From the NCBI GenBank assembly GCA_035495615.1, contig DATJFP010000084.1:1-55211 (forward strand): 55,211 nt of DNA. Reading direction: 5' to 3'. Positions 1-55,211 of the stretch are shown in pieces. The DNA is from Verrucomicrobiia bacterium. Its GTDB lineage: Bacteria > Omnitrophota > Omnitrophia > Omnitrophales > Aquincolibacteriaceae. Position 1 is the stretch's first letter. Each line of letters begins with the position of its first letter. The notes under the pieces were generated by a model. The model searched no databases, was not told the origin of the DNA, and saw only the letters and a program-made list of their open reading frames with translations. A program made the position numbers and the translations under genes.

Positions 1-398
1 CGCAGCTGGTTGGCGATGCCGTAGGTGACGGGGACCACGCGGTCGTTCACGAGGAACACGAGGATCCCGATCAAGAACCCGACGAAAAGGACAGGCCGGA
101 TGATCGTCGACATTTTCAGGCCCGCGGCCTTCATGGCAATCGTTTCGTTGTTCAGCCCGAAATTAACCAGCAGGAAGAGCGTGCCCATCCACGTGGCCCA
201 GGCAATGGTCTGGCTGAAGGCGTAAGGCGCCATCGTGCAGTAATATTTGACGATGGTCAGGATGGGGGTTTTGTTCGTGAGCAAATCGTCGAGATTGTCG
301 AAAAGGTCCGCGATCAGGACGAGAAAGACGAGCGTCAGCGCCGTGGCGATGATGGGCATCAGGAGTTCGCGGATCAGATAACGGTCGAGGACTTTCAC
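1..398 (-). CDS. LptF/LptG family (YjgP/YjgQ) permease, N-terminal part
   Basis: Probable transmembrane subunit of the LPS transporter LptB2FG, which extracts LPS from the inner membrane. The reading frame runs off the left edge, so only about 132 N-terminal residues are visible. They begin MKVLDRYLIRELLMPI, followed by a hydrophobic segment (IATALTLVFLVLIADLF), the family-typical stretch after DNLDDLL, a second helix around YAFSQTIAWATWMG, and the NNETIAMKAAGLKM segment typical of YjgP/YjgQ proteins. The GTG start overlaps the stop of the upstream comF-like gene in GTGA, which suggests translational coupling. LptF cannot be told from LptG on this fragment. Confidence 0.85.
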   Translation of the reverse strand, partial: MKVLDRYLIRELLMPIIATALTLVFLVLIADLFDNLDDLLTNKTPILTIVKYYCTMAPYAFSQTIAWATWMGTLFLLVNFGLNNETIAMKAAGLKMSTIIRPVLFVGFLIGILVFLVNDRVVPVTYGIANQL

Positions 399-1093
399 GC
401 GCGCACCCTTTCCGCCGTCGCGGGCTCGGGCGAACGCGCGAGCACGGCAAGCTCCACGCGGGCAGCGCCGTTTTCTTTCAGCACGCGTGCCGCTTCTTCG
501 GCCGTCGCGCCCGTCGTCAGGACGTCGTCGACCAGGAGAACAGACTTTCCTTGAAGGGCTTTCGTCCGCGTCCGGAAGGCGCCATAAAGATTCGCAAGCC
601 TTTCCTCGCGGGTGAGCAGGCTTTGCGGGGGGACGCCGCTTTTTTTGACGAGCACGTCTTCAAAAACCGGTACGTTCAAGGCCGCGCCCAAAATCCGGGC
701 CAGCCGCGCGGAAGGATTAAAATGCCGCTCGAGCAGGCGCTTCCGGCTGAGAGGCACGGGCACCACGAGGTCATAATGGCCTTCGGCTTTCAGCACGAGC
801 GCCAAATCGCGGAGCTCTTCGGTAAAAACATCTAGCAGCCAGGGCTTGCGGTTGAACTTCACGGCCATGACCAGCTCACGCACCGGGGACTCATAAGGGA
901 AAAGGGCCCAGGCCTGATCCACGCTTTCGCCCGCGGAAACGTCCAGGGACTCGCCGTAAGGGAGCCGCGTCGCCAGAACCTGCTCGAGGCACGCCGCGCA
1001 GAGGCCGCGTTCCTCGATTTCCAAAAGGATAGAGCAGATGCCGCAGGAGGCAGGATAGAAAAAGCGCAGGAATGCTTCAAGGTAAGGCGTCAT
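395..1093 (-). CDS. comF: ComF family phosphoribosyltransferase-like protein
   Basis: A 232-residue ComF-type protein, the family linked to DNA uptake and processing in competent bacteria, with a phosphoribosyltransferase fold. Two CxxC-like pairs near the N terminus (CGIC and CAAC) would form the zinc-binding element. The PRPP-binding loop is clear near the C terminus as VLLVDDVLTTGAT. VVPVPLSRKRLLERHFNP is another family signature. I start at the ATG at 1093 because the longer frame to 1204 would cross the rpsU promoter region, and family members begin just before the zinc element. It overlaps the LptF/G-like gene by four bases. Confidence 0.88.
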   Translation of the reverse strand: MTPYLEAFLRFFYPASCGICSILLEIEERGLCAACLEQVLATRLPYGESLDVSAGESVDQAWALFPYESPVRELVMAVKFNRKPWLLDVFTEELRDLALVLKAEGHYDLVVPVPLSRKRLLERHFNPSARLARILGAALNVPVFEDVLVKKSGVPPQSLLTREERLANLYGAFRTRTKALQGKSVLLVDDVLTTGATAEEAARVLKENGAARVELAVLARSPEPATAERVRA

Positions 1094-1102
1094 AGTCGGT
1101 CT

Positions 1103-1130
1103 ATTGTAGCGATTTGCCCGGGCAGGGCAA
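1103..1130 (-). promoter_or_regulatory. Putative promoter for comF-like gene
   Basis: On the minus strand TTGCCC (1130-1125) and TACAAT (1108-1103) are separated by 16 bases. Transcription would start only a few bases before the ATG, so the mRNA would be nearly leaderless. Seen by inspection only. Confidence 0.35.
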
Positions 1131-1154
1131 CTCGAAACTTTTACCAAGCGCTCC

Positions 1155-1182
1155 TTGACCTGTGAAAAGAAACCGGTATAAT
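1155..1182 (+). promoter_or_regulatory. Strong sigma-70 type promoter for rpsU
   Basis: TTGACC (1155-1160), 16-base spacer, then a consensus TATAAT (1177-1182), about 50 bases upstream of the rpsU start. This is one of the best promoter matches in the window and is divergent from the comF-like promoter. Confidence 0.7.
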
Positions 1183-1235
1183 AGCCCAAATCCTCGACAG
1201 TCAAAAACTTACAACTAGAAAGGCGTTGATCAAGC

Positions 1236-1409
1236 GTGTTGCGAGTTCAAATTACTGATAACGAGCCTCTGGAAAAGGCGCTCAAAAAGTTAAAGAAAAA
1301 AATCGAGCGCGAAGGCATTTTGAAGGTCTTAAAGGCCCGCAAGCATTACGAAAAGCCCAGCGAGAAAAGACGCCGCAAGCAGCGGACTTCAAAGAAGCGC
1401 AAGTTCTAG
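1236..1409 (+). CDS. rpsU: Small ribosomal subunit protein bS21
   Basis: A short 57-residue protein with the features of bS21. It starts LRVQITDNEPLEKALKKLK, continues with the conserved IEREGIL-like segment, and ends in a very basic tail (KRRRKQRTSKKRKF). bS21 binds the small ribosomal subunit near the anti-Shine-Dalgarno region of 16S rRNA. I chose the GTG at 1236; the next codon, TTG at 1239, is an equally possible start. An AAAGG sequence lies about 12 bases upstream of the GTG. It has its own good promoter at 1155-1182. Confidence 0.88.
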   Translation: MLRVQITDNEPLEKALKKLKKKIEREGILKVLKARKHYEKPSEKRRRKQRTSKKRKF

Positions 1410-1440
1410 AAGCCGCCCAACTTCAAGGCAGGATCCGCTC

Positions 1441-2247
1441 ATGCTGATCCGTCAACCTCACGTCGCCGGCACCTTTTATCCGTCCGATCCTGGCGAGCTG
1501 CGCCAGTTTTGCGATACTCACCTGAAGACCCCGCTTCCTTCCGTTGCCGCCAAGGCCGTCGTGCTTCCTCACGCAGGCTATATTTACTCCGGAAAAACCG
1601 CGGCCAAAGTCCTGAGCCACGTCTCTATTCCCAATCGTGTTTTTTTGATCGGCCCGAACCATTTCGGGCAAGGTGCGCTTTTCGCGCTGGCTTCGCAGGG
1701 AGCCTGGCACACGCCTTTGGGCGAAGTGCCCATCGATGAGCCCATGGCTCAGGGGCTTTTGAAAGCCTGCGACGACCTCCAGCCCGACGCCGAGGCGCAT
1801 CTTTTCGAGCATTCGCTCGAAGTCGAGATCCCTTTTCTCCAGGTGCGAAATCCTTCGCTTAAAATTCTGCCGCTTATCGTCGGCTCGCTCGATCTTCTTG
1901 CCGCCAAACAGGCGGCGCTGGCGTGCGGACGTTTTTTGTCCACCCTCGCGGAGCCGCCGCTGGTCGTGGTTTCGACGGACATGAGCCATTACGAATCCGA
2001 CGTCAGGACGCGGCAAAAAGACAAGTTCGCACTCGAAGCTATCCGCAATCTGGATGAAGACGCGCTGGCGAAAGCGGTCAAAGACTACCGCATCACCATG
2101 TGCGGCTTTGTTCCGGTCTACATGCTGCTCGTCATGAAAACGTTTCTTGGTATCACCAAGGCGACGCTCGTCGATTACTGCACGAGCGCCGACGCCACAG
2201 GGGACTACGACCGGGTGGTTGGCTATGCTGGTTTTATCCTCGAGTAG
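1441..2247 (+). CDS. amrB: AmmeMemoRadiSam system protein B (MEMO1-like)
   Basis: A 268-residue protein of the MEMO1 family, which is related to extradiol dioxygenases. Visible signatures are IRQPHVAGTFYPSDP at the N terminus, the PHAGYIYSG motif, IGPNHFG, FEHSLEVEIPFLQ, STDMSHYE and the C-terminal MCGFVPVY. The conserved histidines and the cysteine at MCG match those lining the metal or redox site in the family. In bacteria and archaea MEMO is part of the AmmeMemoRadiSam set, whose reaction is poorly known. The next gene overlaps it and encodes the A component. The radical SAM partner is not in this window. Confidence 0.9.
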   Translation: MLIRQPHVAGTFYPSDPGELRQFCDTHLKTPLPSVAAKAVVLPHAGYIYSGKTAAKVLSHVSIPNRVFLIGPNHFGQGALFALASQGAWHTPLGEVPIDEPMAQGLLKACDDLQPDAEAHLFEHSLEVEIPFLQVRNPSLKILPLIVGSLDLLAAKQAALACGRFLSTLAEPPLVVVSTDMSHYESDVRTRQKDKFALEAIRNLDEDALAKAVKDYRITMCGFVPVYMLLVMKTFLGITKATLVDYCTSADATGDYDRVVGYAGFILE

Positions 2248-2785
2248 CCGGCAGCAATTGCTGGACCTCGCCTTCGATTCCCTCCGCAGCTATTTTCGGG
2301 GCGAAAGGCCTGAACCTCCCGCGCTCGCCGGCCCCGAGCTCGTCCAGCAAACCGGATGCTTCGTCACGCTGCACAAAGACGGACAACTTCGCGGCTGCAT
2401 CGGCACGTTCGAGCGCCAAGGCCCTCTTTACGAAAAAGTGCAGCGCATGGCGCGCGCCGCGGCTTTTCAGGACCCGCGCTTTCCGCCGCTGGCCAAGACC
2501 GAGCTCGCCTCCCTCTCTCTGGACATTTCCATTCTCAGCGAAATGACCAAGGCCGGCAGCATGGACGAGATCGAGCTGGGCCGGCACGGCATTTACATTT
2601 CGCTCGGGCCGAAAAACGGGACGCTTTTGCCGGAAGTCGCGGTCGAGCATAAGATGACGCGGGAACAGTTCGTCATGTGCTGCGCCCGGGAAAAAGCCGG
2701 GCTTACCCCCATGGAATGCGCGCAGGCGGAGATTTACCTCTATGAAGTCCAGAAATTCTCGGGAAAGGCGTCTCCCGGCGCCTGA
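2225..2785 (+). CDS. amrA: AmmeMemoRadiSam system protein A (AMMECR1 domain)
   Basis: A 186-residue AMMECR1-domain protein. The hallmark LRGCIGTF motif follows a FVTLHKDGQ strand, and downstream segments include AAFQDPRFPPL and LLPEVAVEH, typical of the family. I start at the ATG at 2225, which overlaps the end of the MEMO gene by 23 bases and gives the usual family length; the longer in-frame extension lies within the MEMO frame. It is probably co-translated with the MEMO partner. The reaction is not established for this family. Confidence 0.88.
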   Translation: MLVLSSSSRQQLLDLAFDSLRSYFRGERPEPPALAGPELVQQTGCFVTLHKDGQLRGCIGTFERQGPLYEKVQRMARAAAFQDPRFPPLAKTELASLSLDISILSEMTKAGSMDEIELGRHGIYISLGPKNGTLLPEVAVEHKMTREQFVMCCAREKAGLTPMECAQAEIYLYEVQKFSGKASPGA

Positions 2786-2816
2786 ATCTGTGTCTAAAAC
2801 CCGATCCGGGCTTAGC

Positions 2817-2845
2817 TTGCGGCACCTTGGCCGCTGTGCTATGAT
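2817..2845 (+). promoter_or_regulatory. Putative promoter for hisS-aspS operon
   Basis: TTGCGG (2817-2822) and TATGAT (2840-2845) are separated by 17 bases, about 35 bases upstream of the hisS start. The -10 matches at five of six positions; the -35 is weak. Confidence 0.4.
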
Positions 2846-2879
2846 GACGGCTTCCTATTAAGGAAGACCAGGAGACTTA

Positions 2880-4184
2880 GTGGCAGCAAAATACCAGTCT
2901 TTTCCGGGCATGGACGATATTCTGCCGGGGGAAGTCGAAAAATGGCAGTGGGTGGAAGAAAAGGCCCGGACTTTTTTTGAGGCGCGCGGTTACCGCGAAA
3001 TCCGCACTCCCATTCTCGAACCCACCGAACTTTTTACGCGCTCCATCGGCGAATCCACGGACATCGTCCATAAAGAAATGTATACGTTCCAAGACCGGGG
3101 CGAGCGCAGCAACACGATGCGGCCCGAAATGACGGCTTCCGTGGCCCGTTCCGTAGTCCAGCACGGTCTTTTGAAAACGGCCAAGTCCGTCCGTCTTTAT
3201 TACATGGGCCCCATGTTCCGGGCCGAGCGCCCTCAAGCGGGCCGCAAGCGGCAGTTCCATCAGATCGGCGCGGAGATCGTCAACGAAGGCAACATCGAAG
3301 CCGACGCCGAATTGATCGTCAGCCTTTTTCAATTCCTGCGCTACGTGGGCGCGACGGACGTGCGCCTGAAGCTGAACGACCTGACGGCCATGAACGGCGA
3401 GCAGGGCGAGGCGCTGCGTAAAAGCCTGGCGGATTATTTTCGGGAACAGTCCGGGAAGCTTTGCAAGGACTGCCTGTACCGGCTCGAAAAGAACGTGCTG
3501 CGCGTGCTGGACTGCAAAAACGCGGCCTGCCAGCCCGTCATCAATGCGGCGCCATGGGACAAGCTCGCGCCTTTTTCGCCGGAGTTTTTGGCATTTCAGA
3601 AACAGCTGGAAGAACGCTACAAAATTCCGGCCGCGATCGACCGGCGCCTGGTACGAGGGCTCGACTACTATACCGGTATCGTTTTCGAAGTGACGGCCGG
3701 AGGGCTCGGCTCGCAGAACGCGGTGGCCGGCGGCGGACGCTACGACGGCCTGTACGAAGAAATCGGCGGCGCGAAGACGCCGTGCACGGGCTTCAGCATC
3801 GGTTTCGAGCGGCTGATCATGACCCTGGAACAGTCATCGCCTTCTTTGAGCGAGAAAATCCGCGAGGATTTTATTTATTTCGCGCCTTTCGCGGACGCGG
3901 CTTCGAACGACGCGTGGGCCATCAATGAGCAGGTCGTGAGCGCCGTGATCGAATGCCGCAGGCACGGCTTTCGCGCCGAGCGCGGCCCGGTGCTGAAAAA
4001 ACTTCCGGACCATTTGAAAAAGGCCAACCAGATCGGAGCGCGCTACGTCGTGATCCTCGGCTCGAAGGAGCTGCAGGACCGCGAATGGGGCGTGAAAGAC
4101 ATGCGTCAGGGCGATCAAAAGCCCGTGAAGTGGGAACGTCTTCTTAACCATTTTTTAGAGCAAAAAGGAATCAAAAGCGTATGA
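2880..4184 (+). CDS. hisS: Histidine--tRNA ligase
   Basis: A class II aminoacyl-tRNA synthetase of 434 residues that charges tRNA-His. It begins KYQSFPGMDDILPGE, with motif 2 around MGPMFRAERPQAGRKRQFHQ, the HisA-type RGLDYYTGIVFEV motif, and motif 3 GFSIGFERL. A C-terminal anticodon-binding domain follows, and the length is normal. Start is GTG at 2880, preceded by an AGGAG sequence. Its stop overlaps the aspS start (ATGATG), and this histidyl/aspartyl synthetase order is common in bacteria. Confidence 0.96.
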   Translation: MAAKYQSFPGMDDILPGEVEKWQWVEEKARTFFEARGYREIRTPILEPTELFTRSIGESTDIVHKEMYTFQDRGERSNTMRPEMTASVARSVVQHGLLKTAKSVRLYYMGPMFRAERPQAGRKRQFHQIGAEIVNEGNIEADAELIVSLFQFLRYVGATDVRLKLNDLTAMNGEQGEALRKSLADYFREQSGKLCKDCLYRLEKNVLRVLDCKNAACQPVINAAPWDKLAPFSPEFLAFQKQLEERYKIPAAIDRRLVRGLDYYTGIVFEVTAGGLGSQNAVAGGGRYDGLYEEIGGAKTPCTGFSIGFERLIMTLEQSSPSLSEKIREDFIYFAPFADAASNDAWAINEQVVSAVIECRRHGFRAERGPVLKKLPDHLKKANQIGARYVVILGSKELQDREWGVKDMRQGDQKPVKWERLLNHFLEQKGIKSV

Positions 4185-5968
4185 TGCGGACTTCGAATTG
4201 CGGGCAACTGAACCTCCGTTCCCTGGACAGGGAAGCGACTCTCGTGGGCTGGGTCGAAACGCGGCGCGACCACGGCAACCTGATCTTCATCGACCTGCGC
4301 GACCGCTGGGGCATCACCCAGATCGTGTTCAATCCGGAAAGAAATGCCGAGCTCCACAAAAAAGCCGAAGGCCTCCGCAACGAATACGTCATCCAGGTCA
4401 AAGGCAAGGTCGCCAAGCGCCCGGCCGGCACGGAAAACAAGAAGATCCCAACCGGCGAAATCGAAGTGGCCGTGGAACACCTGGAAATCCTGAACTCTTG
4501 TCCCACGCCGCCGTTCGAGCGCGACGAACCGACCGTGAACGAAGAGCTGCGTCTCAAATGGCGCTTTCTCGACCTGCGGCGCAAGGAAATGGTCGAGGCG
4601 CTTTCGTTCCGCTACCGCGTCAGCAAGATCGCGCGCGATTATCTGGACAAGCAGGAATTTCTTGAAATCGAGACGCCGTACCTGACGCGCAGCACGCCCG
4701 AAGGCGCGCGCGACTTTCTGGTGCCGTCGCGTCTGCACCAGGGCACGTTCTACGCGCTGCCTCAGTCGCCGCAGCTTTTCAAGCAGCTCATGATGGTGGC
4801 CGGCTACGACCGTTATTTCCAGCTCGCGCGCTGCTTCCGTGACGAGGACCTGCGTTCGGACCGTCAGCCTGAGCACACGCAGATCGACATCGAAATGTCG
4901 TTCGTGGAAGAAGACGACGTCATGCAGCTGGTCGAAGGTATGGTCGCGGACGTGTTCGAGAAGACGATGAACCTCAAGCTGCAGCGACCGTTTCGTACGA
5001 TGGATTACTTCGAAGCCATGGACCGTTACGGCTCGGACAAGCCGGACCTGCGTTTCGGCATGGAACTGCAGGACCTCACGGCGCTTTTCCAGGGCAGCGG
5101 CTTCAAGGTCTTCGACAGCGTGATCGAGTCCAAGGGCAAGATCCGCGGGCTTTGCTTCAAGCCGCCCGCCGGCTCGGAATTTTCGCGCAAGACATTCGAC
5201 GATCTCACCGAATGGATCAAGAATTTTGGCGCTAAAGGTCTCGCATGGCTGAAAGTTACCGGGGACGGGCAGGCGGAATCGCCGATCGCGAAATTTTTTG
5301 ATGCGGACCGGCTGAAAAAGATCTTCGGCGCGCTCAAGGCTTCGACGGGCGACATCATTTTCATGGTGGCGAGCGACCCTACGGTTTCGGCGGTCGCGCT
5401 CGGCGCGCTGCGCTGCCATCTGGCCGCGCAGTACAAGATGATCGACAACGAAAAGTTCGAGCTCCTGTGGGTGAAAAATTTCCCGCTGCTCGAATGGAAC
5501 GAGGAAGAAAAACGTTTTCAGGCGCTGCATCATCCGTTCACGTCGCCGCAGCTGCAGGACGTGGCGCTGCTCGATACCGATCCCGCGAAAGTCCGCGCGC
5601 GCGCCTATGACCTCGTCATGAACGGCACGGAAATCGGCGGCGGCAGCATCCGTATCCACCGCAAGGACATCCAGGACAAGGTCTTCCGCGTGCTCAGCAT
5701 CGGGCCGGAAGAAGCCGAAAATAAGTTCGGGTTCCTGCTGAAAGCGCTCTCGTATGGCGCGCCTCCGCACGGCGGCCTGGCCATCGGCCTGGACCGGTTC
5801 GTAACGCTGCTGCTTAAGCGGGAATCCATCCGCGAAGTCATCGCGTTTCCGAAAACGCAGAAAGGCACCTGTCTCATGACCGAAGCTCCCAACGAGGTCG
5901 CGGCCAAGCAACTTAAGGAGTTGGGCATCAAGCTGGATGCTCCCGCACCAAAAGTCACGAAGGTTTAG
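4181..5968 (+). CDS. aspS: Aspartate--tRNA ligase
   Basis: A 595-residue bacterial-type AspRS. The N-terminal OB-fold anticodon domain contains the VGWVETRRDHGNLIFIDLRDR stretch (quoted in part: GWVETRRDHG). The class II core has FLEIETPYLTRSTPEGARDF, the RCFRDEDLRSDRQPEHTQID motif 2 region and the GLAIGLDR motif 3. The GAD insertion domain of bacterial enzymes lies between, around residues 290-430. It starts at ATG 4181 inside the end of hisS, or at the next codon, 4184. Whether it also charges tRNA-Asn cannot be read from this window. Confidence 0.96.
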   Translation: MMRTSNCGQLNLRSLDREATLVGWVETRRDHGNLIFIDLRDRWGITQIVFNPERNAELHKKAEGLRNEYVIQVKGKVAKRPAGTENKKIPTGEIEVAVEHLEILNSCPTPPFERDEPTVNEELRLKWRFLDLRRKEMVEALSFRYRVSKIARDYLDKQEFLEIETPYLTRSTPEGARDFLVPSRLHQGTFYALPQSPQLFKQLMMVAGYDRYFQLARCFRDEDLRSDRQPEHTQIDIEMSFVEEDDVMQLVEGMVADVFEKTMNLKLQRPFRTMDYFEAMDRYGSDKPDLRFGMELQDLTALFQGSGFKVFDSVIESKGKIRGLCFKPPAGSEFSRKTFDDLTEWIKNFGAKGLAWLKVTGDGQAESPIAKFFDADRLKKIFGALKASTGDIIFMVASDPTVSAVALGALRCHLAAQYKMIDNEKFELLWVKNFPLLEWNEEEKRFQALHHPFTSPQLQDVALLDTDPAKVRARAYDLVMNGTEIGGGSIRIHRKDIQDKVFRVLSIGPEEAENKFGFLLKALSYGAPPHGGLAIGLDRFVTLLLKRESIREVIAFPKTQKGTCLMTEAPNEVAAKQLKELGIKLDAPAPKVTKV

Positions 5969-5977
5969 CATGGACGG

Positions 5978-5999
5978 GGACAGGTCTTTAGACCTGTCC
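5978..5999. repeat. REP-like palindrome with TTTA loop, copy 1
   Basis: GGACAGGT and ACCTGTCC are the arms of a perfect stem, with the bases CTTTAG at the tip, in the gap between aspS and phoH. No T-run follows, so it is not a standard terminator. A related element with the same TTTA loop lies at 19344-19367. Both look like members of a dispersed palindrome family. Confidence 0.55.
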
Positions 6000-6068
6000 T
6001 CATAGCGTTGAATGCACGAGGCCCGTTAATAGCACGAGGGCCGTTGCCGGCAAAAGAGAGGAAAAAAC

Positions 6069-7013
6069 TTGGAACGAATATTAAAGCTCAAATCCAACGA
6101 AGAAGCCATCGCCCTGTACGGCACGCTGGACGAAAACCTGCGCTTCGCGGAAAAAGAATTCCATGTCCGCGTTTCCGCGCGCAACCACCGGCTGAAGATT
6201 ATCGGCACGAAGAAAGACATCGACGCCGCGTACAAGTTTTTTCTCCAGCAGCTCGACGGCATCCGTAAAGGCGAAGGGGAAGCTCCCGTGAAAACGGCGC
6301 GTGAAAAGCCGCACGACGCTTCCGGCAGCTCCGGTCCCCGGGCGGGCGCCACGACGTTTCTCCACCGCGGGAAACTCATCCACGCGCGCTCGCACAACCA
6401 GGAAAAATACCTGCAGGAAATGATGTCCAAAGACATCGTGATCTGCATCGGCCCGGCCGGCACGGGCAAAACGTATCTCGCCATGGCCGCGGCGCTGGAC
6501 GCGCTGAAGAAAAAGCAGGTCGCGCGCATCGTGCTGACGCGTCCCGCGGTCGAGGCCGGCGAAAGTCTCGGGTTTCTTCCCGGCGATTTGTTCGCCAAGG
6601 TCAATCCGTACCTTCGCCCGCTCTATGACGCGCTGTACGACATGATGGAATACGAAGAGGCCTCCCGCTGCCTGGAGCGCGGCATCATCGAAGTGGCGCC
6701 GCTCGCTTACATGCGCGGCCGCACGCTGAACGATGCCTTCGTGATTCTCGATGAAGGCCAGAACTGCACGCATCCGCAGATGAAAATGTTCCTCACGCGC
6801 CTGGGGCAATTTTCCAAGACCGTGGTGACAGGCGATGTCACGCAGATCGATTTGCCCGGCGGCAAGCGCTCGGGCCTGGTGGAAATCCAGGACGTGCTTG
6901 CCGGAATCAAGGGCATCAGTTTCGTTTACCTGAACCAGATCGACGTGGTGAGGCATCAGCTTGTGCAGGAAATCATCACGGCTTACGAGAAGTACGAAAA
7001 AACGCACGCCTAG
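6069..7013 (+). CDS. phoH: PhoH-like ATPase
   Basis: A 314-residue PhoH family protein, a cytoplasmic ATPase often linked to RNA metabolism. It has an N-terminal KH-like region (residues about 1-75), Walker A IGPAGTGKTYLAMA, then VLTRPAVEAGESLGFLPGD, which is diagnostic for PhoH, and Walker B AFVILDEGQN. The family usually reads DEAQN, so the glycine is a small deviation. The TTG start at 6069 follows an AGAGGAAAA sequence. phoH upstream of a 7TM-HD gene, ybeY and recO is a conserved bacterial gene order. Confidence 0.93.
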   Translation: MERILKLKSNEEAIALYGTLDENLRFAEKEFHVRVSARNHRLKIIGTKKDIDAAYKFFLQQLDGIRKGEGEAPVKTAREKPHDASGSSGPRAGATTFLHRGKLIHARSHNQEKYLQEMMSKDIVICIGPAGTGKTYLAMAAALDALKKKQVARIVLTRPAVEAGESLGFLPGDLFAKVNPYLRPLYDALYDMMEYEEASRCLERGIIEVAPLAYMRGRTLNDAFVILDEGQNCTHPQMKMFLTRLGQFSKTVVTGDVTQIDLPGGKRSGLVEIQDVLAGIKGISFVYLNQIDVVRHQLVQEIITAYEKYEKTHA

Positions 7014-7021
7014 GATGAGCG

Positions 7022-9286
7022 ATGATTAAAAACATGCTTCTCTTAAAGAGAAAGCCGGAGCCCGGACAAAAAAGGCCCGCCTGGGCCGATGCGTTCTGGC
7101 GCGGCGCGCTCTTCACGCTTTTTTTCGCGCTGACGACAGCGGTGCTTGTCTTCGAATTTGATTCCGCGATCCGCACCCACGGCTTTTTCGTGGGCGAGCC
7201 GGCCCCTCGCACGCTTTTTTCTCCGTTCTCCATCGCTTACGTGAATGAAGAAGCCACGCAGGCTTTGAAAAAACAGAGCATCCAGTCCGTTTCGGAAGTG
7301 TTCACGCTGGATCCTGCAGTGGAAAAACAGGCGGGCGAGCGGGCGGACCAGCTCTTCCAGGTGTTGAACCGCGTCCAGACGGCAAGAGCACTGGGCCAGG
7401 AAATCAAAGAGGGGGATACCGGGCTTCCTCTGGGGCTTTCACCGGCCACGGTCAAATACCTCGTGGACGAGCCGGAGCTGGAAGACGTGCGTAAGAACCT
7501 CGAGCTTCTGATCAGCCAGCTTTTTACTCCCGGCATCCTCGAGACGCAGCGCAAACAGCAGCTGACGGCTTCCGGGAAAAAAGAGATTCTGGTCCAGAGC
7601 GCCGGAGCGCCCAGCGGAACGCCGAAGCCGCCGGCCGACCTGCTTTCTGTCGACGAAGCGCGCGACCGCGCGACGAAAATCCTTCCGGATACCCTGGCTA
7701 AAAAGCGCGAGCAGAAGGCCGCAGTGCTCGACATCTTCAACCGCCTGGCCGTTCCGAACCTCGTCTACAACGAAACCGAGACGCAGGCGCGCCGGACCGC
7801 GGCGCTTGCGGGCGTGAAGCCCGTCGAGGAGAGCATCAAAAAAGACGAGCTGATCGTGCAGCGCGGCATGCTCGTCACGGCCGAGGACAAAAGGAAGGTC
7901 GACCAGATCCAGAAAAAGCGCACGGAGAAGGAAATCGTGAACAAGATTTCCGGCACCGCGATCATTGTTTTCATCGCGCATCTGATTTTGTGGGTGGCGC
8001 TCTTTTGCTTTGACCGCAAGATGTTCCGTTCGCTGCGCATGCTGACGCTTTTCGAGACGGTCTTCTTCGTCAGCGTGCTCCTGTGCAAGATCATGAAAAC
8101 CGGTTTCGACGCTTCGCCGTACCTCTTGCCCGGAGCCCTCGCTCCGCTCACGCTCGTCCTGCTGGTCAACCCGCGCTATGGCGTGCTGGGTTCGCTCATC
8201 ATGGCTTCCTTGCTCGCGCCGCTCGTCAGTTTCAGCCCGGACGTGATCATGAGTGTTTTCCTTTCCGGTGTGGCGGGCACATTCTCCGCGCTCAAAGTCC
8301 GCAAGCGGGTCGAGTTCCTGCGCGTGGGATGCGTGACCGGCCTCGCGGTGTTCGCGGTCCTGTTCGCGATCCGCCTTTTCCAGGAATACACGGCCATGGA
8401 GGCGTTCCAGATCAGCGCCCAGGGCTTCGTGAACGGCCTGCTCATCACCATGCCGTTTTTGTTTTTGTCGCTGGCGATTTTCGAATACATGTTTAACCTC
8501 GCGACCGACATCACGCTGCTCGAGCTCTCGGACCTGAACCATCCGATCCTGAAGCGCATGATTATCGAGGCGCCGGGAACTTATCATCACAGCCTGGTCG
8601 TCAGCCGTCTGGCCGAAGGCGCGTGCGAGGAAATCGGCGCGAACGCGCTGCTGGCCCGCGTGGGCGCGTACTTCCACGACATCGGCAAGATTGCGCGCTC
8701 GGAATTTTTTACCGAGAACCAGGCTTCGAAATTTCCCAGCCGGCACGAGAAGCTGACGCCGACCATGAGTTCCTTAGTCATCATCAATCACGTCAAAGAC
8801 GGGCTGGAGCTCGGCCGCAAATACAAATTAAAGGAAAGCGTGCTGAAATTTATTCCGGAGCACCAGGGCACGGGCGTTGTTTACTATTTCTACCGCAAGG
8901 CCACGGAACAGGCCGCGCCTGGAGAAAAAGTGAACCCCGACGATTTCCGCTATCCGGGGCCCAAGCCGCAGAGCCGCGAGACCGCAGTCACGCTGCTGGC
9001 CGATTCCACGGAAGCCGCGTCCCGCTCGCTGAAGGAGCCGTCGGCCGAAAGCATCCGGTCGCTTGTCCGGAAAATCATCAACGACAAATTCATTGACGGG
9101 CAGCTCGACGAATGCGATCTCACGCTCAAAGACCTGCACAAAATCCAGGAAAGCTTTGTCCGCAACCTCATGGCGATCTTCCATACCCGCGTCGCTTATC
9201 CGGACAAACCCAAGGCGCAGGACAGCCCCGACATCTTCAAAGAGGGCGAGTTCCAGAAATACCGCCTTCCTCATCCCAACAGCTGA
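7022..9286 (+). CDS. pgpH: 7TM-HD family phosphohydrolase (PgpH/YqfF type)
   Basis: A 754-residue membrane protein of the 7TMR-HD family. Characterised members such as Listeria PgpH hydrolyse cyclic di-AMP. One membrane helix (residues about 27-47) is followed by a large extracytoplasmic 7TMR-HDED-like domain, a multi-helix membrane block at about 313-485, and a cytoplasmic HD domain. The HD domain shows YHHS at residues 521-524 and the metal-binding HD pair at H552-D553 (AYFHDIGK), then PEHQGTG. The set of HD residues looks intact. It lies between phoH and ybeY; its stop overlaps the ybeY start in TGATG. By family knowledge it may link c-di-AMP turnover to this housekeeping operon. Confidence 0.9.
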   Translation: MIKNMLLLKRKPEPGQKRPAWADAFWRGALFTLFFALTTAVLVFEFDSAIRTHGFFVGEPAPRTLFSPFSIAYVNEEATQALKKQSIQSVSEVFTLDPAVEKQAGERADQLFQVLNRVQTARALGQEIKEGDTGLPLGLSPATVKYLVDEPELEDVRKNLELLISQLFTPGILETQRKQQLTASGKKEILVQSAGAPSGTPKPPADLLSVDEARDRATKILPDTLAKKREQKAAVLDIFNRLAVPNLVYNETETQARRTAALAGVKPVEESIKKDELIVQRGMLVTAEDKRKVDQIQKKRTEKEIVNKISGTAIIVFIAHLILWVALFCFDRKMFRSLRMLTLFETVFFVSVLLCKIMKTGFDASPYLLPGALAPLTLVLLVNPRYGVLGSLIMASLLAPLVSFSPDVIMSVFLSGVAGTFSALKVRKRVEFLRVGCVTGLAVFAVLFAIRLFQEYTAMEAFQISAQGFVNGLLITMPFLFLSLAIFEYMFNLATDITLLELSDLNHPILKRMIIEAPGTYHHSLVVSRLAEGACEEIGANALLARVGAYFHDIGKIARSEFFTENQASKFPSRHEKLTPTMSSLVIINHVKDGLELGRKYKLKESVLKFIPEHQGTGVVYYFYRKATEQAAPGEKVNPDDFRYPGPKPQSRETAVTLLADSTEAASRSLKEPSAESIRSLVRKIINDKFIDGQLDECDLTLKDLHKIQESFVRNLMAIFHTRVAYPDKPKAQDSPDIFKEGEFQKYRLPHPNS

Positions 9287-9756
9287 TGCCGGCAAAATTT
9301 TCCGCGGGCAGCTTTGACGTGCGCATCGCGGCCCGTGTGCGGCACGGCTTGAATGCCGCGGAAGTAAAGCGCAAGACCGCGCGGATGCTGTGGCTCCTCG
9401 GATGGGACAAGGCCGCGCTCAGCCTGGCCCTTGTCGGCGACCCGGAGATCAAGGCCTTGCACCGGGATTATTGCGGCGACGATACCCCGACAGACGTCAT
9501 CACTTTCGGGCAGGAAGGCGCGCCGGGGCCCCAGGCATTCTGGGACGACAAGCCTTTTCTCGGCGATATCGCCGTTTCCGTGGACACGGCGCGGCGCCAG
9601 GCGCGCGCCTTCGGACATTCGACCAAATACGAAATTTATTTTTACATCTGCCACGGCATTTTGCATTTGATCGGATTTGACGACGCGACCCCGAAACAGC
9701 GCGGCCGCATGCACCGCATCCAGGCGAGCATCCTGAAACAGATCGGGTTGAGTTGA
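9286..9756 (+). CDS. ybeY: Endoribonuclease YbeY
   Basis: A 156-residue YbeY protein, a metal-dependent RNase acting in 16S rRNA maturation and ribosome quality control. The TPTDVITF motif and the HGILHLIGFDD motif near the C terminus identify it. The canonical metal triad is H-x3-H-x5-H; here H123 and H127 are kept but the third ligand position is aspartate (D133). The start ATG at 9286 overlaps the upstream stop; longer in-frame sequence runs within the 7TM-HD gene. Confidence 0.92.
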   Translation: MPAKFSAGSFDVRIAARVRHGLNAAEVKRKTARMLWLLGWDKAALSLALVGDPEIKALHRDYCGDDTPTDVITFGQEGAPGPQAFWDDKPFLGDIAVSVDTARRQARAFGHSTKYEIYFYICHGILHLIGFDDATPKQRGRMHRIQASILKQIGLS

Positions 9757-9758
9757 CT

Positions 9759-10514
9759 ATGGCCATTCAAAAAACCGAAGCCTTGATCCTGAAGACCCAG
9801 CCGTTCCGTTCCAGCTCACTCATCGTGACGCTGTACAGCCGCCACTTCGGCAAGATGAAGGGCATTGCCAAGGGCGTGCGCAAGGAGCGCGAAATGCGCG
9901 GCGCCGTGTACGAGCTGTTCACGCACGTGGACGTGGTCTTTTATGAAAAGACGCGCACGGACCTGCATCTCATTTCCGAAGCCTCGATCATCGAGAGCTT
10001 CGACGTCTTGCGCTCCCGCCTGGATACGATCGCCTACGCCAGCTACCTTACGGAGCTGGTGGATTCGCTGACCGAAATCCAGGACCCGCATGAACCGGTT
10101 TTTTCCCTGCTCGAAGTCGCGTTCCGGTATCTTCCCGCCATCAGTCCGGAACGCATCGCGCGGCTTTTCGAGATCAAGCTGCTCACGGAGACTGGATGGT
10201 CGCCGTACTTGCAGGGATGCCTGCAATGCCATGTCGTGCCCGCGTCTCCGTGGTTTTTTTCCGTGTCTCAGGGCGCGCTGCTGTGCGGTTCCTGCGCGCG
10301 TTCTCAAAAAGACGCGCGGCCCATCACACCGGAAACGCTTTCGCTCCTGCGCCAGTACGTGGGGCGGGACCTGGAAGAGGGGATCAAGCTGCGCCCCGCG
10401 CCTTCCGCGCAGGAAGAACTCCGGAAACTCATGGAAGATTTCCTGCATTACCGCCTCATAGCACCGCTCAAAACCCGCCATTTCCTCGACTCCGTCAAAC
10501 CTGTCCTGAATTAA
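9759..10514 (+). CDS. recO: DNA repair protein RecO
   Basis: A 251-residue RecO, the RecF-pathway mediator that loads RecA with RecR and anneals SSB-coated DNA. It opens with the OB-fold TEALILKTQPFRSSSLIVTL (shown in part as TEALILKTQPF), followed by GKMKGIAKGVRKER. A zinc-binding CLQC...CGSC four-cysteine element lies in the C-terminal half. ATG at 9759 is preferred over the upstream TTG because it begins two codons before the conserved TEALILK region. It closes the phoH-to-recO gene string. Confidence 0.92.
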   Translation: MAIQKTEALILKTQPFRSSSLIVTLYSRHFGKMKGIAKGVRKEREMRGAVYELFTHVDVVFYEKTRTDLHLISEASIIESFDVLRSRLDTIAYASYLTELVDSLTEIQDPHEPVFSLLEVAFRYLPAISPERIARLFEIKLLTETGWSPYLQGCLQCHVVPASPWFFSVSQGALLCGSCARSQKDARPITPETLSLLRQYVGRDLEEGIKLRPAPSAQEELRKLMEDFLHYRLIAPLKTRHFLDSVKPVLN

Positions 10515-10585
10515 GCGCTTTTTCCCCCTCGCAGCGCCTTTTTCTCGGGCTTTGAAATCGAGATGCTTCCTTTCTTGGTAAAAAA

Positions 10586-10619
10586 ATCGTTAAAGATAAC
10601 ACTGAATAAAATTAACGAT
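10586..10619. promoter_or_regulatory. Inverted repeat ATCGTTAA / TTAACGAT
   Basis: A perfect 8-base inverted repeat with an 18-base spacer (arms 10586-10593 and 10612-10619), in the AT-rich gap after recO. It has no T-run directly behind it. It may be a weak terminator stem or a bipartite protein-binding site upstream of the promoter at 10650. Confidence 0.35.
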
Positions 10620-10649
10620 CATAAACTAGCATAAATTCGCGATTTAGAT

Positions 10650-10678
10650 TTGACACCCCTGGGGGTGCGTGTTACTTT
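10650..10678 (+). promoter_or_regulatory. Promoter with palindrome in the spacer
   Basis: Consensus TTGACA (10650-10655), a 17-base spacer, then TACTTT (10673-10678). The palindrome CACCCC-TG-GGGGTG (10654-10667) fills most of the spacer, where a repressor or a MerR-like activator would bind. It drives the three small unknown genes from 10760. Confidence 0.5.
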
Positions 10679-10759
10679 TCTAGATGTAACTTCCCGGAAA
10701 AAAGGATAAATAAAGGTGTTTTAAAAGTCTTGTTTTAACCGCCAACCAAGCGGGGGCCT

Positions 10760-11578
10760 ATGAAAAAGAAAGAAGAAAAAGGCGAGAACTGCCTCTACTT
10801 CGACATTACCAAACAGGAGCGGGATTCCGCCATCCGCTACCTCCTCGAAACCATCATCAAGAGCCGCGAAGAAACTGATTTTCCCTCGAACTATTACACT
10901 TATGATGAAGACGTCAATGTCTACCTCGCGCATCTTCTTTTCGCGATCTCGCTTCCCGAGTATCACGAAATGGCCGAGCCGTATCTTTCCATGGATACGA
11001 GCGACATTCTCCGCTGGGTCCGCGCTACCGAAGACAGGACCATCCGCTATTTCATCTTCAAGGTGAACGCCGACCATCTCCTCATGCACACCGCGGTGTT
11101 CGAAGACCTGAACGGCCGCAAGAACCTGAAGAAAATTTTCCAGCGGACAGACAAGCATTACCAGGAAGTGGCCAAGCTCTATTACGAGCAGGCGGCCGCG
11201 TACCATAAAAGGATCTACCGCAAGAAAACCGGCGTGGGGGAAGTGCTGATCAAGTTGTCCCACTATTTTGATTCGTACCAGAACGTGCTGCAGCACGTGC
11301 GCCGTCAATACTTCCATTTCGTGAACAGCTTCCGCGACCAGGCCTTCAACCAGTTCATGGGCGAAGTGACCCGGTACGAGACCGATTTCCAGAGAAAGTC
11401 GAAGATGGACCGGTTCCTCGAGCTCTACGGCAGATGGCTCGAAACCAAAGATCCCGCTCACACGAAGGAGCTGTGCGATCTGGTCCGGGACTTGAAGTCG
11501 CTCGATCCTGAGTTCAAGTTCAACGACAAGGAACTGGGTGGATTTGGGGGGAACTCCGATGAGAAGAAGTGCGCGTAA
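10760..11578 (+). CDS. Conserved-looking protein of unknown function with C-terminal 40-residue module
   Basis: I do not recognise this 272-residue protein. It has no signal peptide and no membrane helix, is rich in aromatic and charged residues, and is mostly predicted helical by eye. Its last 40 residues (MDRFLELYGRWLET...LDPEFKFND) resemble the whole of the next two small proteins, so a short helical module is repeated in three neighbours. The gene has a clear promoter upstream and overlaps the next gene by 20 bases. Confidence 0.75.
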   Translation: MKKKEEKGENCLYFDITKQERDSAIRYLLETIIKSREETDFPSNYYTYDEDVNVYLAHLLFAISLPEYHEMAEPYLSMDTSDILRWVRATEDRTIRYFIFKVNADHLLMHTAVFEDLNGRKNLKKIFQRTDKHYQEVAKLYYEQAAAYHKRIYRKKTGVGEVLIKLSHYFDSYQNVLQHVRRQYFHFVNSFRDQAFNQFMGEVTRYETDFQRKSKMDRFLELYGRWLETKDPAHTKELCDLVRDLKSLDPEFKFNDKELGGFGGNSDEKKCA

Positions 11579-11735
11579 GTTCAAGGCCAAGGCAAAACGG
11601 CTGTTGCAGCTCTACTCTTTGTGGCAGGAAACGCGCCGCGAAGACCTTCAACATAAATGCATGGGGCTTCTGGGCGAAATCCTGGAAGTGGAACCCGGCT
11701 TCAGCCTGCGGCGCGAATTCCAAGCCGCCTTTTGA
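11559..11735 (+). CDS. Small protein of 58 residues sharing the 40-residue module
   Basis: A basic 58-residue protein starting MRRSARKFKAKAKRLLQLYSL. The ATG at 11559 lies behind a GGGGGGAA ribosome-binding sequence and overlaps the end of the preceding gene. Its core (RLLQLYSLWQET...EVEPGFSL) aligns with the C terminus of the upstream protein and with the next small protein. Function unknown. The overlap and good Shine-Dalgarno sequence make it a believable gene despite its size. Confidence 0.65.
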   Translation: MRRSARKFKAKAKRLLQLYSLWQETRREDLQHKCMGLLGEILEVEPGFSLRREFQAAF

Positions 11736-11741
11736 GGGATT

Positions 11742-11939
11742 ATGAAAATGCCTTACATGATCTTGCGCATCGATGACGAAACAGAGCTTCAGGACGAGAT
11801 CCGCCGCAAGACCGATGAATTCCTCGACGTTTATTCGCTGTACCTCCGGACCAGCATCTCCTGGGTCCGCGACGAAGTGAAACTCAAGGCCTACGAGCTC
11901 CATCTCCTGGACCCAGCCTTCACTTTCCAAATAAACTGA
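11742..11939 (+). CDS. Small protein of 65 residues sharing the 40-residue module
   Basis: A 65-residue acidic protein. Residues about 23-65 (KTDEFLDVYSLYLRT...LLDPAFTFQIN) follow the same pattern as the two preceding genes: an LY/VY pair, a W or L, then a DPxFxF ending. It begins 6 bases after the stop of the previous gene. No function is suggested by sequence. Confidence 0.65.
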   Translation: MKMPYMILRIDDETELQDEIRRKTDEFLDVYSLYLRTSISWVRDEVKLKAYELHLLDPAFTFQIN

Positions 11940-11952
11940 TCTCTGTTATAAT
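11924..11952 (+). promoter_or_regulatory. Promoter for dapL, extended -10
   Basis: TTTCCA (11924-11929), 17 bases, then consensus TATAAT (11947-11952) preceded by TGT, an extended -10. It sits about 50 bases upstream of the dapL start. Confidence 0.5.
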
Positions 11953-11999
11953 CCCGCCTTTACCGGTCCCCTAGAACCCGTAACGGAGTTACCCTTTTT

Positions 12000-13193
12000 A
12001 TGATCAAGAAGACCTTTTCCCTTCCTCCCACGGAACGCCTCGAAAAGCTTCCCCCTTATCTCTTTGCCGAAATCGACCGCCGCAAGCGCGAGCAGATCGC
12101 CAAGGGCAAGGACATCGTGGACCTGGGCGTGGGGGATCCGGACCTTCCGACGCCGGATTTCATCATCGAAGCCCTGATCGCGGGCGCGCGCGATCCGAAG
12201 AACCACCGTTACGCGCTGGACGCGGGCATGCCGTCCTTCCGCGAATCTATCGCCAAATTTTGCCAGGGCCGTTTCGGTATCAAGCTCGACCCGGCGACGG
12301 AAATCCTGCCGCTCATCGGCTCGAAAGAAGGCATCGGGCATCTGCCGCTTGCGCTCGTCAATCCCGGCGACGTGGTGCTGATTCCCGACCCGGGGTATCC
12401 GGTTTACAACTCTTCGACGCTTTTCGTGGGCGGCGTACCGCACGTGATGCCGCTTCTGGAATCCAACGAGTACCTTCCGGACCTGAAGGCGATCGATCCC
12501 TTGGTGCTGAAAAAGGCCAAGCTCATGTTCATCAATTATCCGAACAACCCGACGTCCGCCGTGGCGTCGAAAGCGTTTTTCAAGGAAGTCGTCGAGTTCG
12601 CGTACGAGCACGAAATCATCATCGCGCAGGACGCGGCGTACACGGAAGTAGGCTTTGACGGCTACAAGGCGCCGAGCATCCTGGAAGTCGAAGGCGCGAA
12701 AGACGTCGCGATCGAATTGCACTCGCTGTCGAAGACATTCAACATGACCGGCTGGCGCGTGGGCTTTGCCATCGGCAACGCGGAAGTGCTGCGCCGTCTC
12801 GGCAAGGTGAAGTCGAACCTGGATTCCGGTATTTTTCAGGCGGTCCAGCTCGCGGGCAAAATGGCGCTCGATCAGGGCGCGTCCTTCATCGAGAACAACC
12901 TGAAGATTTACCAGAAGCGCCGCGACCTCCTGGCCAAGGGCCTGGAGCGCATGGGCTGGAAATTCCGCGCGCCCACGGCCACGTTCTACTGCTGGATTCC
13001 GGTGCCTCCGGGCTACACGTCCACGGAGCTGGCCGTAAAGTTTCTGGACGAGATGGGCATTGTGGTCACGCCCGGCAATGGCTTCGGCCGTTACGGTGAA
13101 GGCTATTTCCGGATTTCGCTGACGAATCCCGAAGAGCGCATCCAGGAAGCCCTCAACCGGATCGAGAAAAGCCACAAGCATCAGCACAAGTAA
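12000..13193 (+). CDS. dapL: LL-diaminopimelate aminotransferase
   Basis: A 397-residue class I/II PLP aminotransferase. The pattern VDLGVGDPDLPTP at the N terminus, IGSKEGIGHLPLA, NYPNNPTSA, and the PLP lysine K245 in SLSKTFNMTGWRVGF match DapL, which makes LL-diaminopimelate directly from tetrahydrodipicolinate in the shortened lysine and peptidoglycan pathway. DapL is common in Chlamydiae and other PVC-related lineages. A broader substrate aminotransferase is the alternative, but the SKTFNMTGWR segment favours DapL. Confidence 0.85.
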   Translation: MIKKTFSLPPTERLEKLPPYLFAEIDRRKREQIAKGKDIVDLGVGDPDLPTPDFIIEALIAGARDPKNHRYALDAGMPSFRESIAKFCQGRFGIKLDPATEILPLIGSKEGIGHLPLALVNPGDVVLIPDPGYPVYNSSTLFVGGVPHVMPLLESNEYLPDLKAIDPLVLKKAKLMFINYPNNPTSAVASKAFFKEVVEFAYEHEIIIAQDAAYTEVGFDGYKAPSILEVEGAKDVAIELHSLSKTFNMTGWRVGFAIGNAEVLRRLGKVKSNLDSGIFQAVQLAGKMALDQGASFIENNLKIYQKRRDLLAKGLERMGWKFRAPTATFYCWIPVPPGYTSTELAVKFLDEMGIVVTPGNGFGRYGEGYFRISLTNPEERIQEALNRIEKSHKHQHK

Positions 13194-13237
13194 CCCATCC
13201 CCAGCTTCCTTAATATAAAGCGGACAGGATAGAGACC

Positions 13238-13717
13238 ATGCCCCGTGTTTTTATCGGAGTCGGTTCCAATCTGGGTGACCGTTTCGACAATGTTGCCAAG
13301 GCGCGGCGCCTGCTCGCGGCTTCCGAAGGGATCAAACTTGTCCGTATCTCTCCGAATTTCGAAACGGATCCCGTGGACGTTCCCGGCGAGCAGCCGAAAT
13401 TCGTGAACGCCGCGTGGGAAATCGAGACCGAGCTGCCGCCGAAGAGCCTGCTTTCGGTGCTGAAAGGCATCGAAAATAAACTCGGCCGCGAAAGGCCGTA
13501 TCCGAACGCGCCGCGCACGATCGATCTGGACATTCTTTTCTACGGCGAGCAGGCCGTCGAAGAAGATTCGCTGCTCATTCCGCACCCGCGTCTGCACGAG
13601 CGTTTTTTTGTGCTGAAGCCGATGTCGGTCCTTGCCCCCAAATGGATGCACCCCAAGCTGGGGCAGACCATGGAAAAGCTTTTGGAGGCCCTCCTTGAAG
13701 CTCGTCCGCAAGCCTGA
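13238..13717 (+). CDS. folK: 2-amino-4-hydroxy-6-hydroxymethyldihydropteridine diphosphokinase
   Basis: A 159-residue HPPK, which pyrophosphorylates the pterin alcohol in folate synthesis. It begins VFIGVGSNLGDR and contains FVNAAWEIET, the ENKLGRERPYPNAPRTIDLDI signature (shown in part: RTIDLDILFYG) and the IPHPRLHERFFVL ending. Length and all active-site segments look normal. Its end overlaps panC by 23 bases, so folate and pantothenate genes are translated from one message here. Confidence 0.94.
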   Translation: MPRVFIGVGSNLGDRFDNVAKARRLLAASEGIKLVRISPNFETDPVDVPGEQPKFVNAAWEIETELPPKSLLSVLKGIENKLGRERPYPNAPRTIDLDILFYGEQAVEEDSLLIPHPRLHERFFVLKPMSVLAPKWMHPKLGQTMEKLLEALLEARPQA

Positions 13718-14543
13718 CGCTTTCCGCAAAATCATGGAAGAGGAAAGACGGAAGGGACGGAGCCTGGGTTTTGTCCCCACGATGGGCGCCTTGCACGAAG
13801 GGCATCTCTCGCTCGTCCGCGCCGCCAAGAAAGAAAACGACCGCGTGGCCGTCAGCATTTTCGTGAACCCCGCGCAGTTCGGCCCCAAAGAAGACCTCAG
13901 CAAATACCCGCGGCCCGTAGCCCGGGACCGCAGGCTCCTGGAAAAAGTAAAGGCCGATTATCTTTTTATGCCGTCGGCCCGCGATATGTATCCGGAAGGA
14001 TTTCAGACTTACGTGGACCCCGGGCCCATCGCCGAAGGGCTGTGCGGTAAATACCGCCCCGGACATTTCCGAGGCGTGGCCACGGTCGTGGCCAAGCTTT
14101 TTCAGGCCGCGCGTCCGCACCGGGCTTATTTCGGCATTAAGGACCTGCAGCAGTGCCGCGTCGTGGCGCAGCTCATCCGGGACCTGGATTTCGATATCCG
14201 CCTGCGCGTCATGCCGATCGTGCGCGAACCCGACGGCCTGGCGATGAGTTCGCGCAACGCATACCTGGGGACGCGTGACCGCGAGCGGGCGCGCGCTGTT
14301 TCACAGGCCCTTTTCCTGGCGAGGAAAAAATTCGCGGAAGGCGAGCGGAATCTGTCCCGGCTCCGGCGCGCCGCCTTGGACATTTTGGCTCCTCAGGTCG
14401 ATCGGGTCCAGTACCTGGAATTCGTCGACGCCGAGACGCTCGAGCCGCTTCGGAAGGCGCGGCTTCCCATGGCCGCGGCCGTGGCCTGTTATGTCGGCAA
14501 GACAAGACTCATTGACAATGTTATAATGGGACCTTCCAAATAA
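13695..14543 (+). CDS. panC: Pantothenate synthetase
   Basis: A 282-residue pantoate--beta-alanine ligase, the last step of pantothenate synthesis. It has the nucleotide-binding TMGALHEGHLSLV (H34 and H37), FVNPAQFGPKEDLSKYPR, FRGVATVVAKLF, FGIKDLQQ and MSSRNAYL. I start at the TTG at 13695 because a GGAGG lies 6 bases before it and KLVRKPDAFR fits the usual N terminus; a longer ATG frame lies within folK. It is followed by panD, whose product supplies beta-alanine to this enzyme. Confidence 0.93.
   Translation: MKLVRKPDAFRKIMEEERRKGRSLGFVPTMGALHEGHLSLVRAAKKENDRVAVSIFVNPAQFGPKEDLSKYPRPVARDRRLLEKVKADYLFMPSARDMYPEGFQTYVDPGPIAEGLCGKYRPGHFRGVATVVAKLFQAARPHRAYFGIKDLQQCRVVAQLIRDLDFDIRLRVMPIVREPDGLAMSSRNAYLGTRDRERARAVSQALFLARKKFAEGERNLSRLRRAALDILAPQVDRVQYLEFVDAETLEPLRKARLPMAAAVACYVGKTRLIDNVIMGPSK
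14522..14527 (+). promoter_or_regulatory. Possible extended -10 site before panD
   Basis: TGTTATAAT near the end of panC gives a consensus extended -10 about 60 bases upstream of panD. No -35 at normal spacing is visible; the nearby TTGACA at 14512 is only four bases away. It may be chance. Confidence 0.25.
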
Positions 14544-14584
14544 AACCACCCCGCGACCCCAGCGGCTTTTCCCAGGAGGAAGGA

Positions 14585-14935
14585 ATGCAGCGACAATTTG
14601 TGAACGGTAAAATCCATCGCGCCACGGTGACCGACGTCCAGATCGACTACGAAGGAAGCTGTTCCATCGACCAGGACCTGCTGGAAGGTGCCGACATTTA
14701 TCCCGGAGAGAAAGTTTTGATCGCCAATCTTACCAACGGCGCGAGGCTGGAAAGCTATTGCATCGCGGGTCCCCGTGGTTCCGGCGAAGTCTGCCTGAAC
14801 GGCGGCGCGGCCAAGCACGGCAAAAAAGGCGACATCGTCATCATCATGAGCTTCGCGCTTTTGAATCCCGAAGAAATCCGGACGCATGTCCCCAAAGTCG
14901 TCCGGGTCGATGCCAAAAACAAACGGATCGGCTAG
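14585..14935 (+). CDS. panD: Aspartate 1-decarboxylase proenzyme
   Basis: A 116-residue pyruvoyl-dependent decarboxylase that makes beta-alanine from aspartate. The self-cleavage pair is G24-S25 in DYEGSCSID. Active-site residues K9, Y22, R54 and Y58 are at the positions known from E. coli PanD. Start ATG at 14585 follows a CAGGAGGAAGG ribosome-binding sequence. It lies between panC and an aspartate dehydrogenase, so two neighbouring enzymes draw on aspartate. Confidence 0.95.
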   Translation: MQRQFVNGKIHRATVTDVQIDYEGSCSIDQDLLEGADIYPGEKVLIANLTNGARLESYCIAGPRGSGEVCLNGGAAKHGKKGDIVIIMSFALLNPEEIRTHVPKVVRVDAKNKRIG

Positions 14936-14973
14936 AAAACCAAGCCGGTTCCGCCCCCTTTGAAAGAGAGCCC

Positions 14974-15789
14974 ATGCGCAAACTCAAGGCAGGAATCGTA
15001 GGCTGCGGCGTGATCGGTTCTTATCTCGCCGGATTCCTGGAACGCGAATTTTCCAATAAGGTTTCCCTGGCGTATTTGTGCGACCACAATGAGTCCCGTG
15101 CCCGACGTCTGAAGAAGAAAGTCAAATCGGGGCCGCGCGTCGTGGGCTTGAACGAACTGGTCCGCGGTTCGGATTTCGTGATCGAGGCCGCGTCGCCCGC
15201 GGCCGCCGCGCAAGTTCTGGAAGCCGCCGCCTCGCGTCCCGTCACGGTCCTCATGATGAGCGTGGGCGGATTTTTAAAGCTCGGCATGCCGCTGGCCGAA
15301 TTCAGCCGGAAATTCCGCGGCCGGCTCATCGTCCCCTCGGGAGCCATTACCGGCGTCGACGGGCTTCTTGCGGCCAGGGAAGCGGGCGTTCTCGAAGTCT
15401 CACTGATCACGCGCAAGCCGCCGGCGGGATTGAATGAAGCCCCGTATTTCAAAACGAAAAAATTTCCGGAGCTCCGCGGAAAAAAAGAAGCCTGCGTGTT
15501 TCGCGGCACCGCGGCCCAGGCCGTGGCAGCCTTCCCCCAGAACATCAACGTCGCGGCCGTCCTGAGCCTGGCAGGCCTGGGATTCCGGCGCACGCGCGTG
15601 GAATTGTGGACCTCCCGCGCCTACCGCGTAAACTCGCATGAAGTGCGCATCCGCCACAAAGGCGGGCTGCTTTTGACCCGGGCGGAAAATCTGCCGTCGC
15701 GGGAAAATCCGAAGACGAGCGCGCTGGCACTGCATGCCGCGGCCGCGGCCCTGCGCCGGATTTTTTCCAACGTCCTGATCGGAACCTGA
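14974..15789 (+). CDS. nadX: L-aspartate dehydrogenase-like protein
   Basis: A 271-residue NAD(P)-binding protein with a Rossmann glycine motif, [40 protein letters not shown], the LITRKPP segment and the [15 protein letters not shown] stretch match aspartate dehydrogenases, which oxidise aspartate to iminoaspartate for NAD synthesis. ATG at 14974 has an AAAGAGAG upstream. Its stop overlaps the uvrA start (TGATG). The alternative is a homoserine-dehydrogenase-like oxidoreductase. Confidence 0.82.
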
Positions 15790-18650
15790 TGAAAACGGAA
15801 AATGCCCAAAAGACAAGCCCGCTCCCGCCGTCGAGGCCGATTTCGTCCGGCCCTATGGATGCCTTCATCCGGATCCGCGGCGCGCGTGAGCACAACCTGA
15901 AAGGCGTGAACCTCGACATCCCGCGCAACAAGCTCGTCGTGCTTACGGGATTGTCCGGCTCCGGAAAGTCTTCGCTTGCTTTTGACACGATTTATGCCGA
16001 GGGTCAGCGGCGGTATCTCGAAAGCCTTTCGTCCTACGCGCGTCAATTTCTCGAGAAGCTGAAGAAGCCCGAAGTGGATTACATCTCCGGCCTTTCGCCC
16101 AGCATTGCCATCGAACAGCGTTCCATGACGCACAACCCGCGGTCGACGGTGGCCACCGTGACGGAGATCTACGATTACCTGCGCCTTTTGTACGCCAAGG
16201 CGGGCGACGTTTTCTGCCACGTCTGCGGCGTGCCGCTGACCAGCCAGCGGCCTGACGAGATCAGCCGTGATGTTCTCGAAAAATACGCAGGGAAGGAGAT
16301 CCAGGTATTCGCGCCGGTCGTTCGCGGCCGCAAAGGCGAATTTCAGAAGCTTTTCCAGGACACGCTGAAGCGCGGCTTTTCGCAAGGCAGGATCGACGGC
16401 AAGATGACGGCGCTGAAGCCGGACCTCAAACTGCGCAAGACCCACCGGCACGACATCGAGATTTTGACGGACCATTTGCGCGCCGAGCCCAAGAACGCGA
16501 GCCGGCTGCTGGCCTCGATCCAGGCGGCCGTGGACCTCGCAGGCGGCGCGGCCATGGTGCTCGCCGTAGAAAAATCGGGACGGCCGGCCACGCAGTTTTT
16601 CTCCACCAAGCGCAGCTGCGCCCAGTGCCAGACGAGCTATCCCGATCTCACGCCGAATCTTTTTTCCTTCAACAGCCCGTACGGCGCGTGCCCGCGCTGC
16701 AAAGGTCTTGGAAAATATTCCCAGCTCATGACGCAGGGCGTCATCAAGGACCCGTCGCGGCCGCTCATGTCCGGCGCGCTGAACGAAGACCTGTTTTTTT
16801 CCTTCAATAAATATTTCGTGGAAGACCTTCTTTACGATCTGACCAAGGCTTATCATTTCGAGCCTTCCGCGCCTTTCCAGGAATGGCCGGAGGAAGCCCG
16901 CGAAGCCTTTTTTCTCGGCGACGGCGAGCATTCCGGCCTGATCGAAGAGCTCGAGAGGCTGTTCCATGAAACCAACTCGGAGGAAGTCCGCCGCAAGGTC
17001 CGGAACTTTTTGAAGGAGGACGCCTGTTCCGAATGCGGCGGCAAGCGCCTGCGCAAGGAAAGCCTGGGCGTGAAAATCCAGGGCAAGAACATCGTGGAAG
17101 TCACGGCGCAGGCGGTCGAAGAAGCGGTCCCGTATTTCGAAAAGCTGAAATTTCCCAAAACACTCGAACCCGTGACTATGCCCATCCTGAAAGAAATCCG
17201 CCAGCGGCTGAAATTCCTTTTCGACGTGGGGCTGGGCTACTTGACGCTGGACCGGACCGTGGCCACGCTTGCGGGCGGGGAATTGCAGCGCATCCGCCTC
17301 GCGGCCCAGATCGGCGTGGGGCTCACGGGAGTGCTGTACGTGCTGGACGAGCCCAGCATCGGCCTGCACCCGCGCGACAACAGCAAACTGCTGACCGCGC
17401 TCGAGCGCCTGCGCGATTTGAAGAACACGGTGCTCGTCGTCGAGCATGACGAAGAGACCATGCGGCGCGCGGACCATCTCATCGACCTGGGCCCGGCCGC
17501 GGGAAGGCACGGCGGCGAGGTCGTGGCCGAAGGGCCCGCGGACAACCTGCGTGATTCCGGGAATTCCCTGACCGCCAAATACCTTTCGGGTGACATGAAG
17601 ATCGAGGTTCCCTCGCAGCGCAAGCCCTACAAGGGCGCACCGAGCCTGGAGCTGCGCGGCTGCGAGGAGCATAATCTGAAAAAAGTAGACGTGAACATCC
17701 CGCTCGGGCTTTTCGTCTGCGTCACGGGCGTGTCGGGCTCCGGCAAGAGCACGCTGATCTACGATACGCTTTACAAGGAACTCCACAACCGAATCTGGAA
17801 GACGCAGTATCACGTGGGGAAGTTCAAGTCGCTGCAGGGCGCGCAGCACCTCGAACAGGTCATTGCCATCGACCAGTCGCCGATCGGCAGGACGCCGCGC
17901 TCGAATCCGGCCACGTACACCGACCTCTTTACGCCGATCCGCAAACTCTTCTCGGAGGTGCACGAATCCCGGTCGCGGCGTTACGAGGCGTCCCGCTTCA
18001 GTTTCAATTTAAAAGGTGGGCGCTGCGAGACCTGCCGCGGGGAAGGTTTTGAGAAACTGCAGATGAGCTTCATGCCCGACATCTACGTGCAATGCGAGAC
18101 CTGCCGCGGCAAGCGCTACAACGATGCCACGCTGGAAGTCCGTTACCGCGGCAAGAACATCGCCGAAGTGCTCGACCTCACCGTCCAGGACGCGATCGAA
18201 TTTTTTTCGGAGATCGCGGTGATCAAAGACAAACTCGTCCTGCTCGAGACGATCGGCCTGGGGTATTTGAAGCTGGGGCAGTCCTGTACCACGTTGTCCG
18301 GAGGCGAGGCGCAGCGGATCAAGCTGGCTTACGAATTGGCCAAGCGCTCGAGCGGCAAAACGCTGTACCTGCTCGACGAGCCGACCACGGGACTCCATTT
18401 CGCGGACATCGCCAATCTCCTCACCGCGCTTTTCCGGCTGCGCGACCAGGGCAATACGATCGTCGTCATCGAGCACAACCTGGACATGATCAAGACGGCG
18501 GATTACATCCTCGATCTCGGCCCCGAGGGGGGCAAGGGCGGGGGGCAGATCATCGCCACGGGCTCGCCCGAGGAAATCGCCGCCTGCCGTGATTCCTACA
18601 CGGGAGCCTTCCTCAAATCCATCCTAAGCTCAGCCAAGCCAGGGAGATAA
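15789..18650 (+). CDS. uvrA: Excinuclease ABC subunit A
   Basis: A 953-residue UvrA, the damage-recognition ATPase of nucleotide excision repair. Two ABC modules are present: Walker A motifs [17 protein letters not shown] and [17 protein letters not shown], and signature motifs [12 protein letters not shown] and [12 protein letters not shown]. Zinc-finger cysteines CHVC, CAQC, CPRC, CSEC and CETC are visible. The chosen start adds about 20 residues before the usual [15 protein letters not shown]; an internal ATG at 15855 is an alternative start, but 15789 overlaps the upstream stop. Confidence 0.96.
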
Positions 18651-18697
18651 GGCGGGATAAAGACGTTCCGGCCCGGCCCGCCCTTCCTAAAAAGCGT

Positions 18698-18726
18698 TTG
18701 AAACCCGCGTCCTCTTTTGTTATATT
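18698..18726 (+). promoter_or_regulatory. Promoter for winged-helix gene
   Basis: TTGAAA (18698-18703), 17 bases, TATATT (18721-18726): five of six matches in each box. Followed by a GAAGGAG ribosome-binding site before the ATG at 18773. Confidence 0.6.
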
Positions 18727-18772
18727 CCTAAAAAATGCGGATTCCGTAGTTTAATTTATTGAAGGAGCTAGC

Positions 18773-18991
18773 ATGATTACCATCACCGAGATCGGAATTA
18801 CGGCGGGCGACATTTGGCATTATCTTGACGACAACGGATCCGCGACCTTGGACCAGCTCAACCGCAACATCGGCAAGAACAAGGAACTCATCCTCATGAG
18901 CCTCGGATGGCTCGCCCGCGAAGGCCACATCACGCTTGACGGTCCGGAGAACGGGTTTCTTGCCAGCCTCGCGCAGCCGCGCCGCGCCTGA
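18773..18991 (+). CDS. Winged-helix domain protein (DUF2582-like)
   Basis: A 72-residue protein that appears to be a single winged helix-turn-helix. ITAGDIWHYLDDNGSATLDQL is the first helical pair (AGDIWHYLDDNG shown here), followed by SLGWLAREGHI and a wing. It resembles the small PF10771-type winged-helix proteins found in Bacteroidetes and PVC-related bacteria, whose targets are unknown. It has its own promoter and a strong ribosome-binding site. Confidence 0.75.
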   Translation: MITITEIGITAGDIWHYLDDNGSATLDQLNRNIGKNKELILMSLGWLAREGHITLDGPENGFLASLAQPRRA

Positions 18992-18997
18992 TTTTTC

Positions 18998-19333
18998 TTG
19001 AACGCCCTCGTTGTTTTTTCCACCGCCCCCACTCTATCTGAAGCAAGAAAGGTCGCCGGTTTCCTTCTGGAAGATCGCCTGGCCGCATGCGTCAACATCA
19101 CGGGCCCTCTGGAATCCCATTACCGCTGGCAGGGGAAGAAACGACGCGATCGTGAATTTCTTTTGATCATCAAGACCACCCGCAGCCGCTTTTCCCGGCT
19201 GGAAAAAGCGATCCGCAAAAAACATTCCTACCAGACGCCTGAGATCATCGCCGTGCCGGTAACGCGCGGCAGCCGCGATTATCTGTCGTGGCTCGCCCTC
19301 GAGACCTCGGTCAGGCCCCGCAAGCGTTCCTGA
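18998..19333 (+). CDS. cutA: Divalent-cation tolerance protein CutA
   Basis: A 111-residue CutA1-like trimeric protein. Family features are VFSTAPTLSEARKVA, LLEDRLAACVNI, the YRWQGK segment, LLIIKTTRSRF and YQTPEIIAVPV, with W in SWLALE near the end. CutA is linked to copper tolerance in E. coli but its general role is unclear. The TTG start at 18998 lies 6 bases after the previous stop and is the only start that keeps the first beta strand. Confidence 0.9.
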   Translation: MNALVVFSTAPTLSEARKVAGFLLEDRLAACVNITGPLESHYRWQGKKRRDREFLLIIKTTRSRFSRLEKAIRKKHSYQTPEIIAVPVTRGSRDYLSWLALETSVRPRKRS

Positions 19334-19343
19334 AGGAAAACTG

Positions 19344-19367
19344 GGGACATGCCTTTAGGCGTGGCCC
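19344..19367. repeat. REP-like palindrome with TTTA loop, copy 2
   Basis: GGGACATGCC-TTTA-GGCGTGGCCC forms a 10-pair stem with one A-G mismatch and one G-T wobble, between cutA and the converging regulator gene. It matches the design of the element at 5978-5999, including the TTTA tip. It could also act as a stem between convergent genes. Confidence 0.5.
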
Positions 19368-19378
19368 AATACCGGGAA

Positions 19379-19945
19379 CTAAATTTTTGAAGGAGAAACC
19401 GCGGCGAGCAGCCTTGCTTTTCCCGACTGCTCGTTGCTGATCTGGTGGGGAATGGAAGCGTCGAAGTAAAGCGTTTCGTTCTCTTTCAGAGTGTATTCCC
19501 GGTTCTCGAGCGTGACCTTCACTTCTCCCTGCAAGACAAAAAGAAATTTTTCCACACCCCGCTCATTATGCTCCGTGGGCATTGAACTTTTTCCCTGCAG
19601 TGTGATCATGAGCGGTGTGATTTTCTTTTTTGAAGATTCATGAGTGAGAAGTTCGACCTGGACCTGATGCGAATGATGGGTGACTTTGCGTTCGGCCGCG
19701 GAGGTCGTGTGAACGACTTCTTCATACCGTTTGTCCATGCCGGAATACAATTCCGCAAGACCGATGCCGAGCACTTCCGCAATTTTTTCGTGGCTTTCCA
19801 GCGTGCCGGTCATGGTGCCGGTTTCGATGCGCGACAGCGTCGCCTGCGCCACGCCGGTTTTCTCCGCCATTTCCACGAGCGTGATGCTCTTCGTCTTGCG
19901 GATCTGTCTGATTTTCTGCCCGAGATTTTTAATCATGCCCTCCAT
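19379..19945 (-). CDS. XRE-family regulator with C-terminal cupin domain
   Basis: About 188 residues. An N-terminal lambda-repressor-like helix-turn-helix (LGQKIRQIRKTKSITLVEMAEKTGVAQATLSRIE, shown in part: TGVAQATLSRIETG) is followed by a C-terminal cupin with VEKFLFVLQGEVKVTLENR and FDASIPHQISN. Such XRE-cupin proteins are ligand-sensing repressors or activators, for example of sugar, amino acid or polyamine genes. The start is uncertain: ATG at 19945 or 19936 both fit, and a TTG at 19978 extends it further. It is divergent from the ComEA-like gene, with paired repeats between them. Confidence 0.82.
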   Translation of the reverse strand: MEGMIKNLGQKIRQIRKTKSITLVEMAEKTGVAQATLSRIETGTMTGTLESHEKIAEVLGIGLAELYSGMDKRYEEVVHTTSAAERKVTHHSHQVQVELLTHESSKKKITPLMITLQGKSSMPTEHNERGVEKFLFVLQGEVKVTLENREYTLKENETLYFDASIPHQISNEQSGKARLLAAVSPSKI

Positions 19946-19993
19946 GGTAATGAAAAAGAAAAGGGCAGGCAATAACAATATGATAGAAAATTA

Positions 19994-20024
19994 ATCAAAT
20001 TTTCATTTAAATCAAATTTTTATT
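19994..20024. promoter_or_regulatory. Paired 14-base direct repeats, probable operator
   Basis: ATCAAATTTTCATT (19994-20007) and ATCAAATTTTTATT (20011-20024) differ at one base and are 17 bases apart, in the intergenic region between the XRE-cupin gene and the ComEA-like gene. The second copy abuts TTGACA (20023-20028). A binding site for the adjacent regulator is a reasonable inference. Confidence 0.45.
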
Positions 20025-20049
20025 GACAAATATCCATAATCCTCATAAG
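20023..20049 (+). promoter_or_regulatory. Possible promoter for ComEA-like gene
   Basis: Consensus TTGACA (20023-20028) is followed at 15 bases by CATAAG (20044-20049). The -10 and the spacing are poor, as would fit a regulated promoter. Low confidence. Confidence 0.3.
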
Positions 20050-20087
20050 CTTCTTGCACTTTCAACATTTCCAAGGAGGAAATTACC

Positions 20088-20408
20088 ATGAAAACTGCTT
20101 CAAAGAAATCCGCCGGGTTGTTTGTCCTGGCTTTTTTGTTTTTTGGAACGGCCTGGAATCCTTTTGTGCACGCGGCTCCCAAGGCCGGTGAAGTCCAGGT
20201 CCAGGCGCAGGCTGCCGGGCCCGTCAACGTGAATACGGCAGACGCCAAGGACCTGGAGAGGATCAAGGGCATTGGTCCCGAACTCGCCAGCCGCATTGTT
20301 TCGTACCGGGAAGAGCACGGCGCTTTCAAAAGCGTGGACGAGCTTCTTTCGGTGCGGGGCATCGGCCAGGTGAAGCTGGAAAAAATCAAATCCGAAGTGA
20401 CTCTGTAA
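20088..20408 (+). CDS. ComEA-like helix-hairpin-helix protein
   Basis: A 106-residue exported protein. A signal peptide (residues 1 to about 29, ending FVHAA) precedes a short linker and a double helix-hairpin-helix domain: VNVNTADAKDLERIKGIGPELASRIV and LLSVRGIGQVKLEKIK. This is the DNA-binding domain of ComEA, the periplasmic receptor for DNA uptake. Together with the comF-like gene at the left end it hints at natural transformation, though single HhH proteins can have other roles. A strong AAGGAGGAAA lies before the ATG, and a perfect terminator follows. Confidence 0.88.
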   Translation: MKTASKKSAGLFVLAFLFFGTAWNPFVHAAPKAGEVQVQAQAAGPVNVNTADAKDLERIKGIGPELASRIVSYREEHGAFKSVDELLSVRGIGQVKLEKIKSEVTL

Positions 20409-20435
20409 CTTCACCCGGCATTTGAAAGAACAGGC

Positions 20436-20472
20436 GAATCCCTCTTCCGTAAGGAAGAGGGATTCTTTTTTT
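20436..20472 (+). terminator. Rho-independent terminator after ComEA-like gene
   Basis: A perfect 13-base-pair stem GAATCCCTCTTCC / GGAAGAGGGATTC with a GTAA loop, followed by seven T. It lies 28 bases after the stop codon. Confidence 0.92.
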
Positions 20473-20493
20473 GTCATTAGCTAACATCCGAAA

Positions 20494-20513
20494 GTTTAAT
20501 CGCGTTTAATCGC
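20494..20513. repeat. Tandem 10-base repeat upstream of the giant gene
   Basis: GTTTAATCGC occurs twice in direct tandem (20494-20503 and 20504-20513) in the 180-base gap between the terminator and the giant gene. A TTGACT lies at 20534-20539 but no matching -10 at normal spacing was found. The repeat may be a protein-binding site. Confidence 0.35.
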
Positions 20514-20650
20514 CTTCCTGAGAAAAAAATATTTTGACTTTGATTATTGCTTTTAAATCCTTATTTAGCTCCTTGAATTTGCCGGGTGAACTACGTATCT
20601 TCTAGGGACAAATTTTCTCCCGAAGTCCATTCCCTAAAACTCGGCGGAAC

Positions 20651-23600
20651 ATGAAATCAAAGTATTTCATAAAAGTCGTGGCCTTTCTCACGTCACTTTG
20701 TTTGGTCGCTGAACAAAGTTCGATGGCTCAGATGGCGCACGTTTTCACGCCCGAGCTTCCGAAAGAAATCGCAGCTTCATTTTTGACGGGCAAGGAAATG
20801 CCGTCGGAAATGGGAACTGTCGAAGAGCTCTGGATCTCGCCGCAATTTTCACGCGAAGCCGCGCCGGTGCCTTCGGTTTACCTGGTTCAGGACGCGCACG
20901 GACAGGAACAGGCGCAGCACAACGTTGCCGGCATCCTGCAATACCTGCGCGATAAAGCCGGAATCGACAGCGTCTTCATCGAAGGCGGCGTCGGTCCTCT
21001 CGACACAAGTCTCCTGCGAATTTTTCGGGAAGAAGATTTGAACCGCCGGGTTCTTGATGCGCTGCTGAAAAAAGGAGAAATCGGCGGCCCTGAAATTTTT
21101 CTCTCGAAGCAGCGCAAAGAAGGAAAGCCCGCGGCCTACGGGCTCGAAGAAGCCGGGCTGTATGTCCGCAATGTCCTCTCGTACCGCGAAGTCCTCGCGC
21201 AGCAAGACCTCACGCACCGCTGCCTCGACCGGCAGCTTGCCGAAATCGACCGCAAAGCCTCGCTCGTCCTTTCGCCCGCCCTATACAAGCTTTTCAAGGA
21301 ATGGGTCGCGTACGAAAAAAATGAAATGTCGCTGCCTTCCTACCTTCAGACGCTCGCAGTTCAGGCGCTCCGTCATCTCGAAGTCGATTTGAAAGATCCC
21401 CGGTCCCAGATCGAATGGCCCATGCTGGTCCGGCTTTTCGAGCTCTGGTCCCGAGAACCGAAAGTCGACCGCGCGCGCGCCTCGCAGGAACGGCAGGCGC
21501 TTCTCCGCTGGACGCGCGAAAAGAAACTGCCGGACGGTTACGCCGCGATGCTCGAAACGCTCGATGCCGCGGGCAAAAATCCGGAAATCCCGGCGCCGTG
21601 GAAAACGCAACGCGCCTTCTGGGAAGATTTCTACAAGACGGCCGCGCCTTCGGGATTTGATTTCAAGGATTATCCCGCGCTGGCGCTTTATGAAGGCTTC
21701 CGCATCCTGGAATCCGAAATCGATTCCACCGACCTCTTCAAGGAAATCGATGCCCTCCGCGACAAGATCCTGGCTAAACTTGCTGCCGGCGGCCAGGAAA
21801 CGGCCGTCATCGAAGGCTTCCGCAACCAGCTGCTGCTGAAAAAACTTTTCACCCTCACGCTCGCGCCCGAGGAATTCGACGCGCTAAAGCAGAAAGACGG
21901 CCCGCTCCGCGCCGGCCTCCCGCAAGACATGGCCGCAATTTATCGCAATGCCGTTTCTTTTTACGAACAGGCCCGGGAACGCGACGGCCGGATGATCGAC
22001 AATTTTCTGCGGCAGAAAAAAGAATCGAAATTCAAGACGTCCGTCCTGGTCACGGGCGGTTTCCATACGAACGGCGTTCGGTCATTGCTGCGGGAGCACG
22101 GCGTTTCATACGCCATCCTGCGCCCGCGCATGAACGAGCTGGCCGAAGAACCTGTTTATCAGGATTCCATGACGGACGCGGTCTCCAAGACGCCGCTCAT
22201 GGCATCCACGACCCGCCTGGCGAACTTCCTTAATTCCCGCGCGCAATGGAAGGGGTGGGGCCTTACCCTGAACCGCCGCGAAGCGCTTCTTCGCGATGCG
22301 GCCGCGTGGGGCCGTGCAAGAAACGGGAATCTGATGCCCGCCTATGCCGCGGGCGCTGCGTCCCGCGCCGAAATGCGCGCCGGCCAGCACGCGAAGCTCT
22401 TGGCCAGGATTCTGGACGACGCGCAGACCGCGCGATGGGACACGAGAGATTGGGCTAAGGCCATGTACGACCTCATCGAAGTCCATTTTCCCTCCGAAGA
22501 CGACAAGGACGCGGCCTCCGCATTAACGGAAGAAGAGCGTGCGGCCGTCGCGATCGTCAAGCAGAACCTCCAGAGAAATCCTTACAACCTGCTACAGGAC
22601 ATGATTGAAAATAACGACCGCGACGGACTTGCGAAGGCCTATCTTCTTCAGTATTTCGCGGCCATTCACCGCGTGATCGTTTCGCAGCGCGAAGACCAAA
22701 AACCCCAGGCGCCGGTCCGGGCCGATGCGACGATGGCTTCTTCCGCAGCGCAGACCGCGGAATTTTTCCGTACGAAAGAAAAGGCCGGCAATTACGCGGG
22801 CATCACCGGCAAGATCAATGTGGGGCTGCAAGCCGCCGACAGTCCTGAAAATCCGGACAATCCGTTTTCGCCGGAACTTGCGCTCGTCCTGCGCCATGCG
22901 GGGTTCGCGCCGGCACATACCACGGAAAATTTTCTTCCTCTTTTCGAACCGGAACTCGTGCCCACGCTCCTCGAACCCGGAAATCCCATGGGGTGGATGC
23001 GTTCGAATCCCATCCGCAAAGTAACGGTGAAACAAGGCCCGGAAGGTTATCCTCCGTATCTCTTGATCGAATTTTCCCTTCTCACGAATGCCATGGGCGT
23101 TCCGAGCCGGTTCATCCGCGCCTCCATCCTGCAGAAGCCGCTTCCGGTGCAGCCCGAAGAAAATGAACTGACCGAAGAATTCGTCCGCGGGAATTTTGTT
23201 TTCAGCCGGGACGAACTTCACGCGCTCGAGATCACGGGCGAGGAAAGCCCTGAAGCCAGGACAGAAAAAATCGGACGCCTGAGGGAGCTCGCGGCCGGAA
23301 ACCGCATGCTGTTCCAGGACCGCTGGACCGTCGGCACGACCGACCCCGAAGTGCGGCGTTATGCGGAATTTACCGGACGCAGCCCCGAAGAAACCGAAGC
23401 CCTTGCGCAGTTTTACCGGCGCTACCGTGATATGACGGTCCTCTCTCGTGAACGGACGGACTTTTACATGACGCTGGGCGTGGGCAAGACGTCGGAAGAG
23501 GGGTTTGAAAAGCAGGATGAGTACATGGCGACGCAGGTGCGCCGCAGCACGATCCTTTTCCTTTCTTATCCCGAGCTCGCGCAGTCGGTCCTCGAGCGGG

Positions 23601-26600
23601 ACCTTCTCGCCCCGATGATTTCGCTGTCCGTCCTGTACACGACCGAAGGCCTGATCGTTCCCGATGACAAGTTCAAAGACTACCTGGAGGCCCTGAAAGA
23701 GCTGCGCAATAACGACAAATACAAAAAAGTTCTCGAAGCCCTGAAAACGGTGCAGGACGAAATCAAGCCGGAGAGCGAGGACCCGCTCGACAAGGCCGTG
23801 GCCCAGGCCCTGAAAGACAGCCTGAAGTTCGAAATCATGTACCGGCTGTTTTACGAAACGTTTCACATCGAGACTTTCTTTAAAAACCAGAAGCCCCTGA
23901 TCTGGACGGCCTTGAACAACCGCTCGGAAGCTTACTGGAAAGCCTTCCTGGCCGGCAGCCGCGTTGCGATCTTGTCGCGCGGTCTCGCGTACGAGGATTA
24001 CGTGTCCGGATTTTCGCACAGCCAGATGCAATTCCTGGAAGCGCTCACCGCCGACGGCCCGCAGGTCTTCGATCTCTGGGCCCTTTCCCAGGCCATGACC
24101 ATGCAGAGCCGCTACGTTTATCCCGAAGAGCTTCCGGCGCCCCTGAAGACCCTGACGGAACAGAACCTCGCCGGCGAAATCGGCCTGCGTAAAAAAGGAA
24201 AAGACGACTATACGAAAAAGGTGCGTGAATTCCTGGAGAACATGAAACGGCTCGGCCTGCCTCAGCTGATCCGTCAAAAAATGGAATTCGTGGCCATGTT
24301 CCAGTCTTATCAGGACGACCTGATCGCGGCACGTGAGCATTATGAAACCGGGCGCGATGCGCAGGCCCTGGAAATCGTCAACGGCTACCTCGGACTCGCG
24401 GAGCATCCGTTGATTTCCGATCACGAAAGGCGGGCGCTCGAACAGCTCAAGCAGAAGATCGAAGAGCGCGCGAAACATTCCGGCATCGCGGCGCAGGCGG
24501 CGAAGATCATTGCCGGCGTGTCCCAGGCCCAGACCGCGGCGGAAACGGCCAAACTTCTTGTCGAGGCCGCGGACGTGCTTCCGCAGATGGCCGGACATCC
24601 TTCTTTGGGAAGTGTTAATGCGGCCGTTTCAGAACTCCAGGCACATCTTCCGGACCAGGTCGCATCGCTGCTCAAAGGATTCCGCGCGGACCTCAATGCC
24701 GCGGCGGCCCTGAATCCCACGGAAGCGAAGGCCGCTTTCGCGGAAAAAATCGCGGGCTTCCGCGCGCAGCTCGATCCCGTGTCCGGCATCCTGCCGGCGG
24801 CAGCGCTCGGGACCTTTCGTGCGCCGGTCGAAACGTTCCTGTCTTATCTCCAAACTGTTGAAAAGGCCTTCGCTCTTTTGGAAGAGTACTCCCAGATCGA
24901 AGTTCCCGCGCGCGAGATCGTTGCGCCTTTGATGACCCGGACGGCGGCCGTCTTGACCCCGCTCGAAGCGCAGGACCCGTGGCGCCAGAAACTGGAAGCG
25001 GCGAAAGATGCACTGGCCGGACGTTTTCAGGCGGCCGTCGCGGAAAAAATCGGCGCGGACGAGGGCAAGCCGGCGGAACTCGGCAGCCGGTTCGCGGATG
25101 ACCTTGCAGTTTTGAATGACTATCCCGCTTTGCGTGAGCCTCTCGCGGCGTCGATCCGCACCCGCGCCGCGGAAGCGCAGACGCCCGAAGAGGCCTTCCT
25201 CGCGATCGAAGGACCTTCGCCTTATCTGAAAAACCTGATCGTGCGGATTATCCGCCAGATCGCGGCCAAAGACGCGGGAACGCCTGCGCTGCACCGCGAA
25301 TTTTTCAATTACTTCCTCAAGAACGGCGAATCCCAGCCCACGGATTTCGAGCTGGAAGTTTTCGAAGCCGTGCGCAAGGCCTTCAATACAGCTCCGGACA
25401 CCAAAACGCGGGTCCAGCAGCTCCAGGGCAAAGACTTCCTCGACCAGGTCAAGCATTACGGCAAGAAAACGGACGAGCACGGCTCGCTCGAACATATTTC
25501 TCTGCAGCCTTCCAAAACACTCCTGATGTTCGCGGTCGGGATGGCGAGAGTTTTCGCGGGCCGGGCCGTGGATGCGCAGCTCGCGGCGCCGGCGCCTGAG
25601 CGCGCTTCTGCTCCGGGAGCTTCGGTCGACGATCTCTATGAAACGCTTCGCGGCTTTTTCATCAAGAAAAACAAAGACAATGGCTACCTCTATTATGGCG
25701 GCAACATGGACGTGACGGCCCTTTCCCAGTCGCCGGACGGACTGCACGTTCCTTTCATGCTGGCCCTGCGCCGCGCCGGCTTTGGATCGACGATCGACCT
25801 CCTCGAGATTTTCCGCGGCCTCAGGCAGGGCGTCAAAAGCGTAACTTTTATCGAGCCGAGGGAGAATAATCCGCCGGGACTCGTGATCGAGTTCGAACAT
25901 CCCGTGAAAGATTCCGTGACCGACGAAATGGTTTCCAAGATTGCCGTGGCGATCACCAAACAATACTTCCCGATGGACCCGCGCGACGGCGAATCGCTGG
26001 ACAGCTTCGAATACGACGCGGATCAGGTCCGTGCCCTGGCCTTCCAGGCAGGGGATGAGGCCGGAGAAAAACAGCGGAAGACCGTGCAGCTCGTGCGTCT
26101 CGCGGGCCAGCAGCGGATGGTTGCCGCCGGACTCTACACGGCTCCTTATTATCCGGACACGATTGCCCGGCTTTCGCGCGCGATGAGCCGCAGCAAGGCG
26201 GAGCAGTATGCGACCGAGCACTCTTTCATGTTCGGACTGTCGTCGGGCCTGGCCATCCGCAGCCTGAACAAGGTTCCTGAACACACGTCCCGCGAAGTCC
26301 AGGAACATGTCGACTTTTACAGAAGCTGGGGCGACGTTTTCGCGATCATGGCCGAAGGCGCCATGAAGCGGAGGGCGCTCATCGACAAACCCGTTTTCCG
26401 GGAAATGCTGAAAAATCCGCTCACGGCCGCGCTGGCCCGGCTGATGATTTTCAGGAAGCAGGGGAAATGGCTCATCAGCGCGCACGATCTGCCCGCCTAT
26501 ATCGCCCGGCTGGAAAAAATCGGCGGTGACGTCGTTCTGCCCGCTTTGAACAAACCGGAACTGCGCGTCGAAGAGGACAACAGGGAGATCAAAGCAAGGC

Positions 26601-29600
26601 TCGCCGCGGAACTCGGCTACGCAGTGCTGGGCGAAATTTTCAGGAAGGCCAATATCCGCCAGACGAAGATCGAAGATCTTCAGGCGGCTCTTCTCACGGC
26701 CATCAAGGGCGCCCTCGGACAGGACATGACGGGCTTCACGCCGGCAGCCATGGCGCCGGGCCGGGACCGAGACCGCAAAGTCCGCGAAATCGCGGAGCAG
26801 CAGGCCATCATCGAAAAGGGATTCAAAGAACCGCTGAACGTCAAACGCGGCGACATTCTGACGCGCGCGCTCGAAAAACGCAGGGCCCTCGGCTCGACGC
26901 CGCTCTTTTTTGATTTCAGTTCCGCGGATAATTTCGATGCGTCCTACATGGCGATGCTCGGCATTTTCGACGAAGAGATCGGCGAAGACCCGGAACTCTT
27001 TTATTATGAAACGCTCGTCGCGCTCCGCCTGTTGGCGGAACGGAAGGCTTTCGCGGAAGCCCTGCGCCAGAGCGGGGAATTTGCGGCGGAATTGCCGGAA
27101 GGCGAGCCGCAGCAAATGCTCCTCGCTTTTCGCGAAAACGTAAAAAGCTCGGCCATGACCGAAGCCATCGGGCTTCTCGGAAGCATTCTCTCCGCGCCGA
27201 AAAGCGAGCAGGCGCGCGCTGACTACGAAAAGGCCGAAGCGCTCAAGCAGGCGATCAATCCGGACGGCGATGCCGCGGCCATTTATGAGAGCTCCCGCGC
27301 GGCCGCGGAACGGAAAATCCGGGAACTCGAGGAAGGCGAAGCGAACCGGCGCGCAGCCCGCGTCGAAGCTTTGGCCCTCACCCTGAAAAAGCTCCGCGAT
27401 GCCGCGGAAGCGGAACAATTCGAAGCGTCGGATGCCGCCTTGCGCGAAGCCGAAGCGCTCTATGCCGGTTTCAACGGAGCCCATCCGGACAAGCCCCTGA
27501 CCGTCGACGAAACCCGTGCTTACGAAGAAGCGCTGCCGTCCGCCCGCGCGAAGCGCGACGCCCTGGCCGCCAAGAAAAAGCTGGAGGATGAAATCGCCGC
27601 GGCCCGTGAGAGCGCCGGTGCCGCTTATGAAATGATCAATGCAAGGCCGCGCCTGCTCGAAGAGATCGCGGCCGACACCGGTGCCGCGCGGCATTTGCTG
27701 GCGATCGTGCGGGCGGCCAAAGGGGCCCCGGACTTTTCCGAGATCTCTCCCTCGCACCGGATCGACCTGCTCATGCTCGGGGCCAAAGCCCTCGAACTCT
27801 TGTCCGCGCCGGCCGTGGAAATTGCGGCGGAGCTTGCGTCCGCTCTCGAACTGATGGAACACCTGCACCCGCGCAGCAAATCCGCGGAGCACGAGCTCGA
27901 GGCGCGCGTGCTTGCGCTGGATCCCGAAAATGCCGTGGTCGCACGCCTGAAAGCCGAAGAACAGTCCGCGAGACAGGCAGACCTCGACGCCCTCATGCGA
28001 AAACTGGAACAAGCGAGGTCCGCCGCGGATCCCGAGGCCATTCCTCCGCTGATTGCGCAGGCGTCCAAAATTTACAATGCCTTCGATTCCAAACATGACC
28101 GCCTGAAGCTCCAGCCCGGGGAAAAAGACGCCTATCAAGCCGCGCTGACCCAGGCCCGCGACCATCTCTCGCAGCTCGAACTCAAAAAGAAGCTGGAAGG
28201 CGAGGTGGCGGAAGCCTCCAAATCCGCCGCGCGCGCGCGTGAACTGATCACGGGCGGTTACGCGATGATGATCAAAGAAAAAGAACCGCAGGCCGGGACG
28301 CTGCCGCATTTCACGGCGCTTGTGCAAGCCGGAAAAGCCGCGCCGGATTTTGCGTCGCTGCCGCGCGCGCAAAAAATGGATTTTTATTTCTGGGGCGCCG
28401 AAGCGCTCGAGTTGTCCGGAGCTGGAAAGCCGCAGATTGCCGCCGAGCTCGCCGGCGCGCTCGAGCTTCTGGAAAAAGCGGAGCCGCGCGATAAGCCCGC
28501 CGAGTACGCGCTTGAAGACCGGATTGAAAAGCTGGACACGGAAAATTCCGTTGTCGTGCGCCGCAAGGATGAAGAGCAGCGCGCCCGCGCCGCGGATCTT
28601 CACGACATGACGCAGGCTTTGGCCGAAGCGAAGACCGCGGACCGGGAAGCGATCCCGGGCCTCATCGCCCGCGCGGCGCTGGTTCATGGCGCCTTCAAGG
28701 AACGCCATGACCGGAATCCGCTGACGAATCCTGAAGAAGCCGCGTATCAAACCGCAAAACGGGCCGCGGAAGAGCGATACGAAGTCCTTCGCCGCCAGGC
28801 TGAATTTTCGGCCGCAATCGCGGACGTGGCCGGACGCCCGCACGTCGCGGCCGCGCTTGTCACGCCTTATCTGTCACAGGCCGCGGCCGTTGCGGACCTT
28901 GCTTCGCCGGACCTTCTGCCGCCGCAGGAACAAATCCGCTGGCACATCCAGCGCGCGGGCATTCTGCTGGCGACGGGCGGAGACGCCAAAGCCGTCGCGG
29001 CCCAATTTGCCGCGGCCCTTGAAATCATGAAGACGCTCGACCCTCGCGACCTCCCCGCGGAAGCGGACCTTGCCGCCCGCATCGGCGTTTTCGATTCAAA
29101 GCATCCTCTCGCGCAGAAACTGGTGGCGCTGGACCGCGCGGCCGAAAAGGCGCTGATGTTCCATTATCTCGACGCCGCTTATGACGCCAAAGAGACCGCC
29201 GAAATCCAGGCCGGACTTGCCAAGGCGGCGGAAATCCATGACCGCTTCAATGAAACGCATGCCGCCGAACCGCTGACGCCGCCGGAAGAAACTTATTATC
29301 GATATGAAATCGAGCGCGCGCTGGCCCACCGCAACACGCCGAAAGCTCTCGAACTGCTGTCCGGTTACCGCGGCCGTCTCAAGCCTCTCGAGGCCTACAC
29401 CGGCAAACATGAAGATGCCCCGAAAGCGGACAAGGACCTGATCGAACACGTGCTCAATCTTTTGACCGAGGCCGTGGATGCCGACGGCTACGAAGCCATG
29501 ACACCGCCGCAGGCCGTGGACTTTCATCTTTTTGCCGCGGAAGTCCTGCTGCTGGAGAGAAAATACACCTGGGAACACAAGGGCGCCGCGGACGATGCGG

Positions 29601-32600
29601 TGGCGTGGGAATATGAACTCGCGCTCGAAGCCATGGAAAAGCTGGAAAAACGAGACCCGCTCCGGGAAGTCGAGCTGGAAAACCAGGTCGAGGCCCTCGA
29701 GCCGGAAAATAAAATCGTGGTACGCCGTACGGCCGCGCGCAACGAGGCCGGCGCGCGCATCGAAGAAGGCCTGCCGAAAGTCCGCGAGGCGATTCCCGCG
29801 TTGACGGGAAGAGGCGCGGCGCTCAAAGACAGCATCACGGGATTCCGCAGGGACTGGGACTTGCTCGCGGCCCTGGGAACGCATGACGACACACTTGCCG
29901 AATTCAAGGCAAAGCTGGACGAAGCCGAGCTTGCCCTCGACGAAAAAAGCCTCACGAACAGAATCGCCGAGCTTGCCGAAGAGAGCAACCGCAAACAGCG
30001 GCCGATCGCTTATTTCAGGGCGCGTTCCAGTTCGCTTGAAGCCGAGGCCAACATCCTGCGTCGTTTCGGCGCCCCTGGCCGCGCGGCTGAGACCCGCATG
30101 CTCCGGCTGATCGGAAGCACGGAAAGCACGCTGCGTCCGGAACTGCGCGAATTGATCGCGCCTGTCCTCGCGGGAAAAATGATCGACGGCACGTTCAGCC
30201 CGTTCCAGCAGATGCGCTCCAAAAAAGACTGGGGCATCCAGGACTTTATCAGCATGATGGAAGAGATCGTGCTCGGCGCCCGCCTCGGCCAGCGCGTCAA
30301 GCAGGTGCTGCCGCTTAACCAGCCGAAGGCTTTCAATTCTCCTTATTCGCCGCGCAGCTCGCGCCTTCTCGACCCGCGCAACATCGGCGTGCCGGGATTT
30401 TTGGAAGACATCCTCAAGACTTTCGGCATTACGGTGCCGGGCGCGGATGCTTTTATCGCGCGCATGCAGGCCGAGATCGACCGCCTGAATGCGCGCCAGC
30501 AGGTGGACGACACGTTCGATCCCGCGAAACAGACCGACGTCATCACGCAGCTGAAGCTCGACGCCATCGAGACGATTTGGGACCAGGTCCGCCAGGGCGG
30601 CGCCGAAAACCAGGGGCTTCTCGCCGAATTCGAGGCCTTCAAGACCGCCAATGCCGCATGGCTCGAAGACCATCTCTTGTACCAGGAGCTTCTCAAGGAA
30701 TTTTCCATCTCGGAGCCGGGCAAGGGCTGGGACTGGCGCGAGTGGCCGGAAGAAATCCGCAGCCGCGATCCCGCGGTCATGAAGCGGCTCAAGGACGAGC
30801 GCAAAGACAAGATCCAGTTCCAGGCCTTCGTGCAATTCATCGCCGACCGCCAGTTCAAGCAGCTCAAGGAATTCGCGCGCCAGAACAACATCTCCCTCAT
30901 GCTCGACATCCCGCTCGCGCAGGACGGCGCGGACGTGTGGCTGCAGCCGGAAGTTTTCGGGCTGAAGAAGGAAAACAATTTCCGCCGCCAGGTCAGCCAG
31001 GGCGTGCCCGCGGACCCGTTCTCGGAATACGGCCAGTACTGGCAGTTCTTCCCGTACGACTTCACGAACCCCGCGACTTATAAATACATCCGCGAACTCT
31101 ATGCGTTCAACCAGGGCCGCGCCGATTACATCCGGCTCGACCACGTGCTCGGTTTCTACCGGCAGTATTTCTTCACCGAAGACACGGGCATGACCATGAC
31201 GCTCGAAAAGCTCGGGCTTTACGACAAACTCGAAAGGATTCGCGCGGAAGGATATACCGATGCCGAGTCGAAAACGGCGGCCGCGCAAAGGGCCATGTCG
31301 TGGATCACGGACCGCCTGCGCCAGCTGCGCGAGCTCAAACGCACGGGCGTGATGCCGGAAGGTGTGGACCCCTCGCTCGAACCCGCGCTGCGTGAAGCCT
31401 TGAAGGCGTTCCCGGGCGATGCGCTCGAACTCCTCTTCGACGACGACGGCAACATCGCGCAGGACAATATGCTCCTTATCTTTCGCCGCCAGCCTGAAGA
31501 CGAGCTCGATCCCGTCTTCGACAAGAAGAACAAGTTCAAACCGGAAACCCTGGCCGGGCTTTTCCTCAGGGAGCTTTACGAAAAGCGGGATATCTTTCCG
31601 GAACTCCAGGGGCATTTTTTCCATGATTCCATGACCACCCACTTCCGGGTCCTTCTCGATGCTCACGAAGCCGCCATCATGCGAGACGGAAACTTTCGGC
31701 CCGAGGCCCTGCTGGCGGACTTCGAGCGTGATTTCCGCAATAAGGTAGAAGACATCCGCCGCGGTCTTCACGGCGGTATTCCTCCGAAAGATGACACCTT
31801 GGATTCGAAAGTGGCATCGCTCATGGGCGCGTTCCGCGATGTGCTGGTGCGCCGCACGACGAAAGAGCTGGCCGAACGGGGGTTCTGGAAAGGCGAATAC
31901 CGCGCCGAACCCAAGACCTCCGAAAAATACACGCCGCTGCACATGGGCGCGGACCGCAGCAAGCCGAAAGGCAAGGACCCCTATCTTAAATTCGTCGAAA
32001 ATTATCTGTTCCCCAAAGACGGCGGCAGCAGCCTGCAGAAAGACGACCGTCTAACCTTCGGTTATTTCAAACTCGTTCCGAATGCCGAGACCGTGCTCTC
32101 CGACCTTCTGCGCATGTCGCAGGAAAAAGGCACGGTGATGATCTGGGAAGTGCTGGGCGTGGTGCCGCCGAAAATCGCGGCTTCCGTGAACCGCCTGGCC
32201 GGCGCATACGCGTACGTGCCGATCATCTGGGGCCTGGACCCGTCGGCCGATTTCACGCTGTACCATCCGAATTCCATCATCAACGCCGCATACCTGACGT
32301 TCGGCCTGCACGACTCGGTCAGTTTGAAAGACCGCTGGGAAAAAGAAGTCTCGCGCAAAGAAAAAGAAACCATTCTCGGCGAAATCCTGACGCGCCCGCG
32401 TCCGCATCTCGCGCGCCTTGAAAAAATCATGAAGGATTGGGGCTTTTCCTGGGACGTCGAAGAGGCGGACCTTACGGGCCTGACGCCGAAGGTTCAGCGT
32501 TTCCTGCTGCTCATGGTGTTCGCGCCATGGCTTTTCATGGACAAGCCGGAAGGCCGTGAAAATATTTCCATGGCCGTCGGAATGTGGAACGACCTGCTGG

Positions 32601-35600
32601 GCCTCGACGAATTTTTCCAGCTTAACCGTCCGGGCGAGGGCATGGGGCAATGGGTGAACCGCCTTCCGAAAGATGTGAGCGTGGAAAATCTTCTGGCGGC
32701 TCTCGATTATCTCGAAGCGCAGGAAGCCGGCCGCGCTTATGAAGGCCCCGCGCCGGTGCCCATGGCGCTTGAAGTCATCAAGTTGATCAAGGAATTGCAG
32801 AAAATCCGTTATGAAATGCAGGAAGAAGCCAAGACCAAGGGCGTACGGCCTGAAGTCGAATACCTTCGCGCCGACCCCGAAATGGGCAATCCGGTTTACC
32901 AGCTCCGCCAGCTCGATCCGGCCAGTCCCGATGTGACGCATCCGTTCCTGGTAGACGGTTATTTCCGCGCGCCCAAAGAAAAACTGACCGCGGTCAATCT
33001 GGTGATCAAGGACGTCCGCACCGGCACGTCGCAGACGCTCGGCGTGCCTCTCAAAGTCGAAGGCCAGGGGCCGGAAGCCGGCATCCTGAAGTACAGCCTG
33101 CCGTGGAAGCCCGTCATTGATGATGCGGCTGCCTTTGCCGAACACGGCCTGGAACATTACGAAGTGCATCTCGAATACACGACCGACCAGGGCGTGACGG
33201 CCAGCACCAAGTCCGGCCATCTTGTCCTCGCGCACAAGGACACGGAAACAAATCCGCTCGCGAAAAATTTCGGGCTCGGCGAAGTCGTGGCCGCGCTCGC
33301 GCCCAAACCCGCGGAGCCGGCGGCCGAACCCGCGCATCCGGAATTGAGAATCGACGAGGCCGGATTAAAAGAAACGGTGAGCCAGGTCCTGAAGAAATCC
33401 GAAGGCGGGGAATATTCCAAGGCTTTTGAACGCGGCCTCTGGATCTCGGGCCAATTCCTGGATTTCGAAGGCCAGAGCTCCGGCGGGATTTACGTGCTCG
33501 TCCCCGGCGAAATTTACGACCACCACACTCCCGACATGAATGTCCTGAACAATCTGGCCTACGCGCTGATGGCGCGCGGCGTGCCGCAGGAAGACATCCG
33601 CCAAATCCAATTCGAAATCCCCATGAACGTTCTTCTCGAGCGCGAAGTCAACGGCGCGAAGGTCCAGAGAGGCCTCAAGCGCAAAACCAGCATCCTGTCC
33701 ATCGCGAACGTCCAGGATGGTCCGGGTTCCGCGGAATATTTCATTGCCACCATGCCGAGCATGCAGGACGCCTTTTTCGGCGGCGCGGTCCAGCGCAGGG
33801 ACAGGTCCAACCTGCCCAGCAAGATGCGTAATGGCGCAGCCGTCACGGCTTATCAGAAACCCGCGTTCGGCGCCAAGGCCTGGGTCACTTACGATGCGGA
33901 AAAGAAGAAGCTCATGCTGACCCGCGAAAAGCCCGCGGACAAGAACGCCGTCCCGGTGGGCCTGCTGACGCCTAATCTTAACCAAGAGAATGTCTATGAT
34001 TATCTGCGCCACGGCGGCAGGCATTACATGGGCGAGGCGGGCGTTCATTCCACCGCCTCCGCGTCTTCAGGCAATCGCCTCGACTATGAATTCTCCCGCA
34101 TCGAATGGAAACAGGGGGAGCTGGATTACAAAGGAAGCCTGCGCGCGCAGCTGACGGTGCCCAGCCTCCGCGCGGACATTCCGGCGGCGCTGGATTTTTG
34201 GAAGTCGCTCAAGCCGGAAAATCTGATTTCGGAGCTCGAGCGTTTGTCCCGCGAACACGCGCTGCCCAAAGGCGTCTACTTCCTCTCGAACTCCAGGAAT
34301 TTCGAAGAAGAACGCAAAGACCCCGAGCTCATGCGCCGTTTCCAGGAATTCTATTACCAGTATGTGATGAGCTGGCTTGTTTCCAGCACGCCGGCGCAGC
34401 CGGAAGAATTTTTCACGGCCCTTAAGAAATATGACCGCGAGCTTCATCCGCCTGCTCCCTTGTCCCTGGCCGCCGAGCAGGACGTGGCGCAGGAAGGCCA
34501 CAACGTGTTCGAACGCGGCCTGCATCCCACGCGCCTCCTTTTTGCAAAGGGCGAACGCGGCCGCGATTCCAAGTTCTTCAAGATGGCCGGACCGCAGGAC
34601 TCCCTGGCCCGGATGGGAATCGGCTTGAAAGAAACGCTGCCGCCTTATTACGTCTATGCCGGCTTGAGCGAGTCCGATGCCGCGGCCAAGACCGCGAAAA
34701 TGCTGATCGCGCTTCCGGTCGAAGGCGGAAAACCTCTCGCGGAAGTTCACGTGCAAAGGCAGAAAAGCGCCTGGCGCGGCGTTCAGGTCGACGCGGAAAG
34801 TGGACGGGCGCTGGTTCAGCTGCGCCCCGGAGACACGCTGTTTATAAACGATCTCCGGTTTCATCAGAAAATCGCTTTGAGACTGGCGTATGTCGACGCT
34901 CACGGCAGCGCGCACTTTTACCGGGAATCGAAATGGCCTGCCGGAATCGTGGACAGCGCGTCGTACCTTCATCATCTGGCCATGCCTTTCCTGGAAGCCC
35001 CGGAAGAAGGCTCCCTTGCCGTGGATTTCAGGCCCGCCTTCGCCAAACTGCAGGCCATGAACCGGCAAATTACCAACGGGGCCCAGCGCAGGGCTTTTCT
35101 TCATCTGCTCAAAGAGCTCGACGGCCGCTCGTCTTTCCCGAGTTACGGGGCCTGGCAGGACCTGCTTTCGGAAGCTCTCCGGCTGCCCGAGCAGACGGTT
35201 TACGAGGAGCTCAGAAAATTGAAACATCCGGCGGAAGAAGAAAATCAGGTGCTCGACGCGCTCCTGAAAACGGAGCCGGAAGAAGCCGGGGATAAAGAAG
35301 GCCTCGCGCTTTTGATTCGTTTCCTTGCGTTGTCCGGGCCTTTGCCGAATTCCGAAGCGTTTGACCAGGCCTTCGGAACTTTTCTTCTGAAAGGCATCGA
35401 GGCTTTCCGCGGGGAATTAAGGGCGGCTCGTCCGAGCCCTGAAGATATTGTCCGCGCCAGCGAAAATCTCGACGCGGCGCGTTTTATCGACGTGAGTCAC
35501 AATTCGCCGGCCGTTCTCGCGCTCAAAGAAAGATGGAAGCTGGTGAAGCCCAGCCGTCTCGAGGCGGACACGGTTCCGATCGGGAAAGGCCAGGTGGGCC

Positions 35601-38600
35601 TGCTGGAGGGCGCGGGCAGCCATTTCATTTATGACATCGGTCCCGCCATCCCGGGCAGGAGAGGCCGTCCGCTTCTCATCACGCATCCTTATACCGGAAA
35701 GCAATATTTCCATCCGGACGTTTTCATCGTCAAGCGCGACCACATCGGAAACAAGGCCAAGGACTGGATGCATCACGGCATCCAGGGCGTTCTCGGCGGA
35801 AGCGTTTCGTTCGGCATTTATGACATCGGCGGCGAAGTGCTCTACGGCACAGTTGAAAAGAAAAAGAAAGCCGCCGGACCCGCGGAAGGTGTTGAGCCTG
35901 AAACGGAACAGGGAGAGGGTGAGACGACAAGTCATGCCGAGCTCCGCTCTTTGGCCCAGCAGGGAACACCGGAGCAATTCGAAACGCTCCTGCGCCTGGG
36001 ATTCAAAGAGACCGCGGCGCGCGAAGCTTCGTCGATCGACGCCCGGCGCGCGAGAAAAGAATTCGCCGCTTTCTGGGAAAAGATCCGCGGTTCGGTGCCG
36101 GCGCCGGAAGCATTCGCGCGGCTCCAGGCCGAAGCCTTGCAATACCAGACACACCATGAGTACGCGCGCGCTCAGGCGCTGCTGAAGCGGCTGGCCAAGA
36201 TGGACGCGCTTTATCAGGCCATGAGCCCCGGCACGCTTGCTCCGGCCAAATCGAACGCGCAGCTCAAGGAAATGCTGACGCAGCTGAAGAGAACTAAAGG
36301 CGAAAGAGGGGAAATCGCTTTTACGCCCGGCGCCAATTTGAAACGCGACGTGACGACGCGCCTGCGCGAACAGTTCTTGAGCGATTCCGTGGACAGCCCC
36401 GAATGGGGGACGATCCGCCAGCGGTTCACGACGGACAATGCCGGCCGCATTGCCATCAAATACACGCGGGCCGGCCAGGCTGCCAGCGCCATTTTCGAGC
36501 TCGGCGTCCGCGAGGCCGTGGAAGTGGATTTCACGGCGGAGTTTGATCCGGACCTTCTTTATTACGTCTACCGCCTGGTACCGGTCGCGGCCGACAAAAA
36601 AGGCCTGGCGCGGACGTTTATTTTCAGGCGCAACGGAAATCTCGGGCCCGACGTGACCTCCAAGGCTCCGATCCGCCTTTTCAACGACGCGGACCGCGCG
36701 CTCGCGCTCGTGGATTCCCGCTGGGACGCGGTCACGCCGCTTCTGGCCGCGCAGCTCGACGCCCCGGACACCAAGGCCCAGGGGTTTCCGGATTTCGAAG
36801 TCGTTTACCGCACGAACCAGACCGGCAACGTCACCTACAAGAGCACGCTGCCCGTCCTTTTCGACTTGGAATTTTCACCCAATTCCCTTTTTGCCATGAC
36901 GCGCACGTGGAATGAGAAGCTGGGCGATTATCTCTACGCCTTTGTCCAGCTGGACGAAAGCGGAAGGCCTGTGCTCGACAAGAAAGAAACCCTGCAAATT
37001 CGCCTCTTCAAGCTGGACAAGCGCGCCAAGCGCGTGACCCCGATCGCCGTGCCGCTGGAAACCGTGATCTCCGAAGAAGCGCCGACGCTTGACGACAAAG
37101 CCGTGCGCGAAGCGATTTTCGAACATGCCTTCCATGCCGAACCGGATTCTGAGACAAAAATCAAACCGTTCGACAACCTTTTCATCCGGTCCAATCGCCT
37201 GGGGCAGAAGAATTTCTTGAAAGACCGCAAGGCCGCGGGAAAAGAAAAAGCCGAGCGCGAGCAGGACCGCGTCATTCTGTATCTCGGCGCGGGCGACGCC
37301 ACGTTCAAGATCCGGCGCTTCTTCGATGCCGCGGCCGGCGAATGGATTTACGAGACGATCCAGGTGGACGGCGCCAACCGCCCGCTTCTCGGCACGGCGC
37401 GTTATCACAAGCTCCGCAAAAAAGACGGGGCCGTGAACCGCGACAACGTGATTCAGGGGCTCGACCTGCCGACGGTTCAGATCCCGCTGCTGGACATTCC
37501 GGAAGAAATGGCAAGGCTCGACCGCCGGCTTTACACAAGCGCCGTCGGCCTTCACTTCACGCCCCGCATGGCCGCGCTTAAGGAATTGAAAGCGCAGTAC
37601 GACGCGCTCGCGGCCAAAGAAGCGGAGCTCAAAACGGTAAAAGCGCGCCAGCCCGAATCCGTGAATCCCGGAAAACTCTGGGAAGCGTTCCGCAAGAACA
37701 AGAATATTTCGGAAGCGCCGCGGCCGGTTTCCTTCCTGCTGCAGAGTGCGTGGGAAGAAACGGAATCCGCGTCACCGGAAGAAACCGCGTTCAACCGCGC
37801 GCTCGCCGAAACCGTGCGCGCGATCCGCAAAGACAATCCTTACATCGAGGCCTTCTGGGTGGAAATGGCGCCCGCGTACCACAAAACGGGGAAGGCCTAT
37901 CCTGCGTTTTATGTCGTGGGCGTGAATTTCCGCGAACCGGGTGTGACCCCGGTCTACCGTTTCCTGGAAGCCAAGCCCGGCCAATTCGTGCCGGAAACTT
38001 ATGAAGGCAATTTTGTGTCCTGGGGATTTCAAGCCATCGTGAAAAATATGATGCGGATGGGCTACGTTCTTCTGGGCGTGGAAGGCGCCGAGGCGCTGGT
38101 CGAAGCGCGCCGGGGCGACCTCGATGCGATGCTGGCCGTCGAAGACGAGAGCCATCCCTGGGACGTGCGCGCGGGCGTCGAAAGCTTTTTGCGTTATCCG
38201 CTGCGCCGGCACCTGGAAGACGCGCGCCTTGCCGGCGGTGCCTCCGCGGCGCTGGCTTCCAAGACGCAAGGCCAGCCCGGCACGATGACGGCCGGCCCCG
38301 CGTTCCTGGAAGTTCCGTTCCTCGCGGCTTCGCCGCTTCAAGATCAGGTTTTTGCATGGGCGAATGCCATTGCCTCGGCAGACGGCGTTCCGGACAAAGA
38401 CAAGGCGCTGAACTTCCTGCGCTGGATCGATGCGAATCCTTCGCTCCGCGCTCTTCTGGGCTATCAGGATTTCCGCCTGCAGCCGCTGGGCATTCTTGCG
38501 CACAGCATTGAAAGCGCCGACACGCCGGACGCGGCAGATCTGGAAGCCGTAAAGCAGACGGCCGCGGCCTTCGCGGCGCTGCGCCCGGCTTACGGCATTT

Positions 38601-41600
38601 CCAAAAATGACGCGCCGCTGAAGCCGTTCAAAGTCCGCGAGGCGGTTGAAAAACCGGCGCGGCTGGAACAGGCGGAAGCCGCGATTGCCGCGGCGGCCAC
38701 TGCGGTTACGCCGGTTGCCGAAGAACCTGAGACACTTCCGAAACGTTTTGCCGCGGAAGTCGCGGCGGCGGCCCTGAATCCCATCGACGGGATCAGCAAT
38801 GCCGCGTGGTACGTCGAACAGATCCGCCAGTTGAACGATTCCGGAATTCCCGCGGGCCTGCCGCCGGAATGGAATCCGGCGCGTCTCGCGCAGCACGCGC
38901 ATGATCTTCTCAACGCGGCCCAGAGCGCTTTCCCGGATCAGCCGCTGGAATGGGCTAATCTCGCGGAATTCCACATCATCCGCGCGTTCGTCTACATCGA
39001 ACAGGCGGCGGTGGCCGACGCGGTCCGCGAAGCCGAGCTCGGGCTTTCTTTCTACGACAAGGCCCCGAACGCCGCGCGTCAGACGGAAATTGAAGAGTGG
39101 ATCCTGATGCTGGATCCGTCCAATGCCAAAGTCCAGGAAAGGCGCAGGCTGAGAGGCGAATTGCGATCTGCCGCGCCGTTCGATGCCGCCGCCAATCTCT
39201 GGGTGCGTCATCTGCCGCTGCGGCCGCAGCCGGAAGTCACGCTGGAAATGATCGCGCGCGCGCAGACGGTGCTGAACGATTACTGGACCGGGCTGGGAGA
39301 AGCCGGAGCGGACGACTTGCGGAATGGCAAATTCCGGATCCCGCTGATCCACGACAACAATCTCGACGACGTCATGTTCCATCTGACCGGCGTCCAGAAC
39401 CAGTATTACCTTTATTACCTGCCGGAGCTTTCCGCGGGTTCGTTCAAGCCTTATCTTGCCGCGGACCTTCTCGACGCGTTTTACGATCATCCCGAAAAGC
39501 TGAAAACGCTGCGCATTGTCATGGCTGAATCCACGGGCAATCAAGGCAAGGCCGTGGCGGAGCTGGTGCAGAACCTGAAAAAGCATCCGCGTTACGCGCC
39601 GTACGCGCAGAACCTCAAGGCGGTCATCTTTGTTCCTTTTGACGTGAGCCCGGCCAAGGCGCAGGCCATGGAAGCCCTGGGCGCGGTCGTGGTCCGGCGC
39701 GCATTCTCCGACGAGGAACTCTTACGGTACGTTGAAACCAATAATGAGGGAAGAGCGGCCATCGACGCCGAAACCCAGGCGCCGATTTTCGCGGAATACC
39801 GCGCCGCCAGTTCTTACGTCGAACAATACCGGGCGCATCATCCGGAAACGACGCATTACATCCGCCACGGTTCGCCCATGGGCATCGCGGCGTACTCCGT
39901 GATCATGGCCGAGGCGCTCGATCAATGGTACCGCATGCAGACGGCGGGCACGCCGAACGGACACGCCGTTTCTTCGGCGGACTTCCTGCCGTTCGCCCAA
40001 TTCATCCGCAGCGAAAAAAGCTTCGGGAGCGTCCGCTTCTGGATTCCGGGCGGCTCGGGCGGCCTGGCCAGCGGGTTCCTGCAGGCCAAGCAGCTGAACG
40101 AGCTGATCGAGGTTTTCGTGACGCAGGTTCCGGGCGTGGATCACCTTTTCAATTCGCTCGCGCGCGGCTCGTTCATTCCCAAGCACACGGCGGTCTTCGA
40201 CAGGACCGCGCTCCGCTACGTGGACGGCATCGCGGCGACCGCGGAACCGGAAACCTTCCGCATGGTGCAGAACATGGCCGACGCGGTCATGCGCGTGCCT
40301 TACCAGGACAACAACCGGATGGCGCGTATCGCGCGCGGCCTTTACATCCAGTATAGGGATGCCGGGGGACAGATGAAATTCGCGCCCGCGGAACTGGCTT
40401 CGTATCTGCCTTTGACCAACGCGGTATATGCCCAGGCCTTCGGCCGCCTTTATCCGCGCCTGCTGCATCCGGGGCGCCATGTCATCATTCCGATCACCGG
40501 CAGCACTATGGACGTTTCGCTGGTGCACGAAATCAGCGAGCTCGATTTCGCGAAATCGTTCGACGCGCTGAGGCATATCGGCCGTCCCGAGCTCCGGGCG
40601 ATCACGCGCGGCGAAGCGGAGCAGCGGCTGGCCCGGAGTCTCGAAGTCGAATACGAAGCCAAGGTCGACGACATGGACGGCACGATCACCCGGAAGTCGG
40701 CCGTGCCAGACGAAATCATCGAGCGTTACCAGCGGAGCCTCAGGCTTGGTCATCTCCGCGCCCTAGCGACCGCGCGCAGCGAAGTTGTTTCGGACGAAAC
40801 GCTCCGCGCTGCCAACGTCCTGGACATCGAGGGAACGGCCGCCCGCATCCGCGCGGGGCTCACGCCGCAGGAAGCGTCGCGGCTTATTCTGTTCCCCGAA
40901 AACGCGTCCTACGTGACCTGGAACGATTATGATGCGGCGACAGGCGCAACGCACCGCGTGGAGATCGATCTTGCCAAGCGCTATGGTGTGGTGCCCGCAG
41001 ATCTGGTCATCACGGAAGAACAAAAAAACAGGCTGGCGCGGGAAACGGCGCAGGCCTTGAGCCCTGAAGGCCCGAGTCCGTATCGTGCGGTCAACTTCAA
41101 ACGCTACGGTATTGAAGCCCACCTGCAATTCCCGGCAGGGATCGACATCACGGAAAAAGCCGTGATCGCCAACGGCGCGGCGCGGCGCGTGCAGGCCTTT
41201 TTGGACCAGCATCCGGAGCCGCTGTTCCGCAATTTCGAAGTTCAGGCCAGCCGCAGCACGCTGATCATTCAGTGGCGCGGCATCGACAAAATGCTGGCCG
41301 TCCGCTTCCTCGCCGAGCATTTCGGCTTGGACCAGGATAAGATCGCGGCCGTGGGCGACAAGGCTAGTAAAGAAGGCAATGACTGGCGCATGACCAGCCG
41401 CCGGGGCGGGTTCTCCGTGGCCGAGCACGACGACGAGAGCGAGTTCCAAGTACCCCTGAAGGTGGTGTGGGACCTCGAAGGGGCAGAAGCCTGGCTCAAG
41501 CTGGAAGACCAAATTAAATTGAAACCTCGCGCGGAGCTTCGCAGGGACGATCGTCAAGATCGGCCCGGAGTGCCGGCATTACGGGATGCCGGCCGGCTGG

Positions 41601-42457
41601 CACCTGCCGCTGTCATTCCGCCGCGGGAAACTCCGGCCACGCCGGAAATTTATTTCGCGAGCCACAAGCAGGGTATTCTTGCCGTGGCGAAAAACATGAC
41701 GCATGAAATTTTCCAGGTGCTTTACGCGGGCCGCCTCTTCCAGGAAATTTTCGCGGCACGCATCGCCGCGGAAAAACAGCCGCTCAACATGGACCGGGCC
41801 GAAAAAGATGAGATCGCCGCGGGCTACGCGAAGCTTTTCCGCCAGGGCGCGCATGTCGTGCTCCCGGCCCGCGCGTTCCTCGAAATTTCGGACGCGGCCC
41901 TTCAGGAGTTTTTCAACCTGATTTTGAGAGGCTCGGAAGCGGCCGGCACGACCGCGCCCGCGATTTATTTTGCCGGCGACGGCGCGCGCGAGCTGAAAGC
42001 CAAGTTTTACACGTACGAAGCCCTGCATCAGGCCCGAGCCCAGAACATTTTCAACGTGCGGCTGCAGCAGGAGAGCGTGGTCGCCAACCGTCTGAAATCC
42101 AGGGCCGCGGCTGTATCGTTCCTGGCTGCGCCTGGGGAAGAAGACGCGCTGGACGCCAGCATCCCGGGTTTTCTCCTGGCCGCGGACGACATCCGTTCGC
42201 TGGGCGAGCCAGACAAAGTGCGTTATCTCTCGAACCTCACGCAGCTCGAACTTTTGGCCGCGGAAGAATTGCAGGATTCGCTGGATCACGTCACGCCCGC
42301 CGAGACGGCCAAAGTCGTCGGCGAATTCCTCACCAAAGTGGGCATCGACTACACCCAGGGCGCGGGCGGTTTTCTGGCGCCTTCCAAAAGCGCGCTTCTT
42401 TCCGATTCACTGAGCCGTTACCTCGCGGCCCGCGAACAGATCTCCAGCGCGGCATAA
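20651..42457 (+). CDS. Giant secreted multidomain protein (7268 residues) with GH77, PLP-fold and HAD-like domains
   Basis: A single uninterrupted frame for a protein of about 0.8 MDa. Residues 1-27 look like a signal peptide (KVVAFLTSLCLVA). Residues about 60-510 resemble the ChaN/TraB-like fold (QDAHGQEQAQHN, FIEGGVGPLD, VTGGFHTNG). A module near 740 recurs near 1700. Long helical regions and four repeats of about 200 residues occupy about 2170-3050. A GH77 4-alpha-glucanotransferase spans about 3170-4060, with candidate nucleophile D3497 (IRLDH), acid/base E3833 (IWEVLG) and D3888 (GLHDS). A beta domain follows at 4105-4215, then unrecognised sequence, three beta repeats at 5240-5620, and helical repeats. 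A PLP-dependent fold-type-II domain lies at about 6190-6640 (GSFK with K6266, STGNQGKA, PGGSGG), and a HAD domain at about 6665-6955 (DMDGT at D6674). A final unrecognised domain ends the chain. Domain calls are by motif reading; the whole role is unknown. Confidence 0.85.
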   Translation: MKSKYFIKVVAFLTSLCLVAEQSSMAQMAHVFTPELPKEIAASFLTGKEMPSEMGTVEELWISPQFSREAAPVPSVYLVQDAHGQEQAQHNVAGILQYLRDKAGIDSVFIEGGVGPLDTSLLRIFREEDLNRRVLDALLKKGEIGGPEIFLSKQRKEGKPAAYGLEEAGLYVRNVLSYREVLAQQDLTHRCLDRQLAEIDRKASLVLSPALYKLFKEWVAYEKNEMSLPSYLQTLAVQALRHLEVDLKDPRSQIEWPMLVRLFELWSREPKVDRARASQERQALLRWTREKKLPDGYAAMLETLDAAGKNPEIPAPWKTQRAFWEDFYKTAAPSGFDFKDYPALALYEGFRILESEIDSTDLFKEIDALRDKILAKLAAGGQETAVIEGFRNQLLLKKLFTLTLAPEEFDALKQKDGPLRAGLPQDMAAIYRNAVSFYEQARERDGRMIDNFLRQKKESKFKTSVLVTGGFHTNGVRSLLREHGVSYAILRPRMNELAEEPVYQDSMTDAVSKTPLMASTTRLANFLNSRAQWKGWGLTLNRREALLRDAAAWGRARNGNLMPAYAAGAASRAEMRAGQHAKLLARILDDAQTARWDTRDWAKAMYDLIEVHFPSEDDKDAASALTEEERAAVAIVKQNLQRNPYNLLQDMIENNDRDGLAKAYLLQYFAAIHRVIVSQREDQKPQAPVRADATMASSAAQTAEFFRTKEKAGNYAGITGKINVGLQAADSPENPDNPFSPELALVLRHAGFAPAHTTENFLPLFEPELVPTLLEPGNPMGWMRSNPIRKVTVKQGPEGYPPYLLIEFSLLTNAMGVPSRFIRASILQKPLPVQPEENELTEEFVRGNFVFSRDELHALEITGEESPEARTEKIGRLRELAAGNRMLFQDRWTVGTTDPEVRRYAEFTGRSPEETEALAQFYRRYRDMTVLSRERTDFYMTLGVGKTSEEGFEKQDEYMATQVRRSTILFLSYPELAQSVLERDLLAPMISLSVLYTTEGLIVPDDKFKDYLEALKELRNNDKYKKVLEALKTVQDEIKPESEDPLDKAVAQALKDSLKFEIMYRLFYETFHIETFFKNQKPLIWTALNNRSEAYWKAFLAGSRVAILSRGLAYEDYVSGFSHSQMQFLEALTADGPQVFDLWALSQAMTMQSRYVYPEELPAPLKTLTEQNLAGEIGLRKKGKDDYTKKVREFLENMKRLGLPQLIRQKMEFVAMFQSYQDDLIAAREHYETGRDAQALEIVNGYLGLAEHPLISDHERRALEQLKQKIEERAKHSGIAAQAAKIIAGVSQAQTAAETAKLLVEAADVLPQMAGHPSLGSVNAAVSELQAHLPDQVASLLKGFRADLNAAAALNPTEAKAAFAEKIAGFRAQLDPVSGILPAAALGTFRAPVETFLSYLQTVEKAFALLEEYSQIEVPAREIVAPLMTRTAAVLTPLEAQDPWRQKLEAAKDALAGRFQAAVAEKIGADEGKPAELGSRFADDLAVLNDYPALREPLAASIRTRAAEAQTPEEAFLAIEGPSPYLKNLIVRIIRQIAAKDAGTPALHREFFNYFLKNGESQPTDFELEVFEAVRKAFNTAPDTKTRVQQLQGKDFLDQVKHYGKKTDEHGSLEHISLQPSKTLLMFAVGMARVFAGRAVDAQLAAPAPERASAPGASVDDLYETLRGFFIKKNKDNGYLYYGGNMDVTALSQSPDGLHVPFMLALRRAGFGSTIDLLEIFRGLRQGVKSVTFIEPRENNPPGLVIEFEHPVKDSVTDEMVSKIAVAITKQYFPMDPRDGESLDSFEYDADQVRALAFQAGDEAGEKQRKTVQLVRLAGQQRMVAAGLYTAPYYPDTIARLSRAMSRSKAEQYATEHSFMFGLSSGLAIRSLNKVPEHTSREVQEHVDFYRSWGDVFAIMAEGAMKRRALIDKPVFREMLKNPLTAALARLMIFRKQGKWLISAHDLPAYIARLEKIGGDVVLPALNKPELRVEEDNREIKARLAAELGYAVLGEIFRKANIRQTKIEDLQAALLTAIKGALGQDMTGFTPAAMAPGRDRDRKVREIAEQQAIIEKGFKEPLNVKRGDILTRALEKRRALGSTPLFFDFSSADNFDASYMAMLGIFDEEIGEDPELFYYETLVALRLLAERKAFAEALRQSGEFAAELPEGEPQQMLLAFRENVKSSAMTEAIGLLGSILSAPKSEQARADYEKAEALKQAINPDGDAAAIYESSRAAAERKIRELEEGEANRRAARVEALALTLKKLRDAAEAEQFEASDAALREAEALYAGFNGAHPDKPLTVDETRAYEEALPSARAKRDALAAKKKLEDEIAAARESAGAAYEMINARPRLLEEIAADTGAARHLLAIVRAAKGAPDFSEISPSHRIDLLMLGAKALELLSAPAVEIAAELASALELMEHLHPRSKSAEHELEARVLALDPENAVVARLKAEEQSARQADLDALMRKLEQARSAADPEAIPPLIAQASKIYNAFDSKHDRLKLQPGEKDAYQAALTQARDHLSQLELKKKLEGEVAEASKSAARARELITGGYAMMIKEKEPQAGTLPHFTALVQAGKAAPDFASLPRAQKMDFYFWGAEALELSGAGKPQIAAELAGALELLEKAEPRDKPAEYALEDRIEKLDTENSVVVRRKDEEQRARAADLHDMTQALAEAKTADREAIPGLIARAALVHGAFKERHDRNPLTNPEEAAYQTAKRAAEERYEVLRRQAEFSAAIADVAGRPHVAAALVTPYLSQAAAVADLASPDLLPPQEQIRWHIQRAGILLATGGDAKAVAAQFAAALEIMKTLDPRDLPAEADLAARIGVFDSKHPLAQKLVALDRAAEKALMFHYLDAAYDAKETAEIQAGLAKAAEIHDRFNETHAAEPLTPPEETYYRYEIERALAHRNTPKALELLSGYRGRLKPLEAYTGKHEDAPKADKDLIEHVLNLLTEAVDADGYEAMTPPQAVDFHLFAAEVLLLERKYTWEHKGAADDAVAWEYELALEAMEKLEKRDPLREVELENQVEALEPENKIVVRRTAARNEAGARIEEGLPKVREAIPALTGRGAALKDSITGFRRDWDLLAALGTHDDTLAEFKAKLDEAELALDEKSLTNRIAELAEESNRKQRPIAYFRARSSSLEAEANILRRFGAPGRAAETRMLRLIGSTESTLRPELRELIAPVLAGKMIDGTFSPFQQMRSKKDWGIQDFISMMEEIVLGARLGQRVKQVLPLNQPKAFNSPYSPRSSRLLDPRNIGVPGFLEDILKTFGITVPGADAFIARMQAEIDRLNARQQVDDTFDPAKQTDVITQLKLDAIETIWDQVRQGGAENQGLLAEFEAFKTANAAWLEDHLLYQELLKEFSISEPGKGWDWREWPEEIRSRDPAVMKRLKDERKDKIQFQAFVQFIADRQFKQLKEFARQNNISLMLDIPLAQDGADVWLQPEVFGLKKENNFRRQVSQGVPADPFSEYGQYWQFFPYDFTNPATYKYIRELYAFNQGRADYIRLDHVLGFYRQYFFTEDTGMTMTLEKLGLYDKLERIRAEGYTDAESKTAAAQRAMSWITDRLRQLRELKRTGVMPEGVDPSLEPALREALKAFPGDALELLFDDDGNIAQDNMLLIFRRQPEDELDPVFDKKNKFKPETLAGLFLRELYEKRDIFPELQGHFFHDSMTTHFRVLLDAHEAAIMRDGNFRPEALLADFERDFRNKVEDIRRGLHGGIPPKDDTLDSKVASLMGAFRDVLVRRTTKELAERGFWKGEYRAEPKTSEKYTPLHMGADRSKPKGKDPYLKFVENYLFPKDGGSSLQKDDRLTFGYFKLVPNAETVLSDLLRMSQEKGTVMIWEVLGVVPPKIAASVNRLAGAYAYVPIIWGLDPSADFTLYHPNSIINAAYLTFGLHDSVSLKDRWEKEVSRKEKETILGEILTRPRPHLARLEKIMKDWGFSWDVEEADLTGLTPKVQRFLLLMVFAPWLFMDKPEGRENISMAVGMWNDLLGLDEFFQLNRPGEGMGQWVNRLPKDVSVENLLAALDYLEAQEAGRAYEGPAPVPMALEVIKLIKELQKIRYEMQEEAKTKGVRPEVEYLRADPEMGNPVYQLRQLDPASPDVTHPFLVDGYFRAPKEKLTAVNLVIKDVRTGTSQTLGVPLKVEGQGPEAGILKYSLPWKPVIDDAAAFAEHGLEHYEVHLEYTTDQGVTASTKSGHLVLAHKDTETNPLAKNFGLGEVVAALAPKPAEPAAEPAHPELRIDEAGLKETVSQVLKKSEGGEYSKAFERGLWISGQFLDFEGQSSGGIYVLVPGEIYDHHTPDMNVLNNLAYALMARGVPQEDIRQIQFEIPMNVLLEREVNGAKVQRGLKRKTSILSIANVQDGPGSAEYFIATMPSMQDAFFGGAVQRRDRSNLPSKMRNGAAVTAYQKPAFGAKAWVTYDAEKKKLMLTREKPADKNAVPVGLLTPNLNQENVYDYLRHGGRHYMGEAGVHSTASASSGNRLDYEFSRIEWKQGELDYKGSLRAQLTVPSLRADIPAALDFWKSLKPENLISELERLSREHALPKGVYFLSNSRNFEEERKDPELMRRFQEFYYQYVMSWLVSSTPAQPEEFFTALKKYDRELHPPAPLSLAAEQDVAQEGHNVFERGLHPTRLLFAKGERGRDSKFFKMAGPQDSLARMGIGLKETLPPYYVYAGLSESDAAAKTAKMLIALPVEGGKPLAEVHVQRQKSAWRGVQVDAESGRALVQLRPGDTLFINDLRFHQKIALRLAYVDAHGSAHFYRESKWPAGIVDSASYLHHLAMPFLEAPEEGSLAVDFRPAFAKLQAMNRQITNGAQRRAFLHLLKELDGRSSFPSYGAWQDLLSEALRLPEQTVYEELRKLKHPAEEENQVLDALLKTEPEEAGDKEGLALLIRFLALSGPLPNSEAFDQAFGTFLLKGIEAFRGELRAARPSPEDIVRASENLDAARFIDVSHNSPAVLALKERWKLVKPSRLEADTVPIGKGQVGLLEGAGSHFIYDIGPAIPGRRGRPLLITHPYTGKQYFHPDVFIVKRDHIGNKAKDWMHHGIQGVLGGSVSFGIYDIGGEVLYGTVEKKKKAAGPAEGVEPETEQGEGETTSHAELRSLAQQGTPEQFETLLRLGFKETAAREASSIDARRARKEFAAFWEKIRGSVPAPEAFARLQAEALQYQTHHEYARAQALLKRLAKMDALYQAMSPGTLAPAKSNAQLKEMLTQLKRTKGERGEIAFTPGANLKRDVTTRLREQFLSDSVDSPEWGTIRQRFTTDNAGRIAIKYTRAGQAASAIFELGVREAVEVDFTAEFDPDLLYYVYRLVPVAADKKGLARTFIFRRNGNLGPDVTSKAPIRLFNDADRALALVDSRWDAVTPLLAAQLDAPDTKAQGFPDFEVVYRTNQTGNVTYKSTLPVLFDLEFSPNSLFAMTRTWNEKLGDYLYAFVQLDESGRPVLDKKETLQIRLFKLDKRAKRVTPIAVPLETVISEEAPTLDDKAVREAIFEHAFHAEPDSETKIKPFDNLFIRSNRLGQKNFLKDRKAAGKEKAEREQDRVILYLGAGDATFKIRRFFDAAAGEWIYETIQVDGANRPLLGTARYHKLRKKDGAVNRDNVIQGLDLPTVQIPLLDIPEEMARLDRRLYTSAVGLHFTPRMAALKELKAQYDALAAKEAELKTVKARQPESVNPGKLWEAFRKNKNISEAPRPVSFLLQSAWEETESASPEETAFNRALAETVRAIRKDNPYIEAFWVEMAPAYHKTGKAYPAFYVVGVNFREPGVTPVYRFLEAKPGQFVPETYEGNFVSWGFQAIVKNMMRMGYVLLGVEGAEALVEARRGDLDAMLAVEDESHPWDVRAGVESFLRYPLRRHLEDARLAGGASAALASKTQGQPGTMTAGPAFLEVPFLAASPLQDQVFAWANAIASADGVPDKDKALNFLRWIDANPSLRALLGYQDFRLQPLGILAHSIESADTPDAADLEAVKQTAAAFAALRPAYGISKNDAPLKPFKVREAVEKPARLEQAEAAIAAAATAVTPVAEEPETLPKRFAAEVAAAALNPIDGISNAAWYVEQIRQLNDSGIPAGLPPEWNPARLAQHAHDLLNAAQSAFPDQPLEWANLAEFHIIRAFVYIEQAAVADAVREAELGLSFYDKAPNAARQTEIEEWILMLDPSNAKVQERRRLRGELRSAAPFDAAANLWVRHLPLRPQPEVTLEMIARAQTVLNDYWTGLGEAGADDLRNGKFRIPLIHDNNLDDVMFHLTGVQNQYYLYYLPELSAGSFKPYLAADLLDAFYDHPEKLKTLRIVMAESTGNQGKAVAELVQNLKKHPRYAPYAQNLKAVIFVPFDVSPAKAQAMEALGAVVVRRAFSDEELLRYVETNNEGRAAIDAETQAPIFAEYRAASSYVEQYRAHHPETTHYIRHGSPMGIAAYSVIMAEALDQWYRMQTAGTPNGHAVSSADFLPFAQFIRSEKSFGSVRFWIPGGSGGLASGFLQAKQLNELIEVFVTQVPGVDHLFNSLARGSFIPKHTAVFDRTALRYVDGIAATAEPETFRMVQNMADAVMRVPYQDNNRMARIARGLYIQYRDAGGQMKFAPAELASYLPLTNAVYAQAFGRLYPRLLHPGRHVIIPITGSTMDVSLVHEISELDFAKSFDALRHIGRPELRAITRGEAEQRLARSLEVEYEAKVDDMDGTITRKSAVPDEIIERYQRSLRLGHLRALATARSEVVSDETLRAANVLDIEGTAARIRAGLTPQEASRLILFPENASYVTWNDYDAATGATHRVEIDLAKRYGVVPADLVITEEQKNRLARETAQALSPEGPSPYRAVNFKRYGIEAHLQFPAGIDITEKAVIANGAARRVQAFLDQHPEPLFRNFEVQASRSTLIIQWRGIDKMLAVRFLAEHFGLDQDKIAAVGDKASKEGNDWRMTSRRGGFSVAEHDDESEFQVPLKVVWDLEGAEAWLKLEDQIKLKPRAELRRDDRQDRPGVPALRDAGRLAPAAVIPPRETPATPEIYFASHKQGILAVAKNMTHEIFQVLYAGRLFQEIFAARIAAEKQPLNMDRAEKDEIAAGYAKLFRQGAHVVLPARAFLEISDAALQEFFNLILRGSEAAGTTAPAIYFAGDGARELKAKFYTYEALHQARAQNIFNVRLQQESVVANRLKSRAAAVSFLAAPGEEDALDASIPGFLLAADDIRSLGEPDKVRYLSNLTQLELLAAEELQDSLDHVTPAETAKVVGEFLTKVGIDYTQGAGGFLAPSKSALLSDSLSRYLAAREQISSAA
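27300..29750 (+). repeat. Four tandem repeats of about 200 codons inside the giant gene
   Basis: The markers LYAGFNGAHPD (residue 2270), IYNAFDSKHDR (2474), VHGAFKERHDR (2678) and IHDRFNETHAA (2862) recur at spacings of 204, 204 and 184 residues. Each is followed by a similar proline-then-acidic helical segment, and most are preceded by an ALELME or ALELLE helix and an LDPEN or LDTEN turn. The DNA copies have diverged, so this is an old protein-level duplication, not an assembly artefact. Confidence 0.75.
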
Positions 42458-42467
42458 CGAGCGCCTG

Positions 42468-42503
42468 AACCCGCTGCTCCGCTGTCCGGCAGGTCTGCGG
42501 GTT
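42468..42503 (+). terminator. Hairpin after the giant gene, possible weak terminator
   Basis: AACCCGC (42468-42474) pairs with GCGGGTT (42497-42503) around a 22-base loop that can fold further (CTG/CAG). There is no T-run, so it may only be a 3-prime end hairpin. Confidence 0.3.
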
Positions 42504-42537
42504 TAGCCCCCGCGGCCGTTGACCGTTAATAGAGAAA

Positions 42538-43653
42538 ATGGCATTCCGCAAAGCGTTTCTCTTCCTCTTTCTTGTTTTATCCGCAGGCGCATCTTCACCG
42601 GCGTGGGCGCAATCTCCCCAGACGCGCGATCATGCCAAGGCCGTCGCGGACCTGAAGGCCTCTCTTGCCAAGGATCCCCGATCAAAGCCGCTGCGCAGCG
42701 CGCTTTCCGCCGCTCTCTCGGAATGGGGGAACTCCCTTTATGAAAGCGGCAACCGCAAGCAAGCCCTTCCGAAATACCTCGAAGCCGTGGAGTCGGATCC
42801 CGAAAACGGGCCCGCCTGGTTTATGCTCGGCGACCTTTCTTACCTGGAGCTGAGCGATTTCGGCAAAGCCGAGTACTACTGGAACAAGGCCATGCCGCTG
42901 GCGCCGCCGGAAATTCGCCGCGCAATCGTCGACCGGATTTCTCGGGGAAGGGCCGACCAGGCTCTCGAGCGGCGTTATCAGTCCCTTGAGACGCCGAATT
43001 TCGTCGTGCGGTACGGCGAAGGTTTTGATCCGGCCGAGGCGCGCCGTATCGGCACCTATCTCGAAGAGCGCTATGCCGTTTTGGCGGAAGAGCTCCGGAC
43101 CCAGGCTTCGCGGCTGACCGTCATCATTTATGCCGACGGAAGCTTTGGGCGCTTGAGCGGCGGCCATGACGAGATTCTGGGCCTGTATGACGGACGGATC
43201 CGCATGCCGGCATCGCAGGTCAAGGGCCCTTATGAAAAAGTGATCCTGAGCCATGAACTTGCGCACGCATTCCTGCAACACCGTTTCGGAGGCGGCCTGC
43301 CGGTCTGGATCCAGGAAGGATATGCCCAGTCGAAGGAGCCTGAGCGCCCTTACAACCCTGCCGAAACCGAAGCGCTTCAAAAACTGGCCGAGGGCACTCT
43401 CTGGACGCCCATTCCCTATCTCGACCGGCGGTTCTCAAAGCCGGTCTCGGCTGACCAGGCTTCCGAGGCTTATCTTGAGGCACGCATGGCCGTCCGGTAT
43501 CTGCTGGAAAATTCGCCGCAGGGTGAATTTGTCGTCTTTCTCGAGCGTCTTTCCAGGGGAGAACCCGTGGACAAGGCCTTTGGGGCCTCTTTCCCGAAGC
43601 TGGACTGGGACCAGTTTAGCCATGGCCGCGGTCTGGGGAAGATTCCGGATTAA
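42538..43653 (+). CDS. Secreted TPR metalloprotease (gluzincin, peptidase MA-like)
   Basis: A 371-residue exported protein. The signal peptide ends near residue 24 (SSPAWAQ). Residues about 55-125 form TPR-like helices (GNSLYESGNRKQALPKYLEAVESDP, shown in part). Residues 150 onwards are a zinc-peptidase domain with H239-E240-x-x-H243 (SHELAHAF) and a third ligand E260 in WIQEGYAQ, the gluzincin pattern of peptidase MA proteins. It starts 80 bases after the giant gene, probably on the same message, so processing of the giant protein is one possible role. That is inference from position only. Confidence 0.85.
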   Translation: MAFRKAFLFLFLVLSAGASSPAWAQSPQTRDHAKAVADLKASLAKDPRSKPLRSALSAALSEWGNSLYESGNRKQALPKYLEAVESDPENGPAWFMLGDLSYLELSDFGKAEYYWNKAMPLAPPEIRRAIVDRISRGRADQALERRYQSLETPNFVVRYGEGFDPAEARRIGTYLEERYAVLAEELRTQASRLTVIIYADGSFGRLSGGHDEILGLYDGRIRMPASQVKGPYEKVILSHELAHAFLQHRFGGGLPVWIQEGYAQSKEPERPYNPAETEALQKLAEGTLWTPIPYLDRRFSKPVSADQASEAYLEARMAVRYLLENSPQGEFVVFLERLSRGEPVDKAFGASFPKLDWDQFSHGRGLGKIPD

Positions 43654-43679
43654 AGTAAACCTAACCTTGCAAAAGGATT

Positions 43680-43707
43680 TAAGTTAGACCGAGCCGCATG
43701 CCGATAA
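43680..43707 (+). promoter_or_regulatory. Sigma-28 (FliA)-like promoter
   Basis: TAAGTTAG (43680-43687), 12 bases, then an exact GCCGATAA (43700-43707). The FliA consensus is TAAAGTTT-N11-GCCGATAA, so the -10 is perfect, the -35 partly matches, and the spacer is one base longer. It lies about 90 bases upstream of the secretin operon and nothing else competes for the site. Confidence 0.55.
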
Positions 43708-43794
43708 TCTAAGCCGTCAGAAAACCCTCCGCGCGGGACAAAAGCTTTTGGCGCGAAGGGGAAATGTCAGCTATGATTTCATCACCGGAGTGCC

Positions 43795-44664
43795 ATGGCT
43801 TACCATCGCCTTCTGAAACTCGAAAAAGAGCCTTTCTCGACGAGCCCGGATCCGGCATTTTTTTACCGTTCGAAACATCATCGTGCCGCGCTTGCCAATC
43901 TTCTCATCGACCTGAGACTGAAACGCGGCCTTAGCGTCGTGCTCGGCGACATCGGGACCGGCAAGACAACCCTCGGCAGGAAACTGACGCAGATGCTCCG
44001 CGAAAGAAGCGGTTTCATTTTTCATCTCATCCTCAATCCCGTTTACGCGTCCGAGGAGCTTTTTTTTGACGCGCTGTGCCGGCGCATGGGATTGCAGGTG
44101 GCCTCGCCGCACCCGACCCTCGTTGATTATTGGGAAGCGCTCGAGCATGCGCTCTTTCAAAAAGGCGTGCAGGAAAAACAAACCGTCGTCATCATCATCG
44201 ACGAAGCGCACAAGCTAACGCCGTCTTCGCTGGAAGCGCTCCGCGTGCTCCTCAATTACGAGACCAACGACACCAAGCTGCTCCAGCTCATCCTGCTCGG
44301 CCAGATGGAACTTCTGCCGCTCATTCAAAGCATGCCGAATCTCAATGACCGCATCAGCCTCAAATATGTGCTGAAGCCGTTGTCTGAGGAAGAGACAAGG
44401 CAGATGATCGATTTTCGCCTTAAAGAAGCCGGGTATCATTCCCGCTCGCCCTTGTTTCACGAGGGCGCAATCCGGGCCATCCACGAGTATACCGGCGGTT
44501 ATCCGCGCAAGATTTCGCTGCTCTGCCACAAAGCCCTGCGTACCATGATCTTGAAGGGCCGCGGGATCGTGGACCTGGAAACGATCGAAGACTTGACACG
44601 CGAAGAAAGGGAAATCGGATGGGGGCCGGCGACGACATCCCCGAAGAACGTTTACTGCGTCTGA
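43795..44664 (+). CDS. GspA/ExeA-type AAA ATPase
   Basis: A 289-residue ATPase like the N-terminal domain of ExeA/GspA, the inner-membrane or peptidoglycan-remodelling factor that helps assemble type II secretins. It has the LLKLEKEPFSTSPDPAFFY opening of the family, Walker A GDIGTGKTT (residues 51-59), Walker B VVIIIDEAH (131-139), and a sensor region LNDRISLKYVLKPLS. Unlike full ExeA it has no peptidoglycan-binding extension or clear membrane helix. Its end overlaps the GspB/PilP-like gene by 46 bases. Confidence 0.88.
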   Translation: MAYHRLLKLEKEPFSTSPDPAFFYRSKHHRAALANLLIDLRLKRGLSVVLGDIGTGKTTLGRKLTQMLRERSGFIFHLILNPVYASEELFFDALCRRMGLQVASPHPTLVDYWEALEHALFQKGVQEKQTVVIIIDEAHKLTPSSLEALRVLLNYETNDTKLLQLILLGQMELLPLIQSMPNLNDRISLKYVLKPLSEEETRQMIDFRLKEAGYHSRSPLFHEGAIRAIHEYTGGYPRKISLLCHKALRTMILKGRGIVDLETIEDLTREEREIGWGPATTSPKNVYCV

Positions 44665-45272
44665 TCGAAAAAGGCGAGGCAGGCGCCGTGTCTGCCGCGC
44701 CCGTGAAGATGACAGGTTGGAAAGGGGTGTTGAATCGCCTGGCTTTCCTTCAGAGGTTCGGAGTCCGCGCGCCGGACGACCGGATCCTCTTTACCCTCAA
44801 ATCCTTGTCCGGATTGGTGTGGCTCGTTCTCGCGGGGCTCGGTCTTTATTTTCTGGCCGGAGTGGTTCCGCTGCCGCTGCCGGGACGTTTCGAACACAAG
44901 CAGGCGTCGCTTGCGCCCCGGGCCGTCTCCGACGAGCCTCAGCCCGCACAGGCGCTTGCGCTCAAGCCTGAAGAATATTATTTGGAACCGCTTGGGCAGC
45001 GCAATCCTTTTACAAATCAAAGCAGCGTGACCGAGGAAGAGCCGGCCGAAGCGCCGCCCACTCCGGCCGAAGTGCTCCACGGCATGGCCGAAGGGCTTTC
45101 GGTCGTCGGGATCAACCGCGGCGCGGTTCCGGATGCCATCGTCGAAGATGTCGTGAACAAGAAGAGTTACTTTATTAAGGCCGGAGACAAGGTCAAGGAC
45201 ATGACCGTCAAGGAAATCAAGCACAATAGCGTCGTCCTTACCTATCAGGGGGAAGACATTGAAATCAGCTAA
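44619..45272 (+). CDS. GspB/PilP-like inner-membrane protein
   Basis: A 217-residue protein with an N-terminal cytoplasmic part, one membrane helix at residues about 62-84, a linker with GQRNPF (a motif seen before PilP/GspC domains), and a C-terminal beta domain (LSVVGINRGAVPDAIVEDV...IKAGDKVKDMTVKEIKHNSVVLTY). GspB and PilP link an inner-membrane ATPase complex to the secretin, and both neighbours fit: GspA-type ATPase before, secretin after. Assignment rests on the motif plus context. Confidence 0.75.
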   Translation: MGAGDDIPEERLLRLIEKGEAGAVSAAPVKMTGWKGVLNRLAFLQRFGVRAPDDRILFTLKSLSGLVWLVLAGLGLYFLAGVVPLPLPGRFEHKQASLAPRAVSDEPQPAQALALKPEEYYLEPLGQRNPFTNQSSVTEEEPAEAPPTPAEVLHGMAEGLSVVGINRGAVPDAIVEDVVNKKSYFIKAGDKVKDMTVKEIKHNSVVLTYQGEDIEIS

Positions 45273-47019
45273 GCGGCGCACGGCACGGAACCTCGGGCTC
45301 GCAGTGTTTGCTTATGCGGCGATGGCCTGCCTGGCGAGAACCGGTTTGGCCCAGGATCAGGGCTCAGTCCCGGAAGAGAAGGCGGCCCAGGAAAATGCCG
45401 CGCCGCAAAGCGCAGAGGCGCCGCTGGGGCCGGCAGGAGAAGCGGCCGCGCCTGTCGTCGGTGAAGGCATGGAACAGCTTATTTCCCTGGAGTTCCGAGG
45501 GACGGATGCCGGTGACGTTCTCAAGTATCTCGCCCAGAAGGCCAACTTGAATCTTTCGATCAGCAGCGCGGTCACCGGGCGGGTCAACCTGTTCGTGACC
45601 AACGTGCCCATCCGCGACATCTTCGACATCGTCCTGCGCAGCAACAATCTTGCGTACATTAAGAAGGGCGACTTGTACCACATCCTGACGGAAACCGAGT
45701 ATAAGGAGCTCTACGGCGAAAAATTTTCGGATACGCGCATCGTCAAGACGCTGCGGCTCCAGTATGCGGTCCCTGAAATGGCATTCAACATGATGGATGC
45801 CATCAAGAGTTCGCTCGGACGCCTGCTCATCGACGAAAACTCGGGGACAATCATGATCATGGACACTCCCGAGAAGGTTTCGGAAATGGAAAGCGCGTTG
45901 AAGGTCCTGGAACAGCGAAGCGTGGTCAAGGTTTTTGACCTCAATTACGCGAAAGCGGATGAAGTCGAAGCCAAACTGAAGGACGAATTTGAAGTGAACA
46001 AGCTCGGCAACATCAAGGCGGACCTGCGCACCAATCAGCTCATCGTCAAGACCTTCCCGGACAGGATGAACGAAGTGACCAAGATGATCCAGGCGTTCGA
46101 CCGCGTGACGCGCGAGGTTCTCATCAACGCCAAGATCGTCAAAGTCACGCTCTCGAAAGATCTCGACTCCGGCATTGACTGGAACAGCGTGTTTTCCAAC
46201 ATTGAATTCAACGGCGTCGACAAGGTCAAGGATTTCCGGCGGACGACGGACGCCACCACGCCCGGCGCGGAAATCCCGAACGTTACGCCGATCGAAATCG
46301 CGCCCAAATTGGGCCTTGATAAAAACGGGCCTCTGGGAAGCGATCAATTCGGTGAGCTGATTTTTACCACGATCAACCGGGACGGCTACGAATTGTTCCG
46401 TTACCTCAGGACGCTCGGAGAAACAAAAATTATTTCCAAGCCGCGGCTGCTTGTCACGGAATATCAGCAGGCGAGTATCCATGTCGGCACGCGCGAGGCT
46501 TATGTGACAAGCACGACGACAACCGGCACGTCGACCTCCACGACCGCGGAAGAAGTGCAGTTTATCGACGTCGGCATCAAGTTTACGGTGACGCCGCGCA
46601 TCACCAGCGACGGGTTTATCGAAATGGCGATCAAGCCGGAAGTCAGCAGCGTCGTGCGCCAGCTCGCGACGCCCAGCGGCAACAGTATTCCCATCGTTGA
46701 TACCTCGATCGCGGAAACCAAGGTCCTCGTCAAGGACGGCTCTACGGTGATCATCGGCGGCCTGCGGAAAAACGAGAAACAGAATGATGACGACCAGGTC
46801 CCTGGCCTTGCCCGCATACCCGTTTTGGGTTCGTTGTTTTTTACCCAGAAAAATGACCACCAGGATATGCAGGAACTGGTGATTTTTATTACGCCCCACA
46901 TCGTCAAAGGAGATCATCTGGTCACCGGGGACGAAACGGAAATGGGAGGAGACTGGAAGGGCCTCCAGTCGTATAATTTTGAGAACGAGCCGGACGTTGT
47001 TCTTCCCGTGACGCATTAG
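45259..47019 (+). CDS. Secretin (GspD/PilQ family outer-membrane channel)
   Basis: A 586-residue secretin. A signal-like N terminus is followed by an STN-type domain (SLEFRGTDAGDVLKYLAQKANLN, shown in part: DVLKYLAQKANLN), N1-like periplasmic domains, and the C-terminal channel with the secretin signature VKDGSTVIIGGLRKNE and PVLGSLFF, ending in LVIFITPHIV. The TTG start at 45259 overlaps the previous gene and is preceded by GGGGGAAG. It may serve type II secretion or a type IV pilus; no pilin or major assembly ATPase is in the window. Confidence 0.93.
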   Translation: MKSAKRRTARNLGLAVFAYAAMACLARTGLAQDQGSVPEEKAAQENAAPQSAEAPLGPAGEAAAPVVGEGMEQLISLEFRGTDAGDVLKYLAQKANLNLSISSAVTGRVNLFVTNVPIRDIFDIVLRSNNLAYIKKGDLYHILTETEYKELYGEKFSDTRIVKTLRLQYAVPEMAFNMMDAIKSSLGRLLIDENSGTIMIMDTPEKVSEMESALKVLEQRSVVKVFDLNYAKADEVEAKLKDEFEVNKLGNIKADLRTNQLIVKTFPDRMNEVTKMIQAFDRVTREVLINAKIVKVTLSKDLDSGIDWNSVFSNIEFNGVDKVKDFRRTTDATTPGAEIPNVTPIEIAPKLGLDKNGPLGSDQFGELIFTTINRDGYELFRYLRTLGETKIISKPRLLVTEYQQASIHVGTREAYVTSTTTTGTSTSTTAEEVQFIDVGIKFTVTPRITSDGFIEMAIKPEVSSVVRQLATPSGNSIPIVDTSIAETKVLVKDGSTVIIGGLRKNEKQNDDDQVPGLARIPVLGSLFFTQKNDHQDMQELVIFITPHIVKGDHLVTGDETEMGGDWKGLQSYNFENEPDVVLPVTH

Positions 47020-47034
47020 GCCCGGCAGGTTCCT

Positions 47035-48123
47035 ATGAAAAAAGGTCTGAGACAATTTTCCATGCTGCTTCTCGCGGGCGTCCTCGCGGCCGCCATGGCG
47101 GAGGCGGCGCGCGCCGAACCGGCGAAACAGGACGAGGCCAGCGATGCGGGAGCGCCGGCGGAAACCGTCCAGGCTCCGGAGGCACCCGCGGTTCCCAAAG
47201 AATGCGCGGTCCTCGAGCAGAAAATAACGTCGCTTGCGGCAGACCGCAATAACATTCTGGCGCAGGTGCAAGTCGCCTATCAGGAAAAGAAAGAGGCGCG
47301 GGAGGAGCTCGAAAAGGCGCAAAAACAAATCAAGGAGCTGACCGCCGAGCGGGACAAGCTCCAGGGCGAAGTGACGCAGGCCAAGCAGCAGGCCTTCGAA
47401 CAGGTCGACAGCATGTACCAGAAAAACAGCGAGATGGCCGGCCGTTTGAGGACCGCGTTATGGAGCGGCGGAAGCCCGGCGAAGCCTTCCGCGGAGGAAG
47501 GGGAACCTCTTCTGAGCAAGCCGCCGATTCTGGAAGAAAAGGAACCTCAGGCCGCAAGCGTTTCTTTCGGACCTCTTCCCAAGGTGGAAAAACAATTACC
47601 GGAAACAAAACAGGGGGAATCCGCTGCTGAGCTCGCTGCCGAACGCCGTGAGCGAGCGGCCGTGGAAAAAAAGGTGAAGTCCCTCGAGGAAGAAATCGCG
47701 GAGTTGAAGCGGCAGCTCGAGCAGGCCAAGAAAGAAAAAACGGAGGCTGTCCAGGCCGCCGACGAATTGAAGAAGGCCGCTGCGGACGTTCCGGGCAAAG
47801 TCCAGGAGATAAGCCGCGAAAACGAAAGGCTCAGGAGCGAGAACGCGCAGCTCCACTATAACGTCGGCGTTGTGCTTGTCCGTCAGCGGGAATACGAACG
47901 CGCTGCAAAAGAGTTTCAGAGGGCTGTGGAGCTGGCGCCCGACCAGCCGCTGAGTTATTTTAATCTGGGCAAACTTTATTCGGAATATTTGGATGACTCG
48001 CAGAAGGCGGTTTCCTACTTTGAACATTACCTTCAACTGCGTCCGGACGCGGATGACGCAGATTGGGTCAAACAAAATATCGCCGTCCACAAAGCGTGGA
48101 AGGGCGATGACAAACTGCTCTAA
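47035..48123 (+). CDS. Periplasmic coiled-coil and TPR protein
   Basis: A 362-residue exported protein with a signal peptide (residues 1 to about 27). Two long coiled-coil stretches (about 55-130 and 200-275, rich in E, K, Q and A) flank a low-complexity acidic linker. C-terminal TPR repeats follow (YNVGVVLVRQREYERAAKEFQRAVELAPDQPLSYFNLGKLY, shown in part: YERAAKEFQRAVELAPDQ). It starts 15 bases after the secretin stop. A pilotin-like or scaffolding role is possible but not shown. Confidence 0.8.
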   Translation: MKKGLRQFSMLLLAGVLAAAMAEAARAEPAKQDEASDAGAPAETVQAPEAPAVPKECAVLEQKITSLAADRNNILAQVQVAYQEKKEAREELEKAQKQIKELTAERDKLQGEVTQAKQQAFEQVDSMYQKNSEMAGRLRTALWSGGSPAKPSAEEGEPLLSKPPILEEKEPQAASVSFGPLPKVEKQLPETKQGESAAELAAERRERAAVEKKVKSLEEEIAELKRQLEQAKKEKTEAVQAADELKKAAADVPGKVQEISRENERLRSENAQLHYNVGVVLVRQREYERAAKEFQRAVELAPDQPLSYFNLGKLYSEYLDDSQKAVSYFEHYLQLRPDADDADWVKQNIAVHKAWKGDDKLL

Positions 48124-48183
48124 TTTTGTGGCAGCTTTTAACAGCCGCGTGTAACCTTGTGTAGTGTTTGAAAAGGAGAAAGT

Positions 48184-48921
48184 ATGAAGAAGAAAATGGG
48201 TTGGATTATGGCCGCGGCCGTTCTTGTGCTTATGGGAATCATGCCGGTGTATTTGAAGGCCCAGGAAATGAGCGCCGAAGAAAAGGCAAAGGTGCTTGAG
48301 GCGGCCAATGACGAGCTTTATAGGACGGAATGGAAAATCACGGTCCTCCCGATGTGGGGCCCTAAAGAAAGCCGGAAGCCGGTTGATGACACGCTGCGCC
48401 TCCTGGACGGAAAGCTGCATTCAAAGGCGTTTTCGCAGGAGGGGTATGCGGATTCGAACGTGTCGGTCACAGTGCAGGACGACGGGATGGTCGTGGTCGA
48501 AACCATGCAGCGCAACGATAAAAACGGAGTCGTCTTCTGGCGCGGCGAGCTTTCCCAGGGCATTTTCCGGGGTGTCATCAGCAAGCAGGTCCCGGACAAG
48601 GGGACGCTGTCTTATTCCTTTAAAGGACAGAGCTCCAAAATGATCGAGCCGACTCCGACGCCCACACCCACACCTACGCCTACGCCGGTCCCGACACCCA
48701 CGCCGTCGGTAGCCGTTTCCGCGGAAGCGCCCGCGCCCAAGGAACCGGACGCTGCCGTTCCGGGAACCGCTGCTCCCGAGAAGCCGGCGGAGAAAAAAGT
48801 AACCGCACCTTCTGAGGAACCTAAAGCGGCCCCGCTGGTTTCCGCGTCCGAAAAAATGAAAGCCAAGGCGGAAACTCCTGCGCCCGCGCCGAAGAAGAAA
48901 AAGAAACCGGCCGTGGCATAA
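48184..48921 (+). CDS. Secreted protein with domain A and a Pro-Thr linker
   Basis: A 245-residue exported protein I cannot name. A signal peptide (1 to about 27) is followed by a beta-rich domain (residues about 45-150, here called domain A): WKITVLPM, DDTLRLLDGKLHS, then VETMQRN and WRGEL. A clean TP repeat (157-174) and an Ala/Pro/Lys-rich tail ending KKKKKPAVA follow. Domain A is similar to the C terminus of the protein at 53219-54451. AAGGAG lies upstream of the ATG. The basic tail and PT linker suggest a wall- or membrane-spanning spacer. Confidence 0.8.
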   Translation: MKKKMGWIMAAAVLVLMGIMPVYLKAQEMSAEEKAKVLEAANDELYRTEWKITVLPMWGPKESRKPVDDTLRLLDGKLHSKAFSQEGYADSNVSVTVQDDGMVVVETMQRNDKNGVVFWRGELSQGIFRGVISKQVPDKGTLSYSFKGQSSKMIEPTPTPTPTPTPTPVPTPTPSVAVSAEAPAPKEPDAAVPGTAAPEKPAEKKVTAPSEEPKAAPLVSASEKMKAKAETPAPAPKKKKKPAVA

Positions 48922-48931
48922 CCGGAGGATC

Positions 48932-49414
48932 ATGACTTCGGGTTTTCCGGGTGTGCCGGCCCTCATGACGGAACATCGTCCTCCTTCCCGGTTGTCCGCC
49001 CGTTTTTGCGCGGCGTTTTTCGCAGCCCTTGCGGCCGTCCTTTTTTCCGTTGTCCCTCTTGTTTCCGGCCGTGATTACGCGGAAGAACAAACCCACGTCC
49101 TCAAAGGCGTCGTGACGGCCTTCCGCGAAGATTCCGTGTCCGTTTCCGAAACCGAAGACGACGAGAAAGAAGTGCGCCGTGAAACAGCTTTCGCGCTGAC
49201 ACCTGTCATCGAGTACGCCGGAATCGAAAGGTGGGACGATCTCAAGCTGGGAAACCACGTGATCGTGACCTACCGCGATAAGAGACTCATCCACGAAGGC
49301 AAAGACGAAAAGGGCGGGTCTTTTCAAGAGGCGTCGGTGATCGGGCGGGACATCATCCGCCTTGAAGTCACGGACAAGGACACAGGAAAGAAGCTGCTCA
49401 AAGCAGGCTATTAA
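48932..49414 (+). CDS. Small exported protein, domain B (copy 1)
   Basis: A 160-residue protein with an N-terminal membrane or signal segment (residues about 22-46, AAFFAALAAVLFSVVPLVSG) and a small beta domain: THVLKGVVTAFREDSVSV, TPVIEYAGIERWDDLKLGNHVIVTY. The pattern resembles the protein at 54448-54870 along its length. It follows the domain A gene by 10 bases, so A and B are paired here as they are again at 53.2-54.9 kb. Role unknown. Confidence 0.75.
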   Translation: MTSGFPGVPALMTEHRPPSRLSARFCAAFFAALAAVLFSVVPLVSGRDYAEEQTHVLKGVVTAFREDSVSVSETEDDEKEVRRETAFALTPVIEYAGIERWDDLKLGNHVIVTYRDKRLIHEGKDEKGGSFQEASVIGRDIIRLEVTDKDTGKKLLKAGY

Positions 49415-49449
49415 ACGGAAAAAGCGCCCGATGCGGGCCCGGAAAGTCC

Positions 49450-52400
49450 ATGAAGCCTGATGCCGCGAGACCTCTAAAAGCGTTTTTTTTTACAGCCGTG
49501 TCATTGTTCCTCCCTCTTTTTGCAAAGTCCCTCCCGGCGCTCTATGCGTATCAGATCAAGGCTGTGCATCACGTCGTCCTCCGCATGGACGTCGATGACC
49601 TCGAAATAACGGCCCCGCTCGACCAGGAAGTGGACCCCCGGAAAACATTTCTGATGACCAGCCAGGAATGGACCACCGACATCGACCCTTTCTCGAATGT
49701 GGCCAACTGTCTTCCCGTAGAGGTTTATTTCCCGGATTCCAAAACCGTCAGGGCGGTCCGCTCCATGGCGGGCAGCGCACAAATCCTCCATGTGCTTGCG
49801 GTCGAGTTTGAGAGCGGCGCCACCGTCTACCGCGGCGTCGCCACCTTTGATGCCAAGACCTACAAGAAAAACATCAAGCTGCCGTTCATCCGGCGGGACC
49901 AGGCCTTTCCTTTGGTTCAGGCGCGTCCTCTCGACCCTTCGCAGGACTCGAAAGGCTACGGCTTTTTCAAAGCCGCTTTCCAGGACGAATACACGCTTTC
50001 GATCGAGCGCAGTCAGCCCGCGAAAAACAGGGACGTCGTGAATGAGGATACCGGAGAGACCGGGCTGCTCAACGAGGCAATGCCTCCCATGCGCGTGTCC
50101 TGGCAGGCTGTCGAGATCGAGGGCTCGCGTGTGCAAAGCGGCATTGCCAGCATGGCGCATTTCGCGGCTGATACGAATGCCTATCTTCTTTCCCGGATCG
50201 AAGATCTCAGCAAGGCCTTTCTGGTTTTGGGATACACGGCCGGGGAGGGAGCCGCGGCGGATTCACTGAGCGCGGCCCGCGGCGTGATTTCCGAACCGGA
50301 CCAGGTGAGTTTTTACCGCGGCAGCGTGGGAAGCGAGAGCGGACAGCAGGTGGATTTTTCCTGGTACGTGGTTGAGCTCCCGAACCCGGGCGATAACGTC
50401 CAGCAGGGCAGCGTCCATTTCGAGGATTTTGAAAACGAAAAAATCGTGCCTCTCGCGGACGTTCATCCGGAACTCGCGCTTGCCATGGTCACCGCCTCGG
50501 TGGCGCCCGGGGATTCCGGAGAAACGGACACGCTGTCGCGGGGCGAAGGCCGTTTTGCCGCGGAAATTCAGGATTCCGGAAAGCTTCGGATCACGCGCGG
50601 CCTCAATTTCCATGCTTCCGCCGCCGACGTCAACTGGCAGGTGGTGGATTTCGCGCCGCTTTCCTTCGAAGAGCCTGCCGAAGGAGCGGTGTGGACCGTG
50701 GGTGAAAAAAACACGGTCCGGTGGAAACATGCGCGCACTCTCCTGCGCGGGGGAAGCGGTGAAGACGGCGTTCACCTGGTCAATTTGTCCTTGTCGTTGG
50801 ACGGCGGAGCGGACGGATACCGTCACAAGATTGCCTCCGGTCTTCCCGCCTCGGCAGACCAGTATCCATGGACGCTGCCGGAAGAAATAGGCGGCAAGAA
50901 TCCCATCGGATTGCAGCTGAAGTTCCGCCTCGAGGACAAAAACGAATCCGTGCGCAATACCGCGTTTTCGGGAACGTTTGCGGCAAAGGGCCTGCTCGAC
51001 CTGACCGCGCCGGACGGAGGCGAGACCTGGTATGCCGGAGAGCAGGATTACAAAATCACGTGGAAATTTCAGGGGAAAATCGGAAACGTGGCTTTGTATT
51101 ACGACAAGAGCGGGGTTGCCGGCGAAGGCGCTTTTCCCGAGGACAACAAACTTGCCGTGGTTCCCGCGGGCAGCGGCGGCCTTGGTTTTTATTTGTGGCG
51201 GCCGGACCCGCGGATGAACGCGCGTGAAATGCGCATCCAAATCCGGCAGGAGGGCGAAGGCGGTGCTTCCGACATTTCGAAGAACTCCTTTTCCGTGATT
51301 CCGCGCGTCGAAATCATCGATCCGGTCTGGGGTAATGAAACCTGGCAGGCGGGAACGGACCAGATGATCCGGTGGAAAACCACGGCCATTCTGGACAAGG
51401 TGAATCTCTCTTACGCGAAAGCAGGAACCGAAGACTGGGTGCCCCTTGCCAAAGAAATTCCCGCGCCAACCCCGGGCGAAGGGGCCTTTCGTTGGAAAGT
51501 TCCGGACGAAACCGCGGGGCAGGACATCCGCTTCAAGATCGCGAAGGCGGATGACCCAACGATTTTTGATACGTCGCCGGACGTGGGCAAAGAGGCTGTC
51601 GCGGTTTTGCCGTGGGTGCGGTTTGCCGAAGAGCCGCCGGCAGGCAGGCTGTGGCACGTGGGCGAAACGCTCAAATTTTCCTGGGCGAGCGGCGGCAAGA
51701 CCGAAGTTTTCCGGCTGGCTTATTTGCGGCCGGGAAATACGGCATGGGAAGACATCGCTTACGTCAAAGCCGGCGGTCATGCCTTTGAATGGCAAATCCC
51801 TGACTTGATCGGCTCCGGACTTCAAATCCGCATCGAAGACGTCAATGCCCCGGCCGTTTCCGATGTCCTGAAAACCCCGCTCGAAATCGCGGCGAGCCTT
51901 CATCTCAAAAGCCCCGCGGGAGGAGAAAACTGGATACGCGGCCAGGCGCCCCCCGAAATCACGTGGGACTGCGGCGGCAGCGTGGGCAATGTTTCGCTGT
52001 ACTATCTCCTTGCCCAGGCGGACGGCAGTGAACAAGAGGAGCGCATTGCCAAGGAGGTGCCATGCACCACGGGCAAATGGAACTGGACCTTGCCGGACAA
52101 GACTTCCAAAAGCGTCCGGATCAAGATCCAGCAGGAAGCGGACGAGCGCGTTTACGACATCTCAAAACCGCTGGCGATCAGGCCCGGCTTGACGTTTTCC
52201 GAGCCCCATGCGGAGACCCAGATTTTTTATGGCGGCCGTCCGGCCGAGATCGCTTGGCGTTCCTCGGGCACTGTCCCGGTTTACGGTTTGTCCTATGCCC
52301 TGCAGGGAATCCCGGGATGGATTCCCGCCGACGAACACATCGGCGGCGGGCCCGAAGGGGAGTATCACTATTCCTGGACCGTGCCGGGCTCGCTTCTGGG

Positions 52401-52776
52401 AAAACGCGTCATTTTGAAAATCGAAGATGTGAAGCAGCCGGAGGTGTCGGTCTCCACGGCGGAAACGGGGATCCCTGTCGAATCGTGGATCGAGCTTTTA
52501 CCGATGGATACCGCGCGGGCCTACCGCCCCGGGGAAAGCGTTATGCTCCGCTGGAGTGCTGCCCAGGACGTTTCCTTTATAAGGCTGCAATACAGCGCCG
52601 ATCAGGGCCAGGGATGGACCGACCTTGCCGTTCTCCAGAGGGAAGCCGGCAGTTACGAATGGCATCTGCCCAGTCCGGGAGACCAGGCCCTTCAGGTCAG
52701 GATTGCAGACCTGAAACGGCCGGAAATGCAGGCGGTTTCCGGCATTCTAAGGACCGTCAAAGAAGAAAAGGCTTAG
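49450..52776 (+). CDS. Large exported beta-repeat surface protein
   Basis: A 1108-residue protein with an N-terminal signal segment (residues about 13-32). About residues 120-400 contain three repeats ending in a W-x-V-V/E-F/L pattern (VSWQAVEIEG, FSWYVVEL, VNWQVVDF). From about residue 404 seven repeats of roughly 95-105 residues follow, starting near 404, 516, 621, 724, 818, 915 and 1014, with the pattern P-x-G-G-E-x-W-x-x-G...W and a Y/F-x-W-x-x-P end. These look like Ig-like or Kre9/KNH-type (PF10342) modules seen in bacterial surface proteins. No sorting signal was found at the C terminus. Confidence 0.8.
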   Translation: MKPDAARPLKAFFFTAVSLFLPLFAKSLPALYAYQIKAVHHVVLRMDVDDLEITAPLDQEVDPRKTFLMTSQEWTTDIDPFSNVANCLPVEVYFPDSKTVRAVRSMAGSAQILHVLAVEFESGATVYRGVATFDAKTYKKNIKLPFIRRDQAFPLVQARPLDPSQDSKGYGFFKAAFQDEYTLSIERSQPAKNRDVVNEDTGETGLLNEAMPPMRVSWQAVEIEGSRVQSGIASMAHFAADTNAYLLSRIEDLSKAFLVLGYTAGEGAAADSLSAARGVISEPDQVSFYRGSVGSESGQQVDFSWYVVELPNPGDNVQQGSVHFEDFENEKIVPLADVHPELALAMVTASVAPGDSGETDTLSRGEGRFAAEIQDSGKLRITRGLNFHASAADVNWQVVDFAPLSFEEPAEGAVWTVGEKNTVRWKHARTLLRGGSGEDGVHLVNLSLSLDGGADGYRHKIASGLPASADQYPWTLPEEIGGKNPIGLQLKFRLEDKNESVRNTAFSGTFAAKGLLDLTAPDGGETWYAGEQDYKITWKFQGKIGNVALYYDKSGVAGEGAFPEDNKLAVVPAGSGGLGFYLWRPDPRMNAREMRIQIRQEGEGGASDISKNSFSVIPRVEIIDPVWGNETWQAGTDQMIRWKTTAILDKVNLSYAKAGTEDWVPLAKEIPAPTPGEGAFRWKVPDETAGQDIRFKIAKADDPTIFDTSPDVGKEAVAVLPWVRFAEEPPAGRLWHVGETLKFSWASGGKTEVFRLAYLRPGNTAWEDIAYVKAGGHAFEWQIPDLIGSGLQIRIEDVNAPAVSDVLKTPLEIAASLHLKSPAGGENWIRGQAPPEITWDCGGSVGNVSLYYLLAQADGSEQEERIAKEVPCTTGKWNWTLPDKTSKSVRIKIQQEADERVYDISKPLAIRPGLTFSEPHAETQIFYGGRPAEIAWRSSGTVPVYGLSYALQGIPGWIPADEHIGGGPEGEYHYSWTVPGSLLGKRVILKIEDVKQPEVSVSTAETGIPVESWIELLPMDTARAYRPGESVMLRWSAAQDVSFIRLQYSADQGQGWTDLAVLQREAGSYEWHLPSPGDQALQVRIADLKRPEMQAVSGILRTVKEEKA

Positions 52777-52796
52777 GAAGGCTTTTTTCCCCAGGG

Positions 52797-52847
52797 ATTT
52801 GACAGAAGCACAGCGATGGGTTACGGTTGTATCGTTAAGTGTCAAAT
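52797..52847. promoter_or_regulatory. Perfect inverted repeat ATTTGACA / TGTCAAAT
   Basis: ATTTGACA (52797-52804) and TGTCAAAT (52840-52847) are perfect inverse copies with a 35-base spacer, just upstream of the riboswitch. The left arm contains a TTGACA that could be a -35 box for the riboswitch transcript, but no good -10 lies at 17 bases (TACGGT at 52822). A dimeric regulator site or a fold in the leader is possible. Confidence 0.4.
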
Positions 52848-52865
52848 AGTCGATCTTTCTATTCG

Positions 52866-52945
52866 TGAACTGAAAAAGGCAAACTATCCGTAAGGGTAGG
52901 ACGCAAAGCCATGGGCCCTATGAGGGTCGCCAGGCCGCCAGTCGA
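52866..52945 (+). ncRNA. Cyclic-dinucleotide riboswitch aptamer (GEMM-I / c-di-GMP-I class)
   Basis: The conserved core is readable: AAGGCAAACTATCC, a GTAA tetraloop, GGGTAGGACGCAAAGCC, then a second arm ATGGGCCCTATGAGGGTCGCC-AGGCCGCC that closes with the first. This matches the layout of the c-di-GMP-I riboswitch (GGCAAAC stem, GNRA tetraloop, GGACGCAAAGCC junction, tetraloop-receptor arm, CC near the 3-prime side). ACTG (52869-52872) can pair with CAGT (52939-52942) for P1. It precedes a terminator and the Y1-fusion gene. c-di-GMP or 3',3'-cGAMP binding cannot be told apart safely by eye. Confidence 0.88.
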
Positions 52946-52964
52946 GCATTATGACGGTGTCTTC

Positions 52965-52999
52965 AAACGTCCTCCTTCTTCGGGTGGGCGTTTTTTTTT
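52965..52999 (+). terminator. Riboswitch-linked rho-independent terminator
   Basis: AAACGTCC (52965-52972) pairs with GGGCGTTT (52986-52993) as an 8-pair stem, and T bases run from 52991 to 52999. Lying 20 bases after the aptamer, it is well placed as the expression platform. CGTCC of the left arm could alternatively pair with GGACG (52899-52903) of the aptamer core. Confidence 0.75.
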
Positions 53000-53218
53000 G
53001 CCTTAAAGAGGCGGACACTATGAAAGCATTGCAGGAAGGATCCGGAGCCACAGCGTTGACTCAAAAGGATCCGTTTTTTTTGTGTCCCGCCGAAAGTGCC
53101 AGGCACCCGGGCGATTTTGCATCCCAAAAACCGGCCGGTGCCAGGCACGCTGAGGATATGGCGGTAATTTTTGACGCACAGAAGCGGTTTCCTTACTTCG
53201 CGATTCACGGAGGCATCC
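53000..53218. other. Leader region without a supported gene
   Basis: Between the riboswitch terminator and the Y1-fusion gene I see no convincing gene. It holds two GGATCC sites at 53039-53044 and 53067-53072 that could pair as a weak stem before eight T (53074 onwards), and the two GTGCCAGGCAC palindromes. An open frame across it has unusual composition and no ribosome-binding site. Confidence 0.5.
53096..53148. repeat. Two copies of palindrome GTGCCAGGCAC
   Basis: GTGCC-A-GGCAC occurs at 53096-53106 and 53138-53148, each a perfect 5-base palindrome around A, 42 bases apart. They sit in the leader between the terminator and the Y1-fusion gene. Palindromes of this type accompany REP-associated Y1 transposases in many genomes (general knowledge), which fits the gene downstream. 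Confidence 0.6.
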
Positions 53219-54451
53219 ATGCCTAGGCCTCCGCGGCTGCATGCCACCGGCGTTCTTTATTATGTGAGCCAGCAGGGCGTTCAGGACCGCCCGCTTTTCC
53301 GGAACGAGCAGGACACCGCGCATTATCTCGAACTTCTCCGCGAATATAAGGCCAAACACGGCTTCAAGCTTTTCGCCTACTCGATCGCCTCTTCCGGCAT
53401 TTCTCTTCTCGTCGAGCCGTGTTCGGAAACCACGATCTCCGAAATCATGCGGGACATTACCTCGCGCTATTCGAAGTACTACAACGCGGTCTACGGAGGT
53501 GACGGGCCTTTGTTCAAGGGGCGCTTCCGCACCTGCATCGCGGACAAGGAACAGCTTTCCCGCCTCGTGCGGTTTGTGCACAGCCAGCCGGTCTGGGCCG
53601 CGCCCGGCAGCGTCTTCGGGGACAGCCGGAACCTCTTCCTGGAGGAACAGCCGGCGGGGCATCCTTTGAAAGACGCATTGAATACGGAAATCGCGGAAAT
53701 CGAAGCGCACTTGCGCGAAATGGCCAAGCCCATGGCATCGCTTGTCGAAGTCATGGAAGCTCAGGAAATGGAAGAAGCCGCGCAGGAAGTCTCCAAGCCG
53801 TTCCTGGGTCCCGAATCTTTCGTGAAGCGCATCGCGCAGGCAGGGAAAGAGATCCATGAAAGCAAGGCGGCCGTGGGGGCGCCGACCGCTGTCCCGCCGG
53901 CACCGCTTCCCGCGGGAATTCCCTTTGCTGCCGTGCTCAAGGCTGGGGCGTTGTTGGCATTCGCCGGAGCTTTTGCGCTCGTATGGAATTCAGGGTTTCT
54001 GCGCATGCCGCATAAAGCACCGGCCGCGTCCTCGAATGTTCTTGCGGCTGCGGCCGAAGCGAAATCCGAGCCGGCCGCCGTGTCTCAAAAGGCGCAGCGT
54101 CTCGCTCTGGAAGGCAGCACCTGGGACGTCCAGATCATTCCCATGGCCAAGGAAGAACGCGCCAACATCGAGCAGGACGCCCTCATTTTCAGCGGCAACA
54201 AAGTCGAATCCCATTTCCTCGCGCAAAAAGGCTTCACGCCCACGCATTACAACCTGACGATCAACACCGACGGCGGCATTACCTGGGAGACCGTACAAAG
54301 ATCGGCCGCCGGCGAAGTCGTGTCCCTTCGCGGCGAATGGCGCGGCCGGGAAATGACGGGCGTGCTCAGCTACAGCATGGACGAGCAAGCGCACGGACAG
54401 CAGCCCAAAAACTTCAACTTCGTAGGAGTCCTGCGGGGAGGAAACTCATGA
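53219..54451 (+). CDS. Membrane protein with inactive Y1 (REP-associated transposase) domain and domain A
   Basis: A 410-residue fusion. Residues 1-125 follow the Y1 transposase/RAYT pattern (PRPPRLHATGVLYYVSQQG, GDGPLFKGRFRT, LVRFVHSQPV), and FLGPESFVKRI near 195-205 resembles the later RAYT motif. The region that should hold the HUH motif (family NHVHLL) reads SSGISLLVE at 58-66, so both histidines (positions 60 and 62) are gone. A membrane helix lies at about 236-259. Residues about 297-405 are domain A (STWDVQIIPM, DALIFSGNKVES, ETVQRS, RGEW), like the protein at 48184-48921. The ATG at 53219 has GGAGG at 5 bases. It lies downstream of the riboswitch and overlaps the next gene (ATGA). Confidence 0.82.
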   Translation: MPRPPRLHATGVLYYVSQQGVQDRPLFRNEQDTAHYLELLREYKAKHGFKLFAYSIASSGISLLVEPCSETTISEIMRDITSRYSKYYNAVYGGDGPLFKGRFRTCIADKEQLSRLVRFVHSQPVWAAPGSVFGDSRNLFLEEQPAGHPLKDALNTEIAEIEAHLREMAKPMASLVEVMEAQEMEEAAQEVSKPFLGPESFVKRIAQAGKEIHESKAAVGAPTAVPPAPLPAGIPFAAVLKAGALLAFAGAFALVWNSGFLRMPHKAPAASSNVLAAAAEAKSEPAAVSQKAQRLALEGSTWDVQIIPMAKEERANIEQDALIFSGNKVESHFLAQKGFTPTHYNLTINTDGGITWETVQRSAAGEVVSLRGEWRGREMTGVLSYSMDEQAHGQQPKNFNFVGVLRGGNS

Positions 54452-54870
54452 TCCGCATCGGCCGCAAAAAAAAGTTCACGGCATGGTTTCTGGCGGCGCT
54501 GGCCGGCATGCTTTGCGCGGCCGCGCGTCCGGCTGTTTGCGAGGAGCCGGCGCAGCAGGAACCTTTCCATGTGAAGCACGTCGAAGGCACGGTCGTGGCC
54601 AGCACCCGTTATAACCTCAGCATCGAAACCGCGAAGAAGGGCGGGATCGTCAGCGAGATGGTGCTTCCCGTGGATGAGAAAACGCAGATCCGCGGTTACG
54701 GAAGGATTTCTGACATCCGGAGAGGCGATACGATCTCCGCGCAATACAAGCAGACTTATCAGACCGACGACAAAGGCAAAGAAATCGTGACCGGCGCGAT
54801 GGCGACCGACATCAACCTGGTCCGCAGCGCAAGCTCAGGCAAGCTCGTTTCAAAGGAAAAGGCGAGATGA
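54448..54870 (+). CDS. Small exported protein, domain B (copy 2)
   Basis: A 140-residue protein with a signal segment (residues about 12-31, AWFLAALAGMLCAAARPAVC) and a beta-rich domain with VKHVEGTVVASTRYNLSI and ISDIRRGDTISAQY. It resembles the protein at 48932-49414 in order and spacing of these strands. It overlaps both the Y1-fusion gene before it and the partial gene after it by four bases, so all three are probably one translation unit controlled by the riboswitch. Confidence 0.78.
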   Translation: MIRIGRKKKFTAWFLAALAGMLCAAARPAVCEEPAQQEPFHVKHVEGTVVASTRYNLSIETAKKGGIVSEMVLPVDEKTQIRGYGRISDIRRGDTISAQYKQTYQTDDKGKEIVTGAMATDINLVRSASSGKLVSKEKAR

Positions 54871-55211
54871 GAAACGAAAGCGGACAACCTCAGAAGCGCA
54901 GGAAGTGGGACTGGAAACGGCTGGGCCGGAATGCGGTCGTGTGCGTCCTCACCTTCACGATGAACATCGTGGGCGTTCCGCTGCCTCCGCTTCCCGTGCA
55001 GGTTCCGGAAGCCGTTCAGAACTATCTCACGGACATCCTCGGCACGAAACCCGGTTATGCCTATCAGGTCAACCGTGTGCTTCGCGGCAGCACGACGCTG
55101 GCCTCGGGAGCAGAAAACGCGCAGCAAAGCCTCACCTCGCTCCTGGGCGGGGTGACGCTCAACGTGTCCAAGTCGCTTCTCATCATGTCGACGTCCACGG
55201 CGGGCAGCCGC
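54867..55211 (+). CDS. Exported protein, N-terminal part, unknown
   Basis: Only 115 codons are visible before the window ends. A basic start (MRNESGQPQKRRKWDWKR) precedes a hydrophobic stretch (AVVCVLTFTMNIVGVPLPPLP), consistent with a signal or membrane anchor. The rest is Ser/Thr-rich and small. It overlaps the upstream gene by four bases (ATGA), so it is very likely the next gene in the riboswitch-controlled operon. No family is recognised. Confidence 0.7.
   Translation, partial: MRNESGQPQKRRKWDWKRLGRNAVVCVLTFTMNIVGVPLPPLPVQVPEAVQNYLTDILGTKPGYAYQVNRVLRGSTTLASGAENAQQSLTSLLGGVTLNVSKSLLIMSTSTAGSR

Follow-up and report, generated by a model that had tools for sequence, protein, structure and literature searches.

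A RAYT-derived membrane protein, possibly an autoregulator or a nucleic-acid tether, at the head of a predicted c-di-GMP-controlled giant-protein operon in Omnitrophota

The window analyzed here (55,211 nucleotides) is the whole of contig C84 from a 3.16-Mb Omnitrophota genome of 106 contigs. Its relevant features, all on the forward strand, are the following.

43795–47019, +, secretin locus encoding an ExeA-like AAA ATPase, a GspB/GspC-like protein and a PilQ/GspD-like secretin, in the same order in relatives
48184–48921, +, stand-alone secreted paralogue of domain X, first cassette (27% identity to domain X, E 7e-11)
48932–49414, +, OB-family paralogue, first cassette (matched by the OB-family HMM at E 2.4e-7 in a search of 450 window ORFs)
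49450–52776, +, surface-type protein of 1108 aa with Ig-like repeats, first cassette (Pfam Kre9_KNH, 75 bits)
52869–52943, +, c-di-GMP-I riboswitch aptamer (best Rfam family RF03167, c-di-GMP-I-GGC)
52965–52999, +, intrinsic terminator of the expression platform (RNA folding)
53096–53106, +, REP-like hairpin, copy 1 (GAAAGTGCCAGGCAC; chance expectation 0.02 per window; also kept in the leaders of the family)
53138–53148, +, REP-like hairpin, copy 2, which can pair with copy 1
53219–54451, +, Y1/RAYT-derived membrane protein, 410 aa (Pfam Y1_Tnp, fold match and clade)
53246–53599, +, Y1/RAYT domain of this protein, residues 10–127 (structure model, fold match and catalytic-residue survey)
53927–53989, +, its predicted transmembrane helix, residues 237–257 (structure model and a hydropathy of 2.05)
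54116–54442, +, its C-terminal beta-barrel domain, termed X, residues 300–408 (weakly calycin-like fold)
54448–54870, +, secreted OB-fold protein, 140 aa (predicted structure; family kept downstream in most relatives)
54867–55211, +, start of a large surface-type protein gene, cut by the contig end (long ORFs at this place in relatives)

An earlier note on this DNA, made from its letters alone, had described a GEMM-I-type aptamer with a terminator some 20 bases further on, and had proposed a comparison with Rfam. In a search of the whole 55-kb window the aptamer provided the only Rfam matches, above the gathering threshold for both RF03167 (68.3 bits versus 59, E 4e-14) and its parent family RF01051 (63.7 bits versus 35), and an independent covariance model, R1, scored it at 63.4 bits. 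The terminator lies 21 nt beyond the aptamer end and consists of a stem (52965–52993) and a run of T residues to 52999, with a folding energy of −13.7 kcal/mol (z −4.6) that was equaled by no shuffled sequence; a U-U mismatch within the stem caused a simple terminator scan to overlook it. Of the 37 family leaders examined, 36 have a terminator after the aptamer. Pairing of the aptamer 3′ end with the 5′ arm of the terminator did not rise above that of shuffled sequences and so favors neither an ON nor an OFF switch. No promoter was found upstream by a sigma-70 consensus scan.

A guanine at the position of G20 in the Vc2 riboswitch is associated with recognition of c-di-GMP rather than cGAMP. 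The equivalent position in the window is a guanine (GGCAAAC), as it is in all 48 assessable family leaders, and from this conservation the ligand is predicted to be c-di-GMP. The threshold scores, the downstream transcription terminator and the G20 equivalent are all shared with the known c-di-GMP-I (GEMM-I) riboswitches of RF01051/RF03167, which differ in that the target here is a RAYT-derived membrane protein and in that several relatives carry hairpin inserts of ∼40 nt within the aptamer. Elsewhere in the window genome, c-di-GMP-I riboswitches also occur in tandem (L074 and L076, at 19939–20181 of contig C39 in G000).

The three genes downstream of the terminator (53219–54451, 54448–54870 and 54867 to the contig end) form an overlapping set, as the earlier note had stated, each consecutive pair being linked by an ATGA stop/start overlap. 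The product of the first gene was confirmed to join a Y1-like domain, a membrane helix and a further domain. It matches Pfam Y1_Tnp at 26.1 bits (cutoff 23), and its structure model (pLDDT 80.8) includes a well-predicted C-terminal beta domain, for which structure comparison gave a weak likeness to barrels of the lipocalin/avidin type. The best PDB match of the Y1 domain is 4er8, a RAYT bound to its REP hairpin (E 1.3e-4, probability 1.0), followed by the ISDra2 and IS608 transposases. The HUH motif of the window copy reads G-I-S, and phenylalanine stands in place of the catalytic tyrosine. Since this copy misses the cutoff of the NCBIfam RAYT model NF047646 (29.5 versus 80), its protein is classed here as RAYT-derived and not as a RAYT; a relative with intact residues (L113) passes at 82.3. 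The gene is present as a single full-length copy in the window genome and has lost its catalytic residues, whereas an IS200/IS605 insertion sequence would be mobile, with a catalytic transposase and multiple similar copies. The 140-aa product of the second gene was modeled at a pLDDT of 84.7, and its PDB matches are OB-folds.

With the paralogues of X and of the OB protein at 48184 and 48932, the window holds two cassettes of the form X, OB and large surface protein, in the second of which X is fused to the Y1 and transmembrane part. The duplication of the OB-fold gene was invisible by BLASTP and was detected by the family HMM. The secretin locus that had been noticed next to the riboswitch is indeed there, and a MerR-like regulator, an ExeA-like ATPase, a GspB/C-like protein and a secretin are found upstream in several families. 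The contig encodes another giant protein, in an ORF of 7268 aa that precedes the secretin locus (20651–42457).

In relatives, a very large ORF occurs downstream wherever the sequence past the small genes is readable. Most of these ORFs leave the readable stretch at 1300–3170 aa; one complete giant ORF encodes 4111 aa and contains Kelch, Ig-like and DUF2341 domains. By comparison, the third gene of the window belongs to a giant-protein operon cut by the contig end, a point that, like the leader hairpins described below, was missing from the earlier note. Other c-di-GMP-I riboswitches of Omnitrophota precede pilin-like and large surface-type genes, as judged by eye from the N-termini. The phylum is already known for giant ORFs, for which a role in adhesion or predation has been proposed (PMC10066038); the very large surface-type ORFs described here are of the same kind and from the same phylum. 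The main text of that paper makes no mention of a riboswitch, c-di-GMP, a secretin or a transposase.

The extent of the layout within the phylum was examined with a profile built from seven full-length members. A search of 384 genomes yielded ∼40 full-length fusions, together with relatives that carry the Y1 and transmembrane parts but no X, and these members combined with the named genomes gave 57 loci. The model R1 had been trained on 25 Omnitrophota riboswitches picked regardless of Y1 genes. At 41 of the 57 loci it found a riboswitch of at least 50 bits on the same strand, no more than 300 nt upstream of the Y1-TM gene, and at 12 more the score was weaker (20–38 bits), in several cases owing to hairpins inserted in the aptamer. 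Of the remaining four loci, one has its riboswitch 805 nt upstream, another carries it immediately past the gene, and two lack an adjacent riboswitch. In G174 (L118, 11356–11438) the riboswitch is located 3′ of the fusion gene and ahead of the next genes. With about four c-di-GMP-I riboswitches per 1.8-Mb genome, such a placement would arise by chance for far fewer than 0.1% of genes. Only one of 33 other Y1 loci (L137) had a riboswitch upstream, and the truncated protein encoded there resembles members of the family.

Several loci depart from the common form. In L164 (contig C20 of G122) two consecutive Y1-TM genes each have their own upstream riboswitch. The Omnitrophota riboswitch and Y1-fusion layout is also present on MBAA01000064 (L132), labeled Lokiarchaeota CR_4, which is probably a mis-binned Omnitrophota contig. 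Aptamer inserts of ∼40 nt or more were observed in L102, L103, L105 and L157, and also in L081, L149 and L152. The first four, from two different families, share a two-hairpin insert (TCCGCCA..TGGCGGA CTCGC..GCGAG) between GGCAAACT and P2, which accounts for their low model scores.

The earlier note had allowed that the Y1 fusion might be a one-off, and the survey instead revealed a phylum-wide clade. When 88 Y1 domains were placed on a tree, the Y1-TM fusions formed one side of a single branch (support 100/99); they span many Omnitrophota families; the window domain is the most diverged row, with an end branch of 1.11. These data bear on the view that a selfish Y1 element inserted itself into an operon under a riboswitch and has been passively carried. 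Such an origin would suit the commonness of other Y1 genes in the phylum and the 23 of 57 members in which HUH and tyrosine are intact. It is set against one clade distributed over many families with conserved gene order, transmembrane helix and leader, nearly all genomes having one full-length copy, and a reading frame that stays open despite the loss of catalytic residues. The explanation was rejected on the strength of that loss and of the single-clade tree, and we regard it as very improbable.

Catalytic residues are damaged in the other 34 of the 57 members, through at least 7 events by Fitch parsimony and 11 if losses are taken as irreversible. In all 56 testable fusions the transmembrane helix is kept, and the stand-alone Y1 relatives inspected retain both HUH and tyrosine. 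Charge bias favored neither side of the membrane, 30 of 56 proteins being positive-inside. Compared with RAYT / TnpA-REP (NF047646; 4er8), the head of the protein is of the same fold and sequence family, and in both a short hairpin repeat accompanies the gene. In contrast to those systems, the head is here fused to a transmembrane helix and a beta-barrel, the catalytic residues are damaged in the majority of members, the hairpin lacks GTAG and has its place in the leader, and the gene is under a riboswitch.

This hairpin, AAAGTGCCAGGCAC, is found in one or two copies between the terminator and the start codon. It comprises a 4-bp stem and a CAG or CAC loop, and in family leaders the motif AAAAGTGCCAGGCAC is often present twice; in one group the stem shows a double change from G-C to A-T. 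In the window, the region 53088–53160 folds with a z of −3.4. A loose, oriented form of the motif was detected in 43 of 58 leaders versus 7 of 1160 control windows, each 300 nt long, and the strict hairpin, in either orientation, in 47 of 57 leaders, being absent in ten. In eight fusion genomes (G025, G072, G116, G182, G199, G117, G151 and G193) the hairpin occurs once, in the leader, and nowhere else, and two of the four copies in the window genome are in the Y1-TM leader.

Two other accounts of the motif were discarded. It is no general companion of Y1 genes, since 19 of 20 others examined lack it in their flanks, and as a mere part of the terminator it would not be expected in leaders with unrelated terminator stems (the window and L108), which still have it. 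Some leaders have a different arrangement: in L096 (1110–1225) the motif GTGCCTGGCAC lies within the P3 loop of the riboswitch, and in L008, L010, L165 and L159 a second copy ∼250 nt upstream of the start means that the two copies bracket the riboswitch.

In one relative, G098, a stand-alone Y1 gene has the hairpin on either side, and further copies are scattered through the genome (25 in all, versus none for the reversed pattern), where they terminate a ∼55-nt repeat or form self-pairing doublets. The repeat (L187–L203) starts GTGCCAGGCACcgcrttttaa...gttacaa, and its end is common to both flanks of the Y1 gene; it is a MITE/REP-like family of this single Omnitrophota genome. Classical RAYTs are flanked by dispersed GTAG hairpins, whereas here the hairpin is largely confined to the leader, with G098 the only relative in which it is flanking and dispersed. 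The GTAG tetranucleotide, which defines classical REPs (PMC8266576), is lacking from the motif. The leader hairpin is thus what a retained REP would look like, with its GTAG missing.

The earlier suggestion of a transposase-derived effector under second-messenger control can be retained as to layout. The term effector fits less well; the evidence favors a membrane protein that binds nucleic-acid hairpins and belongs to the operon of a giant surface protein. In the mechanism that we propose, the level of c-di-GMP, acting through the riboswitch and terminator, would set the entry of RNA polymerase into the operon. The first gene encodes a domesticated RAYT joined to a membrane helix and, in most cases, to a beta-barrel domain that would lie across the membrane. 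Its RAYT-derived head has often lost the residues of the nuclease but has most likely kept the ability to bind the REP-like hairpins of the leader. The protein may thereby act as a membrane-bound one-component autoregulator with a ToxR-like layout (nucleic-acid-binding head, membrane helix and outer sensor domain), or it may hold its own mRNA or DNA at the membrane near the export machine; the giant surface protein would be of the adhesion type. We consider that a domesticated RAYT of this kind, autoregulator or mRNA/DNA tether, heading a c-di-GMP-controlled giant-protein operon next to a secretin machine, has close to an even chance of being correct.

Membrane one-component regulators of the ToxR/CadC type combine a nucleic-acid-binding head, a single transmembrane helix and an outer domain. 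The likeness is one of layout only: the head is here a RAYT in place of a winged helix, and no sequence relation is claimed.

A narrower form of the same explanation dispenses with feedback and has the Y1 head, bound to the hairpin in the 5′ untranslated region of its own mRNA, anchor this long transcript at the membrane so that the giant protein is exported as it is translated. The position of the motif downstream of the terminator, and hence in every full-length transcript, is consistent with this form, as are its folding as RNA (z −2.8 for a single copy and −6.3 for a doublet from a relative), the universal transmembrane helix and the giant product encoded downstream. Known RAYTs, on the other hand, bind single-stranded DNA hairpins, and RNA binding is undocumented in the RAYT literature examined. 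We judge this narrower form improbable.

A more serious competitor, although still rather unlikely, supposes that the RAYT domain has lost its binding of nucleic acid. It would have become a structural dimer platform in the membrane that takes part in exporting or anchoring the giant protein, and the hairpin would be the site of another factor or an element of RNA stability. The repeated decay of catalytic residues agrees with such a role, as do the marked divergence of the window domain, the occurrence of X and OB parts as secreted stand-alone proteins, and the adjoining secretin locus. Yet across the phylum the leader of the Y1 gene retains the hairpin, which is found mostly at that place and is shared with a stand-alone Y1 element; such a pattern would be hard to explain for a head that ignores the hairpin.

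Regulation of very large surface adhesins by c-di-GMP is known, for example for FrhA and CraA of Vibrio (PMC6890996). There, control is exerted through c-di-GMP-binding proteins and LapD/LapG (PMC6890996), whereas the Omnitrophota operon is headed by a cis riboswitch and a RAYT-derived protein. Among the papers examined, none was found that combines RAYT and riboswitch. The layout as a whole could be new; each part alone is of a known kind, and if only the parts are considered it would be a variant. Tentatively, and with somewhat more doubt than belief, we suggest that a catalytically dead REP transposase has become the head of a membrane regulator or mRNA tether that reads the hairpin of its own leader downstream of a c-di-GMP riboswitch, which would place a giant protein under both second-messenger and hairpin feedback control.

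If true, this would provide a clear example, extending across the phylum, of host machinery made from a RAYT-REP pair, in which protein and hairpin were kept while the nuclease residues were lost many times. Control of the Omnitrophota giant proteins is not described in PMC10066038, and the operon would tie c-di-GMP signaling to these proteins, which are thought to mediate attachment or predation.
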